Shown here one piece after another: positions 1-64,000 of a stretch of 64,000 bases of DNA. The stretch lies in NCBI GenBank assembly GCA_951799405.1, contig OX637342.1, positions 18,585,298 through 18,649,297 on the forward strand, given 5' to 3'. The DNA is from Agapetus fuscipes. Taxonomy: Eukaryota > Arthropoda > Insecta > Trichoptera > Glossosomatidae. Position 1 is the stretch's first letter, and each line of letters opens with the position of its first letter. Made by a program: the position numbers and the translations under genes. The notes beneath the pieces were generated by a model. That model was not told where the DNA came from, did not search any database, and saw only the letters and a list, made by a program, of their open reading frames with translations.

Positions 1-1
1 A

Positions 2-190
2 CCGTACATTGTATATCCCATTCTTTCCCAATTTCACCAATGTTTACTTTTCTCGATCTTTCTTTTCCTCTTTTCTCTTCCATATTTCCTCTGTACACAC
101 ACTTTGTAAGTCTTTCAACGTCCATTCTTTCTACATGTTCAAACCATCTCCTTACATTCTTTTCTACCTTTAATTTCACATCCTTTTCAA
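2..190 (-). pseudogene. LINE C-terminal coding remnant (LINE-B type)
   Basis: On the minus strand, with frame breaks, this reads as a motif common downstream of the reverse transcriptase in arthropod LINEs: a W.EHVERM..ERL.K.VY string followed by E.GKEWDIQ. It runs off the left edge of the window. Related decayed copies lie at 2828-3060, 24290-24480 and 49410-49735. It is a 5'-truncated, non-functional fragment. The exact clade is unknown. Confidence 0.5.
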
Positions 191-249
191 CTTGCATTTG
201 CCTTTCATCCATTCATTCCTAACTCTATCTCTAACAGAATTATTCACAA

Positions 250-360
250 CACGTTAAATCCGTAGCTGATCCATGGATCATCGTTTTTTTGTACAGAAAA
301 TTCACGTTAGGTGGCGGTTGAGCCATGGATTTGGTGTGTGTGAATAACACTGTGAGAGAT
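250..360 (+). repeat. Unclassified interspersed repeat containing tagctgatccatgga
   Basis: The block starting tagctgatccatggatc and running through a gtacagaaaattcacgtta motif to gtgtgaataacac recurs at 35520-35635 and, shortened, at 44305-44370, all in the same orientation. It has no coding signal and the family is unknown. Confidence 0.5.
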
Positions 361-414
361 TTTCCTGTAATACTCTTCAAGTATTTCATTTTAACCGTAC
401 ATAATCTTGCGAAC

Positions 415-760
415 TTTGAGTACAGGCGCTTGTACACACATAGGTACATCAAAATGACTACACACACCAATGCACGTAGTATAGAATCATCTAGCAGGCC
501 CTGGTAGTGTGCGTAAATATTCTGGTGATGGAATAGTCCAGAACAAGGGAGAAAGATCTCTCCGTTCTACTATATAAAGGGTTAAAATGGTAGGACAGAG
601 AAGCAGTTGCAATAAAGCCCTCGTCTGAATAACACATATAACCAGTGACTCTCAAGTGTGAAATAAATTGTAAATTGTAAAAAAAAAATTGTGAAAAATA
701 AATCCTTAAAAATACATTCCGTCAATTTTAGGTAAAAAAAGAATCCAGCAGAGAACGTTA
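415..760 (+). repeat. Possible solo LTR, family 2
   Basis: This stretch resembles, in reverse orientation, 31495-31850. Both contain a TATA-like box (tatataa), downstream AATAAA signals in a run (gtgaaataaattgtgaaaaataaat) and an aatccagcagaga end, the layout of an LTR with promoter and polyadenylation site. I see no clean terminal dinucleotides or target duplication, so a Penelope-type terminal repeat is possible. 46180-46380 has a similar organisation. Confidence 0.4.
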
Positions 761-764
761 CAAT

Positions 765-1340
765 ACTTTAATTTACAAAACTTGCTTTACTTTTGCCAAT
801 ACAACCCTAGCTTCAAAGAAAGGTAGCAGGAGTTACAAGGCGTATCTTAAAATACTATTTCATAATGTTTCTTTCGATCAATGTTTATTCTCTTTCAATG
901 TAATTTTTCTTCTCTGTTTATATTTTCTTTCTCTGTTTCTATTTTTTTTATATGTCTAGTCACGAATTGCACCCTCCGCGTGACCGGTCTGAAATAAAGA
1001 TTTTATTATTATTATTATTTTACCATTTCGCTGTCATTCGTATTCCATGCTTCACTCCCATACATCGATGTTGGTAACAATACAATTCTTACAGTCTATT
1101 TTTTTGTGTCTACATTCTTTCAGCCATGATTTGCAGAATTTTCAGCGCGCCTCGAGCTTGATTCGATACACAAAAAGTTATCATGAAAACATGTGCGAGA
1201 CTCCAGAGATGATGGATTTTCAAAATATTTTCTCTTGTAAGAAGCCTGAAATATCAAGAAAAACACAATCAACTTGTACTGCATGAAGTAAGAGATGAGT
1301 AGATGTATCAGAAGTTTATGAACTTGTTTTTTTTCTATTA
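765..1340. other. AT-rich interval, nothing recognised
   Basis: Contains a short (att)n run near 1003-1018. ORFs are short and lack recognisable motifs. Confidence 0.5.
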
Positions 1341-1344
1341 AAAT

Positions 1345-1869
1345 AATAATCTATAATCTAAGTTGCAATGATGTATTTACATTCAAAGCTCATATAAAAT
1401 GCATACCAACAATTTTTTTTTGTAAAATCTCTAATAATCTATAATCTAAGCTGCAAAGATATGTTAACATTTAAGGCTCATATGAAATGCAAGCCTACAG
1501 ACAGGCACATGTAGGTTTGCGCTTACACATTCTGCATGTGTGCATACAAATAAACAAAACCTCACATGAACATAAACCTTGCAGCTCCTGCCGCCGTTCC
1601 CTGAACCGGGGTAGCATTGGCAAAAATGAACCGAATTTTACAGCACAGGTGGTCAGCTTCATACTAACCTATAAGTCAAGGAGCACAAAAAATTATAAAT
1701 GATTTACAAAATGCTGAATGTATACTCACAAATTAAAATCAAAACCTCAAATGAACATAAGCCCTGCAAATTTTGCCAACCTTCCCTGGAACAGGGGTGA
1801 CAGTGGCAAAGTGAATGTTTTTTTACAGTATGGGTGGTCAGCATCATACCAACCTATGAGTCAAGGAAT
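1345..1869 (-). mobile_element. LINE-A 3'UTR fragments (three, tandem)
   Basis: Three minus-strand pieces of the commonest repeat here lie end to end: a tail fragment (about 1345-1410), a nearly complete 3'UTR (1428-1686) and a truncated one (1700-1869). Diagnostic blocks are the tail motif ataatctaagttgcaa, the hairpin segment ccctgaaacagggg, and cctataagtcaagga at the far end. On the minus strand the element ends in short TTAGAT/TATAGAT repeats, as expected of LINE-primed insertions. Confidence 0.7.
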
Positions 1870-1916
1870 AATCCCTATGTAAAAACTCGCAAAAATAAAA
1901 TTTTACGCTGCTACGA

Positions 1917-2195
1917 TCGGTTCGTAGTTCCGTGGTTAGCGTTTCGGACTCGTAAATAGATGGTCGTGGGTTCGAATCCCGGAGGAGTACAAAAAATATA
2001 TAATTTTTATTTCCGAATATGCTCTTTGCTTGGTTGAAAAATTAATATACATTTACCAAAGACCGGTCACCAACGGTCCAACCAGCCTTAAAGCAACTGG
2101 GTATTGCATGAGAATAGGCGCTTTCTATAGCGACTCTTGAGGTGTGATTCACACAAACTGGTCGAATAAATCATCCCAATATTATTTTTATCATT
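1917..2195 (+). mobile_element. SINE-2 (tRNA-derived), CR1/L2-like tail
   Basis: The tRNA-like head has an A box (cgtagttccgtggttagcg) and B box (gggttcgaatccc), a potential internal RNA polymerase III promoter. The body includes accggtcaccaacggtcc and gcttgagaataggcgc-like blocks, and the end is ttgaggtgtgattcacac then aataaatcatcccaatatt. That 3' end is shared with the CR1/L2-like LINE copy at 16100-16285. Confidence 0.75.
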
Positions 2196-2392
2196 GCATG
2201 TATATGTGTTTCTTGACTAATTAGTTGGTTTGAGGCTGACTAACCATACTATAAAAATTTGGATCACTCTTGTCAATGCTGTCAAGGTTTCAGGGATAAG
2301 CGGCAGGAGTTGCAATTTTGATGTTCATGTGACGTTTGATTTGTGTTGTATGTACACATGCAAGAAGTGTAAACGTGAACTTAAATGCACCT

Positions 2393-2641
2393 AGATTAAA
2401 ATAAAATATTATTTGTTAAAATTCACATGAGTTTTTTTTTTTTAAAAACACTACCGGTTTCGGGAGAAGCAATACCTCCCATATTTAGTTTATATTTACA
2501 CCTGAAGATGGGAGGTATTGCTTCTCCCGAAACCGGTAGTGTTTTTAAAAAATAAAAACTCATGTGAATTTTAACAAAGAATATTTTATTTTAATCTATT
2601 AAAATGAACTTTCACGAAGTAACTGCTACAAACCTAGATAA
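2393..2641. mobile_element. Penelope-like palindromic fragment with hammerhead motif
   Basis: A long inverted repeat: one arm runs from aaaattcacatgag to aatacctccc, the other from gggaggtatt to ctcatgtgaatttt, with a spacer of roughly 30 bases. The right arm carries a hammerhead-like core at 2497-2543. It is flanked by the 12-bp target duplication ttaaatgcacct. Hammerhead ribozymes in terminal repeats are an established property of Penelope-like retroelements. No Penelope reverse transcriptase is visible, so the copy is heavily truncated. Confidence 0.65.
2497..2543 (+). ncRNA. Hammerhead ribozyme-like motif (type I, Penelope style)
   Basis: Order seen: stem I strand ACAC, core CTGAAGA, stem II TGGGAGG/TTCTCCC, core GAAA, minimal stem III AC-CG-GT, position-17 A, then stem I strand GTGT. 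All conserved core positions are present, so self-cleavage of the transcript is plausible but untested. Confidence 0.65.
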
Positions 2642-2827
2642 TTAAATGCACCTACTTGTAGGTATGCATCAAATATGAACCTTGATGTCAGTATGTTTTT
2701 GTAACTTAGATTAAATATTATAGACATAAGAGGAGTGAGGGGGGATTTGAAAAAGTAAACAAAGGTTCCAGCCTCATACTAACTTGTGAGTTTACAAAAA
2801 AGTAATCACTTTATTGATTTCATAAAT

Positions 2828-3060
2828 ACGAGTATGTTAAAAGAAATAAGCTCAAAGGACGACCGAGAAAAGAAATAAGTGATCAGATTGAGTAATTGTG
2901 AAATAATGGGATGTACAAAGTGAATTTAAAAGAAGGAAATGGATGAAAAAGGGGATGGATATGAATGAACTGAAAGAGGTGTGTAAGGATAGAAATAAAT
3001 GGAGGCAGCTTTGTAGAGGCTTTAGCCACCCCTAGCGGAACGGAGACAGAGTTACAATTA
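2828..3060 (+). pseudogene. LINE-B C-terminal remnant and 3' end
   Basis: A reading KLKGRPRKEISDQIE is followed after frameshifts by remnants of MKK..DM..LKEVC.DR.KW, then gccacccctagcggaacgg and a gttacaattacagttaca tail. The same 3' end occurs reversed at 24290-24320 and 49405-49440. Broken by stops. Confidence 0.6.
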
Positions 3061-3370
3061 CAGTTACAGCCAAAATATTATCTCATATTTTTAATTGGTA
3101 AAAAATACATTGAATATTTTATGAAAGGCTCTTACACAATGTTTCTTAAAATTCTGAGAAAATCTGTGAAACTTTCAATAACACAACGATTAGCAGGAAA
3201 ATACTGTAAAACTCTTCAAAATTGCCTGGAGAATTCATTGTTTTCCCGGAAAAAGGGATTTTAAACAAAGTTAGCGAAACAAAACTTACTCCTGTACTTG
3301 GTAAGCATCTTAATTTTTTCTAAAAATCTTTCAATTAAAAAAATCAAATAATGTAATCATACTAACCATT

Positions 3371-3545
3371 CCTTGACTTATAGGTTGGTGTGAGGTTGAT
3401 CACCCATACTGTGAAAAATGGTTCACTTTGCCAATGTCACCCCTGTGTCAGGGAAGGTCGGCAAAAGTTGTAGGGCTTATGTTCATTTAAGGTTTGGATT
3501 TCATTTGGAAGTACACATTCAGCATTTGTAAGCGCGAATTACACG
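3371..3545 (+). mobile_element. LINE-A 3'UTR, truncated
   Basis: Begins ccttgacttataggttggt and continues through the hairpin block to atttgtaagcgcga, where it stops at a hammerhead-containing sequence. Confidence 0.7.
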
Positions 3546-3600
3546 GAACGAAACAGTTTGATTTTCACCGAAATATCAATTTTATTTTAATAAATACATA

Positions 3601-3633
3601 CGAACGTTTTCGAACTCTCGATCATCTTTAAGT
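3601..3633 (-). ncRNA. Degenerate hammerhead-like motif
   Basis: The minus strand reads TTAAAGATGATCGAG, a stem II hairpin, then TCGAAAACGTTCG. The second core half and minimal stem III fit the Penelope pattern, but the CTGANGA half is decayed. Confidence 0.35.
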
Positions 3634-3902
3634 AGGTACAATAAAAATTAAAAAATGTCATTTAGGTATAAAAATTGTTTGGTCTATTATCTAGATATTC
3701 GGAAGTAATTTTGTGAAAGTTCTCTAATTTAGTAAATCTACTTTCATTTAAACCTGTCGATGAGAAGAATGAGGTCCGTACATGAAATGACATAGACAAA
3801 ATTGTGTTGTCACCCGGCCGGCTGCAAGGGAAAATGCAAACAAATATTTTGTTATTTGTTGGTCAGGACGACACTCCCATAAATGACTGTCGTTAGCTCG
3901 CC

Positions 3903-4223
3903 GAGAACGCAACGCAACTAAGCTACACATACAGAGCAACTTCTTGCAGCGTTATCCCCGAAGGGTGATGCATGTGGTGAGTGGAACCTTTTTATTTTTT
4001 ACAGTTAAAGGGACCGGCCATACGCCATCCATTTTAATTGAAGTGGGAGGTTCCTAGCTCCCTAGGGGCTTGTACACATTTCTTGTGAAGGCTGAATAAA
4101 CCTTGTCGGGGTTTTTGAAATAAACACCGAAACGGGAAATCATTTCTGACACCCACGGTGGAATTTTAACCCAAACTCGGGGCATGGAATGCAAGTAATC
4201 TACCAAGTGAGCTAACGACCGGA
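3903..4223 (-). mobile_element. SINE-1 (tRNA-derived), diverged
   Basis: Minus-strand copy. Its 3' end (aacgcaactaagctacacat, gttatccccgaaggg) is at the left and its tRNA-like head (gctaacgaccgg) at the right. The body tracks the family: gtttcggtgttta, tactcagccttcac, gagctgggaa. Confidence 0.75.
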
Positions 4224-4642
4224 CAGAAAAAGGTTTAAAATTTAAAAATATTCCGACCTGATTGGGAGCAGGAGGTACTTTTATTATCTTTGAAAATGCT
4301 ACCAAGTATCGACGCTTTTGATTCATTTGTTTCTCTCCCAAACAGAAGTTTTGAGTGGAGTATAGAGAGTCAATAGTTCAACGCTACCTGGTTTTGAGTT
4401 TTAGATGGAACCTTATTTAGTTCAAAGTTTTATTTCATCCGGAAAACTTTGCGATGACGGTGCCAAAATTTATGGAAACAGGATAATTTATTAGTTCTGC
4501 AAACTTAGCACATGTGTGGCTTATCAAAATACACTTCAAACTTTTAACAAAACCTGGCTTCAAATTCATGTTCTTCTTACATTAAAAATCGTGATAATCA
4601 TGATATTCCTTGACCTGCAGGTTGGTATTGAGCTAAATAATC

Positions 4643-5368
4643 TAATGATGAAGGAAGTATGTAAGGACAGAAATAAATGACGGTTGATCTGTAATGTTGG
4701 CGGCTAGGGTTTATCAAATTGGAGTTTGTTTTCTGTTAATTTTTGATGTCCGTGCATGTTATAATTTGTTGACATTAAAAATGTAATTTCTTCTGTATGT
4801 TCCTTAACTTATAGATGGTATGTGGCTGACCACCCATGCTGTAAAAAATGGTTCACTTTCCCAATGTCACCTCTGTTTCAAGGAATGTCGGCAGGAGTTG
4901 CAGGGTGTATGTCCATTTGAGATTGGGTTTTTATGTTGTAGGACCCTGGATGAAATGAAAGAATTATGTAAAGATTGAAATAAATGGCGGTTGATCGGTA
5001 ATGTTGGCGGCCAGGACAAGAGTATTTTAAATTAAAATTGTGGATAATGTTTTATTCTTGGTGTCCATACATATTATTTGTTGATTTTACGAATGTAATT
5101 TGTTGTGTTTGTTCCTTGACTTATAGGTGGCATGCGGCTGACCTCCCATGCTGTAGAATATGGTTCACTTTGCCGATGTGACCCCTGTTCAGGGAAAGTC
5201 GGCAGAGTTGTATGTCCATTTGAGATTTGGTTTTTATGTTGTAGGTTCACATGCGGCAAGCGCGAGCGCAAACTTGTACGTGTCTGTTTGTGAGAACGCA
5301 TGTAATGTGAATACCCAATGTTACATATCTTTGCAACTTAGATTAGATTAAATTAGATTAGATATGTT
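4643..5368 (+). mobile_element. Two tandem LINE-A 3' ends
   Basis: The first copy (about 4643-4942) has the last codons of the LINE-A ORF (aaggacagaaataaatgacgg), ggcggctagggttt, and the 3'UTR up to ttatgttgtaggaccc. The second (4943-5368) starts again at tggatgaaatgaaag and runs to a ttagattagattaaatt tail. The intact segment gtgtttgttccttgac supplies the empty-site sequence for the LINE insertion at 9575-10814. Confidence 0.7.
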
Positions 5369-5450
5369 TTGGTACAGTTTCTTTAGAAGTAATTTTACAG
5401 CGCCACTTATTATTTGTTTTTCCAAGCACAAAGAAAATTATTTTGCAATC

Positions 5451-6289
5451 TGTACCCTTAGTACGAGAGGCAAAACTTGAGTAATGTAAAGTTTACAGCA
5501 ATTATTAAAGAGTGATTTCCCCCAAAATCTGCCGTTTTTGTTTGTTTGAACTTGATTTTCTTCATCACTGTAACTCTTTTGCTAAGACCATAAAGTCTCT
5601 GAATTACCATAATTACCATATCTCTGAAGACCATAAAGTCTCTGAAAAGTCTCTCTCAAATCTCTGAAATAGCGAATGAATGGGATATCCAGAGTCATAA
5701 TAAAAGGAGGACTTGTATGAAAAAGGTTATGACTCTGGATGAAATGAAAGAAGTATGCAAGGACAGGAAGAAGTGGCGGCTAATCTGCAATGCTGATTTT
5801 TAATGTTGGTTTATTGGCTTGCTACATTTTTTGCATAAGACATTTCTTTTTTTTTTTACTTTTTTTGTATAGATTTATTTTTAAGGTTTTGTTGTTTTCT
5901 TATACTTAAATGTTATTTTTTACTCGTATTCCTTGACTTATAGGTTGGTATGAGGCTGACCACCCATACTGTAAAAAATGGTTCACTTTGCCAATGTCAC
6001 CCCTGTTTCAGGGAATGTCGGCAAGAGATGCAGGGCTTATGTTCATTTGAGGTTGGATTTTATTTGTAAGTACACAATCAGCATTTGTAAGCGCGAACTA
6101 CACGTGTTTGTTTGTGGGCATACATCTGAGAGCTTTGAATGAATATATCCTTGCAACTTAGATTACAGATTATAGATTATTATAGATAAAGTGTAAGTAA
6201 CAAAAACGGCAGATTTTGGGAGAAATCACGTTTAATATTTTCCGTAAACTTTACTTTTCTCAAGTTTTGCAACTCGTACTAAGGGTACA
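5451..6289. mobile_element. Foldback/MITE family M1, split by a LINE-A insertion
   Basis: Terminal inverted repeats start tgtacccttagtacgag and end ctcgtactaagggtaca-like, with inner arms through gtaaagtttac and aaaatctgccgtttttg. Removing the LINE-A insert (about 5600-6188) leaves a roughly 250-bp foldback like the intact copy at 12565-12807. A 7-bp ataaagt flanks the insert. No coding capacity. Confidence 0.6.
5640..6188 (+). mobile_element. LINE-A 3' end with C-terminal coding remnant
   Basis: The first part, to the stop near 5803, reads ISEIANEWDIQSHNKR then MTLDEMKEVCKDRKKW, the LINE-A C-terminus. The 3'UTR follows with cttgacttataggttggta, the conserved hairpin and an aacttagattacagattatag tail. 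It is 5'-truncated and nested in foldback M1. Confidence 0.75.
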
Positions 6290-7129
6290 GATGCACAAGT
6301 TGCTAACAAGTTTACCTGAATGCATTTTTAGAGGAGGGCAGGTTTATTCTCGTTGAAAATTACATCGGAGGAAAAAGGAAAAGTTGCAACGCTGAGTGTT
6401 GTTTAGAGTGCAGACAAACCAGTGCTAAGCGAGAAAATCCGCTTACATAAAATTGTGAAGATTCGTCTTTAAATATGTTCTTAATAACGATGTAAAAATA
6501 AAACACACAGCTTTTCTTTGCAAGTTGATTTGCTTTCCTCGAGCGTTTTAATGTTCTATTTTTTGTATCCCAATTGTCTTTTTTTTAAATAAATTTCATT
6601 TTATCGTGTCGTTTTTATAAACTTGAATGCTATTTATTATTTTTTCTACTCCCATTTGGTAATTTACTAATTACAAAACGGCTAACGCAATCACAATGCC
6701 ATACATTTCTACACCCGTTGCATAATGTTACATTATGCAACCGGTAACCATGTTAAAATGAACATGTGCGCATGCGCATTGTCAGAATTGGAACCATTTT
6801 TTAATTTCAAATGTCAACCTTGTATGGGGGTATGAAGACCTGTCAATCCAAGATGGCCGCAAGCGATCAGCTGATTAGGCTTCATACAATATTAGTGATA
6901 TTCGGTAGGTAGGAATTACCGTGGTGATGAGACTTTCAGCCCTGTTCAGATGAAAATAAATAAGTATATTTTACGTGTAGAGTCAAATAAAAATTGTTAA
7001 TAGTGCTAAAATTTATCGAATTTATTTATCGGATTGCTCCAAATAAAGCTTTCCTTTTTTCAATGGAAAATAAAAGGCTTGAAAGGAAAACAATACAAAA
7101 AATTTCACCGCAAAAAATAAACAAACTCA

Positions 7130-7368
7130 AAAAGTTACTTGGTTAATAGGTGAGTATGAGGTTGATCACCTATGCTGTACAAATTTGGTTCACCTGTCAA
7201 TACAACTGCAGGGCATATGTTTATTTGAGTTTTGGGTTTGAATGTTTAAGCTTATATGCAGGATGTAAAAGCGCGACCTTATACATATGTGTCGGCTTGT
7301 GGGCATGAATTCAATATGAAACCTAAATATAATTTATTTTTACAACTTAGGTTAGATTAGATAATCGA
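7130..7368 (+). mobile_element. LINE-A 3'UTR inside repeat R
   Basis: Diverged copy with gaggttgatcacctatgctg, a shortened hairpin region and an acttaggttagattagat tail. Repeat R at 50860-51100 has a copy at the matching position, so this insertion predates the duplication of R or is part of it. Confidence 0.65.
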
Positions 7369-7492
7369 AGGGAATGATAAATCACACGTTTTGACAAAGG
7401 TAAGGTTTTAATTACTTCAAATGGACGAGTACATTATAATGACTATTATTCACTATTTTGTTAATTCTCTCATGGTCGTAGAAAAAGTATTG

Positions 7493-7612
7493 TATGCCAC
7501 TGCACGTAATTAGTCTTTGTAACACTCGTGCTTTCTATTGTGCCATTCGGCTGCGCCTCATGGCACAAACTAGCACTCGTGTTAAAAAGACTATCATTAC
7601 TTGGCAGTGGCA
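7493..7612. mobile_element. Short palindromic element M6
   Basis: Inverted repeat of about 120 bp: tatgccactgcacgtaatta with gtctttgtaacactcgtgct on the left, mirrored by tagcactcgtgttaaaaagac and ggcagtggcata on the right, around ttcggctgcgcctca. A second copy is at 50606-50731. Confidence 0.55.
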
Positions 7613-7627
7613 TAAATAACTATTTTA

Positions 7628-8225
7628 GATGTTGACTTACTATAGGTTTGCATGAGGCTGACCACTAATAGGTACTATTAAAAATGGTGAACTTTGTCAA
7701 TGTCACCCGTGTTTCAGGGAAGTTATGGACAGGTATGAGGCTGACCACTAATACTGTTAAAAATGGATAACTTTGTCAACGTCACCCCTGTTTCAGTGAA
7801 GGTTGGCAAAAGTTGCTGGGAGTATATTCATTTGAGGTTTGTATTTTAATTTGTAATTACACATTCAGCATTTGTAAGCACGAACTTATTCCTTGACTTA
7901 GAGGTTAGTATGAGGCTGACCACCCCCACTGTAAAAAACGGTTCACTTTGCCAATGTCACCCCTGTTTCAGGGAATGTCGGCAAGAGTTGCAGGGCTTAA
8001 GTTCATTTGAGGTTTGGATTTTATTTGTAAGTACACAATCAGCATTTGTAAGCGCGAACTACACGTGTTTGTTTGTGGGCATACATCTGAGAGCTTTGAA
8101 TGAATATATCCTTGCAACTTAGATTATAGATTATAGAACTTACATGTGTCTGTTTGTGGGTATGCATTTGATAAGTGTTTTGAATATGAGAGTTTATCTT
8201 TGCAACTTAGTTATTGATTATAGCG
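7628..8225 (+). mobile_element. Cluster of four partial LINE-A 3'UTRs
   Basis: Head-to-tail pieces at about 7628-7735, 7732-7890, 7889-8140 and 8140-8225. The third is nearly complete (ccttgacttagaggttagta to aacttagattatagatta). The cluster may reflect repeated insertion or local duplication. Confidence 0.65.
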
Positions 8226-8244
8226 TTTTTGAGGTTAGTTCGTC

Positions 8245-8297
8245 ATTGTAAAGAGGGCATTGATGTGATAACATCGAAAGCGCTCGAGAAAATAAAT
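8245..8297 (+). ncRNA. Degenerate hammerhead-like motif
   Basis: A gatgtgataacatc stem II is followed by GAAAGCGCTCGAG, the Penelope-type second half (GAAA, AG-CG-CT, C, GAG). The CTGATGA half is decayed to attGATG. Confidence 0.35.
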
Positions 8298-8504
8298 CAA
8301 CTCGTGAATAAAAACTTTGTTCTATTGTAACATTTTTAATAGAAAATTACTCTTTTGAATGTTTATACACAAAACCTTAAACTTTTATTTTCTTATTGAT
8401 AAACCTTAAAAAAATATCGATGTTGGAAAGTTTCATCAAAATAATATTTTATTATGTTACATACGCCAATCATGCTTTTCTTATTGAATGAATCATTTCT
8501 GACA

Positions 8505-9163
8505 GTGTTTGGATTCCATGCCGAGACCTCAGGTTCGAATTCTACCGAGGGTGCCAGAAATTATTTTCCGTTACGGTGTTTATTTCAATCAGAAATAAAA
8601 TGCTGGCAAGTTTTGCTACACCTTCACAATAAATGAGTGCCAGCTTTCTCGGGTGTTGGGAAACCCCCACTTCAACTAATATTTATAAGTATTTAAAGCA
8701 CTCAGAGGAACGGCCCCTTCTTACTTAGCCGAATTATGTAAGCTTGATGAGATTTTTGATAAGCGGTGCACTCTTCGCTCGGCGCAGAGTGATGCTATCA
8801 ACAAGCTGAAAATGCCATCTCGACGGAGCAGAACGGGCTTTGGGGATAGGGCGTTCAGTTCGGCGGGACCGTTGTGCTGGAACCGGCTGCCTTTGAAGCT
8901 GAGGACGGAAACCAGCGAGGAGCGCTTCAGGAAGGAGCTGAAGACCACCATCTTCACAAGAAGAGAGTGAGCGGTGGGCGCCCTTGGGGTGGCTGGAGCC
9001 ACTAAACGGCGCCCAAAAGAAGAATAAGTCATCCAAATATATATATTCAACTAATGTGGTTGGCGTAAGGCCGCCTCTTTAATGTGTACAAATAAATAAA
9101 TACCACTTGCCCCATGCAACTTTTCCAGGCAAGAAGTTATACTAGCTTAGTTTGCGTTTTCTT
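8505..9163 (+). mobile_element. SINE-1 split by a CR1/L2-like LINE
   Basis: The 5' part (8505-8680) carries the B box (caggttcgaattc) and gagggtgccagaaat. The 3' part resumes at 9046 with gtggttggcgtaaggccg and ends aagaagttatactagcttag. The 10-bp ttcaactaat at 8671-8680 and 9046-9055 is the target duplication. Confidence 0.75.
8698..8970 (+). pseudogene. C-terminus of a CR1/L2-like LINE ORF2
   Basis: An open reading segment of 90 codons ending in TGA at 8968-8970. It starts ALRGTAPSYLAEL, contains GFGDRAFSSAGPLCWNRLP and ends FRKELKTTIFTRRE. The RG.AP.YL, GDRAF..A.P..WN.LP and F...LKT.LF pattern is the conserved C-terminus of CR1/L2-type reverse transcriptase proteins. The element (8681-9045) has lost its reverse transcriptase and endonuclease by 5' truncation. 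Its 3' end (gcgcccttggggtgg to aataagtcatcca) resembles the SINE-2 tail. Confidence 0.8.
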
Positions 9164-9299
9164 TATTTTCAAAAATATGAATGCTTGGATTATATTTTTA
9201 TGGCGGACCAAAACCTAAAGCTTAAAAAAACTTCCAACTAGATTTTGTAAATACAAAATCTAATTGGAACACAATAAAATAATCAAAAAGTTTTCATTT

Positions 9300-9574
9300 T
9301 TTTTCCAATCCAATCTAAGTTGCAAAATATAAGTGACATTAGAGATTCACATTATTTACATTTTCACAAAACAGACATGTTTAAGTTCGCGCTTAAACAT
9401 GCCGCATGTAGTCCTACAATATAAAAACCCGAATCTCAAATGAACATACACCCTGCAACTCTTGCCGACCTTCCCTGAAACAGGGGTGTCATTGGCAAAG
9501 TGAACCATTTTCTACAGCATGGGTGGTCAGCCGAATACCAACCTATAAGTCAAGGAGCATACACAACAAATTAC
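9300..9574 (-). mobile_element. LINE-A 3'UTR, left half of an interrupted copy
   Basis: Minus strand: the tail (tccaatctaagttgcaa) is at the left, and the conserved region runs to cctataagtcaaggagca. It continues at 10815 beyond the inserted LINE. The right edge includes the duplicated target acacaacaaattac (9561-9574). Confidence 0.75.
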
Positions 9575-10814
9575 TTTACTTACTTTACTTTCTTCGGCTC
9601 ATAAGCCTTGAAGGCTCAGGGCCTCCCGCACCACAATCCTCCAGGACTCTCTGTCTTGTGCAGCTTCCCTCCATGGTCCCCTCACTCCCAGAATTTCGGC
9701 ATCGGCTTCAATGTTGTCTGCCCACCGCATCCTGGGACGTCCGAGTGGTCTAACACCTGAAGGGGCACCATCCAAGACTGTTCTAATGATCCTGGAGTCC
9801 TCTGCACGTGCTACATGTCCGGCCCACTGGAGTCTTCTTGATTTCATTACCGACACTATGTTAGCATCTTGAAACACGGACATCAGCTCCGCGTTGGTCC
9901 GGATACGCCACCTGTCATCTTCAAATACAGGTCCGAGAATGCGACGAAGCATTTTGTTCTCAAAGACCTGGAGAGATTTTTCTTGTTTTTGAGTCAGACT
10001 CCAGGCTTCGCATCCGTACAACACAACTGGCCGAACAATGGAAGTGTAAATCTTGAATTTTGTGGAGCGGGATAGCCATTTTGAGCACAATAGCCCTCTA
10101 AGGCCAAAAAAAGCATTATTGCCGGAGTGAATTCGGGCATGTAATTCTGAGGATAGGATATTTTTGTCATTTATAAGGGTACCCAAGTATTTGAATGAAT
10201 TGCAGTTCTTAAACTTGTAATTATCTACATTCAAATCTTCTTGAATATCCCGCCGCGCCACAGGCAAGTATTCAGTTTTCCCCTCATTAATTCTCAATCC
10301 TATCCTCCTTGCCATTCTCTCCATTGGTAAGAAGAGCGCCCGGAGCTGTGCAGCGTTCTCTCCCAGAAGCACCACATCATCCGCATATCCCAGCAGCCTA
10401 ATGGTACTTCCTATGGTGATTCCACCATACACAGGTTTGGTTTCTCTCACAACCTTTTCTAAGGCTAGGTTGAAGAGCAATGGAGAAAGGGCGTCACCCT
10501 GCTTTAGGCCTGAACTGATCTCAAAGGGATCCGAGACCTGTCCCTGCAGCAGTATTTGAGCTCTTGAATTTTCTATGGATATCTGAACCAGTTTGATGAG
10601 TTTTCCAGGAATTCCATAGTCTCGTAAAACGCTCCACAGCCCCAAACGATGCACTGAGTCATAAGCAGTCTTGAAGTCGACAAAAAGGCAATGAGTATCT
10701 TGAGCATATTCCCACTTCTTCTCTAATATTTGCCTCAAAGAAAAGATCTGGTCCGTTGTGCTCCGATTCCTTCTGAAACCTGCTTGGTACTCTCCAAGAG
10801 CACATTCTCCAAGA
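9575..10814 (-). mobile_element. 5'-truncated non-LTR retrotransposon with RT domain
   Basis: The insertion is bounded by a 14-bp target duplication, acacaacaaattac, at 9561-9574 and 10815-10828. The 3' end (left) is a short TAAAG/TAAGT-type repeat, the 5' end is truncated within the reverse transcriptase, and the coding frame is open throughout. A single copy of the target exists in the uninterrupted LINE-A at about 5100. The clean ORF and intact duplication suggest a fairly young insertion. Confidence 0.85.
9599..10813 (-). CDS. LINE reverse transcriptase, N-terminally truncated
   Basis: Encodes the palm and C-terminal part of a non-LTR reverse transcriptase, which would copy element RNA by target-primed reverse transcription. 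The open frame extends upstream of the TTG-initiated 379-residue segment to the truncation point, adding EYQAGFRRNRSTTDQIFSL, a typical RT motif. Within the 379 residues, DFKTAYDSV (21-29) holds motif A, SGLKQGDALSPLLFN (about 76-90) is the following conserved block, and YADDVVLL (118-125) is the catalytic YADD box. The C-terminal region has YGCEAWSLT, LQWAGHVAR and RPLGRPRMRWADNIE, typical of arthropod LINEs, and ends REALSLQGL. No endonuclease domain remains and there is no true start codon. The clade is not assigned. Dead as an autonomous element. Confidence 0.85.
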   Translation of the reverse strand, partial: LGECALGEYQAGFRRNRSTTDQIFSLRQILEKKWEYAQDTHCLFVDFKTAYDSVHRLGLWSVLRDYGIPGKLIKLVQISIENSRAQILLQGQVSDPFEISSGLKQGDALSPLLFNLALEKVVRETKPVYGGITIGSTIRLLGYADDVVLLGENAAQLRALFLPMERMARRIGLRINEGKTEYLPVARRDIQEDLNVDNYKFKNCNSFKYLGTLINDKNILSSELHARIHSGNNAFFGLRGLLCSKWLSRSTKFKIYTSIVRPVVLYGCEAWSLTQKQEKSLQVFENKMLRRILGPVFEDDRWRIRTNAELMSVFQDANIVSVMKSRRLQWAGHVARAEDSRIIRTVLDGAPSGVRPLGRPRMRWADNIEADAEILGVRGPWREAAQDRESWRIVVREALSLQGL

Positions 10815-10970
10815 ACACAACAAATTACATTTTTAAAATCAACAGATTATAACATGTATGGACATCAAAAACTAACAGAAAACCAATTCTATTTTTAAAA
10901 ACCCTGGCCGCCAACATCACAGATTAACCGCCATTACTTTCTGTCCTTACACACTACTTTCATTTCCTCC
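10815..10970 (-). mobile_element. LINE-A, right half of the interrupted copy
   Basis: Continues the copy at 9300-9574: acaaattacatttttaaaatc, gaccacatcaaaa-like spacer, ccctggccgccaacatcac and gattaaccgcca, ending in decayed C-terminal codons. Confidence 0.7.
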
Positions 10971-12054
10971 AGAATCACAACCTTCTTTTTTTCCCTGCAG
11001 AAAATGTTTTTTACATCAATCTCGTAATTTCTCTTAATTTTTATTTCATCTCCTGATATGTCATCACAATTGTGTAGCTCATAAATAAAAACAAAAAAAT
11101 ATTTATTTTAATTATTTCTTCATTTGCATTTCAAAATTATCTTTTCAGCGAAGTCTTCACGGCGGTATTCAAGCGGAATTCCCAACACCTGAAGACACTG
11201 CCTACCTAGGCAATTGCAGCATGCAACCTATTCTTGCACCTTATTCTTCAAGTCTTTTCAGAATGGGAGTCACAACGACAGCAGAGTGCATCTATTGAAG
11301 CCACATAAAGCCACTTGTGAGGGTATAAAATACTTGGGAAGCATAAGTTAGTGCGACTATAAAAGAGCAACACATCTAAGAAACTTTCAACGAGATTCCT
11401 GAAAACCGAGTGTAAAAAAAACTCAAATCTAGCGTTAACAAAAAATGTATCCTAACGAGAACTCACTGAAGTTTCTGTTTTCGTTTTCATGTTATTTTTC
11501 TGGTTGCGTTTTGACGTTAAGTGATATATTCTATAGACTGTAGTTTCTTTACTTTAAGATTAATTATCACCTTAGAGTGTAGGGTGAATGAGATACTATT
11601 AGTTTATTTATTATTAAAATTTCAACGTATCCTTTGCATAAGAAGCGACATAGTTTTGTTTATCTTAGGTTATCTTTTATTATAATGAATTTAACAAAAT
11701 GAGAGTTGCAAAAATTTGTTAGAAATTTGTATTTGTGTGGTCTTTGTTAGTGGCTGTATAAGTCTATCAAGAAATAAATATGATGTTAGGTACTTATAAG
11801 AGTTTGTATTTGTTCAAGATAAACAGTAAATGAATTTTCTAGCAAAATCTAGTAAGAAGCTTCTATCCATGTTTCGACAGTCTTTATTTTTAATATAAAA
11901 AAGGATCAAGATGCTCAGAAACTGGAGAAATCATTCGACCGTCATACCATTCTGTGCAAATGGAACTCGGAACCGAAAGTGATAAAATAAATTGTGAAAA
12001 ATAAATCAACCTCAGTTATTATTTAATAGAATCGTCGTACAAACATAACAATAT
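10971..12054. other. Interval without recognised genes
   Basis: AT-rich with short ORFs. The stretch 11930-12030 contains gtgaaaaataaatcaacctc, reminiscent of the family-2 LTR-like end. Nothing else recognised. Confidence 0.4.
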
Positions 12055-12415
12055 ATTTAAATTTAAGGCTCATATTCAATGCACGCACACATGTGCGTTC
12101 GCGCTTATATATGCTGCATGTATATGGCTGCAGGATTGACTAAATTAATTGTGAATCCCTCACCACACACAAGAGCTTTGACTCTTTTTGGTGAGGTATA
12201 GCATATAAAACAATTGAATATTATGTAATAGAAATAAGTTTGAAAAATGTAATGTATGTACTTAAAATGTCTTATATAAAATAAAAAAAAATAAAAAAAA
12301 AAAATGTGTACACACAAAACAAACAAAACCACGCAGTAAAATAAACTTTGACACCTTTCCCTGAAACTTCTTTTGATGGGCAAAAGTGAACCATGTTTTT
12401 ACAGTATCAACTGGT
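12055..12415 (-). mobile_element. LINE-A 3'UTR with internal insertion
   Basis: LINE-A blocks at 12060-12128 and 12325-12415 (tttccctgaaacttc, ggcaaaagtgaaccat) are separated by about 195 bp of unrelated A/T-rich sequence. Confidence 0.55.
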
Positions 12416-12499
12416 CAAAAAACATGGTATGTGAGTGGATATAACGGGTCAATTCAGTATTTCACAGTTTCATTAGAATTATCTTCTTTACTTAACTTT

Positions 12500-12545
12500 A
12501 ACGCTGAAGAAGCCAATCGTAGACATGAGCAAACCGTCAGGAAGC
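12500..12545 (+). ncRNA. Degenerate hammerhead-like motif
   Basis: Reads CGCTGAAGAAGCCAATCGTAG then CATGAGCAAACCGTCAGG. It matches the better copies at 22450-22497 and 58659-58703 (minus), with the GAAA core changed to CAAA. Confidence 0.35.
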
Positions 12546-12564
12546 TTCAACTTTCACATACAAC

Positions 12565-12807
12565 AGTACACTTAGTACGAGTTGCAAAACTTGAGAAAAG
12601 TAAAGTTTACGGAAAATATTAAAGCGTGATTTCTCCCAAAATCTGCCGTTTTTGTTTCTTACACTTTGTGGTCTTAGCAAAAGAGTTACAATGATGAAGA
12701 AAATCAAGTTCAAAAAAACAAAAACGGCAAATTTTGGGGGAAATCACTCTTTAATAATTGCCGTAAACTTTACATTACTAAAGTTTTGCAACTCGTACTA
12801 AGGGTAT
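12565..12807. mobile_element. Foldback/MITE family M1, intact copy
   Basis: About 105-bp inverted arms: agtacacttagtacgagttg to tctgccgtttttg, mirrored by acaaaaacggcaaatttt to actcgtactaagggta. The spacer contains ttagcaaaagagttacaatg. It has no ORF. Related copies: 5451-6289, 37370-37460 (one arm). Confidence 0.7.
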
Positions 12808-13439
12808 TCCTGGAAAACATCTCTCCAGCATCAATTCAGTATTTGAGTAAAAGCTTTTCATCAAACAACCGATGGTAAATTTGATGCTCTCAAGCGATTA
12901 AATCGAATCATAACAGTTTGCAAAATTACCAAGGATGGAAATGAAAAAAACGTCCGACTTCTTTTAAAAACTCTTTAAATTTTTTCATCGCATGCAGAAC
13001 TTATTCTTTCCAACACTCAACACAAATAAGTTGAGCAAACTTTTACAGCGTTCAGTGAATTCTATATTCCCTTCAGTAGCGATATCTGTACATCAAATAT
13101 TAAACATAAACTTCAAACTTAATCAAAGCGTTTACATAGGTACCAAAATATGTATATTAGCTGAAACAGCGCTACCAGTGTGTTTTTCAGCTTTCTTACA
13201 TTTTTGTTGAAACTCAATGTTTGAGTCTATGCTTGAAATTGTATACTTGGTGTATGGAAGGCTTTTCAAATATGCTGCCAATTTCTAAGAAAGTTATATT
13301 GTATGAGGAAGACGTTCATAAGGCTGTATCACTGAGATGTGAGAGCTTTACATATAAGTACTGAGGAGCTTTTGGATTTTAAACAACCATAGAAACAATT
13401 TCTTTTTTTAAGGTTCTGTTTTAACGTTGTAACGAATGT
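12808..13439. other. Interval without recognised genes
   Basis: A 72-codon ORF at 12992-13210 has no motif I recognise. Low-complexity AT-rich sequence. Confidence 0.4.
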
Positions 13440-13706
13440 ATGGTTGTATTTTTTTTTAAATAGATTTGTGAAGAATAATAAAATTTACTAACGTATTCTT
13501 CCTGGCCAGAAACAGGTAGCTATATCATTAATTAATATATTTTTTTAATTTAATGAATCATTAATTAATAATTACCCAATAACATTTGTTGAACCAGGGT
13601 CAAAGTTATGATCAAATGACCCAAGCGGGGATCGAACCAACGTTGTTCTATTCCAAACACGCTAGAAAGATCAGCCTACTTGGACCTCTCGGCCATAACA
13701 CCAACA
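13440..13706 (-). mobile_element. SINE-3, class II tRNA-derived
   Basis: The minus-strand 5' head reads GGTGTTATGGCCGAGAGGTC (a Ser/Leu-type A box), then a variable-arm-like stretch and GGTTCGATCCCC (B box). The 3' end at the left has agaatacgttagtaaat and ttcacaaatctatttaaa followed by a T-run (A-rich on the minus strand). The second copy is 44030-44280 and a 3' fragment lies at 37465-37525. Confidence 0.6.
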
Positions 13707-13770
13707 TGTTTGTATGGCTGTGTATGTTTACTAATGATTGTGTGTATGTGTGTTTTTACATGTGTGAATA

Positions 13771-13986
13771 TCCAATCGATAGCTCAGTGGTAGAGTGCTT
13801 GCATTCCATGCCGTGGGCTCGGGTTCGAATCCCACCGAGGGTGTTGAAATGATTTCCCGTTTCGGTGTATATCTCAAACCTAAAATAAGTATCGGCAAGA
13901 TGTACTCAGCCTGCAAAAAAATGAGAACCAGCCCCCCAGGGAGCTGGAAAACTTTCATTTCAACTGAAAGTGGTTGGTGTGAGTCA
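13771..13986 (+). mobile_element. SINE-1, 3'-truncated
   Basis: A good tRNA-like head (cgatagctcagtggtagagt, B box cgggttcgaatccc) followed by the family body to gaaagtggttggtgtgag. Confidence 0.8.
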
Positions 13987-13989
13987 AAT

Positions 13990-14095
13990 TGCATGCACAC
14001 AGTGGGCTTACAACATCAAAACCCAATCATAAATAAACATTAGCCCTGCAACTCGTGCAGACCTTCCCTGAAACAGTGCTGATATTGGCAAAGTG
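13990..14095 (-). mobile_element. LINE-A 3'UTR fragment
   Basis: Contains aacccaatcataaataaacat, agccctgcaactcgtgc and ccctgaaacagtg, then ggcaaagtgaac. Confidence 0.6.
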
Positions 14096-14177
14096 AACAT
14101 TTTATTTGATTTTACTGATCTATCTACAGTTTATGTTAATAGTTTTTATGTGTGAGTATTATTTTTGATCAGTGTAC

Positions 14178-14581
14178 TGTTACGATCTTTGAGGTTCGAA
14201 AGTCTTTCAATTAACAACACTGGTCTTCTTTTACAGTTATTTATTTTACACTTTCAATTTATTTTAACAAAGACAGTCTCGATTATTCCATTACACTTGG
14301 TTTGAGTTCACTGGTCGAATTCGTTTGTTGTATGGGTGAAGGCTCACAGATGACTGACCCCTAGTGCAAGCAAATAGCGTCTTATATACCCTTCGCAACA
14401 GTACTATCTAGAAACTATATTCGCCAGACAGTTCCAGAACTAAGGAAAGATTCAAGTAGGTACGTAGCAATCACTATTTCTAGACATTTCGAGTACTTTA
14501 TTCAATTATTCCTACCCACACATACTTATGAGGATTCCTATTGCATAGCTATAACTAATACCTATACTTATTTACATAACA
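14178..14581 (-). mobile_element. Solo LTR related to the complete element at 51.8-55.7 kb
   Basis: 404 bp beginning tgttacgat and ending tttacataaca, the same termini as the 474-bp LTRs at 51807 and 55238, with shared internal blocks (gacagttccagaactaa, cttatgaggattcctat, ataactaatacctat). A perfect 4-bp duplication, gtac, flanks it (14174-14177 and 14582-14585). No internal sequence remains, so it probably arose by LTR-LTR recombination. The orientation is inferred from the full element. Confidence 0.85.
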
Positions 14582-14851
14582 GTACTATCCCTCGAGTTTA
14601 CATTTCGCGTTAACAGAAATGTATGTAAGATGAAAAACTACCTCCAGTGAGCATTGAGCTTTCACAATTGTTTTCATCAAATAATAGTTGAGTATTAACA
14701 AACTCTCTAGTTTTCAAATGCCAATTCTAAATTATCATTAAGAACATCTTGCGTCTATCTTTACCACATGATTTTGAAAATCTGTTTTATTAACAAAATC
14801 CTAAAGCAATATGATCTCCTTTGATGAATATTCATTTCAGTAATAACAATT

Positions 14852-15264
14852 TAAGGATGATTTATTTGGTGAGCGCTATTTTTATGTGAATCCCACCTCA
14901 AGAGCCCTCTGTCGTTTATAAAAGCGCAAATTCTCAGCAAGACCTAATTGCTATGAGAGCCCGTTCCCACTTGTCGGGTGTCAGATCCATATATTAACGG
15001 ATGTTCCAGTGGCAGAACATTATGTATGAAGCTATTCACACGTCTTGTCGAAAACCGATTTTGTCCAAAATGTTCTGCAACTGGAACCTCCGATGAATAT
15101 ACGGATCCGACACCCGACAAGTGGGAACGGGTTCTTACGCTGGATGGACCTTTGGTGTCCGGTCTTTGTTGAATGTAAGATATGAATTTATAATCCAACA
15201 AAGTACATATTTCAAAATAAAAATGGTACCTTTCTTTGTGCTCTGCCGGGATTCGAACCCACAA
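14852..15264 (-). mobile_element. SINE-2 interrupted by MITE M4
   Basis: The L2-like tail (ggatgatttatttggtgagcg) at the left and aagacctaattgctat are followed by the foldback at 14956-15135. The body then resumes at ctggatggacctttgg and ends with the B box at cgggattcgaaccca. Confidence 0.7.
14956..15135. mobile_element. MITE M4 (180 bp, long terminal inverted repeats)
   Basis: Left end agagcccgttcccacttgtc, right end gacaagtgggaacgggttct. The inverted homology extends about 60 bp per side, through ggatgttcca/tggaacctcc and cagaacatt/aatgttctg. Flanking tatg and tacg may be a decayed 2-4 bp duplication. Non-coding. Confidence 0.7.
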
Positions 15265-15671
15265 AAAGTTACACTATATATGTAGCTTGGTAGCATTGTA
15301 GCATTTTATTGGTATATTGTAAAGTGTTAACTTGTTAAAACTTGTTTAACTGCACTTTCACGCTGAAGATGTAACTATGCTTTAATTATGAACTTTAAAA
15401 GCTCTCCTTGTTTTCAATAACAAAGTTTCAATAATAAAACTAGTATCACTATTTTCTTGTAACAAGTTTTCTCTCCGCTCATGCTGTTGTAACTTTAAAG
15501 CGGTGAAATGGTAGAACGGCATAGTAACAAAACAACATAGGACGTAACATCACATATATGACAAAACCTCACATGAATTTACTTTGCGGTAGCCGAGCCA
15601 GTTGCCTGGTACAATTTTCCCGTGAATATTCGAGTGAAATAATCCACCACCACCTTCAGAAAAGGACTAAC

Positions 15672-15911
15672 GGGGCTATTCTAAGACATTTTAGTCGTCG
15701 GTTGAGCCCACGCTTTGACAAACTAATGATGCATGTGTATGAAGAACTGTCAATCCAAGATGGCCGCAAGTGAACAGCTGATTTGTCTTTATACAAATAT
15801 TACAAAATTCGGTAGGTAAGCATGACCTTGCTGATGAAACTTACAGCTCAGGCACCATTAGTTTGTCAAAGCGTGGGCTCAACCGACGACTAAAATATCT
15901 AAGAGTAGCAC
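15672..15911. mobile_element. MITE M2, intact copy
   Basis: Terminal inverted repeats of about 55 bp: ggggctattctaagac and ttttagtcgtcggttgagcc on the left, matched by ggctcaaccgacgactaaaa and a taagagtagcacc end on the right. The interior has tgtcaatccaagatggccgc. Second copy at 58795-59211. Confidence 0.7.
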
Positions 15912-16099
15912 CGTAAGGATATTGCTGTTTTCAAAAAACCATGACGCTCTTGAGTGGTTCTGGACCATTAAATGGAAATAAATCATCCATCATCAATCAT
16001 GACATTACATCGCAATGACATCACATGAAAAAACATCACAATTACAAAACAACACAGAATATACATTGCGATAAAACAACACAATGACAAGACATCACA

Positions 16100-16285
16100 T
16101 ATCAGGAGTGAGGGTTTCGGAATCTGTTGGCATTTTTAAGAAAGCACTCAAACAGCACCTTTTTAAAATATCTCATTCATGATTAGGAGGGCCCTTGAGG
16201 TGTGACATACACAAAAACGGCGCTCTTTTGTCATGTATTAATTTTTAATTAAATAAATTATCCTCATATATATACATATATATAT
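16100..16285 (+). pseudogene. CR1/L2-like LINE 3' end
   Basis: Reads SGVRVSESVGIFKKALKQHL then a few residues and a stop, fitting the F...LK..LF C-terminus. Its 3'UTR, cccttgaggtgtgacatac and aaaaacggcgct to aaataaattatcctc, nearly matches the tail of SINE-2, which suggests SINE-2 uses this LINE's machinery. Confidence 0.65.
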
Positions 16286-16893
16286 CTTAAACAGAACATA
16301 CCATAAAGGGCATATGAAAAAACATCACATGACAAAACATCACACACATTTATTTTGCTTACCTGTAAAAAAAGTAAGTTTTCCCACGTTACATGTGACT
16401 GTTTTGGGGACAACACACAGAAATATTTTTCTTTACGTGGATCTGAAATACCTTTTTTTTTGTCATTAATTTATACTAAAAGTAAAGATCATTTTCAAAA
16501 CATGCAGAATCGTTACAAACCACTTTGCTAGAATTTACTAGAACATTCGATAAACAATTAATCTATTTCGAATAAATACATATTATATAACATATTACCG
16601 ACATAAGCGTCTATCTATTTCTAGAGAGGCTCATTATTAAACTAACACAGACAAACCAAACACAACTACACAACATCTTGCATATTCGTAACATGTTCGT
16701 ATGTTTCTGGTTTAGGTGTGTGATGTTCTGTCATGTGACGTTATGTTATCCGTTGTTTTGCCACTGTGTCGTTCTATCATGGAACTCTTTAAACTGTGTT
16801 TTAATAGATGCGACCTTACGAATAAGTTTCTTGCCTGTTTCGTTCGACTTTCTGTAGTCAGAGCTTTCATTTTATATGAGTCACCGCTGAAAG

Positions 16894-17130
16894 ACAACTT
16901 TATTCGAAAATTTTGGAATCATATTGAGAGAATGAGTGATAAAAGACTGACGAAGAAAGTATACTTTGCAAGAATAGATGGATGTCATGGTAGAGAAAGA
17001 CTGAGAAATTAATGAATGGATCAACTTCCTGAAATAGCGAATGCATGGGATATCCAGAGTCATAATAAAAGGCGAGCTTGTATGAAAAAGGTGATGACTC
17101 TGGATGAAATGAAAGTAGTATGTAATTACA
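16894..17130 (+). pseudogene. LINE-A C-terminal remnant (left part)
   Basis: WNHIERMSDKRLTKKVYFAR then IDGCHGRERLR, a stop or frameshift, then the codons for EIANAWDIQSHNK. It continues at 17700-17830 after the composite SINE insertion. Confidence 0.65.
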
Positions 17131-17157
17131 ATAATTCCAACTGTGTAGTTATACGCA

Positions 17158-17646
17158 AACGCAACTAAGCTACACATATAGTGTAACTTCTTGCCTGCGT
17201 TATCCCCGAAGGAGTCGTATGTGGCGATTCGGGACCTATTTATTTTAACGGGTAAGGGGGCCGGCCTCACACCAACCACTTTCAGTTGATGTGGGGGTTT
17301 CTCAGCTCCCAGGGGGGCTGGCTCTCATTAATTGTGAAGGCTAAGTAAACCTTGAAATCGAACCCTTGCTCTCGGCATGGAATGCAAGTATTCTACCAAT
17401 TGAGCTATCGACCTTTTTACGAGATTGATCGTCATCACTACAAAGCGCCAATTCTCAAGTAAGACCTAGTTGCTGTAAGGCTGGATGGACCTTTGGTGAC
17501 TGGTCATTGGTAAAGTTTATGAATTTTTCAACTCAGCGAAGAGCGAATTTGAAAATAAAAATGTTTTTTTTTTGTTCTCTGCCGGGATTCGAACCCACAA
17601 CCTTCCATTCAGAGTCCGAAGTGCTACCACTGGACTACGGACCAGT
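17158..17646 (-). mobile_element. SINE-2/SINE-1 dimer (minus)
   Basis: SINE-1 (17158-17412) joins SINE-2 (17425-17646) through a short linker, gacctttttacgagattgatc. In element orientation SINE-2 is 5' and SINE-1 is 3'. The same junction recurs at 22950-22965 and 27495-27508, so this is an amplified dimer, not chance adjacency. Confidence 0.75.
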
Positions 17647-17699
17647 TATAATTATTGTAAATATGTCGACCGTAATTTCAACCTAAACCTAACAAAAAG

Positions 17700-17830
17700 T
17701 ACCTATGCATGACTGAAAGGCATGGCGGTTGATCTGTAATGTAGGCGGATAAAGCTTTTTAAAGTTTCAATTCTATTTTTTTAATACCTATATGTATTTA
17801 CTATATGTATTTTACATGATGTGTGTTCTC
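17700..17830 (+). mobile_element. LINE-A 3' fragment (right part)
   Basis: ggcggttgatctgtaatgt then a decayed ggcgg..aaagctttt block and tacctatatgtatttac, continuing the copy at 16894-17130. Confidence 0.55.
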
Positions 17831-18415
17831 ACAAATTTGTTTTCTTTTTTGTACCGACTTTTTTTAAAGAGGTCAATTTATATGCTGTAAAAATTAATTT
17901 ACTCGAGCACTTTTTAGAAACAACTGACAGTGCAAAACACCCTGTAAAATATCTTTATGCTCACAAATGAAAATAAAGCATGATTTGTCAGTAAATTCAG
18001 ACTAATCGATGGCAGCAAACATGTGATTTGTATGTAAATTTTATCCTTCTCATTACCCGCAAAAAGCAACATAATTTATGGCATTGATGTTTGGATTTTG
18101 TTTTCCTTTTTAGTGAGCGGGTAACAAAGTGTTATTGTTAATTTTACCCTTTCAAGTACATAAATATATATTGCGCAAACGTGGAATAGCAGAGATTTGG
18201 CTGAAAAATATGTTTACAAAGGCTTATGGGCCTTTCGAGCTATGTATCAGACTCACCAGCAAAATACATCGCAAATCTCAAATTTTTTTTTTTTTAAAAA
18301 AGGGTTGAAATTATGTTGGGCTTTACATAATTATCTGAAAAGTAAAGGCTGTTAATTGTTAATGCTATTAAATTAAATTTTATTTTTTCCTTTCCTGGAT
18401 GACATCAATTCTACG
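17831..18415. other. Interval without recognised genes
   Basis: AT-rich. Contains several poly-T runs and no motif I recognise. Confidence 0.4.
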
Positions 18416-18418
18416 ATT

Positions 18419-18625
18419 TTGATGACGAACCCAGAAGGAAGTAGGACAGTGGGAAGACCACGAGCAAGATGGCTGGATGGAGTGGTGGCGGATTGCCGTG
18501 CAGTGGGAATGTGGGACTGGAGGAGGAAGACGTTGGACAAACAGCGCTGGCAGCGATTGATTAGGGAGGCCAAGACCCACTCCGGTTTGCCGTGCCAATG
18601 ATGATGATAATGATGATGATGGATT
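18419..18625 (+). pseudogene. LINE C-terminus with (ATG)n tail
   Basis: Encodes SRTVGRPRARWLDGVVADCR, then WRRKTLDKQRWQRLIREAKT and a stop, followed by a tgatgatgataatgatgatg tail. The GRPR.RW.D.V and Q.W..L..EAK pattern and ATG-repeat tail are typical of an arthropod LINE 3' end. 5'-truncated. Confidence 0.7.
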
Positions 18626-18627
18626 AC

Positions 18628-18745
18628 ATCAAAGGAACTGCAGGGAGAAAAGCCTACACACAGCAGCCGATAGACTAACATGGAGAGGATTGGAAAAGGC
18701 TTACGTCCAGGAGCGGACTGATAAAGACTGAGGATGGAAGGGATG
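18628..18745 (+). pseudogene. LINE-C 3' fragment
   Basis: Contains acacacagcagccgatagac and gcttacgtccaggagcgga, shared with 57530-57590 and 61200-61270. The reading fits QQPIDRLTWRGLEKAYVQER. Confidence 0.5.
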
Positions 18746-18883
18746 AAGGATGAAACATATAGGACAAAAATAAGGAATGAGAGGATATAATAGACACAAG
18801 TCTATTGGAAATTGCAGCGAATGTCAAAAAAATAATATTAATTAGTCAAAGTTTTAATTCACTTTTATATTTTTTTTATTTTT

Positions 18884-18915
18884 GTCCAGTACTTTCGCCT
18901 AAAGCATCACCAGGA
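18884..18915 (-). ncRNA. Hammerhead-like motif
   Basis: Minus strand: GTCCTGGTGATGCTTTAGGC then GAAAGTACTGGAC. Stem I GTCC/GGAC, stem II GC/GGC-like, GAAA, AG-TA-CT, then G. The first core reads CTGGTGA rather than CTGATGA. Confidence 0.45.
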
Positions 18916-19177
18916 CAATCTTTTTTTGTGACTTTCACAGACTTTCACTGTGTAAACCATCAAACCCTTAGTCCTTACAAATATCAAAAAATTTAAATAA
19001 TACACACTCAGTGAGAATTCTTCGATCGTTTTACAAGAATGCATGTTATAGAATTTAGGTTAGATTTACGGTCTTTGGACATGTTTGTAAAATTAATTTA
19101 AATTAAATTAATAACCGGATTTTTATACGAACCTTAGTTATAGAATTTCAGTGTTCATCTTTGCCCTCCGCCAAACA

Positions 19178-19230
19178 ACATGTGTCTCCTGATGATTTTG
19201 GATAAGAAGCCAACGAAACATGGACAACAC
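19178..19230 (+). ncRNA. Hammerhead-like motif
   Basis: CTGATGA is followed by TTTTGG/GCCAAC as stem II, then GAAACATGGAC, with possible stem I pairing between gtgtctc and ggacaacac. The core is intact; stem III is imperfect. Confidence 0.5.
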
Positions 19231-20094
19231 TAAAAATTTCTAACTAAAGGTTCGTTTAAATATTGTCCTTGGACTGACTACATCACGAAACGGCGCTATA
19301 AAGAAATCATCAACTCATCATCAACATCCGAAAATTTGCTTTTTTTTACTTACAAAATAAATAAATTTGATTCTTATTTACCTACAAGTTCTTAACAGGG
19401 ATATTCCATTTACAATTAACGTTGTTTATTGCTGACTCAATATTATAATCAAAGATATGCCGGTTTGATGACGTCATAAAGACTTCAAGTATAAAACTAT
19501 ACGTCGAAATTCAACAAATTAAATTATACCAAAACTGTAAAGTAAGTGAAACAGCATCGCAAGTGAATGTTTTGATTTCTATATATTCTTGGCGAAACTC
19601 TGTAGTTGAGTTTTGACGAGAAATTTCACACTGGCCACATCTTAACGGCATTACTCACTTCATGATTATTCACGAACTCTAAAGCCACGAATATCGCTAA
19701 CGAACCAACAATTCAACGTTTGTAATTGCTAATATTGTGTCCGTCTTGGAAACTGCGCAGGGACGAGATTTCAATGACTGTTACTTTTGCGATTAAAGCG
19801 GCGGAAAGGGGATGGATGCTGTTATGTTAAAATGGAACGGTACCTTCAGGATGTACCTACAGGATACTCACTCCGGCTAGCTATCATCGGCAACACTCTC
19901 AGGGCGTGGGGTTCTTTCTTTGTGTTGCTTGTTTTATACTTTGGGAAGGGTTGTATATTGAAACATAATTTAAAAGAAACAACAATGGGCTTATTTAACA
20001 CATAAGGGACTGGAAATAGGAAACAATAAATGGGCAGACCTGCTTCAGAAAGCCCACACATCACTTCACATAACTCTTCTGTTGACTGGAGTTC

Positions 20095-20460
20095 CGAGGC
20101 GAGCTTACAATAAGCTCGGGAGGTGATGTTCACGGCTCGGGGCTTCGCCCCCCGAGAGCCGCAGTCTATGAGGCGGATGCCTCAACACGTGGAGCCCTAG
20201 GGTGGAGGCTCCTCCGCACCAGGCTTCGGTCCATAAGGTGGGTTCCTTGGATGACGGATGCTTCAAGTAGAAGGGGAGCTCCATTAAAATGCTCCCCCCT
20301 CGCAACGCTTGGTGCTTGGTCGCCGACGCCTTGCCCAGAACTGCTGAGAACTGGCGAGCGACAATAATCGACGGCGCGATGATATTGCTCGGCGCAGTTC
20401 GGTTGCTTCCGTGACCGTTCCTCTCTGGTCGGCCCACGAAACATGCACTGTACACAATTT
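20095..20460. other. GC-rich island with strong hairpins
   Basis: Markedly more GC-rich than its surroundings. It contains the near-perfect hairpin cggctcggggcttcgccccc/cgagagccg, the palindrome ggagccctagggtggaggctcc (split here as ggagcccta and gggtggaggctcc), and several short stems. A minus ORF of 116 codons spans it but has compositional bias and no motif I recognise. Could be part of a DNA transposon end or a foreign fragment. Confidence 0.45.
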
Positions 20461-20709
20461 ATTTATTTTAAATGTTATTTAAAAAAAAGCATAACAATGC
20501 ATTGAAAGTAAACCATGTGTGAGAGAGAAAGAAATCAAACCGATAAAGATTCACGAACGGTTTATTGCTTGCGTGTGTAAAAAAGGAGAGTAATGGCTAA
20601 CAGAGCATCGACAGTGAAAGTTGGCAGTACGTTTTCCCAGTGTTTGTTTGGCTTATCCACCACTTGATTCAAAGATGACCTTTCAATAAAAATAAATAAA
20701 ATAAAAACA

Positions 20710-21030
20710 GACTGATCAATAGCGCAGTTGGTAGAATGCTTGCATTTCATGGCGAGAGCAACGGTTTGATCCCCACTGAGGGTGTCAAAAATGATGATTT
20801 TTTTTTGTGTTTATTTCAAACCCAAAATAAATACCGGCAAGGTGTACTCATCCTTCTCAATAAATTAGAAACAGCCCCCTCGGGATCCTTCACTTTAACT
20901 GAAGTGATTGGCGTGAGGCCGGCGCTCTTACCCGTAAAAATAAATAACTCTCAAATCGCCATGTGCGACACATTCGGGATAACGAAGACAAGAAGTTACA
21001 CTATACGAATAGATAAGTTGCGTTTTTAGT
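20710..21030 (+). mobile_element. SINE-1, diverged full-length copy
   Basis: Head caatagcgcagttggtagaa with B box cggtttgatcccc. The body follows the family to ggcgtgaggccggcgctctt and ends aagaagttacactatacg. Confidence 0.75.
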
Positions 21031-21810
21031 TGCAAAGGTGATGGATGCATTGAAAGTAAGCATGTGTGAGGGAAATAGAAAGCAAACCGAGGAACTTTAA
21101 TGATCGGTTCATTGTTTGCGTGCTTACGAGCTTTGTAGAAAAGGAGAATAATGCGTGATATAGCATCGACAGTGAGGATTGGCAGCAGTGTTACAGAAAA
21201 ACACTGACAACTTGACACAGCAAACTCGTCAAAATAAAAATAAAATGGAAGCATTTCAAAGAGACAGACCATTGTAAAAAATGAGTAGTGTACTAAAAGA
21301 TCCTAAAAAGTAGGGACAATTTTTCACATGATCTTTAAGTAAACAATCACAAACATTCAGTTGACAGTTAATTTACTTGTTCGCCTTACGAGTATACCAG
21401 TGTTAAAAAATAATTTTGCCTACATTTCAAAATAAACTTTGGAGGGATTTCTGGGTGAATGCTGGCCACACAGCAGTGAGAGTGTGTGGGTGTAGAACGT
21501 ATTTGTAGTCTCCATTGCTTGTGTCGATTTTTTAAATTCTGTGTGCTGGCAAAATTGGGACCCAGACCTTATATAATTCCGGTCATTTGGTCTCATCTAG
21601 TACGCGACTCGCCGCGGGTCGTTTTGTCTTCATTGCCAACACTTCATACAACTTCATACAACAAACAGGAGATTCAATTTAAGCCACAACCACAAAGGTG
21701 AATTTGTGATGGCTTTGTATATAATAACTCATTCAGAGTACAACCATATCTAGTTATTAGTTATCTTGTTGGTAGTATTTGCAAGAGTTGAATTTATTTT
21801 CTTAGTTCGT
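21031..21810. other. Interval without recognised genes
   Basis: A stretch at 21050-21190 (gtgagggaaatagaaagcaaacc) resembles 20515-20600 in the same orientation, a local duplicate of about 100 bp. Nothing else recognised. Confidence 0.4.
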
Positions 21811-21897
21811 ATATCATATATTGACCACCCATACTGTAAGAAATGGTTCATTTGCCAATGTCAAACCTATTTCAGGGAAGAGTTGCAGGGCTTATAA

Positions 21898-22196
21898 TAA
21901 TAATAATATTAGGATGATTTATTTGGTGAGCGCAGTTTTTGTGTGTATCACACCTCAAGAGCCCTCTGCGAGCTTGGTCGTCGCTGTAGAAAGCGCCAAT
22001 TCTCAAGCAAGACCCAGTTGTTGTAAGGTTGGATGGACCTTTCAGTGACCGGTCTTTGGTAAAGGTTTATGAATTTTTCAACCCAGCGAAGAGCACATTT
22101 GGAAATATAAATGGTATATTTTTGTGCTTCGCCGGGATCCGAATCCACAACCTTCCATTTTATGAGTCCAAAGTGCCACTGGACTACGGACCGGTC
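21898..22196 (-). mobile_element. SINE-2 body of a 5S-tRNA composite SINE
   Basis: Minus strand: L2-like tail at the left (aggatgatttatttggtgag), body, then tRNA-like head with B box (ccgggatccgaatcc, one change) and ctacggaccggtcc. It directly joins the 5S-like head at 22202. Confidence 0.75.
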
Positions 22197-22201
22197 CAAG
22201 A

Positions 22202-22317
22202 TGCCAACGACACGCGGTGTACCTGAGCGGTAACCCATCCAAGTACTGTCCGCGCCCAATGTTGCTTAACTTCGGTGATCTATGGGAACCGGTGCTTTCA
22301 ACATGTTAACGTCGTTT
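22202..22317 (-). repeat. 5S rRNA-derived SINE head
   Basis: On the minus strand it aligns by eye along the whole 5S rRNA: AAAGCACCGGTTCCCATAG, ATCACCGAAGTTAAGCAAC, GCGCGGACAGTACTTGGATG, then ACACCGCGTGTCGTTGGCA. It contains the internal control region used by TFIIIA and RNA polymerase III. Mutations, and fusion to a SINE at three sites, argue against a functional rRNA gene. Confidence 0.8.
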
Positions 22318-22396
22318 TGTTCATGTTCATTTTAAATTGGGCTTTATATTGTAGGTTCACATGCGGTATTTTTAAGCGCGAACTTAAAGGTGTCTG

Positions 22397-22610
22397 ATGC
22401 TGGAGTGATGTTTTCCGGGATCTGTTGCCGTGGTCTGTGGGAGCTGGAGCTTCCGGGCGTTTCGCCCATTTCTACGATGGGCTTTTTCAGCGTGAAGTAT
22501 GAGGATGAAAGTGATCTTGATGAGAACTGTGATGATTTTCTTAAGCTCCAGCTCCCACAGACCACGGCAATAGATCCCGGAAAACATCACTCCAGCATCA
22601 TCAGCCGGCC
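22397..22610. mobile_element. Palindromic hammerhead-bearing element (family M3)
   Basis: Inverted arms: gatgctggagtgatgttttc, cgggatctgttgccgtggtc and tgtgggagctggagctt, mirrored by aagctccagctcccacag, accacggcaatagatcccg and gaaaacatcactccagcatc. The spacer holds the motif at 22450-22497. A second, shorter copy is 58603-58775. Confidence 0.65.
22450..22497 (-). ncRNA. Hammerhead-like motif
   Basis: Minus strand: GCTGAAAAAGCCCATCGTAG then AAATGGGCGAAACGCCCGG. Stem II GCCCAT/ATGGGC is perfect and the GAAA half is intact. The first core is CTGAAAA here and CTGAAGA in the sister copy at 58659-58703. Confidence 0.5.
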
Positions 22611-22719
22611 GTGTAAGCCTAAAACTCTTATTAAAAGTGTCTGCTTGTGGAAATACGTTTAATATAAATCTTAACTGTAATATATCTTTGCAACTTAGAT
22701 TATAGATTATTATAGATTG

Positions 22720-23218
22720 ACCGGTCCGTAGCTCAGTGGTAACACTGCGGACTCTGAATGGGAAGGTTGTGGGTTCGATTCCCGGCGGAGCACAAAAATA
22801 TACCATTTATATTTTCAAATTTGCTCATCGCCGGATTGAAAAATTAATAAAACCTTAACCAATGACCGGTCACCAAAGGTCCATCCAGCCTTACAGCAAC
22901 TGGGTCTTGCTTGAGAATTGGCGCTTTGTAGCGACGACGATCAAGCTCGTAAAAAGGTCGATAGCTCAATTGGTAGAATGCTTGCATTCCATGCCGAGAG
23001 CAAGGATTCGATCTTAAAGGATTACTCAGCCTTCACAAGAAATGAGAACCAGCCCTCCCAGGAGCTAGGAAACCCCCACTTCAACTGAAAGTGGTTGGTG
23101 TGAGGCCGGCCCCCTTACCTGTAAAAATAAATAGGTCCCGAAGCGCCACATGCGACCCCTTCGGGGATAACGCAGGCAAGAAGTTACACTATATGTGTAG
23201 CTTAGTTGCGTTTTATAG
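22720..23218 (+). mobile_element. SINE-2/SINE-1 dimer
   Basis: SINE-2 (22720-22955: A box cgtagctcagtggtaacact, B box gggttcgattccc) runs into SINE-1 (22960-23218) across atcaagctcgtaaaaaggtc. The SINE-1 half has lost part of its body after the B box (gcaaggattcgatc). It ends aagaagttacactatatgtg. Confidence 0.8.
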
Positions 23219-23549
23219 ATATAGCTTTGCAAACACACGAGCTTGGAGATTCTTTAATGCAGTTGTATGGAAAATAAACCTCAGTTTGTTTGTCTCTCTA
23301 TAGAGGATTAAAAATATTTGGAAGTTTATGACAAAGGCCACATGCGCTCGTCCATAACGTCACTTTGTTTATTAAACAATGCATTGCTGAAACGTTGCAG
23401 TTGTTCACAGAACCAAAGTTGATAAATGAATGCAGTACAGAAAATGACAAAGAAGGTTTAACAAACGGAGTAGAACTGCTTTAAAATTGGGTAACATTAA
23501 ATATAGAAAGAATTTTAATATAATAAAAATCTAAATGAAGACTCTAATC

Positions 23550-23930
23550 TAATCTAAGTTGCAAAGATATGTTACATTGGAGATTCACATTATATGCATT
23601 CTTACAAGCAGACACGTACAAGTTCGCACTTGCACATGCCGCATGTGAACCTACAACATAAAAACCCAAATCTCAAATGGACATACACCCTGCAAATCTT
23701 GCCGTCCTTCACTGAAGCAGGGGGGACATTGGCAAAGTGAACCATTTTTACAGCATGAGTGATCAGCCGCATACCAACCTATAAGTCAAGGAACAAGCAC
23801 GAAAAATTACATTTTTTTAAATGAATGACATCAAAACTAAAACAGAAAACATATTCCAATTTAATAAACCCTAGCCGCCAACATTACAGATCAACCGCTA
23901 TTTCAAGAGTACAGAGGAAAAACAAGGAAT
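23550..23930 (-). mobile_element. LINE-A 3'UTR plus upstream part
   Basis: The tail tctaatctaatctaagttgc is at the left, the hairpin block is in the middle, cctataagtcaaggaacaag follows, and the right end has ccctagccgccaacattac then agatcaaccgc. Confidence 0.75.
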
Positions 23931-23999
23931 ATCAGCAAAAATAAGAAAATAAGTTTGTAACAAAAAAGTAAAATCTAGTGTATCTAAAGCTCTGCATAA

Positions 24000-24243
24000 T
24001 TTGCAAAGTAGAGGACTAGGGTTCGATCTCCACCAAGAGTGTCCGGAATGAATTTCTATGGCAAAAAAAAATTAAAACAGCCCCTTTGGGAGTTGGAAAA
24101 ACCTTCACTTCAATAGAATTGGTTGGCATAAGGCCGGCCCGCTTAGCTTTAAAAATAAATAGGTTCCACTCGCCATATACGGGGATCAATGCGGTAAGCA
24201 ACCGCCCTATATGTGCAGCTTGGTTGGGCATTTAGTTGCGTTG
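24000..24243 (+). mobile_element. SINE-1, 5'-truncated and diverged
   Basis: B box agggttcgatctcc, then gagtgtccggaatgaattt, cccctttgggagttgg and ggttggcataaggccggccc, with the tail gtgcagcttggttgggca. Confidence 0.65.
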
Positions 24244-24289
24244 CGGATTACGTATTTTTAAATTATGCCAAAAAGTAACTTTAAATTGT

Positions 24290-24480
24290 AACTCTGTCGC
24301 CATTCCGCAAGGGGTGGCGAGAGCCTCAGCAGATTTGCATCCATTTTTTCCTATCCTTGCATACCTCTTTTGATTCATTCATATCCATCACCTTTTTATT
24401 AAATTTCACATTCTCTTCGCATATCCCATTCTTTCACAATTTCACCGATATGATCCAGCCATACTTTTCTCGGTCTTCTT
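24290..24480 (-). pseudogene. LINE-B 3' end remnant
   Basis: Reverse of the 2828-3060 copy: cgccattccgcaaggggtgg, then gattcattcatatccatcacc-type codons. Heavily broken. Confidence 0.5.
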
Positions 24481-24599
24481 TTTCATCTTTTTCTTATGAC
24501 ATTTCCCCTGTTTATACAATATATATATACACGCAAGTCCTTCATCATCCATTCTTTCTATATGTCCCAACCACAGTCCCAACCATCAAACCAAAAAGT

Positions 24600-25235
24600 A
24601 AATTTAAAAATCCTCTTTAAAATGACGTAAGCAAGTCGAAAGTACTCGAGGTTAAATAAATACTCAACTTGTAAAAACAAAACTATATGCTTTAAAAAAA
24701 TATCTATACATTCTCAAAAAGTACACGTTTATAAAGCCAATCTATTGTGTACATTTTGAGCTCTGTCTGCTTTCATCGGCAATACGGAACAAGCACTCAG
24801 AATATTGCTGCAAATTCACATAATCACACACAGACATGTTCCGGAATTTCAACCATTCTCTCTACATAAAATTGTGAGCTTTAAGCTCTCTCTAGAAACA
24901 AGCAAATTCATTGACTGTAAAGAGTGTGGACAAGATTCTGCCGAAATAGGATATTATATTGTATGGTGTTCACTGAGTCATATCGGCTTTTCTTTCTTAT
25001 AAGAAGTTGTCCGTAATGGTACTCATTGTGTACGAAAGATATTTCAAAACCGTTACCTATTAATTTGAAGACAGCAGCAGGCATCGCGGTGGTTGGAGCG
25101 CTGCGAGCAGCGCAGTCAAGAGATAACTGGAGAAGAGCAGTTGCTTCCACAAGGGTCACAACCCTCAGCAATAAGGAACAAGATTAAGAATAATACTTTT
25201 TTGGTAAATATTTCATGAAAATCAATTCTTGTATA
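24600..25235. other. Interval without recognised genes
   Basis: Starts near 24640 with a decayed gtcgaaagtactcgagg, the Penelope-type hammerhead second half (plus). The 65- and 87-codon ORFs have no recognised motif. Confidence 0.4.
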
Positions 25236-25239
25236 ATAG

Positions 25240-25500
25240 ATTCCTTGACTTAAAGGTTGGTATGAGGCTTACCACACATACAGCAAAAATGATTCACTTT
25301 GCCAATGTCACCCCTGTTTCAGGGAAGGTCGGCAAGAGTTGCTGGGCTTATGTTTATTTGAGATTGGGTTTTATATTGTAGGTTCACATGCGGCATGCTT
25401 ACGCGCGAACTTAAACGTGTCTACTTGTGGGAATACCTTTAATACCTATACATCTCAAATGTAATATATTTTTGCAACTTAGGTTATAGATTATAGATGA
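25240..25500 (+). mobile_element. LINE-A 3'UTR, near full-length
   Basis: ttccttgacttaaaggttgg to gcaacttaggttatagatta with an intact hairpin block (cccctgtttcaggg). Confidence 0.8.
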
Positions 25501-25690
25501 TAAACGACTAATGGAGAAAGTGTACAAAGGAGATGTCAGAGAAAAATGTGGAAGGAGAAAACTGAGGAAGGAATAGATAGACCAAACATGTGAGATTGTG
25601 AAACAATAAAACCTGCAGAGCGAAAATGAGACAAGAGTAGGTATGAATAAAATATTAATGTTGAAAATATGAAAGAGATATGCATTACCT
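25500..25690 (+). pseudogene. LINE-B-like C-terminal remnant
   Basis: acgactaatggagaaagtgt and gaaggagaaaactgaggaag match the K.VY.G..R..RGR.R.EW region with stops. It abuts the preceding LINE-A tail. Confidence 0.45.
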
Positions 25691-25989
25691 CAATATTACC
25701 TTATATTTCACAAGCAATATTCATTTTCAGTCCAGACAATAGAATACATCGATAGTTCACTTTTGTCTAGTATGATTTTTGTTCCATATTGGTAACTGAT
25801 GAAATGCATCATTTTTATCTATTTTTCGTTGTGGAGTTTTGATACTCCATGTTTGTTTCCAATGTTCATTTGTTGGTGAAAGAGCTCTCTTGGATATTTT
25901 GATTCGTATATTTTTTTCCGAGTGCATTGTTTTCTGTTCCCACATGCAGATAATAAAATTCAGAGTAAAGATGGAAAAATCTGTTGATC

Positions 25990-26320
25990 TATAATGATAT
26001 TATCTATAATCTAAGTTACAAGGATATATTAACATTTGATATTCATATTAAATGCATGCCCACAAAAGAACACGTGTAAGTTAGTGATTAAAACTGCTGC
26101 ATGTGTAGTAACATATTAAAATACAAACCTAAAATAAACACAAGCCCTACAACTTATGCCAACCGTTCCTGAAACAGGGGTGGTATTGGCAAAGTGAATC
26201 ATTTTTTAAAGTATTGCTGGTCAACCTGATACCAACCTGTAAGTCAAGGAATTGCTATATGTTGACACGGGTAAAACATGGTTGATCAGCTTCATACCAA
26301 CTTTAAGGTCAAGGAACACT
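25990..26320 (-). mobile_element. LINE-A 3'UTR and adjacent fragment
   Basis: The main copy is 25990-26250 (tctataatctaagttacaag to cctgtaagtcaaggaattg). A short second piece, gttgatcagcttcataccaac, is at 26280-26318. Confidence 0.7.
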
Positions 26321-26338
26321 CATTACAAAATATTTACA

Positions 26339-26740
26339 TTAATAATAATAAACACAGAATTTATATAGCGCCTTTTATGACAATGTGTCACTACAAAGGC
26401 GCTTGTCCATATGATTGGACGAAGAGGTGAGTCTTGAGACTTCTTTTAAATTGCGTCTCCAAATCCAGTTCCCTCAGTGTGTCAGGAAAAGCATTCCAGG
26501 TCATTGGAGCGGCTGCCTTGAATGCCCTGTCTCCAAAAACAGTGTGGAGTCTTCTTGCTGGGACTTCCAGGCAGCTGCTTCTTGATGCAGCTGACCTCAG
26601 TGTTTGTCCACGCAAGGTTATAGTTGTTGGAGACACCAGCTCCATCAGGTACCCCGGAGCTCTCCCACGTAGTGCTTTAAAAGTGAGTAGACCAACTTTA
26701 AAGGTAATCCTCTCAGGGATTTTCATTCCAACATTGCAAA
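26339..26740 (-). pseudogene. CR1/L2-like LINE C-terminus and 3'UTR
   Basis: An open 111-codon segment (26391-26726) reads LLTFKALRGRAPGYLMEL, then GDRAFKAAAPMTWNAFP and FKRSLKTHLFVQSYG before the stop. This is the conserved CR1/L2 C-terminus. The 3'UTR ends tatataaattctgtgtttat then (TTA)n on the minus strand, a classic end for this group. 5'-truncated. Confidence 0.8.
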
Positions 26741-26744
26741 AAAA

Positions 26745-27410
26745 ATATTAAAATGAGCTTGTTCGTATTTTGTCAAAATTATTCATTTTTCAATTCATCG
26801 CGAGCCGCGAAACCACCAGTGCAGAAGTTAACGTGTGAACCATGTGTAATCGATTCGTGTAAAATAAATTCAATTGCAATTTTGTTAAAGGGCACCAAAA
26901 ATAAATTGTAAAATTTCATTAGACCAAATATCACACGTGACACTATTCTACACGATAAGCTGGTGTCCGTCACACGACGCTAACCACGCGCGGTTACAGC
27001 TTCACAACGGAGCGTGTGTTTAACAAATTAAATAGTCAAACACGCCCGCCCAAATGTGTAAACAATGCCTTTGTAATAAACCTTCATGTATTTGGACACT
27101 CGGGCGCAACTGATATCGCACCCTATACAGAATATATTAGCTGACTCTACAAACGGTGAAAGCGACGTGTTATCTTTTCACGAACAGCGCGGCGGTCGGT
27201 TTAAGCTGGAATTTTCAGAAATTTTGAACTATTAAATGAAACAACAGCAACAATTGAATTTAATACAATTTTAAAATATTTCAATTAAAATTCAATTAAC
27301 TTATTACGCAAAAGTTTTTTTTTTGTTTTAAATTAATTAGGTAACAATTTTTTACATAAATTTTCAAAAGATTTTTTTGAAACACTGTGGAAATTCATTT
27401 TTAAAGATTT
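26745..27410. other. Interval without recognised genes
   Basis: More mixed composition around 26960-27200 with short CG-containing stretches. No ORF with recognisable motifs. Confidence 0.4.
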
Positions 27411-27411
27411 C

Positions 27412-27765
27412 CGGTCACCAAAGGTCCATCCAGCCTTACAGCAACTGGGTCTTGCTTGAGAATTGGCGCATTGAAGCGACGACGACCTAGATCGTAAAAA
27501 GGGCGATAGCTCAATTGGTAGAATGCTTGCATTCTCATTCCATGCTGAGAGCAACGGTTCGATCTCAAGGTTTACTCAGCCTTCACAAGAAATGAGAACC
27601 AGCCCTCCCGGGAGCTGAGAAACCGCCACTTCAACTGAAAGTGGTTGGTGTGAGGCCGGCCCCCTTACCCGTAAAAATAAATAGGTCCCGAATCACCACA
27701 TGCGACCCCTTCGGGGATAGCACAGACAAGAAGTTACACTATATGTGTAGCTTACTTGCGTTTTT
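27412..27765 (+). mobile_element. SINE-2/SINE-1 dimer, 5'-truncated
   Basis: The 3' part of SINE-2 (27412-27504: ccggtcaccaaaggtccatc, gcttgagaattggcgc) is fused by tagatcgtaaaaagggcg to SINE-1 (27505-27765). As at 22960, the SINE-1 half jumps from caacggttcgatctc to tttactcagccttcac. The shared internal deletion shows both descend from one dimer master. Confidence 0.8.
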
Positions 27766-27769
27766 TTTT

Positions 27770-28785
27770 TTTTTGTGAACAATGACATTTTTTTTAAGTC
27801 CTTCGGGTAGGAATATTGTTATTTTTGCAGCTTTTTAATCTTAAGACGTTTCGCTTTTACGAACAGATAGCATTCTCGAGGTTGGTTACGCCGCTCATAA
27901 ATGTACAAGGGAAAGCTAAGTGTATAATATTGGGAATTGATAATCCAAGGATTGAGCCTCACATATTTTTTTGATAATGTAAAAGCAAAACACAAAGCGC
28001 TCGAGGTAATAAATCAACTGGGGAAAAAATTAATTGTGTTGTATTTGTACATTATTCATTTAAAATGAATCTTCATAATGTTAATACATAAGCCCTTCAA
28101 CTTTTAAATTAATTGATTTATTTGGTGAACGCTATTAAGTGTAAACCACACTTTAAAAACCTTATACGAGCCTGGCCATCGCACGTCAGCGCCAAATTTT
28201 CAAGCAAAGCAGTATGAATTTTTTGACCATCTATTTATTAAATTTGAAAGTTTAATTTTAAAGTAGAAACCAGTGCTGAAATCTCGATAGAGGCAAGTAG
28301 TTGTTGCCCTACTATAACATTTTTAATTACATAATACAGAGATCGTATATTTGATTGTATTTTTGTTTACACAAAACCATCGAAATTTTTAAAAAATGCT
28401 TTTTAATCAAATATGTACCTGAAATTCACACAGAGGCTGAAGACAAGAAGAATAATAAACAGGAAAAATTTCTAACTGAAAACATTTTGGAAAATCTTCA
28501 ACGTACAGCTTGCCTCAGCTTAAACTGTGGTTTTTTTTTGTATAAAATATGAAAGCATAAAAGCTGTTTTTGTTTGTGTTTTTTTTTTGTGTGCTGAGTT
28601 ACAACTGAAGCATTTGTAATGAGTTGGCATCAGCTGGTAGCGAGCCAGAAAAAGTGATATTTTTTTTTTTACATATACCCTCTATAAAAATGATATAATT
28701 TACCAAAATACGCAACTTTTTTGGTTTTAACGTGCACAAAAAATTTGGCCAAATATGACAATGATGCATTTTTACTTTAACAAGC
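27770..28785. other. Interval with a decayed SINE-2, no genes
   Basis: A decayed minus-strand SINE-2 (about 28107-28225: gatttatttggtgaacgcta, agcgccaaattttcaagcaa). 27990-28025 has aaagcgctcgagg and aataaatcaact, a remnant of a hammerhead half. The rest is AT-rich. Confidence 0.45.
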
Positions 28786-28789
28786 TTAT

Positions 28790-28965
28790 CAAGTGTAAAG
28801 AAAGGATTCAAATGGAAATGTAGGAAAATAAAGAACATGGGAAAATTTTGAATACGGAATAGAGAAAACAAAAGATGATCGACAAGGAGAAAAAAGAGGA
28901 TCTTGCCTGGCTTCAGAGCCACAGGGCTGTGTAAATTATGCAGATTTTACGCAGAAAAGAAACAA
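28790..28965 (+). repeat. Interspersed repeat F, copy 1
   Basis: The stretch aataaagaacatgggaaaatt to cttcagagccacag recurs at 49650-49800 (plus). Its right half recurs reversed at 32110-32225. Unknown family. Confidence 0.55.
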
Positions 28966-28974
28966 ATCTACTTA

Positions 28975-29440
28975 TCGGTAGATCCATCTGCAGAGATATG
29001 TCACTGATATTCGATAAACTCAATAATGATCTACCGTCATCACGGATACTCGATACACTTTCAACAATGAAGATTGATCTACCGATATCACTGATATTCG
29101 ATACACTTTTAACAATGTAGATTGATCTACTGATATCACTGATATTCGATACACTTTCAACAATGTAGATAGATCTACCGATATCACTGATATTCGACAA
29201 TCTCAACAATATAGATAGGTCTACCGATATCACTGATATTCGATAATCTCAACAATGTAGATAGATCTACCGATAGCACTGATATTTGAGACACTCTCAA
29301 CAATGAAGATTGATCAACCGATATCACTGATATTCGACACATTCTTAACAATGTAGATAGATCTACTGATATCACTGATATTTGATAATCTCAACAATGA
29401 AGATAGATCTACTATTATTGCTGATATTTGACTTTAACGA
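28975..29440 (+). repeat. 47-48 bp satellite array, left
   Basis: About ten units of the form gatctaccgatatcactgat, attcgatacactttcaacaa, tgtagatt. Units vary between about 44 and 48 bp. The array creates spurious ORFs with repeated SNISDIGRSIYIVESV. It is not CRISPR, because there are no distinct spacers. Inverted counterparts lie at 32235-32660 and beyond. Confidence 0.8.
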
Positions 29441-29444
29441 ACCG

Positions 29445-30045
29445 TACAATTGTGAGACCGTAGCTTCTATGGTCTCTATGATTTTCTTCACAAACTTCGT
29501 TTGTCTTCAACCTTCCAACTTGGTTCATTGTTTCTTGGGTTTGTTTATATCATCTCCAACCTCATCCTCTAATCCTTACAATTTTCAAATAGTTTTCATG
29601 AACTCTTTGATAGTATTAAATAGTATAAAATGAAACTGAAATTTATTTCGGATGTATTTGTATTTGAATACACTTGGGAAAATAGTTCTATTATTTGAGT
29701 TATCCAAGAAGACTTGATAACAGTGGCAAATATATATTTTTCGAAATTAAATGAAAAAGTTTCATTTTTACTTATTCTGAAAATAAATATCTTCGTGTCT
29801 CGGTTATTCTATGAAAATACAATTATTTTATTACGAGTCCTGAGAAACCTCTTACAAAGGTTAATCTACTTTAGAGTTTTGTCTTCTCATTGTTTCTCAT
29901 ACGTCTCGGAAAACTTTTATTGTATCTGAAAACTAATTTTAACCACCCCGTCTATTCTATTATCATTTTTAGTTAATTGAGTACAGCGAATAAATAAAAA
30001 TTAAAAAGACGAAAGGGAAAACATCGAAAATATAGGTTTATAATA
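29445..30045. other. Interval without recognised genes
   Basis: AT-rich with 71-83 codon ORFs and no motif I recognise. Confidence 0.4.
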
Positions 30046-30600
30046 AAAACTGTGGAAAATGTGGTTTGCCAATGTCACCCAATGTTTGTCCGGTCGATAG
30101 TTCAGTTGGTAGAGTGCTTGCATTCCATGCCGCGGGCTCGGGTTCGAATCCCACCGAGGGTGTCAGAAATGATTTCCCGTTTCGGTGTTTATTTCAAACC
30201 CCAAAATAAAATACCGACAAGGTTTACTCAGCCTTCACAAGAAATGAGTACCAGCCCATACGGGAGCTGGAAACCCCCCACTTCAACTGAAGGGGTTGGC
30301 GTAAGGCCGGCCCCCTTATCTGTAAAAATAAAAAGATTGAACTCGCCACATGCTACCCCTTCGGGGATAATGCGGCAAGAAGATACACTATGTGTGTAGC
30401 TTAGTTGCATTTTTTTTTACCCCTAGTTCAGGGAAGGTTGGCAAAACTTGAAGGGTATATGCTCATTTGAGGTTTCGATTTTAATTTTTAAGTACACATG
30501 CAGCATTTATAAGCGCAAACTTACACTTGTATGTGTGTCAACATGTGTATGAATCTTAAATAATAACATATCATTGCAACTTAGATTATTGGTTATATAG
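30045..30600 (+). mobile_element. LINE-A 3'UTR interrupted by a full-length SINE-1
   Basis: LINE-A pieces at 30045-30085 (gtttgccaatgtcaccc) and 30418-30600 (acccctagttcagggaagg to gcaacttagattattggtta) flank SINE-1 (30093-30413). Confidence 0.75.
30093..30413 (+). mobile_element. SINE-1, reference-quality copy
   Basis: Head ccggtcgatagttcagttgg with tagagtgcttgcattcc and B box cgggttcgaatccc, then gagggtgtcagaaatgattt, cccgtttcggtgtttatttc, tttactcagccttcac, gagctgg, aggccggcccccttat and a terminal gtgtagcttagttgc. About 320 bp. A tRNA-like Pol III promoter is predicted. Confidence 0.85.
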
Positions 30601-30603
30601 TTT

Positions 30604-30645
30604 GTCCGGTCGATAGCTCAGTTGGTAGAGTGCTTGTATTTCATA
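30604..30645 (+). mobile_element. SINE-1 5' fragment
   Basis: gtccggtcgatagctcagtt, then ggtagagtgcttgtatttc, cut off abruptly. Confidence 0.55.
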
Positions 30646-30807
30646 AACCATAAACCATACGTGAAAGATTATCGTTTTGTCATCTATCTTCCTCACACAT
30701 GCATACTTTTAATACATCGATCTCTCTTCCGCGCGATAATCGCAGTTTCGTGACAGTCAATGAAATCTTAGCCCAGATAATCTAATTTGTGGTTTTAAGC
30801 TACAGAA

Positions 30808-31178
30808 ATGGCGGTTGATCTGTGATGTTGGCGGCTAGGGTTTTTTAAATAGAATTAGTTTTCTGTTAGTTTTTGATATCCATACATATTATAATTTGTT
30901 GATTTTAAAAATGTAATTTGTTGTAAATGTTCCTTGACTTATAGGTTGGTATGTGGCTGACCACCCATGATGTAGAAAATGGTTCATTTTGCCAATGTCA
31001 GTCCTGTTTCAGGGAAGGTCGGCAAGAGTTGCAGAGTGTATGTCCATGTAAGATTCGGGTCTTTATATTGTCGGACCACATGCGGCAAGTTTAAGCGCGA
31101 ACTTGTGCATGTCTGTTTGTGAAAGTGCATATAATGTGAATCTTTAATGTAACATATATTTGCAACTTAGATTAGATT
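30808..31178 (+). mobile_element. LINE-A 3' end with upstream segment
   Basis: Starts atggcggttgatctgtgatg, ggcggctagggtttttt, passes tgttccttgacttataggtt and the hairpin block, and ends acttagattagattagat. Confidence 0.8.
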
Positions 31179-31494
31179 AGATAAATGCTTGTAGGATAAA
31201 TCCTAAACGGTGTGCGTTTAAAATAAGCTTTCAAACAAAACTTTTTATCAAAAACGATACTCCTGTATCAGCACAAAACTTATATGAGAACAATTTAACG
31301 ATATGGGAGAAATTAGAAACTGTTTGGTTAAAGGATTTTCTACACAAAAGTAATATCGCTTTCAATTGATAGCAATTTTGTAAAATATCTATTTTTACAA
31401 AGAAAACTTTATTACATTAACTTCATATCTGACGATGCGTCAGATAAAATATATTTGAAAAAAGTGATGCAAGTGAAAAAATTGTGTTTTTAAG

Positions 31495-31850
31495 TGGCTA
31501 TGTTGTTTTGTTTTCTGCTGGATTCTCTTTTTAATTAAATGCCATAATTCATTTTTAAATAATTTATTTTTCACAATTTATTTCACAACTTGACAGTCAG
31601 TGTTTATTGATGTTACTTAGTGAAGAATGAATCTCTTGCGACCATTTTGATCCGTACCATTTTGATCTCTTATATAGGGAACCAGAGGGGATCTTTCTCC
31701 TATTCACTAGATCATTCTACCACCAGAACGTTATGCACACATACAATCACTAGAACTTCATTCCAATACACAAACACAATTAAAGACTACTCCTAGATCT
31801 GGATGGTTATATAGTACGTGCATATGTGCGCGTAGTCACTATGATTTCAT
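31495..31850 (-). repeat. Possible solo LTR, family 2, copy 2
   Basis: Reverse partner of 415-760: minus strand ttctggtggtagaatgatc, ggagaaagatcccc, a tatataag box and repeated AATAAA before aatccagcagaaaac. Confidence 0.4.
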
Positions 31851-32109
31851 AGTTCGTCATAGTATGATGTATGCGTGTATAAGCTCACGGATTTTAAGTT
31901 CGCGGCAATATGTAAAGAAAACCTTGGGATTTGACTTTTCTCATATATTTTTAATATAGATTTTTTTGCAGCTAGACATTGCGTTGTGTTAAAAGTGAAT
32001 GATACAGTTTTTTAGTTCCATGGCACAAGAAAACCCTGAATGACCTGTGTGATGACATTTACAATAAGAATTGTTATGATGATGTTGAGATCTTCAGCGA
32101 GGTGTTTCT

Positions 32110-32225
32110 TTAAAATCTGCTTCTTTTCTGTATAAAATCTGCATAATTTACACAAGCCTGTGGCTCTGAAGCCAGACAAGAAATTTCCTCTTTGTTCTCC
32201 TTGTCGCTCATCTTTTGTTTTTTTT
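32110..32225 (-). repeat. Interspersed repeat F, inverted partial copy
   Basis: Reverse complement of about 28860-28965: tctgcataatttacacaagc, ctgtggctctgaagccagac, tccttgtcgctcatcttttg. Confidence 0.6.
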
Positions 32226-32234
32226 TTACTAAAA

Positions 32235-32660
32235 AGATAACTATTGATCTATCTACATTGTTGAGACTGTATTGAATATAAATGATAACGGTAAACCTAT
32301 CTACATTGTGAGACTGTATTGAATATCAGTGATAACGGTAGATTAATCAACATTGTTGAGACTGTATTGAATATAAATGGTGACGGTAAATCTATCTAGG
32401 TACATTGTTAAGACTGTATTGAATAGAAAATGATAACGGTAAATCTATCTACACTGTATTGAATATAAATGATAACGGTAAATCTATCTGCATTGTTAAA
32501 GCTGTGTCGAATATAAGTGATACCGGTAGATCTATCTACATTGTTCAGACTGTGTCGAATATGAGTGATAACGGTGGATCTATCTACACTGTATTTAATA
32601 AAAATGATAACGGTAAATCTATCTACATTGTAATTAATATAAATGATAAAGATAAATCTA
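32235..32660 (-). repeat. Satellite array, right, segment 1
   Basis: Units of the form tctatctacattgttgagac, tgtattgaatataaatgata, acggtaa: the reverse complement of the left array with systematic differences. It continues at 33305-33410 and 33745-33890 after two insertions. Confidence 0.75.
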
Positions 32661-32727
32661 TCTAATAATTAAAAAACTTTTTTATTTAAAAAACACATAG
32701 TTTTTATTTTCACATATGAGTTATACT

Positions 32728-32768
32728 GCCTAAGCGCTGTCGAACCTGCTCGGTTCATCATCAGAGGC
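32728..32768 (-). ncRNA. Hammerhead-like motif, left arm
   Basis: Minus strand: GCCT, CTGATGA, TGAACC/GGTTC, then GACA in place of GAAA, GCGCT, T, AGGC. Stem I GCCT/AGGC is exact. The GACA change would be expected to impair cleavage. Confidence 0.5.
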
Positions 32769-33159
32769 TAACTGAAGTTTTTAAAATTAAAATACAAGGG
32801 TTAGAACAAATACAATTTGGGAAGAGAAAGTGGGTTTTTAAGTAGGTAGGTATTGTTAGAAAGGAATGCGTATTTATTTAGAGAGGAGAAAGTGGGTGGG
32901 TTTTTTTAAATGTGGGCTTTGTTAATGGCTCTTGAAACTCTAGAAATTCAAAAACATTTGAGCCATGTTGTTAATAAACAAATACCTACTCCTTCTCCTC
33001 TTCTAACAAAGCCCACATTTAAAAAAACCCACCCACTTTCTCCTCTCTAAATAAATACGCATTCCTTTCTAACAATACCTACCTACTTAAAAACCCACTT
33101 TCTCTTCCCAAAATGTATTTGTTCTAACCCTTGTATTTTAATTTTAAAAACTTCAGTTA

Positions 33160-33200
33160 GCCTCTGATGATGAACCGAGCAGGTTCGACAGCGCTTAGGC
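33160..33200 (+). ncRNA. Hammerhead-like motif, right arm
   Basis: Mirror copy of 32728-32768, including the same GACA substitution, so the change predates the palindrome or was copied with it. Confidence 0.5.
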
Positions 33201-33304
33201 AGTATAACTCATATGTGAAAATAAAAACTATGTGTTTTTTAAATAAAAAAGTTTTTTAATTATTAAATTAAAAATGAATTTTCACTCGGTGAATGTGCAA
33301 ACAT

Positions 33305-33890
33305 TAGAAAATTTAAATCTATCTACATTGTTGAGACTGCATTGAATATAAATGATAACGGTAAATCTATCTACCATGTATTAAATATAGATGATAACGA
33401 TAAATCTAAGTCCGGTCGATAGCTCAGGTGGTAGAGTGCTTGCATTCCACGCCGAAAGCTCGGGTTCGAATCCCACCGAGGGTGTCAGAAATGATTTCCC
33501 GTTTCGGTGTTTATTTCAAACCCCAAAATAAAATACCGGCAAGGTTTACTCAGCCTTCACAAGAAATGAGTACCAGCCCCCTCGGGAGCTGGGAAACCCC
33601 CCACTTCACTGAAGTGGTTGGCGTAAGGCCGGCCCCCTTACCTGTAAAAATAAATAGGTTCAACTCGCCACATGCGACCCCTTCGGGGATAACGCGGCAA
33701 GAAGTTACACTATATGTGTAGCTTAGTTGCGTCGTTGCGTTGCGTATCTACATTTTTAAGACTGTATTGAATATCAGTGATAACGGTAAATCTATCTATC
33801 AGACTGTCATGAATATAAATGATAACGATAAATCTATCTGCATTGTTAAGACTATGTTGAATATGAGTGATAACGGTAGTAACTATGTAA
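33305..33890 (-). repeat. Satellite array, right, segments 2-3 split by SINE-1
   Basis: Satellite units at 33305-33410 and 33745-33890 are interrupted by the SINE-1 at 33413-33738. Confidence 0.7.
33413..33738 (+). mobile_element. SINE-1, full-length
   Basis: Head gtccggtcgatagctcaggt, B box cgggttcgaatccc, body and end (aagaagttacactatatgtg, tagcttagttgcg) complete. Closely similar to 30093-30413. Confidence 0.85.
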
Positions 33891-34640
33891 TACCAAGTGC
33901 TATATAAAAAATATTCAACAGACAATTTTCACCTCGCAAATATTTTCAAATTATTCGGATGAATACAACGCTGTTGATCGGTAGTTTTCTTAGGATTTCC
34001 ACTCGGGTACGTGCAGAAAATAAAATGCAAAAAAAATGTTTCCTCGGTACACAGACAATAATAATAATATTTGTCTTTGGTTTGTTTCCCAGCTAACTCG
34101 GCTTACGTACATAATATGAGATTCTTTACCCCAAAAAAAACAACTACGTCAAAACGTTAAACGTAGTCTAATCTAATCTAATCTAATCAAAGCTGCGAGG
34201 ATATATATCATTTAAGATTTATATTAAATGCATTCCCACAAGTAGACATGTATAATTTCGCATTCATTTCGTATTAATAGTCCCAAGTGAAAAGAGCCTC
34301 TAGTGAGTATTTAAGCTTCCACGCATTTTTTATAGTACCAGTTATTTATTATACTCACAATTTCGTTTACATGATATGCTTACCTTTGTTAAAGCAATCA
34401 ATATTTTCCAGCTCTTTTTCAACTTATTGATTTCCCATTTCAGCGTTTTTTTTCTCACTCAACACATTTTAAAGATGACTTTTTAGCAGTCTTAAAAAGA
34501 GTCAATACTCTACTTCCTTTTTCTTCATACTGTTAAGAACTATGAGTATGAGGCGGGGTTTTTACCAGCGTTAGTGTCAATAACGCAAATTCAAGCGCCA
34601 ACGCCGTATCCGTGTAACCATCCCAGCGACAGTTGATCTT
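33891..34640. other. Interval with a LINE-A tail fragment, no genes
   Basis: A minus-strand LINE-A tail (34168-34270: tctaatctaatctaatcaaagc, cccacaagtagacatgta). The rest is AT-rich. Confidence 0.45.
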
Positions 34641-34664
34641 TTTCATGAACTTGATCCTTGTATT

Positions 34665-34915
34665 GGTTGACTTATAGGTTGGTAAGAGGCTGACCACCCA
34701 TACTGTAAAAAACGTTTCAGTTTGCCAATGTCACCTCTGTTTCAGAGAACGTCGGCAAAACTTGCAGGGTTTATGTTCATTTGAGGTTTGGCTTTAATTT
34801 GTAAGTACACATTTAGCATTTGTAAGCGCGAACTTACACGTGTTTGTTTGTGGGCATACATTTAAGGGCTTTAAATGTTAATATATCCTTGCAACTTAGA
34901 TTATAGATTATACTC
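34665..34915 (+). mobile_element. LINE-A 3'UTR, near full-length
   Basis: ttgacttataggttggtaag to tgcaacttagattatagatt, with cacctctgtttcagagaacg in the hairpin region. Confidence 0.8.
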
Positions 34916-35654
34916 TGAAAATTTTACCCTCCGCTTTGTGCAGAAGAGATTGGTTCTGAATGGAACCCATTTACTCACACAGGTAAGAGGTCAGCTCTCC
35001 ACCAACGACTTAACTAGAAGTTTAAATTATCCTAAGTTTGAACCGAATACTCGCCCATCGTGCACAAATAAATCTTAAAAGGAGAAGAAGAAATATAAGG
35101 TAGAGTAAATAAAAGAAAGCATTTTTTCTGCTGTTACAGAAACGTTACTTTTGAGTTTTCACTTAAATCTTTACACTAAGGGTACAAGTCGTAAATTGCA
35201 TGCCACAAACAACCCAAAAAACTTTCGATTCATGAAACGAATTCACTTTGTACTTCATTGAACTTAAAAATCTATTTGCCTGGCGATTTTCCGATCCCGA
35301 CCAAGAGTCCACAATTTTCCTCGTGGAAACGACCGCGGCCCACGCAAAGTAAAACTAGCTTAGCTCGTGGAAAACTAAAGAAATTTACTTTATGTAAGCT
35401 CACCCGCGTTTTTATGAAAAACATTTTCAGTTTGGCTAAATTTCGTGGGAGGAATGCGAAGAAAAAGTTTTTTGGGGTTTCGTGGAATAAACATTTACAA
35501 GGTTATTTCCTACACATTCGATCTATAGCTGATCCATGGATCTTTGTTATTTTGTACGGAAAATTCTCGTTGAGTGGTGTTTTAGCAATGGATTTGCTGT
35601 GTGTGAATAACACCGTTAGATTAGAAGTCAACGACACAACAGTTTTTCGATACT

Positions 35655-35872
35655 AAGCTACAAATACATACAGTTAAATTTCTTACAACATTTTTCCCAA
35701 CGATGTCGCATGTGGCGAGTGATACCTATTTATAGTTACACGTAAAGGGGCTGGCCTTATGCCAACCGCTTCAATTTAAGTGGGGTTTCCCAACTCCCGA
35801 GGCTGCTGGTTCTCATTTCTTGTAGAGGCTGAGTAAACCTTACTGGTATTTTATTTTAAGTTTGAAATACAA
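35655..35872 (-). mobile_element. SINE-1, 5'-truncated
   Basis: Minus: actaagctacaaatacatac, cgatgtcgcatgtggcgagt, aaggggctggccttatgcc and tgagtaaaccttactggtat. The tRNA head is missing. Confidence 0.7.
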
Positions 35873-35974
35873 TCGTTTGTGAAACGGGTTTATGTTCAAT
35901 TTATAAAACGTTTTAGCGGAGACTTTTTACAACTACATTTTATTTGAGTTTTTTTATGTTAAGTTCACATAATG

Positions 35975-36172
35975 TGTGCCGATTCTCAAGCAATACCCAG
36001 TTGCTATAGAACTGGATGGACCTTTGATGACCGGTCTTTGGTCTATAAATTTTTCAACTCAGCGAAGAGCATATTTGAAAATATAAATGGCATATTTTTT
36101 GTGCTCCGCTAGGATTCGAACCCACGACTATGTATTAACAAGTCTGAAGCGCTACCGCTAGACTACAGACCG
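35975..36172 (-). mobile_element. SINE-2, tail-truncated
   Basis: gccgattctcaagcaatacc, ttgatgaccggtctttgg, ctccgctaggattcgaaccc and a decayed A box at tagactacagaccg. Confidence 0.75.
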
Positions 36173-36255
36173 ATGAACTAGTAGGTACTAAAGATGTCAC
36201 GCAAAATCGTGAAGCGTTCCACATCTTTACATATTATTAATTATTTATTTTTATA

Positions 36256-36299
36256 CCTCGAGCACTTTCGACCTTCAATACTCAGGTCATTATCAAGAG
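36256..36299 (-). ncRNA. Hammerhead-like motif
   Basis: Minus: CTTGATAATGACC then a loop and GGTCGAAAGTGCTCGAGG. Stem II GACC/GGTC is exact, stem III AG-TG-CT, then C and GAGG. The first core is CTTGATAA. Confidence 0.5.
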
Positions 36300-36334
36300 A
36301 ATTAAAATGTTATTCATTGCCCATGTTCCTTGAC

Positions 36335-36570
36335 TTATAAGTTGGTATACGGCTGACCATCCATGCTGTAGAAAATGGTTCACTTTGCCATTGTCCCCTC
36401 TGTTTCAGGGAAGTTCGGCAAGAGTTGCAGGGTGTATGTCCATTTGAGATTTGGTTTTTATGTCGTAGTTTCAAATGCGGCATGTGCAAGCGTGAACTTC
36501 TACGTGTTTACTTGTGAGAATGCATATAATGTGAATCACCAATGTTACATATCCTTGCAACTTAGATTAG
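36335..36570 (+). mobile_element. LINE-A 3'UTR, near full-length
   Basis: ttgacttataagttggtata to gcaacttagattagattaga. Confidence 0.8.
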
Positions 36571-36918
36571 ATTAGATTCCATGTAGTATGTATAAACTTG
36601 GCGTTAAAAATACAATCGTTTTTGTACGTGTAATGGGTAAGCAAATCTTGCGTGGCCAATAAATACAAGCAAATTCGCGTAACGCCAGTTTGTAGGCAAA
36701 GCTCCTTCTAAAATACGCAAATTTATCGCCCTTGCTGTAAAGTCGACGAAAAAAATATTTGTCGTAAAAATCTGCTCCAAGCAACTGATCCAAAGAAACG
36801 TTGGATGAAAGAATACAATAAGATAGGCAAATGGTAAGTATTGTTGTATTGATAAAGTATTGTTGTGTTAATTACAAACTTGAACTACAACTTGATAACT
36901 TTTCAAGTTCAAGTACGA

Positions 36919-36963
36919 GCCTTGAAGAAGTCAGTCACAAGTTCACTGACGAAACGTAGCAGC
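36919..36963 (+). ncRNA. Hammerhead-like motif
   Basis: GCCTTGAAGAAGTCAGT, loop, ACTGACGAAACGTAGCAGC. Stem II GTCAGT/ACTGAC is exact and the GAAA-AC-GT-A half is intact. The first core is CTTGAAGA. Confidence 0.55.
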
Positions 36964-37096
36964 CTTCTAGGAAGAAAAAAGCAGCCTACAGGAGAAATAC
37001 TGGACCATGGTCTACAGGCCCGGAAAAATGGATGCTGCATCCTTATCATCATCATAAGATTTCAAAATTTTGGTAGAGACTGGGGAGTTTGGAGAC

Positions 37097-37460
37097 CGGT
37101 CCGTAGTTCAGTGGTAACACTTCGAACTCTGAATGGAGGACTGTGGGTTCGAATCCCGGCGGAGCACAAAAAATATACCATTTATATTTTCAAATTTGCT
37201 CTTCGCCGGGTTGAAAAATTCATAAACCTTTACTAAAGACCGGTCATCAAAAGATCCATCCAGCCTTACAGCAGCTTGGTCTTGCTTGAGAATTGGCGCT
37301 TTCTACAGTGACGATCAAGCTCGCAGAGGACTCTTGAGGTGTGATAGACACCAATAAGCCCATAAAGTGTTAAAAACAAAAACGGCAGATTTTGGGGAAA
37401 ATCACTCTTTAATACTTTCCATAAACTTTACTAAAGTTTTGTAACTAGTACTTAGGGTAC
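37097..37460 (+). mobile_element. SINE-2 joined to one arm of foldback M1
   Basis: SINE-2 (37097-37350: gtccgtagttcagtggtaac, gggttcgaatccc) is followed by cataaagtgtt and the right arm of M1 (37370-37460: aaaacggcagattttggg to actagtacttagggta). SINE-2 seems to have inserted in M1 near the ataaagtgta that LINE-A hit at 5600. Confidence 0.65.
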
Positions 37461-38565
37461 TGGCCACGCAAAATAGGTTGATGAATTACATTCTTCTTCA
37501 CAAATCTATTTAAAACAAAAAAAACCTTTAACGACGCAAAATACAATTTAAAATACAAAAGTTTTATTCAAGCATGTCAAATGAAATTCATATTGCTGAA
37601 GTCAAGAGAAGACGGATTTTTTTTATTTCCTAATTTTTGGTTGAAAAAAGCTTCAGGTTATTTCTCGCGACTCTCGTACTGTTTGCATACTGATGGAGCG
37701 TCGCATTTTGATTTGAAAGCAAAACGATTCTGTGGACTTGAAAAAAAAATACCTGAGAGTAATAATATGATCCCGGTATCCCGTGTACAAAAAATACGTG
37801 CAAATACACAACCGTTTCGTTGACAGAAAATTGCATAAAAACGAAAACGCTCATAGGAGACGCTGTTTTAGATTCCATATACTTTTTGGTTTCCGAAATA
37901 TTTGAGTATATACTCGGGGCACAGATCACACGGCAGCTTACACAGGGTGATCTTTTCCCTTCAAATTTGTATGCAAAAGCCTTCAACCTGTATTATATAT
38001 AAATTTCATAAGAATAGAAATGTAAATTTTTCGTTTTTCGATATACTTTGCATTATTGTAGAGTGTGCTTTGAGAATGAAAGTTTTTTTTTACAGGTCGT
38101 AAATTTAAGGTTTTTGTGGAATATTTTTTTTTTTTTTTGGGATCGTATAATTTTGATATAAATTTATTTTTCAAAAACAAAATAATATAAATGAGAATCC
38201 AGTGTTCTGGGTAACAAAAAAAGTAAAACACTATTATTTTCAAAATTATAATTTTGGGGTTTCGTAGAATATAATGTTTTCTTGGGTTTGTGTGGTTTCG
38301 TATAATTTCGATATAAATTTGTTTTTTGAACAAAAAAATTAAAATGTTTAGTATAAAATCACCATCTTTGTATAACAAATAAGGGATGAGAAATAAAATG
38401 AATCATATGAAATACAAAAAAAAAACAGATGCGTGAACGTACGTATTTATGAAGCTTGTTGAAAGTTGAATGAAATGGTCGTAGATAAATATGAAAGCTT
38501 ATACAATAAAATGTTGTATTAATATAAAGTATTTTGAATGTAAGATTTCTTTCAAAAATATTTCT
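37461..38565. other. Interval without recognised genes
   Basis: A SINE-3 3' fragment (37465-37525: aaaataggttgatgaatta, ttcacaaatctatttaaa) and a diverged two-copy repeat near 38140-38345 built on tcgtataattttgatataaa. No coding motif. Confidence 0.45.
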
Positions 38566-38569
38566 TATA

Positions 38570-38768
38570 ATCTATAATCTATAATCTAAGTTGCAAGGAT
38601 ATATTCATTTAAAGCTCTCAGATGTATGCCCACAAACCAACAAGTGTAGTTCGCACTTACAAATAATGCTGAATGTGTACTTACAAATAAAATCCAAACC
38701 TCAAATGAACATAAGCCCTACAACTTTTGCCGACCTTCCCTGAAACAGGGGTGACATTGGCAAAGTAT
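38570..38768 (-). mobile_element. LINE-A 3'UTR, truncated
   Basis: tataatctaagttgcaagga to ccctgaaacaggggtgacat, stopping at ggcaaag. Confidence 0.75.
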
Positions 38769-38769
38769 A

Positions 38770-40040
38770 ATCATAAGAATATATTGATATTTCTCCTTTT
38801 CCTCAAATAAACAACAAAGGTTCTAGATTATTTAATGTAAAAACATAGTAAAACAACTGCTTGCTTCAAAATTTTCCTTTTTGCGAACAAAAATATTTTA
38901 TAAGAATGAAAGCTTTTCACACATAAATACTGAAAAATATTTTGCAAATAATTTTATTAGTTTTGTCTCACCTTTAAAGTAGCTTAATAAATATTCAAAG
39001 TTTATTAGTAAATAATAGAATTAAAACTTTTAGTTTCACTGAGACATAAAATAATTAACTGTGAACCGTATTAATCTCTTTAAAATACCAAAGAAACTTT
39101 CAGTATTCTGTGAAACTTTTTGCTTGTGGATTAAAGCATTAACTTTGACGTTTTTCGCCGTAGTATATTTTTCACTTTGTAGCCAAATTCGCAGAATATA
39201 CATTCGGCGGGCTTTAAGGCTGTAGATTTGAAATAAAGCCTCTTCATGCCTCCCCAGTGCATTGTCCTTTGCTTTCTCTTTCATCTGTAAAAAAAGCTTT
39301 CAGAGAAAGTGTGCCCCAAAAAGCTCGGCCCTGATCCAAACAAAAGTCTCATTCAACACGTCCTTGAGACTCTCAAGAAAAAACTACCTTCTTTTTTATA
39401 TTTTCACTAACAATATTCATTCTATTCAATTCTAGGGATTAAGAATTATTCGCTACAGGACTTTCAAGAGCTTTTTTAAAAAGGATCTAAGTACTTACTT
39501 AGTGTTTTTGCTTTCATCGTAAAAGTTTTCCTTTCCTTGTGAACAATTGTATATTTTTTTATTAATAAACCGTTCTTCGTATTCATAAAATGAAAAAAAA
39601 TGGAGGAAGATATAAATTTATGTAAAGCAAATTAAGCTCTCAACTTCAAGGATCCTGTTAAAAAAAAAAACTAAAAATATAGAATGCATGCAAATGAAAA
39701 TAGAAAAAAATATGATACCGTACTGTAGCGCCAGAAAAGACAAAAATAAAACCATCAATTTATTCATAGTTATTTTATCTCTTCTGCTTTTTTGTTGTTT
39801 TTATAAGCTCTATGCTATGTTTTCCATTTTTTAAATTGATTTTCGTTTTCTCCACAGTTTTCCAGTGACTATAGTATATTTAAAAAAAAAATTACATCTC
39901 CTTGTACAAAAAGTATCAATACTTGCATCAGCGATTCTTTTTCGTCTGCAGAATTATTAACTTTCTGTCTTTATTGAACTTCCTAGTATCGATATTATCG
40001 ACACACGGAAATCAACTTGTAACAAAGAACACAAGATTGA
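38770..40040. other. Interval without recognised genes
   Basis: AT-rich with multiple A and T runs. An 82-codon minus ORF (39036-39284) has no motif I recognise. Confidence 0.4.
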
Positions 40041-40044
40041 TAAT

Positions 40045-40430
40045 CTAAATCTAAATCTAAATATAAGCTACAGAGATATGTATCATTTGAGATTCATATT
40101 AATGCATTCCCACAAGCAGACATGCATAATTTCGCGCTTACACATGCCGCATGTGGACCTACAATATAAAAACCCCAATCTCAAATGAACATAAGCCCTG
40201 CAACTCTTGCCGACCTTCCCTGAAGCAGGGGTGACATTGTCAAAGTGCCATACCAACCTATCAGTCAAGGAATAATAGAAATGAGATTAGTGAAATTCTA
40301 AAAAAATGGAAACATACAAGAAGAACCTGTATGATAAACCTTATGGATGTGAATTGATTGAATTGAAAATATAATAAGAAGTGGAGGTGACTTTCTAGAG
40401 GTTTTCGCCACCCTTATTTTAATATAATTG
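40045..40430 (-). mobile_element. LINE-A 3'UTR beside a LINE-B remnant
   Basis: LINE-A (40045-40275, minus). It is followed by a plus-strand LINE-B-like tail (40280-40430: gtggaggtgactttctagag, gttttcgccacccttat). Confidence 0.6.
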
Positions 40431-40689
40431 TGTTGCAACAATCCAGAAAACGTTCTATAACTTTATAAGCCATTCAGATGTTATTTAAACTGTTTTCTTG
40501 AACACGTAGCCGTCATTATTTCGGTTAAATGTAGAACGACACAGTGACAAAACGACACATGACAGAACGACACATGACATAACAACACAATGACAGTACA
40601 TCACATGACAAAACATCACATGACGAAACATCACATGACAAAAAACATCATAGGAAAGTAATGTCCAGAGTTCATAATTCATATTCATA

Positions 40690-41055
40690 AGGCTGGCGGC
40701 TAGGGTTTTTAAATAAGAATTTTGTATTTGATTTGGTATTTATATGGATTATTAATTGTTAATTGTACAAATGTAATTTATTAATTATCCTTGTTCCTAA
40801 ACTTATAGGTTGGTATGTGGCTAACCTCCCATGGTGTAGAAAATGGTTCACATTACCAATGTCACTTCTGTTTCAGGGAAGCTTGACAAGAGTTGCAGGG
40901 TGTATGTTCATTTGAGATTTAGGTTTTCATGTTGTAGGTTCACATGCGGCATGTGTAAGTGCGAACGCGTATAAACGCGTCTGCTTGTGAGAATACACAT
41001 AATATGAATCCCCAATGTTGTATATCTTTGCAACATAGATTAAATTAGATAAGAA
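40690..41055 (+). mobile_element. LINE-A 3' end
   Basis: ggcggctagggtttttaaat, ttcctaaacttataggttgg, then the hairpin block and the tail gcaacatagattaaattaga. Confidence 0.75.
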
Positions 41056-41254
41056 AGTACCTTACAAGATAAAGCATCACAAAATGATGTAATGTGATGT
41101 TTTTTCATGTGCCGTTTATGGTATGTGATGTTTTAGGTGTGTGATGTTGGATCATAGTGACATATTATTATTCGTTTTGTCATATGTCGTTCAGTCTTGT
41201 GTCGCTATATCATACGTCGTTATGTCGTGTGTTGTTCTGTCATGTGTGTAAAAA

Positions 41255-41577
41255 ACGCAACGCAACTAAGCTACACACATAATGTAACTTCTTGCCGCGT
41301 TATCCCCGAAGGGGTCGCATGTGGCGAGTTGAACCTATTTATTTTTACAGGTAAGGGGGCCGGCCTTACGCCAACCACTTCAGTTAAAGTGGAGATTTCC
41401 CAGCTCCCGAGAGTGCTGGTACTCATTTCTTGTGAAGGCTGAGTAAACCTTGCCGGTATTTTATTTTGGGGTTTGAAATAAACACCGAAACGGGAAATCA
41501 TTTCTGACACCTCGGTGGGATTCGAACCCTAGTTGATGGCATGGAATGCAAGCTCTCTAACAACTAAGCTATCGACC
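41255..41577 (-). mobile_element. SINE-1, full-length
   Basis: Minus: acgcaactaagctacacaca at the left to the head tatcgaccgac at the right. The B box region is ggattcgaaccctag. Confidence 0.85.
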
Positions 41578-41620
41578 GACTGTCATGTGTCGTTTTGCCA
41601 TTGTGCCGTTCTAACCTATC

Positions 41621-42160
41621 ACCCATTATTTCGCACAAATGTATTTTTCATCACATCGCAGGAGAGTGAAGCATTTTGCAGGCGGCACCCTTTAGTATAA
41701 AACATTCACAAAAACTCCACTCGATAGCGTATAAAGAAAAATCTATGGAAAATAAGCCTCTCACTAGAAGTGCTCTTGTATATTTCATACACTTTTGTTT
41801 TAAAATGATCTAGTAGAGTTATGCAAAGTTTTTATTCTCGCGGTACTGTATTTGCATACAAACGTGTAATATTTCAGCGCGAAATGAAGAAATTAAAAAT
41901 GAAATTGCCCGATAACGAGTTGGAGGGAAAGTGATTTTAACGGGCAACGTTGAGTCTAACGATGACTTTTTTGAGTAATCGTTCATTAAAAAGACGTTAA
42001 CAACTTAAGTGGCAACATTAAAACTTGAAAAATGACTGAATTATTTTGTTTATTTTAAATTAAGTTACCTTGTTCTTCCTATGAATCAGACTGCTCTTAA
42101 TTAAAAATCTAAGGGGAGGTTTTGGTGTATGCAAATCAAGGTACACTAAGCCTTCACGCT
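41621..42160. other. Interval without recognised genes
   Basis: AT-rich. No repeats recognised beyond short runs. Confidence 0.4.
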
Positions 42161-42164
42161 TCTA

Positions 42165-42530
42165 CTAAGCTACGTATATAATATATCTTTTTAAATCCTG
42201 TGCGGGAGACTCCCTAGATTCTAGAGACTCTAGGGGTCTAGGAGACTTGTTGTTGTGCCGCAGAGGTAGATAGTGTTATATAGAACGCTTATTGTGTTAC
42301 TTTTTGCTGCGTTTTTTCCGAATGTATCACATACGGCGAGTGGAAACTATTTATTTTTGCAGGAAAAGGGGTCGGCCTTCACTTCAGTTAAAGTGGGAGT
42401 TTCCGAGCTCCTGATGAGGCTGGTACTCATTTTTTGAGAAGGCTGTGTAAATCTTGCCGTTATTTTATATTGGGTTTGATATAAGCACCTAAACGGGAAC
42501 TCGTTTCTGCTACCCTCGGTGTGATTAAAA
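42165..42530 (-). mobile_element. SINE-1, diverged, with an internal fragment of another SINE tail
   Basis: SINE-1 blocks (actaagctacgtatataata; atcacatacggcgagtggaa; aaaggggtcggcc) surround 42198-42270, which reads cctgtgcgggagactcccta and tgccgcagaggtag. That piece is the alternative 3' tail seen on SINE-2 at 44393, 48395 and 61100-61190. Confidence 0.6.
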
Positions 42531-42537
42531 CATAAAC

Positions 42538-42712
42538 TTTGCAGCAACTGGGTCTAGTTGATAATTGGCGATTCTATGAGAATGCATGTAATGTGAATCT
42601 CCAATGTAACATATCTTTGCAACTTAGATTAGATTAGATTAGATAGCGACAACCAAGCTCGCAAAGGATTCTTCAGGTGTAGTTCACACAAAAACAGCGT
42701 GCACCAAATAAA
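42538..42712 (+). mobile_element. SINE-2 3' half split by a LINE-A tail
   Basis: gcagcaactgggtctagttg to 42577, a LINE-A tail (42580-42645: gtgaatctccaatgtaacat, cttagattagattagatt), then acaaccaagctcgcaaagga and caccaaataaaaca. Confidence 0.6.
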
Positions 42713-42713
42713 A

Positions 42714-43315
42714 CATGTAAATGCAAGAATAGATGGATGTCGTGGTAGAGGAAGACCGAGAATGGTATGGATGGACCAAATTTCTGAAATAGCGAATGAA
42801 TGGGATATCCAGAGTCATAATAAAAGGAGAGCTTGTATGAAAAAGGTTATGACTCTGGATGAAATGAAAGAAGTATGCAAGGGCCAAAAAAAATGGCGGT
42901 TTATCTGTAATGCTGGCGTTTAAGACTGAGGCTTTAAAAAAGAACCCTTTTTTATAGAATATGTTTTGTAGGTTTTATTTTTACTGTTTAATTGTTTAGT
43001 CTTTGTTTGTTTTATATACTTAAATGTAACTAATTGTTTGTATTCCTTGACTTATAGGTTTGTATGAGGCTGGCCACTCATACTGTAAAAAAATGGTTAA
43101 CTTTGCCAATGTCACCCCTGTTTCAGGGAAGTTCAGCAAGAGTTGCAGGGCTTATGTTTATTTGAGGTTGGGTGTTTATATTGTAGGTCCACATGCATGC
43201 CGAATGTTAGCGCGAACTTATACATGTCTGCTTGGGTAAATGCGTTTAATATGTATCTTAAATGACATATATATTTGAATATTTAGACTTAGATTTTAGA
43301 TTAGATATTATAGAG
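42714..43315 (+). mobile_element. LINE-A: longest 3' end in the window
   Basis: A C-terminal ORF segment (42726-42923) reads ARIDGCRGRGRPRMVWMDQI, then EIANEWDIQSHNKRRACMKK, then VMTLDEMKEVCKGQKKWRF and a stop at 42921-42923. The 3'UTR follows with ccttgacttataggtttgta, the hairpin ccctgtttcaggg, and a tagattagatattatag tail. Because the coding C-terminus and the repeat are contiguous here and at 5640-6188, the abundant repeat is a LINE 3'UTR and not an independent SINE. Confidence 0.8.
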
Positions 43316-44025
43316 AATGTGCCTTTTTATTTCTTTTTACGAATGAACTTTCAATCAAAAGTCCAAGACGCAAAATGTTGACTTTTCCCTTTTCCATTAT
43401 AATAACATAACATACTCTTTCTTCTTGAAACTATTCACGTTTTATTGCTTCCTGTAGTTTTGTATTTAAATCACGATCGCTTGAAATATTTTACAACGCT
43501 TATACATAGTTCTTCAATACTCCAATCACAAAGCAATACGTTTACACTAAACCAAATGATATTGTATGGATTCTAAAACACTGCTCGCGGTGAACGTTTG
43601 AGTTTCCATGCATTTTTTTATTAAACGCTTTGGTTAAGTGCAAACGTACGCGAAATACAGGTATGGCAATGAAGAAAAAAGAAATATACGATATTGCTCC
43701 CAATCGACTGAAGATCGTGCACTGTGAAACCTAGTAAAAAGCTTTACGATTATTATTTTACCAAAGAATTTACAAAAGATGTATGTTAACTCAAGTAGCA
43801 CCTTTTAGCGAGTGATCTAGTTTCCACACATTTTTCGGTAAACGCTACAGTTGAATTTGAACGTAAATCTTTATGCTTGGGAGACTGGAATAGCCAAAGA
43901 AAACTGACATACATTTGCTCTACAAGACAAAGGGGATGGGGTTGAACTAGTATTATTTTATGCGAGGAATATGTGACTGAGAAATCAATAGGTTTAAAAT
44001 ACTGAGATTTCGCAAAAAAAAAAAA
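43316..44025. other. Interval without recognised genes
   Basis: AT-rich. Resembles part of 12840-13240 in content but I cannot align it confidently. Confidence 0.35.
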
Positions 44026-44029
44026 AAAT

Positions 44030-44280
44030 TAAATAGATTTGTGAAGAGGAATGCAATTCACCAACCTATTCTGCCTGGCGAGAAACAGGTATTAATATCA
44101 TCAATTAATAATTCATTATTGTTTCTTTGAATTATAAATTAATAATTACTCAATAACATCTGTTGAAGGAGGGGCAAAGTTATGGTCAAATGACCCAAGC
44201 GGGGATCAAACCAACGTTGTTCTATTCCAAATACACTAGAAAGATCAGCCATCTTGGCCCTCTCGGTCATAACACCGAAT
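44030..44280 (-). mobile_element. SINE-3, class II tRNA-derived, copy 2
   Basis: Collinear with 13440-13706: tgacccaagcggggatcaaa (B box region), ttctattccaaatacactag, ccctctcggtcataacacc, and the 3' part agaaacaggtattaatatca. Confidence 0.65.
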
Positions 44281-44392
44281 AAATGTTATTTACAAAACAT
44301 TTAATACATAGCTGATCCATAGATCATAGTTTATTTGTACAGAAAATTCACGTAAGGTCACATGGGTTTTCTGTGTGTGTGTGTGTTTTTTT

Positions 44393-44622
44393 TAAATCCT
44401 GTGCGGGAGACCCCCTAGATTTCAGAGACTCTATGATACTTGTTAAAGTGCCGCAGAGGTGTTAACGGCTTGGTCATCGCTACAAAGCGCTAATACTCAA
44501 GCAAGATCCAGTTTCTGTAAGGCTGGATGTACCTTTGATGATCGATCTTTAGTAAAGGTATATGATTTTTTCAACCCAGCAAAAAGCATATTTGAAAATA
44601 TAAATAATATTTTTTTTACCAA
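44393..44622 (-). mobile_element. SINE-2 with alternative tail (type b)
   Basis: Tail tcctgtgcgggagacccc and tgccgcagaggtgt at the left, then ggcttggtcatcgctacaaa, gtacctttgatgatcgatct and aacccagcaaaaagcatatt. The tRNA head is lost. Confidence 0.7.
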
Positions 44623-44624
44623 CT

Positions 44625-45090
44625 TATCTTAGTTTATAGTGCTCAGGCATTATTTAAAAGTAAAAATAAAATTTACGCGTAGATTTTATTTATTCGCCTA
44701 TATTTATTACAATATTTAGTCAAACCTCCCGTCTATAAATTTATAAGTGAATCTATTTTAATTATTGTTTTGTTTTTTGTTATAATTTTAATGAAGTCTC
44801 CAAAATATTTTTAAATATTTAGGTCACAGTTTTTTTTTTTCAAAATCTCTTATTCTATTTTCATTTCATTTTAATCCCAATTTTTATCAAAAAAAAAAGA
44901 CAAAATGCAAATCTATTCATGAGGGGTAATGGGGTGGATAATTTTGACATTTTTAGGGTTGGAGTTTTTTTCCATAATTAATACAGTACACAATGTTTCT
45001 ACCTTGTCTGTGTACAGCTTCTTTAGGGATATTTTAAAGGCGATTTCCTCAAAAAAAAATACCTACTCGTTTATTATTAATGTCCTTTGG
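44625..45090. other. Interval without recognised genes
   Basis: Very AT-rich; nothing recognised. Confidence 0.4.
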
Positions 45091-45094
45091 TATG

Positions 45095-45290
45095 TCTATA
45101 ATCTATAATCTAAGTTGCAAGGATATATTCATTTAAAGCTCTCAGATGTATGCCCACAAACAAACACGTGTAGTTCGCGCTTACAATTAATGCTGAATGT
45201 GTACTTACAAATAAAATCCAAACCTCAAATGAACATAAGCCCTACAACTTTTGCCGACCTTCCCTGACACAGGGGTGACATTGGCAAAGT
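45095..45290 (-). mobile_element. LINE-A 3'UTR, truncated
   Basis: Close to 38570-38768 in sequence and in truncation point (ggcaaagtgatcatcatc), so the two may derive from the same truncated source. A short plus tail follows at 45325-45360. Confidence 0.7.
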
Positions 45291-45706
45291 GATCATCATC
45301 ATTTTTTTTAAATAGTTGCGTTTTTTTTATATATCTTCGCAACTTAGGTTATAGATTACAAATTAAAAAAAGCAAAGTAGTTTTTGAGCAGGATCGTGGA
45401 AGGAAAAGTGTTTGGTATTTGATTTCCTCGAAAATTTGTAAAATATTTATGTTTCTTACTGTTGAATAATCTATCGCATAAAGGCAAGGCTTGGGCCCGA
45501 ATTTTGGCCTTTTAAGGGAAAACCACTAAATCGCATTAACGAAAACCTGTAAGGCTAAACAGCAAACAGTGGTGTAAAGTTTAATACAAAATTTGGTTCA
45601 TTAATGGACTAGGAACATTTGTAACGAAGGGATTATTTTCTTAAGTCATTGGGCCGGATTAGCTGTTAATCTGACTGCCAGAGGTGCTAGTCTCTTTTTT
45701 AATTCA

Positions 45707-46040
45707 TAATAATAATAATATTAGAATGATTTATGTAATGAGTACTGTTTTTGTGTGTATCACTTTTCAGAAGTCCTCTGCAAGCTTGATCGTGGCTGTA
45801 GAAAGCACCAAATTTTAAGCAAGACCCAGTTGTTGTAATGTTGGATGAACGTTTCAGTGACCGGTCTTTGGTAAAGGTTTGTGAATTTTTTTAACACAGC
45901 AAAGAGCACATTTGGAAATATAAATGGTATATTTTTGTGCTTCGCCGAGATTCGAATCCACAACCTTCCATTTACGAGTCCGAAGTGTAGCCACTGGACT
46001 ACGGACCGGTCCAAGAAATGCCAGCAACTATCGTCGTTGA
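45707..46040 (-). mobile_element. 5S-tRNA composite SINE, 5S part mostly lost
   Basis: SINE-2 (45707-46012) with L2-like tail, B box cgagattcgaatcca and ctacggaccggtcc is followed by aagaaatgccagcaac, the 3' end of the 5S head, truncated after about 20 bp. Confidence 0.7.
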
Positions 46041-46179
46041 TGAATTCTTTCTATATAAATCTTATTTTTATAAAGAAATAATAAACAATGAATTTTCAGT
46101 GTAAACACACAAACCATTTAAAATATAAAGCTTTTTTATATAGTTTCGAACAAATGAGCTCGTGTCGATGTGAGCCTAG

Positions 46180-46380
46180 GCACGCTGATTGGTATGTGTG
46201 AACACTCTGGTATAGTGTGGAACAATTCTCTAGTACCATCTACTTGACAGTATCTACCATGTTCAAGAACATGCAAGAATTGTCAAGAACCTATAAATAC
46301 GAGCAAAGATTCTGTGGGATAGATAATTAGAATTTTAAATGTAAATATATCTTAGATACTTAGATTATATAAGGCTTAAA
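46180..46380 (+). repeat. Promoter-bearing repeat, possible terminal repeat
   Basis: Contains aacactctggtatagtgtgg, cctataaatacgagc (TATA-like) and an end near taaggcttaaataaaac. Organised like 415-760. Weak. Confidence 0.25.
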
Positions 46381-46437
46381 TAAAACAGCTGTATCGCCTT
46401 TTTTCGGTGCTGATATTTTTTATTTCTTCAAAATTTA

Positions 46438-46785
46438 GCAGTTTATCTGTAATGTTGGCGGCTAGTGCTAGGGTTTTTAAATTAGAATTTGGTATTTTGT
46501 ATTTGTTTTGATGTTTGTACATCCATATATTATTGGTTTATTTTAAAAATATAATTTAAATGTAAGTTGGTATGCGGCTGACCACCCATGCTGTAGAAAA
46601 TGGTTCACTTAGCCAATGTCACCCCTGTTTCAAGAAAGCTTGGCAGGAATTGCAGGGTGTATGTTCATTTGAGATTTGGGGTTTTATGGCATAGGTTCAC
46701 ATGCGGCTTACGTATATGCTTGTGAGATAGCATATAATGTGAATCTATAATGTTACATATATTTGCAACTTAGATTAGATTAAAT
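46438..46785 (+). mobile_element. LINE-A 3' end
   Basis: gtttatctgtaatgttggcg, gtaagttggtatgcggctga, tttcaagaaagcttgg and tgcaacttagattagattaa. Confidence 0.75.
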
Positions 46786-47194
46786 AAGATTTTTTTTTTC
46801 ATGCACGCTCTCCTTTCATTTTGCTTCGTGGAGATTAATTTAACATTTATTTTCGGATACGTCAATATCACACTAGGTTTCATATATAAATAAATATACG
46901 TGAGGTTATCCCAAACAAAACTGCCCATAGCTGTGATATGAATACAAAGTGAACTATCTCAAAATATACAAACACCCATCGATATATAAGAACTAGATGG
47001 GCTAACAGAGCAATCCTATGAAAATTAGGAATGCGCTAACCCACTCATCATACAAAAATCCAAATTCAGTCTATCGGTAACCTTCCAACTGTCAACAGAA
47101 GTATTACTGAATTGGAAAAAAATCCATAAAAATGTCAAACCGGATATTTTCTTATCGTGCTAACAAAAGATTTTTTTTTTAATAATCTTTATCT

Positions 47195-47440
47195 ATAATC
47201 TTTAATCTAAGTTGCAAGGATATATTCATTCAAAGCTCTCAGATGTATGCCCACAAACAACACGTGTAGTTCGCGCTTACAAATGCTGATTGTGTACTTA
47301 CAAATAAAATCCAAACCTCAAATGAACATTAGCCCTGCAACTCTTGCCGACATTCCCTGAAACAGGGGTGACATTGGCAAAGTGAACCATTTTTTACAGT
47401 ATGGGTGGTCAGCCTCATACCAACCTATAAGTCAAGGAAT
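47195..47440 (-). mobile_element. LINE-A 3'UTR, near full-length
   Basis: tttaatctaagttgcaagga to caacctataagtcaaggaat. The conserved imperfect hairpin spans 47342-47379: an outer TTGCC/GGCAA and an inner CCCTG-AAA-CAGGG. Confidence 0.85.
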
Positions 47441-47444
47441 AAAA

Positions 47445-48390
47445 TAAAATGTGGAATAATATTTCATTTTAAAAACGGTCATGGAATTTATTTTTCATTT
47501 GTCGAAATATTTTGCTCGCGAAAGTGACAGATATTTCTAGAACTAGTGATTTTCAAGTATGTAGGTACTTCCTTATTCAGATATATGTAACTTTTATGCT
47601 GGTGGTAATAGATACTTGTGAAAATCGTACTTTACATAATGAGGTTGGAACATTTTTGAATTCGGAATTTATCAAATATTTTCATACTTTCAACAATCTT
47701 AGTAACAAAAACCGATACCATGGTGATTTCATGGATTTCTATGGTGATATGTTTGAAGATTGAAGATAGAGTAGAGACACGTTGCTTACATAGAAAATGA
47801 CAAAAACATTTCATATGTCGTGGGCAAAACAGCACCATCTACAATGTATGGCGTCAAAGACCGTTCATCATGTCTATTGGTACTAAATCTCATTCATAGC
47901 TCTGGTAGGAATCAAGACGAGAGGTAGGAATCAAGAATAAAGGAGGAATACCGGAGAAGACTACAACTCAGAGAAATCAAAGTCGTTGTTTTTAACACTC
48001 CATATATACCTCTAGGCATGCAATGTAATGAGTCGGACCTTCCATTTTGGAAGGAAAGATGAGTTGAGAGGAATTGGGAACGTTTTCATGACGAAAGGAT
48101 CCTTAACCAACCAGAGACAGGTCGTCAGTCCTGTGACTCCCATCTCATCCTGACTCTGTGCGGCGGGCCTGAGCTTGAGTCTTGAATTTTCTAAAAAGTA
48201 AAGACCTGACTCGGTGAGACCGTGGATTGCTTAGCTATTTCACAAAATTGTCAAAATTTCTACACACGCCTCAGCCCAATCTTTATTGTCAGAAGTCGAT
48301 ACTACAGAGAGAGAGAGAGAGCTTACATACGAAATGACAGAAGACACTAAAACGTCTTCTTTTTATTTTTATAGCTATTAGACCTATATT
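47445..48390. other. Interval without recognised genes
   Basis: 83- and 68-codon overlapping ORFs near 47512-47838 have no motif. 48080-48260 is somewhat GC-richer. A (ga)n run lies at 48308-48322. Confidence 0.4.
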
Positions 48391-48394
48391 ATTT

Positions 48395-48974
48395 TCTTCT
48401 TTTTTTTTAAGAAATCCAGTGCGGTAGACTTCCTAGATTCAAGAGACTCTAGGGGTCTAAAAAAAAAAAAAAACAAACAAACAAACAAAGATGTATGATA
48501 ATTTATTATTTTGTAAAATATTATATATAGTGTGGTATACTGTAAAAGTGGTAGATACACACGAAAAAACGGGGGGAAAAAAAAAAAAAAAAAAGATCTA
48601 TGACACTTGCTGTAGTGCCGCAGAGGTGTACGAGCTTGGTCGTCACTACAAAGCGCCAATACTCAAGCAAGACCCAGTTGCTGTAAGGCTGGATGGACCT
48701 TTAGTGACCGGTCTTTGGTAAAGGTTTTATGATTTCTTTCAACCCAGCAAAGAGCATGTTTGAAAATATGAATGGTATATTTTTTGTGCTCCGCCGGGAT
48801 CCGAATCCACAACTTTCCGTTAACGAGTCCGAAGTGTTGCCACTGGATTACGGACCGGTCAAGAATGCCAACGACACGCGGTGTACCCAAGCGGTCACCC
48901 ATCCAAGTAGCATCCTCTTCCAATGCTGCATAACTTCAGAACCGGTGCTTTCAACACATGGAATTGTCGTTGAC
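48395..48974 (-). mobile_element. 5S-tRNA composite SINE with type b tail
   Basis: The tail (48405-48460 gtgcggtagacttcctagat; 48600-48630 tgccgcagaggtgt) is split by a poly-A/AT segment (48460-48595). SINE-2 follows to ggattacggaccggtc (48860), then a 5S-like head 48866-48974 (minus: GTCGTTGGCA end, CACCGGTTCTGAAG). All three modules share one orientation. Confidence 0.75.
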
Positions 48975-48979
48975 AAATT

Positions 48980-49400
48980 TGACAAACTGTCGGGCTAAAT
49001 TGAGACCAGCCACTTCATGGCGACACTACCTCCATGCAAACACCTCGCAAATCTAACGATAATTAATAATGTTCTGCAGACAACCTATCCCCGGAGAGGA
49101 AGGGACGAAACTTTCTGATACGATTTTGCTCTACGGCGTAGTTTATCGCGACTCAATTTTATTCATTCGCACCCTCCTATTTATGATATGCTAATTTCTA
49201 CTAGATAACTCGCCTTTGCCGGAAGAGCGCCATTATTTACTTGGGGATTCCAACTTTCCGATACAATGTTATGGGAGCTTTAGTTTATTGTACGCTGATG
49301 ATTTAGTTCATTATTTTGGGTTTTGAAATTTTTCAATAATACCTGCATGTTGTTTGTTACAACAATTTTATGTTTTTTGGGTTGTTTTAGAATTCAAAAC
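48980..49400. other. Interval without recognised genes
   Basis: No repeats or motifs recognised. Slightly less AT-rich than neighbours. Confidence 0.35.
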
Positions 49401-49404
49401 TGTT

Positions 49405-49800
49405 ACTGTCACTCTGTTGCCATTCCGCTAGGGGTGGCCAGAGTCTTTGCAGAACTACTGCCATTACATACCTCTTTCAATTTAATCATATCCATCACCT
49501 TTTTCATTCATTTTCTTCTTTTACGCTCGCTTTGTATATCCCATTCTTTCACAACCTCCTCAATCTGATCACTCCATACTTTTCTCAGTCGTTCCTTACT
49601 TCTTTTTTGCTCATGTGATTTTGAATAGAAGTTTGAATTTATTCCATACAACATTGTAACGAAAGGATTTAAATAGGTGTGTAGGGAAAATAAAGAACAT
49701 GGGAAAATTTTAATATGGAATAGAAAAAACAAAAGAGGATCGACCTCGGAAAATCAAAAGAGGATAGCTTGCGTAGTTGTAGAGCCACTGGCTTGTATTA
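49405..49800 (-). pseudogene. LINE-B 3' end (minus) with repeat F beside it
   Basis: Minus reading RLRKVWSDQIEEVVKEWDIQ then SERKRRK, followed by the 3' end ccattccgctaggggtggcc. Repeat F (49650-49800, plus) overlaps upstream. Confidence 0.6.
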
Positions 49801-50050
49801 ATTATGATTATAAATATTGTTGCGTCCTGTGGTTATTGTGATGATAAAACATTTTACATGGAACAACAATCAGCTGTTCAGGCCCCGCCATGTTTTATTC
49901 TGTCCTATCTTCAAATAGTTACGATAAGATCAAACAGCGCTCGTCCGCACTTCCACCCCACCACGTACGAGTATGTATGGCTGAAACAAAAAGATGATTA
50001 ATATAGTTTTTCTCGGGCTAGAACATGTTCTACTTGCAATAATTTTATCT

Positions 50051-50090
50051 GCCGACGTTTCACTCCCTTGAGCAGGGAACATTTTCAAGG
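50051..50090 (-). ncRNA. Hammerhead-like motif
   Basis: Minus: CCTTGAAAATGTTCCCTGC, loop, GGGAGTGAAACGTCGGC. Stem II TCCC/GGGA, GAAA-AC-GT-C then GGC. The first core is diverged (TTGAAAA). Confidence 0.4.
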
Positions 50091-50591
50091 CTCGAAGCGG
50101 CGGGGGACCTTTATCCTCTTTTTTTCTTTACTCTTAATTTGAATTATTTTTCTTTCAATGTTTTTTTTTTTACTACGAACTAAAAAAATCAGTTCAGTTT
50201 TTCACCTGCAGAATATTTTTAAATATCTGCAATGAATAATGACACCACCCATTATGGAAGTGACTCTACAGAGCGCAGTTCACAGGAAAAACACTAAAAC
50301 TGTGCCAGGTTTTATATATGCTGCTTATATTTCATGGACATAAAAGCGGGACTCATTGTGCAGAGGTGGAATTTTATATTTGCGTAATTTTTTGACAGAT
50401 AACTTATTATGGCGAAATGCAGATTTTACGTTGCGCCACTGCACTGCCGTTTCATTATTTTCAAATGAAATTAGTGACTACTGCATTGTGTTTTGTATTT
50501 TCAAATTTTAATTTTATCATTCAACCCTTTTCAATTAATTTTATATATAATATGTGCAATTGCTCTCATTGGAAAAAGTGTCAGGCGTTTC

Positions 50592-51605
50592 GGAATAGTT
50601 ATTTATGCCACTGCCAAGTAATGATAGTCTTTGTAACACGAGTGCTAGTTTGTGCCATGAGGCGCAGCCGAATGGCACAATAGACAGCAAGAGTGTTACA
50701 AAGACTAATTACGTGCAGTGGCATACAAAACTTTTTCTACGACCATTAAATAAATAACAAAATAGTAAATAATAGTCATTATAATGTACTCGTCCATTTG
50801 AACTAATTAAAACCTTACCTTTGTCAAACCGTGTTATTTATCATTCCCTTCGATTATCTAATCTAATCTTTGTTGCAAAGATGTAATACATTTAGGATTA
50901 ATTTTTAATTTATGCCCATAAGCAGACACATAGGTATAAGGTCGCGCTTATACATGCCGCATATAAGGTTAAACATTCAAACCCAAAACTCAAATAAACA
51001 TAAGCCCTGCAACTACTGAAGCAGGGGTGTCATTGGCAAAGTGAGCCAAGTTTTTGCAGCATAGGTGGTCAACCTCATACCAACCTATTAGCCAAGTAAC
51101 TTTTTAATTTTGTTTATTTTATGCGGTGAAAACATCTTGCATTATTTTCCTTTCAAGTCTTCTGCTTTCCTTCGAAAAAAGGAAGGCTACAATTTGAAGT
51201 ATTTTGATAAATAGATTTGATTTTTTTACACTATTATGAATTTTTATTTGACTCTTCACATAAAATATATTTATTTTCATTTGAAAAAGGGTTCAACGTA
51301 GTGGGGAGGAATTATCAATAAGATGAAAGTATTCATGTACTATGGCTGACGTTTGAACGTGGTTGCTATGGAAACGGCAAATAATAGTTTGTTACCGGTC
51401 GCTTAGAAGGATAGCCCCATACAAAGTTGATATTCGAAATTCAAAAATAGTTCCATTTCTGACAATGCGCATGCGCACATTTTCATTTCAACACGGTTAC
51501 CCGTTGCGTAATGTAACATTACGCAACGGGTGTAGAAATGTATGTCATTGTGATTGCGTTAGCCGTTTTGTAATTAGTAAATGACCAAATGGGAGTAGAA
51601 TTTTT
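50592..51605 (-). repeat. 1-kb repeat R, copy 2 (inverted)
   Basis: Reverse complement of 6645-7626: palindrome element M6 (50606-50731), LINE-A 3'UTR (50860-51100, minus), tttcctttcaagtcttctgc, gcgcatgcgcac and the palindrome cgttgcgtaatg/taacattacgcaacg. It contains ggttgctatggaaacggcaa, absent from copy 1. Confidence 0.65.
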
Positions 51606-51802
51606 TTTTAATTTCTTTGTTTTTTACATTAAAAAAACGCATTAAAGTTTACATTAAAAATTTACATTAAAGTAACTCTGACAATATTTTTTCTAAACAT
51701 TGTTTATTAGACTATTTACCAAATAATTAGAAGACATGAACCCTTACTGCCTTTTCATAAAAAGGTTTTAATTTTAAACTAGTTTACAAAGTCAATTTTA
51801 CC

Positions 51803-51806
51803 ATAC
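51803..51806. other. Target-site duplication, left (atac)
   Basis: Four bases immediately before the LTR, repeated at 55712-55715. Confidence 0.8.
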
Positions 51807-52280
51807 TGTTACGAAATTAGGGTTCAATTGTCTTCAAATTAAAAATACACAGGTCTTCTTCAATAGTTATTTATTTTACACAGTTACAAAATTTATTTTC
51901 ACACTACTTTCTCGATTATTCTACTTGGTTTCGGTTCACTGATCAGATGGCTTCGATGTGTTTGTAAGTCGCTATGATACTGGCCCGCTCTGCAGGCCAT
52001 TCGCACCTTTATACTCTTCAGAGCAGTATGATCCAGAACTAAAGTCGCCAGACGGTTCCAGAGTAATTATTACTTCTCGACGCTTCACGTACTACCTAGA
52101 GATACAACCAAAATCCTACCTACAAATGTAATACAGTATTCCTATAATTACAACAAATACCTACTTAGCCTAGAGAATTCTACACTTATACATAATTATC
52201 GATCTTACCTACCAATACTTTTGAGGATTCTTATAACTATAACTATCCATACTTATTTCAATATTTATATTTACATAACA
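51807..52280 (-). repeat. 3' LTR
   Basis: Plus-strand termini tgttacgaaat and ttacataaca. Identical by eye to the 5' LTR except at 52259. The Gag stop codon abuts it at 52281. Confidence 0.9.
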
Positions 52281-52292
52281 CTACCCACCTAG
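52281..52292 (-). promoter_or_regulatory. Polypurine tract-like site overlapping the gag stop
   Basis: On the minus strand the last codons, GGTGGGTAG, form a short purine-rich stretch immediately before the 3' LTR, where plus-strand DNA synthesis is normally primed. It encodes the terminal Gly-Gly-stop. Confidence 0.5.
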
Positions 52293-54557
52293 ACTGTTTC
52301 GTCCCGGAACAGTCTTGACTCTGTGTAGGTAGGGGCATGCTGATCCACGTCGACACCCTGTGGTCAGGAAGAAGTGGCAGTCCACGGATTTCTCCCCACT
52401 GGCTCTCGGCTGCGCTTGCTCGCAGCACACCATGACGCTGATGCCGACTCCTGAGAACACTGCTTCAATCATACTCCGGATTATCCGCCAGTCTCGATTA
52501 GCGCGGCCGCCACCCATCTTCGGTATTGCCAGACGCGCCTGCTGATCCTCCAACATGTAGTCACGCAGCTCAACAAGGCCGTCCCACAATGCCTTGTAGT
52601 CCTCTTCCAGGTTGCTGGAATCCGGGACAACCAGGCAGTATGCTTGTTGACGCCCCTTCGGTAGTCTCAGAGCTCTTCCTTGCGGGCTGCTCGAGGGTTG
52701 CGGTTCTCCGAATTTGTATCGGAAGACCCGTGCAATTCCTCTAGACATATCTAGATCTTCCGGTACACTGCATGCCAGTGTGTGGTCCCCAGTGACCTCA
52801 AATAAGTCCTTGTGGACTTCTGTGGTCACCCCATGGCGAATCTTCTGTCCCTCTTGCACCCTGCTCCAGAACGTCTCAAACAGGGGCGCTTCTTTGGATG
52901 CGACGCATTTTTGTACTCTCTGGGCGGGCTGGTCATTGTTTGACCACTTTGCTCTTTGAGTTGGCCGGTGGTTATCCTTCATTCGAGCTCCCGCCTCCTT
53001 GGTGTTGCTGATCTTGGACTCCAGGTTGGCGATGGTGTCCTTCGTCCTGGGCCCCTGCCCAGCTTCCAGCTGCTGGAGCTTAGTCTTAAGCCCCTTGTTC
53101 TGTCTCTCCAGGCTCAGCACAGTCTCGTGCAACTCGTCCCTCTCGGCCTCCGCTGTTCGCCGGACCCTTTCACTGCTGGCCAAGTTCTTCGTCAGCTGCC
53201 TGTTCTCCGTCTCCATGACTTTGACCTTTCTCTCGGCATCCTGGAGCTGTTTCCTCAGCCGTTTGTTCATCTCCATGGTGGTCTCTACATCCTTGCGGTC
53301 GTCTTCCAATTTCTCCGGTCCTTGAGACTTTGGGCACCTCGCGCTCAGGTGTCCTTGCTGGCCACACGTCCAGCAGTGCGCCTTCTGTCTCGTTGGCTCA
53401 AGTTGCTGCAGCACTTTTTCTATTATTTCCTCGGTTGTAGGTAGTTTGACCTCCTCTGCCTTGATTGCACAAACCCTGGCGTGGCCCCTGATGGACTGTT
53501 TGACAGCCTCAAATTCGAGAGCTCGGCTTAGCGCCTCGTTCAACGTCTTCGGAAGAGCCAGCTTCACTGCTTGCTGCGTCTCCCATTCTCTCAATCCGTT
53601 CAGGAACTTGTCCACTGCCAAGCTCTCGCAGATGTCATCAGGGAATGTCGGGTAAGCGTCTCGTACTAGGTGGACGATGTCCATCTCAAACTCCTGGAGG
53701 CTCTCGTTGGGCTTCTGCACCCTTGTGTTCAGCTGTGACTTGTACAGCTGCCCCAGGCACTTGTGGCCATAGCGCATATCCAAGCGCTGCTTCAGCTGCC
53801 CAAAGTCACCGCGGTTGTCCAGGGGTATGGCCTGCAGAACCCTGAGAGCGTCTCCTCGGAGCGACAGGCTGAGAACCGAAGCCTTCTTCTGCTGGCTCCA
53901 GGCTCCCATCATGGCAGCCGTCTCAAAGAGGGTCAAGTATTCCTCCCACGACGTCTTCCCGTCGAAGGTTGGGAGGTTGTGCTTGGCTAGGGAAGGGTCA
54001 TCATCCCCTCTTGTGATCCTGGTTGGAGTTGAGCATCCCTGGTCGGTCTCGTCGTGAAGGCCGCTTTTGGGGGAGATTCTGGTGGACTCCATCTGGCACT
54101 TGTCAGCCAGCTCGGCACGCAGACGGTCTTCCAGGTTTGACATCCGAGTCTCCATTTCCCCCTTCAGGGCCGAGAGGTTGGTTGTCATCTTCTCCTCTAT
54201 TTCTCCTTTCAGGGTTGTGAGACTATCCGCTATCTCCGCCTTCAGGGTCCTGGCGTTGTCAGCCATCTCCGCCTTCAGGTCTTCCCTCAGGGTCTTGGAA
54301 TTGTCAGCCATCTCCACTTTCAGCTTTTCCTCCATGGAAGTGAAGTTTCCGGTGATGCTGAGGTTTAGCTCGTCCAAGGCGCGGTCCCCTCCAGACGCCA
54401 TGACAAAATATGCCGGGTCTTCGCCTGACTGTTCTAAGGCCTCCATGAGGCGTGCCTGTAAGGCCGCCTTCCCTCCTGAGGTCTCCAGGTCCCTCTCCAG
54501 AAGCTCATTTTTAAGCTCAGTGACTTTGAGGTCCTTGATGTTCACTTTGGTTGCCAT
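52281..54557 (-). CDS. Gag-like polyprotein: SAP, capsid, CCHC, macro-like, CCCH
   Basis: 758 residues from an ATG to a TAG touching the 3' LTR. Residues 7-41 look like a SAP DNA/RNA-binding helix pair (DLKVTELKNELLERDLETSG). 70-155 is a heptad-rich coiled coil. 190-352 is a retrotransposon capsid-like region (LPTFDGKTSWEEYLTLFE; YKSQLNTRVQKPNESLQEF). C395, C398, H403 and C408 form a CX2CX4HX4C nucleocapsid knuckle. 420-515 is a second coiled coil. 580-712 resembles a TARG1/ALC1-type macro domain, which binds ADP-ribose: DLFEVTGDHTLACSVPE, MSRGIARVFRYKFG, then LAIPKMGGGRANRDW and IIRSMIEAVF. By eye, the catalytic Lys and Asp of TARG1 are not conserved, favouring binding over hydrolysis. C727, C735, C741 and H745 form a CX7CX5CX3H CCCH finger. 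GC-rich relative to its surroundings. The macro call is from recognition, not a search. Confidence 0.85.
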   Translation of the reverse strand: MATKVNIKDLKVTELKNELLERDLETSGGKAALQARLMEALEQSGEDPAYFVMASGGDRALDELNLSITGNFTSMEEKLKVEMADNSKTLREDLKAEMADNARTLKAEIADSLTTLKGEIEEKMTTNLSALKGEMETRMSNLEDRLRAELADKCQMESTRISPKSGLHDETDQGCSTPTRITRGDDDPSLAKHNLPTFDGKTSWEEYLTLFETAAMMGAWSQQKKASVLSLSLRGDALRVLQAIPLDNRGDFGQLKQRLDMRYGHKCLGQLYKSQLNTRVQKPNESLQEFEMDIVHLVRDAYPTFPDDICESLAVDKFLNGLREWETQQAVKLALPKTLNEALSRALEFEAVKQSIRGHARVCAIKAEEVKLPTTEEIIEKVLQQLEPTRQKAHCWTCGQQGHLSARCPKSQGPEKLEDDRKDVETTMEMNKRLRKQLQDAERKVKVMETENRQLTKNLASSERVRRTAEAERDELHETVLSLERQNKGLKTKLQQLEAGQGPRTKDTIANLESKISNTKEAGARMKDNHRPTQRAKWSNNDQPAQRVQKCVASKEAPLFETFWSRVQEGQKIRHGVTTEVHKDLFEVTGDHTLACSVPEDLDMSRGIARVFRYKFGEPQPSSSPQGRALRLPKGRQQAYCLVVPDSSNLEEDYKALWDGLVELRDYMLEDQQARLAIPKMGGGRANRDWRIIRSMIEAVFSGVGISVMVCCEQAQPRASGEKSVDCHFFLTTGCRRGSACPYLHRVKTVPGRNSLGG

Positions 54558-55220
54558 TTTTTTTTTAAATTTACTTCAAAACAAAAATATTTTTAAATTT
54601 ATTTAATACAAGTTTTGAGTTTTATATATATAGCTGTTTTGAATACGTACTTTAGCAAAAATAATAATTTGTCTGATAACACTGATTGGTAGGTAGGTAC
54701 TGTCTTTTAATATTTATTTTTAATTCACCAATATTTTTAACATAATAATGTCTGATAGTACATAATTATTTATTTCGTCTCAAGTCTTTCAAACACACAG
54801 GTAGGTACTTAATGTACATTCACACACTTGTAAACAAAGGATAGTTATTCAAAAACTTTTTCTCGATGAATCTGGAACGTTCTTTTGTAATATTTTTCAA
54901 GATTTTTATTTATTTATTTTATTTTTTTTAATCACACACAATAATAAAAAAACTATGGTCCAATTTGATGACTTTCTCAATGCGGTAAAATAGTCATTAT
55001 GTTATGTCCAGAATTATGTCCAGAATTATGTTCCATATGATGTTCCAGAATTTATAAGCAACTTGCTTTTGCGTCTTTTCTTTTAACAAAAATTTATTTA
55101 AACACTTGTTTTCACAAAAGTCAGTTCACACAAAGTTCAATTTGAATAAAGTTCATTTTAACACTATTTAATTTATTTTATTTATTTTTAGACAGAAGAT
55201 CTTAATTTTTCTTGACAATT
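54558..55220 (-). other. Untranslated leader of the LTR element
   Basis: About 660 bp, AT-rich, between the primer site and the gag start. It could hold packaging or splice signals. No ORF or structure recognised. Confidence 0.6.
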
Positions 55221-55235
55221 CCGCACCTGACGCCA
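55221..55235 (-). promoter_or_regulatory. tRNA primer-binding-like site
   Basis: Minus strand TGGCGTCAGGTGCGG, two bases after the 5' LTR. It starts with the required TGG (pairing with tRNA-CCA). The tRNA cannot be named with confidence; it is loosely like a Leu-type end. Confidence 0.6.
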
Positions 55236-55237
55236 AT

Positions 55238-55711
55238 TGTTACGAAATTAGGGTTCAATTGTCTTCAAATTAAAAATACACAGGTCTTCTTCAATAGTTA
55301 TTTATTTTACACAGTTACAAAATTTATTTTCACACTACTTTCTCGATTATTCTACTTGGTTTCGGTTCACTGATCAGATGGCTTCGATGTGTTTGTAAGT
55401 CGCTATGATACTGGCCCGCTCTGCAGGCCATTCGCACCTTTATACTCTTCAGAGCAGTATGATCCAGAACTAAAGTCGCCAGACGGTTCCAGAGTAATTA
55501 TTACTTCTCGACGCTTCACGTACTACCTAGAGATACAACCAAAATCCTACCTACAAATGTAATACAGTATTCCTATAATTACAACAAATACCTACTTAGC
55601 CTAGAGAATTCTACACTTATACATAATTATCGATCTTACCTACCAATACTTTTGAGGATTCTTATAACTATAACTATCCATACTTATTTTAATATTTATA
55701 TTTACATAACA
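55238..55711 (-). repeat. 5' LTR
   Basis: 474 bp. On the minus strand a TATAAAGGTGCG box lies at about 55433-55444 and AATAAA signals follow at about 55300-55330, giving a U3-R-U5 order. Flanked on the right by the atac duplication (55712-55715). Confidence 0.9.
55439..55444 (-). promoter_or_regulatory. TATA box in the 5' LTR
   Basis: TATAAA on the minus strand, roughly 270 bases after the start of the LTR in element orientation. The same box is in the 3' LTR at 52008-52013. Confidence 0.5.
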
Positions 55712-55724
55712 ATACTAACAAGTG

Positions 55725-55890
55725 GGTTCAATGCTGAATGTGTACATACAAATTAAAATCCAAACCTCAAATGAACATAGACCTGCAACTTTTGCCGACC
55801 TTCTCTGGAACAGGGGTCATATTGGCAAAGTGAAACATTTTTTACAGTATGGGTGGTCAGTCTCATATCAACCTATAAATCAAGGAATAT
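55725..55890 (-). mobile_element. LINE-A 3'UTR, truncated
   Basis: atgctgaatgtgtacataca, ctctggaacaggggtc, aacctataaatcaaggaata. Confidence 0.75.
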
Positions 55891-56124
55891 CAATAATAAA
55901 TTAAATTAGTGTATTTGAATCAACGCGTTTATTCCTCTCTATCGCATAGAATATAGATAACAAAAATGCATAAAAAGTGAATCACTCACTAGGAGTGTTG
56001 TTATTGCTTTCATATAAAATATATTTACGCGATGGAGGGCAATTTACGCAATGTGAATATTATATGAAATTTTTTATACATGAAAGATTAAAAATACGTA
56101 AATGTTATTTATTGTGTGTGATCC

Positions 56125-56340
56125 TCAACTTAAAGGTTGGTATGCGGCTGACCACCCATGCTGTAGAAAATCATTCACTTTGCCAATGTCACCCATGTTT
56201 CAGGGAAGGTCGGCAAAAGTTGTAGGGTGTATTTTTGTAGATTTGGATTTTTATGCTGTAGGTTCATATGCAACATATGCGATCGCATATAATGTGAATC
56301 TCCAATGTTACATATCTTTGCAACTTAGATTAGATAGATT
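56125..56340 (+). mobile_element. LINE-A 3'UTR
   Basis: ctcaacttaaaggttggtat to gcaacttagattagatagat, with internal deletions. Confidence 0.75.
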
Positions 56341-57065
56341 TCTGCATAAAATATATATTTTGATAAAAATTATCGACACTGAAAAACTTTAACACTCATT
56401 CATTTTTTTGTAACAATCCATATGACTTTGAAATTGAGAAATGATGTACGTCTAGTATATAAACATTTTCAAAAATGGAAACAAAATTCTACTTCGATTT
56501 GTCACTGTACCAATTCCAATACAAGAAAATAAACGAGTTTTTCTTTAGGTTATTTATTGACCTAAAGCGAGATACACCAGACTGAGATTCTGCCTTACTT
56601 ACAGCCGACATTGCTTGCCAGTAAATCTCTCAGATGTCGGGGAACGACTGCTCGATGACAGTGGAAGACAAACTCCAGAAAGCCAAGACCCTGGTTCATA
56701 CAACTTTCATTGTATCATCGTCTACTCGTCGCAGTGGCGCGGGGTTCTAATGGAACCACCTGCATACTCTTGAAAACTGTTCTGCAGCTTTTTCCAAGTC
56801 AATTAACTGAGGATACAAACGGATTGTTAGCGAAACCGGTCGTATATATTTGGTTGATTTTTTTCTAAAAATTTAGTCACAAGGGACCTTTATTCCGGGT
56901 ATGACCTTTCATAGGGTATTACCGTCGTGGAACTGAATACACTCACTGTACAATCAAACACATGGTTGTTTAGCAAGTTTCGAAAGATTTTTGTAAAACA
57001 CTGTGGAAAACCATTATTAAAATGTGTTATTTGTTTTATAAATAAAAAAAATCAACTTTGTTTTA
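56341..57065. other. Interval with a hammerhead-like remnant, no genes
   Basis: 56815-56850 (plus) reads AACTGAGGATACAAACGG then TTGTTAGCGAAACCGGTCG: an intact CTGAGGA core and the GAAA-AC-CG-GT half. Otherwise unrecognised. Confidence 0.4.
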
Positions 57066-57069
57066 ACTC

Positions 57070-57600
57070 CTGACTGACCTGAGCAGCTTTCAGAAATCTT
57101 CGCTACATCCTCAATGACACGAAAATGCCTGTTAACCTGAAACGCAGGATCTTTGAGTCATGCGTGCTTCCTATTGGAAGCTACCTATGGCTTGGAAACA
57201 AAAGGGCTCACTCAGTACAGCGCCAACAGACTGAGGACGTGCCAAAGAGCCATTGAATGGATAATGCTGGGAATTAGTCTCAAAGACAGCGTTCCAAACC
57301 AGGAGATCCGTAGAAGCACTGGTGTCACTGATGTCATACAGTGAGTGGCCTGCTTAAAGTGGCGCTGGGCTGGTCACGTCACAAGACAGGACCATGACAG
57401 GTGGCCGAAAAGGATCGTCCAGTGGTGACCCCGGATTTTCAAGCGGGGAGCGGGAAAACCTCAACTGAGGTGTCTGGACGCAACAAAAGAAATACAGGCA
57501 GAGGATGCCTGAACACAGCAGCCGATAGACAGGAATGTAGAGGATTGAAGGTGGCTTACGTCCAGGAGTGAACTGAGAAAGGCTGAGGAAGAAAAATAAG
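57070..57600 (+). pseudogene. LINE-C C-terminal remnant
   Basis: Reads FRYILNDTKMPVNLKRRIFE (approximate), YGLETKGLTQYSANRLRTCQ, RAIEWIMLGISLKDSVPN, RSTGVTDVIQ, stop, CLKWRWAGHVTRQDHDRW. Frame broken at several points. The order (Y..ET, QR.IE..ML.IS..D, WAGH) is that of the region after the RT in arthropod LINEs. Confidence 0.75.
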
Positions 57601-57730
57601 GAAGAAGTTGTAACTCCACTTTCATTTTTATTTTTATTATTAGTTACCTATAGATGGAGGTTCTCCGAAAACGTTAAGAATAACTAAAAAAATAGCAATA
57701 AAAGTGGAATAAAACATTGTTTTTTTTATA

Positions 57731-57934
57731 TTAATTAAAAAACACACTGTATTCAATTCACTTATTATTTATTTTAAATATGCCAAACGTTTTCGCCTAA
57801 AAAGGCATATAAATATTTAATATAAATACATTTATATTTATATTATATATTTATATGCCTTTTTAGGCGAAAACGTTTGGCATATTTAAAATAAATAATG
57901 AGTGAATTGAAACTGTGTGTTTTTTAATTAATAT
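57731..57934. repeat. Palindrome with Penelope-like termini
   Basis: Arms: attaattaaaaaacacac, tcaattcactta/ taatgagtgaattga, catatttaaaataaat and ccaaacgttttcgccta mirrored by taggcgaaaacgtttgg. The spacer is AT-only. aggcGAAAACGTTTGGC keeps a hammerhead second half, but the first core is lost. Followed by gactttcactgtgtaaacca, shared with 18935-18965. Confidence 0.65.
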
Positions 57935-58397
57935 ACAATGGACTTTCACTGTGTAAACCACCAAACCCTAAAAAATATTGTTTTTTTTTTTATATAAGTA
58001 GGTACCTACATAAAAGAGCATCACCTTTTAATAGTTGTTTTATTTTTTATCTTGTAAGATGAAAGATTACAAAAAAAAAATCCTCAAAAATCAATTAAAT
58101 CTTGATCCTTAGTTCATCCTCAATTCAATCATCGTGCAAAAAGAGTGCCTCCTGAAGACTTTTGCCAATTTGACTTTTACAACTTTAAAATTTTTTTTTC
58201 AGGAAAAATCAGATTTTCTGGGGAATGAATTCACTCGTTGCCACTGATATCTTGAACATGGTGCATTCTCAGTTGGCCGTTACTCGCTAGTAAAGGAAAA
58301 CCAAGTCACTGTTGGTATTCAATACAATATTTATACTGAAAATGTTCTAGAACACATTGACTTTATTTACTACCCATTCATTATTTATAAGTTTGCC

Positions 58398-58545
58398 GTC
58401 CGGTCGATAGCTCAGTGGTAGAATGATTGCATTCTATGCCGTGAGCTCGGGTTCGAATCCCACTGAAGGTGTCAGAAATGATTTCCCGTTTTGGTGTTTA
58501 TTTCAAACCCCAAAATTAAAATACGGACAAGGTTTACTCAGCAAC
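58398..58545 (+). mobile_element. SINE-1 5' half
   Basis: gtccggtcgatagctcagtg, B box cgggttcgaatccc and gaaatgatttcccgttttgg, cut at tttactcagc and joined to a LINE-A tail (58545-58575). Confidence 0.8.
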
Positions 58546-58602
58546 TTTGCAACTTAGATTAAAGATTCTATGGGACCTAGCAGGTACAATAAATAATATT
58601 TT

Positions 58603-58790
58603 GTTATGCTGGAGAGATGTTTTCCGTGATCTGCTGCCTTGGTCTATGGGAGCTGGAGCTTCCGGACGTTTCGCCCATGTCTACGATGGGCTTCTTCAGC
58701 GTGAAGTGTGATGATGAAGATGATCTTGATGATAATTGTATGGAAAACATCTCTTCAGCATCATCAGCCAGCCGTGTAAGCCTAAAACCT
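58603..58790. mobile_element. Palindromic hammerhead-bearing element M3, copy 2
   Basis: Shorter version of 22397-22610: tatgctggagagatgttttc and aaacatctcttcagcatcat arms, with the right arm deleted. Confidence 0.6.
58659..58703 (-). ncRNA. Hammerhead-like motif (best conserved M3 copy)
   Basis: Minus: CGCTGAAGAAGCCCATCGTAG, ACATGGGCGAAACGTCCGG. CTGAAGA, stem II GCCCAT/ATGGGC, GAAA and AC-GT-C are all present. Confidence 0.55.
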
Positions 58791-58794
58791 TTAC

Positions 58795-59211
58795 GGTGCT
58801 ATTCTTAGACGTTTTAGTCGTCGGTTGAGCCCACGCTTTGACAAACTATTGATGCATTTGGATGAAGACCTGTCAATCCAAGATGACCGCAAGTGAACAA
58901 CTGATTAGTCTTCATACAAAAAACGCAACTAAGATACACATATAGTGTAACTACTTGCCTGCGTTATCCCCGAAGGGGTCGCATGTGGCGCTTCGGGACA
59001 TACATATTTATTTTTACATGTAAGGGGGCCGGCCTCAGACCAACTACTTTCAGTTGAAGTGGGGGTTTCCCAGTTACATTATTACCATAGTTAAATAATT
59101 ACCAAAATTCAGCAGGTAAGAATGACCGTGGAAATGAGACTTTCTGCTCAGGCATCATTAGTTTGTCAAAGTGTGGGCTCAACCGACGACGTAAATGTTT
59201 AAGAATAGCCC
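58795..59211. mobile_element. MITE M2, copy 2, split by a SINE-1 fragment
   Basis: Inverted ends ggtgctattcttagac, ttttagtcgtcggttgagcc and ggctcaaccgacgacgtaaa, aagaatagccca. A minus SINE-1 3' fragment (58924-59072: acgcaactaagatacacat to tcagttgaagtgggggttt) interrupts it. Confidence 0.7.
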
Positions 59212-59599
59212 AGTTATTTAGTATGTTGTTACTTCTATACGCAAAGACTTTTCTATAGTTTCCGTAAATAAGATGTGAACTCTTTTGAAATGGAAAGAAC
59301 TAGGTCATGAAACACTCAAGTTGTACCTTTATCCGTACCTACGCAACATAATAGAAGCAAATAAATATTGGGTAATGGTCAACTCAGGTTTTACTTCTGA
59401 ATACAGGGTGGGGTGGGTACGCGCGGACAATGAAGTCCATTAACTATTTTCTATGATACAGTATGTTCCCTCAAGTCACACACAAAAGCAGAACACGACA
59501 CGTTAGACAGTGCTCCACAGTTCAGACGGACTCAATTACAAGTTCTTTCAGACTGTTTGCAAGTTATATAAGTATCCAGACATGTATGATAATAATAAT

Positions 59600-60058
59600 A
59601 ATAAAAGCCTGATTTCTTTAGTGAGAGCTGTTTTTGTGTAAATTACACGTTGTCGCTATAGAAAGCGCCGATTCTCAAGCAAGGCCCAGTTGCTGACTAA
59701 TCTAATCTAATCTAATCTAAGCTGCAAAGATATATATATCATTTAAGATTTATATTAAATGTATTCCCACAAGCAGATATGTATAATTTCGCGCTTACAC
59801 ATGCCGCATGTGGACCTACAATATAAAAACCCAATCTCAAATGAACATAAGCCTGGATAGGCTTAATATAAGGCTTGCTTAATGTAAGGCTGGATAGACC
59901 TTTGGTGGCCGATCATGAGTAAAGGTTTTATAAATTTTTCCACCCAGCGTAGAGCATATTTTAAAATATGAATAATTTATTTTTGTGTTCCGCTGGAATT
60001 CGAACCCATGACCTTCCATTTACGAGTCCAAAGTGTTACCACTAAACTACAGGCCGAT
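59600..60058 (-). mobile_element. SINE-2 split by a LINE-A fragment
   Basis: SINE-2 at 59600-59695 and 59866-60058 (ggctggatagacctttggtg; cgctggaattcgaaccca; ctacaggccgatc). Between them is minus LINE-A (59697-59855: taatctaatctaatctaagc to tgaacataagcc). Confidence 0.7.
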
Positions 60059-60242
60059 CATATAATGCGTCTTTAGTGCTTCTTTTAACACTACAACAGT
60101 TTTTACCTTTCTCACATTATTTGATAAAAAAAAAAAAAAAATTATATGTCATTGATGTTTCATACTTATACAAGCGCCTTAAAACTCATTTTTTTTGTAT
60201 TATTAAGGATTTAGACTTTTTAAAGTTTGTGTATTCACACAG

Positions 60243-60462
60243 TGAAAATTCATTTTTATAAATAATTATAAAAAATTATAAAAAAAAAACACAGAGTTTT
60301 ATTTTCACAAATTGAGTATTTAATACCACCTCAAGTACTTTCGACTTATTCACTTGATAATGACGTGAATAAGTCGAAAGTACTTGAGGTGGTATTAAAT
60401 ACTCAATTTGTGAAAATAAAACTCTGTGTTTTTTTTTTATAATTTTTTATAATTATTTATAT
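60243..60462. repeat. 220-bp near-perfect palindrome
   Basis: Arms over 95 bp: ataattataaaaaattat, aaaacacagagttttatttt, cacaaattgagtatttaata and ccacctcaagtactttcgac, with the mirror image following a short centre (acttgataatgacgt). Penelope-like hammerhead halves sit at the centre. Confidence 0.75.
60353..60389 (+). ncRNA. Hammerhead-like motif at the palindrome centre
   Basis: CTTGATAATGAC, loop, GTCGAAAGTACTTGAGG: stem II GAC/GTC, GAAA, AG-TA-CT, T, GAGG. The first core is shifted (TGATAA). Confidence 0.45.
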
Positions 60463-60504
60463 TAAGGATTTCTTTATGAGAGACTCTCCAGATTTCCAAA
60501 CCCA

Positions 60505-60740
60505 AGAATCTGGGGTTCCTAACCAGGAGATCCGTGGACGCACTGGTGTCACTGATGTCATACAGCGAGTGGCCTGCTTAAAGTGGCGCTGGGCTGGTCA
60601 CGTCGAAAGGCAGGACCATGACAGGTGGTCGAAAAGCATCGTCCAAAGGCGGCCCAGAATCTTCAAGCGGGGAGTGGAGAGACCCTAACTGATGTGGCTG
60701 GACGACACCAAAGGAAATGCAGGCAGAGGCTGAACACAGC
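60505..60740 (+). pseudogene. LINE-C C-terminal remnant, copy 2
   Basis: SGVPNQEIRGRTGVTDVIQR, VACLKWRWAGHVERQDHDRW, SKSIVQRRPRIFKRGVERP, then a stop. Matches 57290-57480 with better-preserved frame. It joins the 5S-tRNA SINE at 60746. Confidence 0.7.
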
Positions 60741-60745
60741 AGTTT

Positions 60746-60864
60746 GTCAACGACGACACCATGTTAAAAGCACCTGTTCTCATCAGATCACCGAAGTTAA
60801 GCAACATTGGGCGCGGATGCTACTTGGATTGATGACCGCTTAGCTACACCGCGTGTCGTTGGCA
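60746..60864 (+). repeat. Full-length 5S rRNA-derived SINE head (119 bp)
   Basis: Reads end to end as a 5S rRNA: GTCAACGACGACACCATGTT, AAAAGCACCTGTTCTCATC, AGATCACCGAAGTTAAGCAA, CATTGGGCGCGGATGCTACT, TGGATTGATGACCGCTTAG, CTACACCGCGTGTCGTTGGC. 119 nt is the usual 5S length. Substitutions in stems and the adjoining SINE argue for a retroposed module rather than a working gene. Confidence 0.85.
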
Positions 60865-60871
60865 TTTCTTG

Positions 60872-61195
60872 GACCAGACCGTAGTCCAGTGGCAACACTT
60901 TGGGCTCGTAAATGGAAGCTCGTGGTTTCGAATCCCGGCGGAGCACAAAAAATATACAATTTATATTTCCAAACATGCTCTTCGCTGGGTTGAAAAAATT
61001 CATAAAACCTTTACAAAAGACCGGTCACTAAAAAGGTCCATCCAGCTTAACAAAACCTGGGTCTTTCTTGAGTATTGGCGTTTTGTAGCGACGACCAAGC
61101 TCGTACATCTCTGCGGCACTACAATAAGTTTCATAGACCCCTAGAGTCTCTGGAATCTAGGGAGTCTCCCGCACAGGATTTCTTAAAAAAAAAAG
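60872..61195 (+). mobile_element. SINE-2 body with type b tail, downstream of the 5S head
   Basis: A box cgtagtccagtggcaacact, B box gtttcgaatccc, body (gaccggtcactaaaaaggtc; tcttgagtattggcg), then accaagctcgtacatctctg, cggcactacaataagtttc, cccctagagtctctgg, gtctcccgcacaggatttc and A-run. With 60746-60864 this is the most complete 5S-tRNA SINE in the window, about 450 bp. Confidence 0.8.
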
Positions 61196-61267
61196 TAAAT
61201 TGACAGAAATAGAGGGGGTTGGAGGAGGCCTACGTCCAGGAGTGGAATCAGAAAGGCTTAGGAAGGA

Positions 61268-61530
61268 AAGAAGGAACTCACTTGTGGCAAAGGGTGCCAT
61301 ACAACTCGTTTCCCATCGGTTTCCCTTTTAAAATGAGGCAAAAATTGTAATAAAGTAGACTGCATGGTTTCAATGGGAAAAAATACGTATTGTTTCTTAT
61401 GTTTTCAATGTATTATTTACTTTGTGTGTGCCTATTTTGACTTTACCTATATGTTTGAACTACATTGTTGCCTCATTTGAAAAGAGAAGCCGATAGGAAT
61501 CGAGTTGTATGGCACCCTTTGCCACTGGAA
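61268..61530. mobile_element. MITE M5, about 260 bp
   Basis: Left arm cacttgtggcaaagggtgcc, atacaactcg, ccatcggttt, aaaatgaggca; right arm tgcctcattt, agccgataggaatcgagttg, tatggcaccctttgccactg. Non-coding. Confidence 0.65.
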
Positions 61531-62030
61531 GGAAGGCATCTGGAGGTCTACGTCACTTGTTAGAGTACCGTAGAGGTCTGGTTGTTAGTTTTTATGTTAT
61601 AACGACACAATGCAATTGCAAATTTTAAGGTCTAGTAGCTTTCAACTAATGTTGTACTTTCTCCGTGTGAACGTCATTTGTCCGTTGGAAAAGTTTGTAC
61701 AAGTTTTGTATGAAATAAAATGGGTTCAGATTTTGTTAACCTGATAATATATTTCTACTCCCTGATAAAGTAGACGATGATTTATTGTACTAGGAGCACA
61801 GCCAGTAGACTGAATGTACTCGTACTGCACAATTTGTATGAAACATTGTAACCTGCTTAAGATTTCCAGTGAAATAACATGTAATGTTGACAATGTTTTT
61901 AGAAATGAAGATTATAAAACGAAAATTTTTAAATTGTGATTACGGTCGTTATTTTTTGGAATGAAAAAAACGGATTTTACTGACCGTGGAAAGAGAAAAC
62001 GATTCGGTTCGTCAGAGTCATATCCGACGA
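61531..62030. other. Interval without recognised genes
   Basis: 61560-61580 has agagtaccgtagaggtctgg, a remnant of the type b tail. No coding motifs. Confidence 0.4.
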
Positions 62031-62032
62031 AA

Positions 62033-62240
62033 TGTTGTTTTTTGCTCGAGGTCGAAGGTTGAAGGTCAATAAATGTACCTACAAGCTTCGAGCAAAAAAC
62101 AACAATTCATCAGTTCGTGTTTCTTCTTCGTAGAAGACACACGCCTCCTGAAGACGTCGGAAATGACTCTGACGAAACGTAGAGAAAAGCGTTCTTCTCT
62201 TTCCACGGTCAGTAACATCCGTTTTTTTCATTCCAAAAAA
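62033..62240 (+). mobile_element. Penelope-like fragment with hammerhead motif
   Basis: A 17-bp inverted repeat (gttgttttttgctcga / cgagcaaaaaacaac) lies beside a strong hammerhead motif (62144-62185). Flanking aaatgactctgacgaaac and tccacggtcagtaacatccg recur in shortened inverted form at 61975-62020 (actgaccgtggaaagagaa). Confidence 0.5.
62144..62185 (+). ncRNA. Hammerhead ribozyme-like motif (strong)
   Basis: CTC, CTGAAGA, stem II CGTCG/TGACG around gaaatgactc, GAAA, minimal stem III AC-GT, A, then GAG closing stem I. All core positions are conserved. Confidence 0.6.
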
Positions 62241-62840
62241 AATTATAAATGTAGGTACTTTTGTATAGAACGGATGAATTGGATAGTACTAACGTCAAAC
62301 TATTATATAACTGTACAAATATATCATTTTAATCACAAGACATAAATAAATACAAATTAAAAGCTTAAGGGTGTGTATTAACATTGTGAAGATTCATTTT
62401 CTTTAAATTAATAATGTTAAAATAAAACACAAAGTTTTTCTTCGCGATTGCTTTATTTCATAAAACGCTTTCGGGATCATCGCCCCATTTTAATCACTTG
62501 TGCTCTTGATAGATAAAAATTTTGTTTTTGTTTTTACATAATGCATTTAAATACGGAAACAAAATACAGCGTTATCCTCAAATAATCATAGTTTCTCTTG
62601 TCGCCTTTCCCTAAAACAAGGGTGGCATTTAAGGGGGTTTTATAAATAAAACTGCAAGATTTTTACATGACGAGAGATTAGTCTCATACGAACCCAACAG
62701 AAAATAAATTAAATCCAAACATAATATGGTTTATTTAGCAATAATAATCACTAGCCGATATAAAAGTTGGCCATAATTTCTTGATACTGTTATGTAAATA
62801 GTAGATTAATATAGGTGTATATCGTAGGTAGTGATATTTA
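62241..62840. other. Interval with decayed repeat pieces, no genes
   Basis: A degenerate hammerhead half near 62462-62490 (minus, ATCCCGAAAGCGTTTTATG) and a decayed minus LINE-A hairpin segment at 62595-62640 (cctttccctaaaacaagggtg). Confidence 0.4.
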
Positions 62841-62844
62841 TTAT

Positions 62845-62920
62845 AGTACTAGCAGACTGACCGTGCTGCGCACGGTTGTCTGCTAGGCCCTTCGGGCAGT
62901 GTAAGTCTGGCTTCGCAATA
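62845..62920. other. GC-rich hairpin cluster
   Basis: Stems gaccgtgc/gcacggt and ggcccttcgggc within agtactagcagac...gtctgctag, an outer inverted repeat (tagcagac/gtctgcta). It may be the end of a rolling-circle or DNA element. Confidence 0.35.
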
Positions 62921-63029
62921 ATTTTTCCTCACACCTCCTTCATAGTAATTAAATGCTTTAAGAAGTAATTTGAAAAAAAAATTGCGGTAAAAGGGTTATT
63001 TAGTTCTTTCATGTTCTGAGTATCTTGTA

Positions 63030-63870
63030 TGAAGCATGAGGTATGAGGCTGACCTCCCATACCTAAAAAATGTTCACTGAACGAATGTTTCTCTGTTCCT
63101 GAAAAGGTCGGCAAAATTGCAGGGCTTATGGTCAAGAGAGGCTGAAATTTTTATTTGTAATTACACATGCAGCGTTTGTAAGCGCAAACTCACTCATGTC
63201 TGCTTGGGGGCATGCATTCAATATGAATTATAAAATGTATGTATGCAACTTAGATTTATATTCTAAAATTAAGAACATCAAGTGCTACAATTATATGTTA
63301 GCGTGAAAGAACATTTGCCAGCTTGTGGGTGTGCATTGTATTTGAATCATCAAAACTCTTTTTGCAACTTAAGATTATAAATTAAGATAACCGTTGTTTA
63401 AGGATTTTTCAAACCCAAACTCCTTGACCTAAGGGTTAGTATGAGGCTTACCACCCATATCGCATAAATGGGTTCACTTAGCTAATGTTCCCCCTGTTTC
63501 TGAATAGGTCGGCAAAAGTTGCATGGCTTATGGTTATGAGAGGCTGAAATTTTTATTTGTAATTACACATGCAGCATTTGTAAGCGCAAAGTCACTCATG
63601 TCTGCTTGGGGGCATGCATTGAATATGAATTATAAAATGTATGTATGCAACTTAGATTTATATTCTAAAATTAAAAACATCAAGTGCCACAATTAAATGT
63701 TAGCGTGAAATGACATTTGCCAGTTTGTGGGCGTGCATTCAATTTGAATCATCAAATAACTTTTTTTGCAACTTTAGATTATAAATTAAATTTAACATTG
63801 TTGAAGGATTTTTTAAACTCAAATCCTTGACGGATAGGTAAGTATGAGCTTGAATACCCATATCAGAGGC
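63030..63870 (+). mobile_element. Diverged LINE-A 3'UTR tandem duplication
   Basis: Units 63030-63415 and 63418-63820 are alike over their length (gaggctgaaatttttatttg, gcaacttagatttatattc, ttagcgtgaaa.gaacattt-like) and a third begins at 63822. They preserve the aggtcggcaaaa hairpin region but lie far from the main family, so this is an older or separate subfamily. Confidence 0.65.
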
Positions 63871-64000
63871 GGCTCGTCAATAAAACTTTTGGCAGTTCAT
63901 AATTTCTGCAATTATAGTTTTTCTTTTATTTTCCAATTTGATTTGAATGGAAATTGTAAGAAATACGTACATATATAATGTTTTATTAAGCTATACACGA

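What the first reader, a model, noticed from the sequence alone, without database searches (positions are those of the whole stretch)
52281..54557. Retrotransposon Gag fused to a TARG1/ALC1-like macro domain and a CCCH finger
Seen: one uninterrupted 758-residue ORF combines SAP-like (7-41), coiled coil, capsid-like (190-352), CCHC knuckle (395-408), coiled coil, macro-like (580-712) and CCCH (727-745) regions. Known: macro domains bind or remove ADP-ribose, some RNA viruses carry them against PARP-mediated defence, and several PARPs themselves use CCCH fingers for RNA binding. Inference: this element captured, or evolved with, an ADP-ribose-reading module that could shield its particles from, or target them to, ADP-ribosylated host factors. 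By-eye loss of the TARG1 catalytic Lys and Asp suggests a reader rather than an eraser. I do not know whether such a Gag has been described.
Basis: partly seen in the sequence, partly recalled or inferred. Interest (0 to 1): 0.92.

Follow-up and report, generated by a model that had tools for sequence, protein, structure and literature searches.

The report
Gag-only jumping gene with macrodomain tail
In a likely insect genome, a young multicopy family of LTR retrotransposons that encodes only Gag has the macrodomain and zinc-finger tail of a related element's Pol protein fused onto its Gag; the tail has lost the two known ADP-ribose-cutting residues and is predicted to bind ADP-ribose without cutting it, which would make it a tether for the particles.

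The parts
51803..51806 (.). Target-site duplication GTAT (3' side of the element)
   Evidence: the same 4 bp precede the 5' LTR. 39 of 50 copies read have exact 4-bp duplications, each of the 39 with TA in the middle
51807..52280 (-). 3' LTR, 474 bp (TGTTATG...CGTAACA)
   Evidence: 473/474 identical to the 5' LTR; 96.8% over 474 nt to the LTR next to the partner's Pol
52281..54557 (-). Single ORF, 758 aa: Gag + coiled coil + macrodomain + CCCH; its stop codon abuts the 3' LTR
52323..52379 (-). CCCH zinc finger, residues 727-745
   Evidence: Pfam zf-CCCH 19.3 bits (cut-off 20.5); four ligands invariant in 49 of 49 copies
52428..52823 (-). TARG1-like macrodomain, residues 579-710
52500..52502 (-). 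Residue 686 (Ala), where TARG1 has Asp125
   Evidence: Ala in 49 of 49 copies
52623..52625 (-). Residue 645 (Pro), where TARG1 has Lys84
   Evidence: Pro in 49 of 49 copies
52284..52936 (-). Tail, residues 541-758, matching the partner's Pol C-terminus (macro + CCCH)
   Evidence: 99.7% DNA identity over 653 nt to L119, directly after the integrase C-terminal domain
52937..53322 (-). 386-nt coiled-coil segment (residues about 412-540), absent from the partner's Gag and Pol tail pieces; myosin-tail-like
   Evidence: Myosin_tail_1 46.0 bits, cut-off 38.1, E 2.4e-12; 235 first-look candidates in the genome, 40 scored, 40 of 40 identical over 393 nt
53328..53375 (-). CCHC zinc knuckle, residues 395-410
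   Evidence: four ligands invariant in 49 of 49 copies
53478..53996 (-). Capsid (CA) region, residues 188-360
54033..54407 (-). N-terminal coiled coil, residues 51-175; the most variable part between copies
54432..54539 (-). SAP domain, residues 7-42
   Evidence: Pfam SAP E 1e-8
54558..55237 (-). 5' untranslated leader, 680 nt
   Evidence: the partner piece L121 matches from within this leader on
55221..55235 (-). Putative primer binding site TGGCGTCAGGTGCGG, 2 nt inside the 5' LTR
   Evidence: same or near-same motif in the copies whose 5' LTR was resolved; the primer tRNA was not identified
55238..55711 (-). 5' LTR, 474 bp
55712..55715 (.). Target-site duplication GTAT (5' side)

Best explanation
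This is a young, high-copy, Gag-only Ty3/gypsy-type LTR retrotransposon whose Gag carries the macrodomain-CCCH tail of a partner element's Pol; it likely moves by borrowing that partner's reverse transcriptase and integrase, and the tail is predicted to bind ADP-ribose without hydrolysing it. Shown: intact LTRs, target duplication, no pol, 59 scored near-full-length copies, a partner in the same genome with nearly identical tail and LTR, loss of both TARG1 catalytic residues. Inferred: an ancestor like the partner lost protease-RT-RNase H-integrase, and a 386-nt coiled coil, likely taken from a myosin-tail-like gene, joined Gag in frame to Pol's last 218 codons. Inferred: shared LTR, leader and capsid let its RNA enter partner-made particles. 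Inferred: on the partner's integrase the macro-CCCH tail would tether the integration complex to ADP-ribosylated (or RNA-rich) host sites, as a chromodomain does on chromovirus integrases (recalled); on the Gag-only element every Gag would display the same tether, so that its particles follow the partner's.
For: LTR pair, 4-bp duplication, single ORF. Own genome: 59 scored near-full-length matches of 2508 first-look candidates, 57 of 59 without internal stops. In the 50 copies I read: ORF of 700 aa or more in 49, LTR identity mean 0.9965 (44 pairs), exact 4-bp duplications in 39. Partner: 32 scored Pol matches of 3541 candidates, 32 of 32 reaching to or past the macro-CCCH end of the query (residue 1378 or beyond), 16 of 32 without stops. 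The piece read from one of them (L119) gives 99.7% DNA identity over 653 nt to the window's tail, starting just after the integrase C-terminus, then an LTR 96.8% identical; its leader-and-Gag piece (L121) matches at 87.6-91.7%. Window and partner form a 100/99 clade with the second subfamily L120, inside the Pol-C-terminal macro clade (99/96). Macro pN/pS 0.40 (bootstrap 0.19-0.89); of changes shared by copies in the macro, 5 are synonymous and 2 not (binomial p 0.008-0.023 by an ad hoc test). Of TARG1's pocket, Asp20, Gly43 (loop 1), Gly121 and Gly123 (loop 2) are kept (alignments). A plant Gag-only element has been seen to transpose (PMC8704663, passages).
Against: No ADP-ribose binding, expression or movement was measured. 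Singleton changes in residues 413-750 (24 synonymous, 47 non-synonymous) do not differ significantly from shared ones (7 and 4; Fisher p 0.09); the CCCH tail (ratio 0.73, 0.24-3.29) and the second coil (0.49, 0.19-1.19) show no significant constraint. The pocket is otherwise diverged (AHC to ACS; Gly41 is Ser, as in most Pol relatives; GCGLD to GGGRA), so binding could be lost too. The primer binding site of the partner was not read. The myosin origin of the coiled coil rests on a profile match; the host gene was not found. The chromatin-tether step is an analogy.
Confidence: 0.5

Rival explanations
1. Passenger tail: the macro-CCCH segment is only the 3' end of the old pol, kept because the deletion left it in frame and because the sequence next to the 3' LTR (polypurine tract, packaging or 3' LTR context) is needed in cis; the protein part does nothing.
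For: The tail is nearly identical to the partner's and the burst is young (40 of 40 scored coil segments identical), so little time has passed; the CCCH tail alone shows no significant constraint; Fisher test p 0.09.
Against: Macro pN/pS 0.40 with an upper bootstrap bound below 1, and shared changes 5 synonymous to 2 non-synonymous; 57 of 59 scored copies keep the frame open; in the wider family the domain is kept in Pol over large distances.
Confidence: 0.27
2. Unusual hydrolase: the macrodomain still removes ADP-ribose by a mechanism that does not need the TARG1 Lys/Asp pair, and protects element RNA, cDNA or Gag from PARP-type modification.
For: SCO6735, an ALC1-like hydrolase, lacks both residues, and DarG lacks one (PMC7050489, passages); the other aligned Pol macrodomains keep the pair, so erasing is the likely ancestral job.
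Against: Both partner subfamilies read in this genome (L119, L120) departed from the pair, by Pro/Ala and Arg/Ala, on a branch longer than those of their relatives, which fits a relaxed or changed job.
Confidence: 0.13
3. Nucleic-acid tail: macro and CCCH together bind RNA or DNA, helping packaging or integration, with no role for ADP-ribose.
For: CCCH fingers commonly bind RNA (established knowledge); the tail follows integrase in Pol; the finger pattern is present in 11 of 18 Pol-C-terminal relatives.
Against: 7 of 18 Pol-C-terminal relatives have the macrodomain without a finger pattern, and all 18 keep the TARG1 catalytic pair.
Confidence: 0.1

Closest known systems
TR-GAG elements (plants)
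   Same: LTRs, a single ORF for Gag, no pol, an intact relative that may supply the missing proteins; transposition seen in Arabidopsis (PMC8704663, passages)
   Different: Likely insect genome; Gag is extended by a coiled coil and by the partner's Pol C-terminal macro-CCCH tail
Human TARG1/OARD1 (ALC1-like macrodomain)
   Different: Lys84 is Pro and Asp125 is Ala in the window; the domain is part of a retrotransposon protein
Ty3/gypsy elements with extra domains: chromoviruses (chromodomain after integrase, recalled) and orchid Gypsy elements with an AlkB RNA demethylase (PMC9289625, abstract)
   Same: An extra domain, in chromoviruses at the integrase C-terminus, that reads or edits a host modification
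   Different: The modification would be ADP-ribose; no report of a macrodomain in a Ty3/gypsy Pol or Gag was seen in the lists (four of them cut at 20 papers)
Epsilon-like endogenous retroviruses of fish with extra ORFs encoding macrodomain proteins (Basta et al. 2009, cited in PMC4977317, passages)
   Same: A retroelement carrying a macrodomain
   Different: Vertebrate retroviruses with additional ORFs; here it is fused to Pol or Gag of a Ty3/gypsy-type element. The sequences were not compared

Membership tests
Ty3/gypsy (Metaviridae) LTR retrotransposon, non-autonomous | LTR pair flanking an internal region, with a short target duplication | tested here: met
   474-bp LTRs, GTAT; 39 of 50 copies read
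Ty3/gypsy (Metaviridae) LTR retrotransposon, non-autonomous | Own RT with the domain order PR-RT-RH-IN (defines an autonomous member) | tested here: not met
   No pol ORF in the element; the order is met in relatives (P0016 and P0021). So it is not filed as an autonomous Ty3/gypsy element
Ty3/gypsy (Metaviridae) LTR retrotransposon, non-autonomous | Gag homologous to that of Ty3/gypsy elements with Pol | tested here: met
   Window CA in a 100/99 clade with P0028 (47% of columns filled), one protein holding CA 1-107, Pol and macro 1255-1418; partner Gag L121
TR-GAG | LTRs plus a single gag ORF and no pol | tested here: met
   the class is described for plants, so this is a likeness of structure, not of descent
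ALC1-like/TARG1 macrodomain | Macro fold closest to TARG1 among solved structures | tested here: met
TARG1-type hydrolase | Catalytic pair Lys84 and Asp125 (numbering counted from a recalled N-terminus, matched to the chain printed) | tested here: not met
   Pro and Ala in the window and in 49 of 49 copies
ADP-ribose reader | Binds ADP-ribose | not testable with these tools
   Asp20, Gly43, Gly121 and Gly123 are kept, Gly41 is not; no assay
CCCH zinc finger | CCCH ligand pattern, with Pfam score above cut-off | tested here: inconclusive
   Motif present and invariant in 49 of 49 copies; Pfam 19.3 bits against a cut-off of 20.5
Myosin tail (origin of the coiled coil) | Pfam Myosin_tail_1 above cut-off, and a source gene in the same genome | tested here: inconclusive
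   46.0 bits against 38.1; control coil 51-175 only 16.9. Source gene search unanswered

The most novel reading that the evidence does not exclude
A whole lineage of animal Ty3/gypsy elements has a 'macro-integrase': a TARG1-like macrodomain that reads or erases ADP-ribose, placed on Pol more than once (after integrase, between RNase H and integrase, before protease). In this genome it decayed into a pure ADP-ribose tether, and a Gag-only parasite stole that tether together with a piece of host myosin tail to steer its own particles to the partner's targets.
Probability: 0.3. Interest if true: 0.88.

Novelty: new variant of a known kind. Interest (0 to 1): 0.74.

Why it matters
ADP-ribosylation is a known front line between hosts and RNA viruses, and macrodomains are the viral answer there. 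A macrodomain built into the integrase side of LTR retrotransposons would extend that conflict, or that targeting principle, to transposons, and gives a concrete test: does a retrotransposon find its integration site, or protect its cargo, through ADP-ribose? The window adds a natural experiment, an active-looking parasite family that dropped every enzyme of its partner but kept this tail. The contrast between relatives with the catalytic pair (53 of 54 aligned rows) and this genome's lineage without it makes eraser and reader functions separable.

Tried and rejected
Rejected: (1) a domesticated host gene: excluded by LTRs, target duplications and the copies. (2) Capture of the macrodomain by Gag itself: the partner's Pol has the same segment at 99.7%. 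(3) My own earlier idea that the catalytic loss came with the Gag fusion: the partner shares it. (4) One origin or several for the Pol macrodomains: not decided; one clade is not rejected (p-AU 0.116), yet the domain sits at three places in Pol. (5) The coiled coil as a copy of Gag's own N-terminal coil or of a Pol part: no match better than E 0.37 among the proteins held.

Led nowhere: protein search with residues 560-758 (none of 434 candidates scored; the length limit shut out the 1370-aa Pols, and P0011, within it, was not found); viral contigs with the whole protein (4 pattern matches, none a relative); viral contigs with the macro alignment (67 loci with macrodomains 22-32% identical, not followed); phages (one macrodomain protein of phage LpeD, listed under two accessions). 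The LTR search of the genome and the myosin-family search did not complete. Papers looked into by term without a relevant passage: PMC12440569, PMC8195603, PMC4695847, PMC10937716.

Limits: the 50 copies read are the best-scoring ones to the window, of 59 scored and 2508 first-look candidates, and include the window's own copy (L002). Two copies with stops (L003, L013) were left out of the first codon analysis, and L013 of the second, which kept 49. LTR identities include a few flanking bases. The selection tests treat changes as independent and copies of one burst are not. The labels 'host' and 'Pol C-terminal' rest on names, listed Pfam families and macro coordinates for the proteins not scanned by me. 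'Likely insect' is inference from the relatives' names, the genome size and the chromosome-scale contigs.

Full report

The element. The ORF lies in a complete LTR element at 51807-55711. The LTRs are 474 bp and differ at 1 position; a GTAT duplication flanks the element; a putative primer binding site starts 2 nt after the 5' LTR; the ORF's stop codon touches the 3' LTR. No other frame of 110 codons or more lies inside on the coding strand, so the element encodes Gag only.

Copies. The window's assembly (618 Mb, 148 contigs) answered once for this protein: 59 scored near-full-length matches out of 2508 first-look candidates, 57 of 59 without an internal stop. I read 50 of these 59, the window's own included. 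An ORF of at least 700 aa is present in 49. LTR pairs could be aligned in 44 (mean identity 0.9965, minimum 0.9914). Exact 4-bp duplications flank 39, chiefly ATAT (13), ATAC (10) and GTAT (8). The coil segment as DNA has 235 first-look candidates, and 40 of 40 scored are identical over 393 nt. This is a recent, successful family.

Where the tail comes from. The Gag relatives found in the protein database show no macrodomain, except P0011 (13 of 14 without). P0011 has it after integrase. A search with that part of P0011 gave 52 proteins, and all 52 hold the macrodomain. I labelled 18 of them as Pol with the macrodomain after integrase, 3 with it between RNase H and integrase or ahead of integrase (P0055, P0057, P0059), 2 with it before protease or RT (P0052, P0066), 28 as insect host proteins, and one is Banna virus VP5. 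The positions were checked with Pfam for P0011, P0016, P0021, P0024, P0050, P0052, P0055, P0057, P0059 and P0066; for the others they rest on listed Pfam families and macro coordinates. A CCCH pattern follows the macrodomain in 11 of the 18. One protein, P0028, holds capsid sequence at 1-107, Pol, and macro at 1255-1418, and its capsid falls in the window's Gag clade (100/99; 47% of columns filled).

The partner. The same genome holds Pol copies of this type: 32 scored of 3541 candidates, 59-61% identical to P0021, 32 of 32 reaching its residue 1378 or beyond, which takes in macro and CCCH, 16 of 32 without stops. I read small pieces of two. In L119 (contig C33, tail of a Pol copy without stops) the integrase C-terminus is followed directly by a segment 99.7% identical over 653 nt to the window's residues 541-758, then by an LTR 96.8% identical over all 474 nt. 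The Gag of that copy (L121) has 458 residues from its first Met and ends soon after the CCHC knuckle; leader and Gag match the window at 91.7% and 87.6% DNA identity, up to ORF nt 1235. So the window element is Gag to residue 412, a 386-nt coiled coil foreign to the pieces read, and Pol's last 218 codons. Protease, RT, RNase H and integrase are gone. The region between L121 and L119 in the partner was matched by search but not read.

The coiled coil. Alone it scores 46.0 bits against Pfam Myosin_tail_1 (cut-off 38.1), while Gag's own N-terminal coil, a control of like kind, gets 16.9. Against PDB chains the best is Myosin-10 at E 0.0012, which for a coiled coil is only suggestive. I take it as a likely captured piece of a myosin-tail-like host gene; the host gene was not found.

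Catalytic residues. In an alignment of 54 macrodomains (OARD1, the window and the 52 hits), the Lys and Asp of TARG1 are both kept in 53; only the window has Pro and Ala. The 49 long-ORF copies all have Pro and Ala. The partner piece L119 has the same letters, and the second subfamily, L120, has Arg and Ala. The loss therefore belongs to this genome's lineage and precedes the fusion. In the tree, window and L119 join L120 (100/99) inside the Pol-C-terminal clade (99/96), on a long branch. P0050 and the other Pol positions fall outside that clade, but one origin for all is not rejected (p-AU 0.116).

Selection. Between copies, pN/pS is 0.15 for SAP, 0.50 for the first coil, 0.12 for CA, 0.64 (0.22-2.26) for NC, 0.49 (0.19-1.19) for the second coil, 0.40 (0.19-0.89) for macro and 0.73 (0.24-3.29) for the CCCH tail. 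In residues 413-750 shared changes are 7 synonymous and 4 not, singletons 24 and 47; Fisher p is 0.09, and the shared set alone departs from a neutral ratio at p 0.004-0.016, by a rough binomial test. This suggests that the tail was constrained while the family replicated; it is not strong. Synonymous divergence falls from 0.12-0.14 in the first 175 residues to below 0.01 after residue 361, and the nucleotide divergence is patchy, as if the 5' half had been exchanged with other lineages while the coil-macro-CCCH block spread recently.

How it may work. Shown: structure, copies, partner, residues. Inferred: the partner supplies RT and integrase; the shared LTR, leader and capsid allow mixed particles; the tail binds ADP-ribose or RNA and tethers. 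On Pol it would sit at the integrase end, where chromodomains sit in chromoviruses (recalled). On Gag it would be present many times per particle.

Literature. Searches for a macrodomain in LTR retrotransposons listed no such report (open-access papers only; four lists were cut at 20; I saw listings, and passages where a call is named, no whole paper). Nearest reports: fish retroviruses with extra macrodomain ORFs (PMC4977317, passages), an AlkB domain in orchid Gypsy elements (PMC9289625, abstract), extra ORFs in rotifer elements (PMC5408684, passages), and TR-GAG transposition (PMC8704663, passages). A caution: SCO6735 lacks both catalytic residues and is still listed as a hydrolase (PMC7050489, passages; that text calls residue 125 Glu, whereas the chain has Asp).

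Verdict. The interpretation needs one large change: the macro-CCCH module is the Pol C-terminus of a retrotransposon lineage, taken over by a Gag-only derivative. The lineage-wide macrodomain in Pol is the more interesting result.

Noticed in passing
P0052, P0055, P0057, P0059, P0066: TARG1-like macrodomains at other places in Ty3/gypsy Pol: before protease or RT, and between RNase H and integrase, all five with the catalytic pair; more than one insertion of the domain is possible.
   Followed up: partly
P0065: Banna virus VP5 carries a macrodomain (Pfam E 2e-7) that scores among the insect host and Pol macrodomains and keeps the catalytic pair.
   Followed up: no
P0032-P0064, e.g. Tribolium LOC661444 (P0035): Insects hold long host proteins with a TARG1-like macrodomain that keeps the catalytic pair; several have a second, weak macro-like stretch. 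They may be the donor or a domesticated copy.
   Followed up: partly
P0022, P0023, P0024 (Aromia moschata): Gene models join Gag directly to the integrase C-terminus, macro and CCCH without RT: either splicing invented by gene prediction, or a second case of a pol-deleted Gag-macro element.
   Followed up: no
P0011, P0028: Two retrotransposon proteins filed under the fungus Erysiphe pulchra look like animal sequence, possibly contamination of that assembly or transfer.
   Followed up: no
L032-L098: 67 loci in IMG/VR contigs encode TARG1-like macrodomains at 22-32% identity; phage LpeD has one as ORF LpeD_101.
   Followed up: no
window 22202-22319, 48866-48974, 60746-60864: Three 5S rRNA-like sequences (Rfam); the last two lie in matching inverted repeats (48700-48937 and 60793-61032), like a 5S-derived SINE.
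   Followed up: no
window 55730-55889 and 56136-56235: The element sits beside copies of dispersed repeats also found at 45189-45348, 46566-46665, 47282-47441 and 63435-63534.
   Followed up: no
window 9599-10846 (-): A 415-aa frame that by eye looks like the end of a non-LTR reverse transcriptase.
   Followed up: no
L002-L031, 26 aligned element copies: Divergence between copies is patchy, higher in the LTR and the first 190 codons and near zero after codon 361: a mosaic, probably by template switching with partner lineages.
   Followed up: partly
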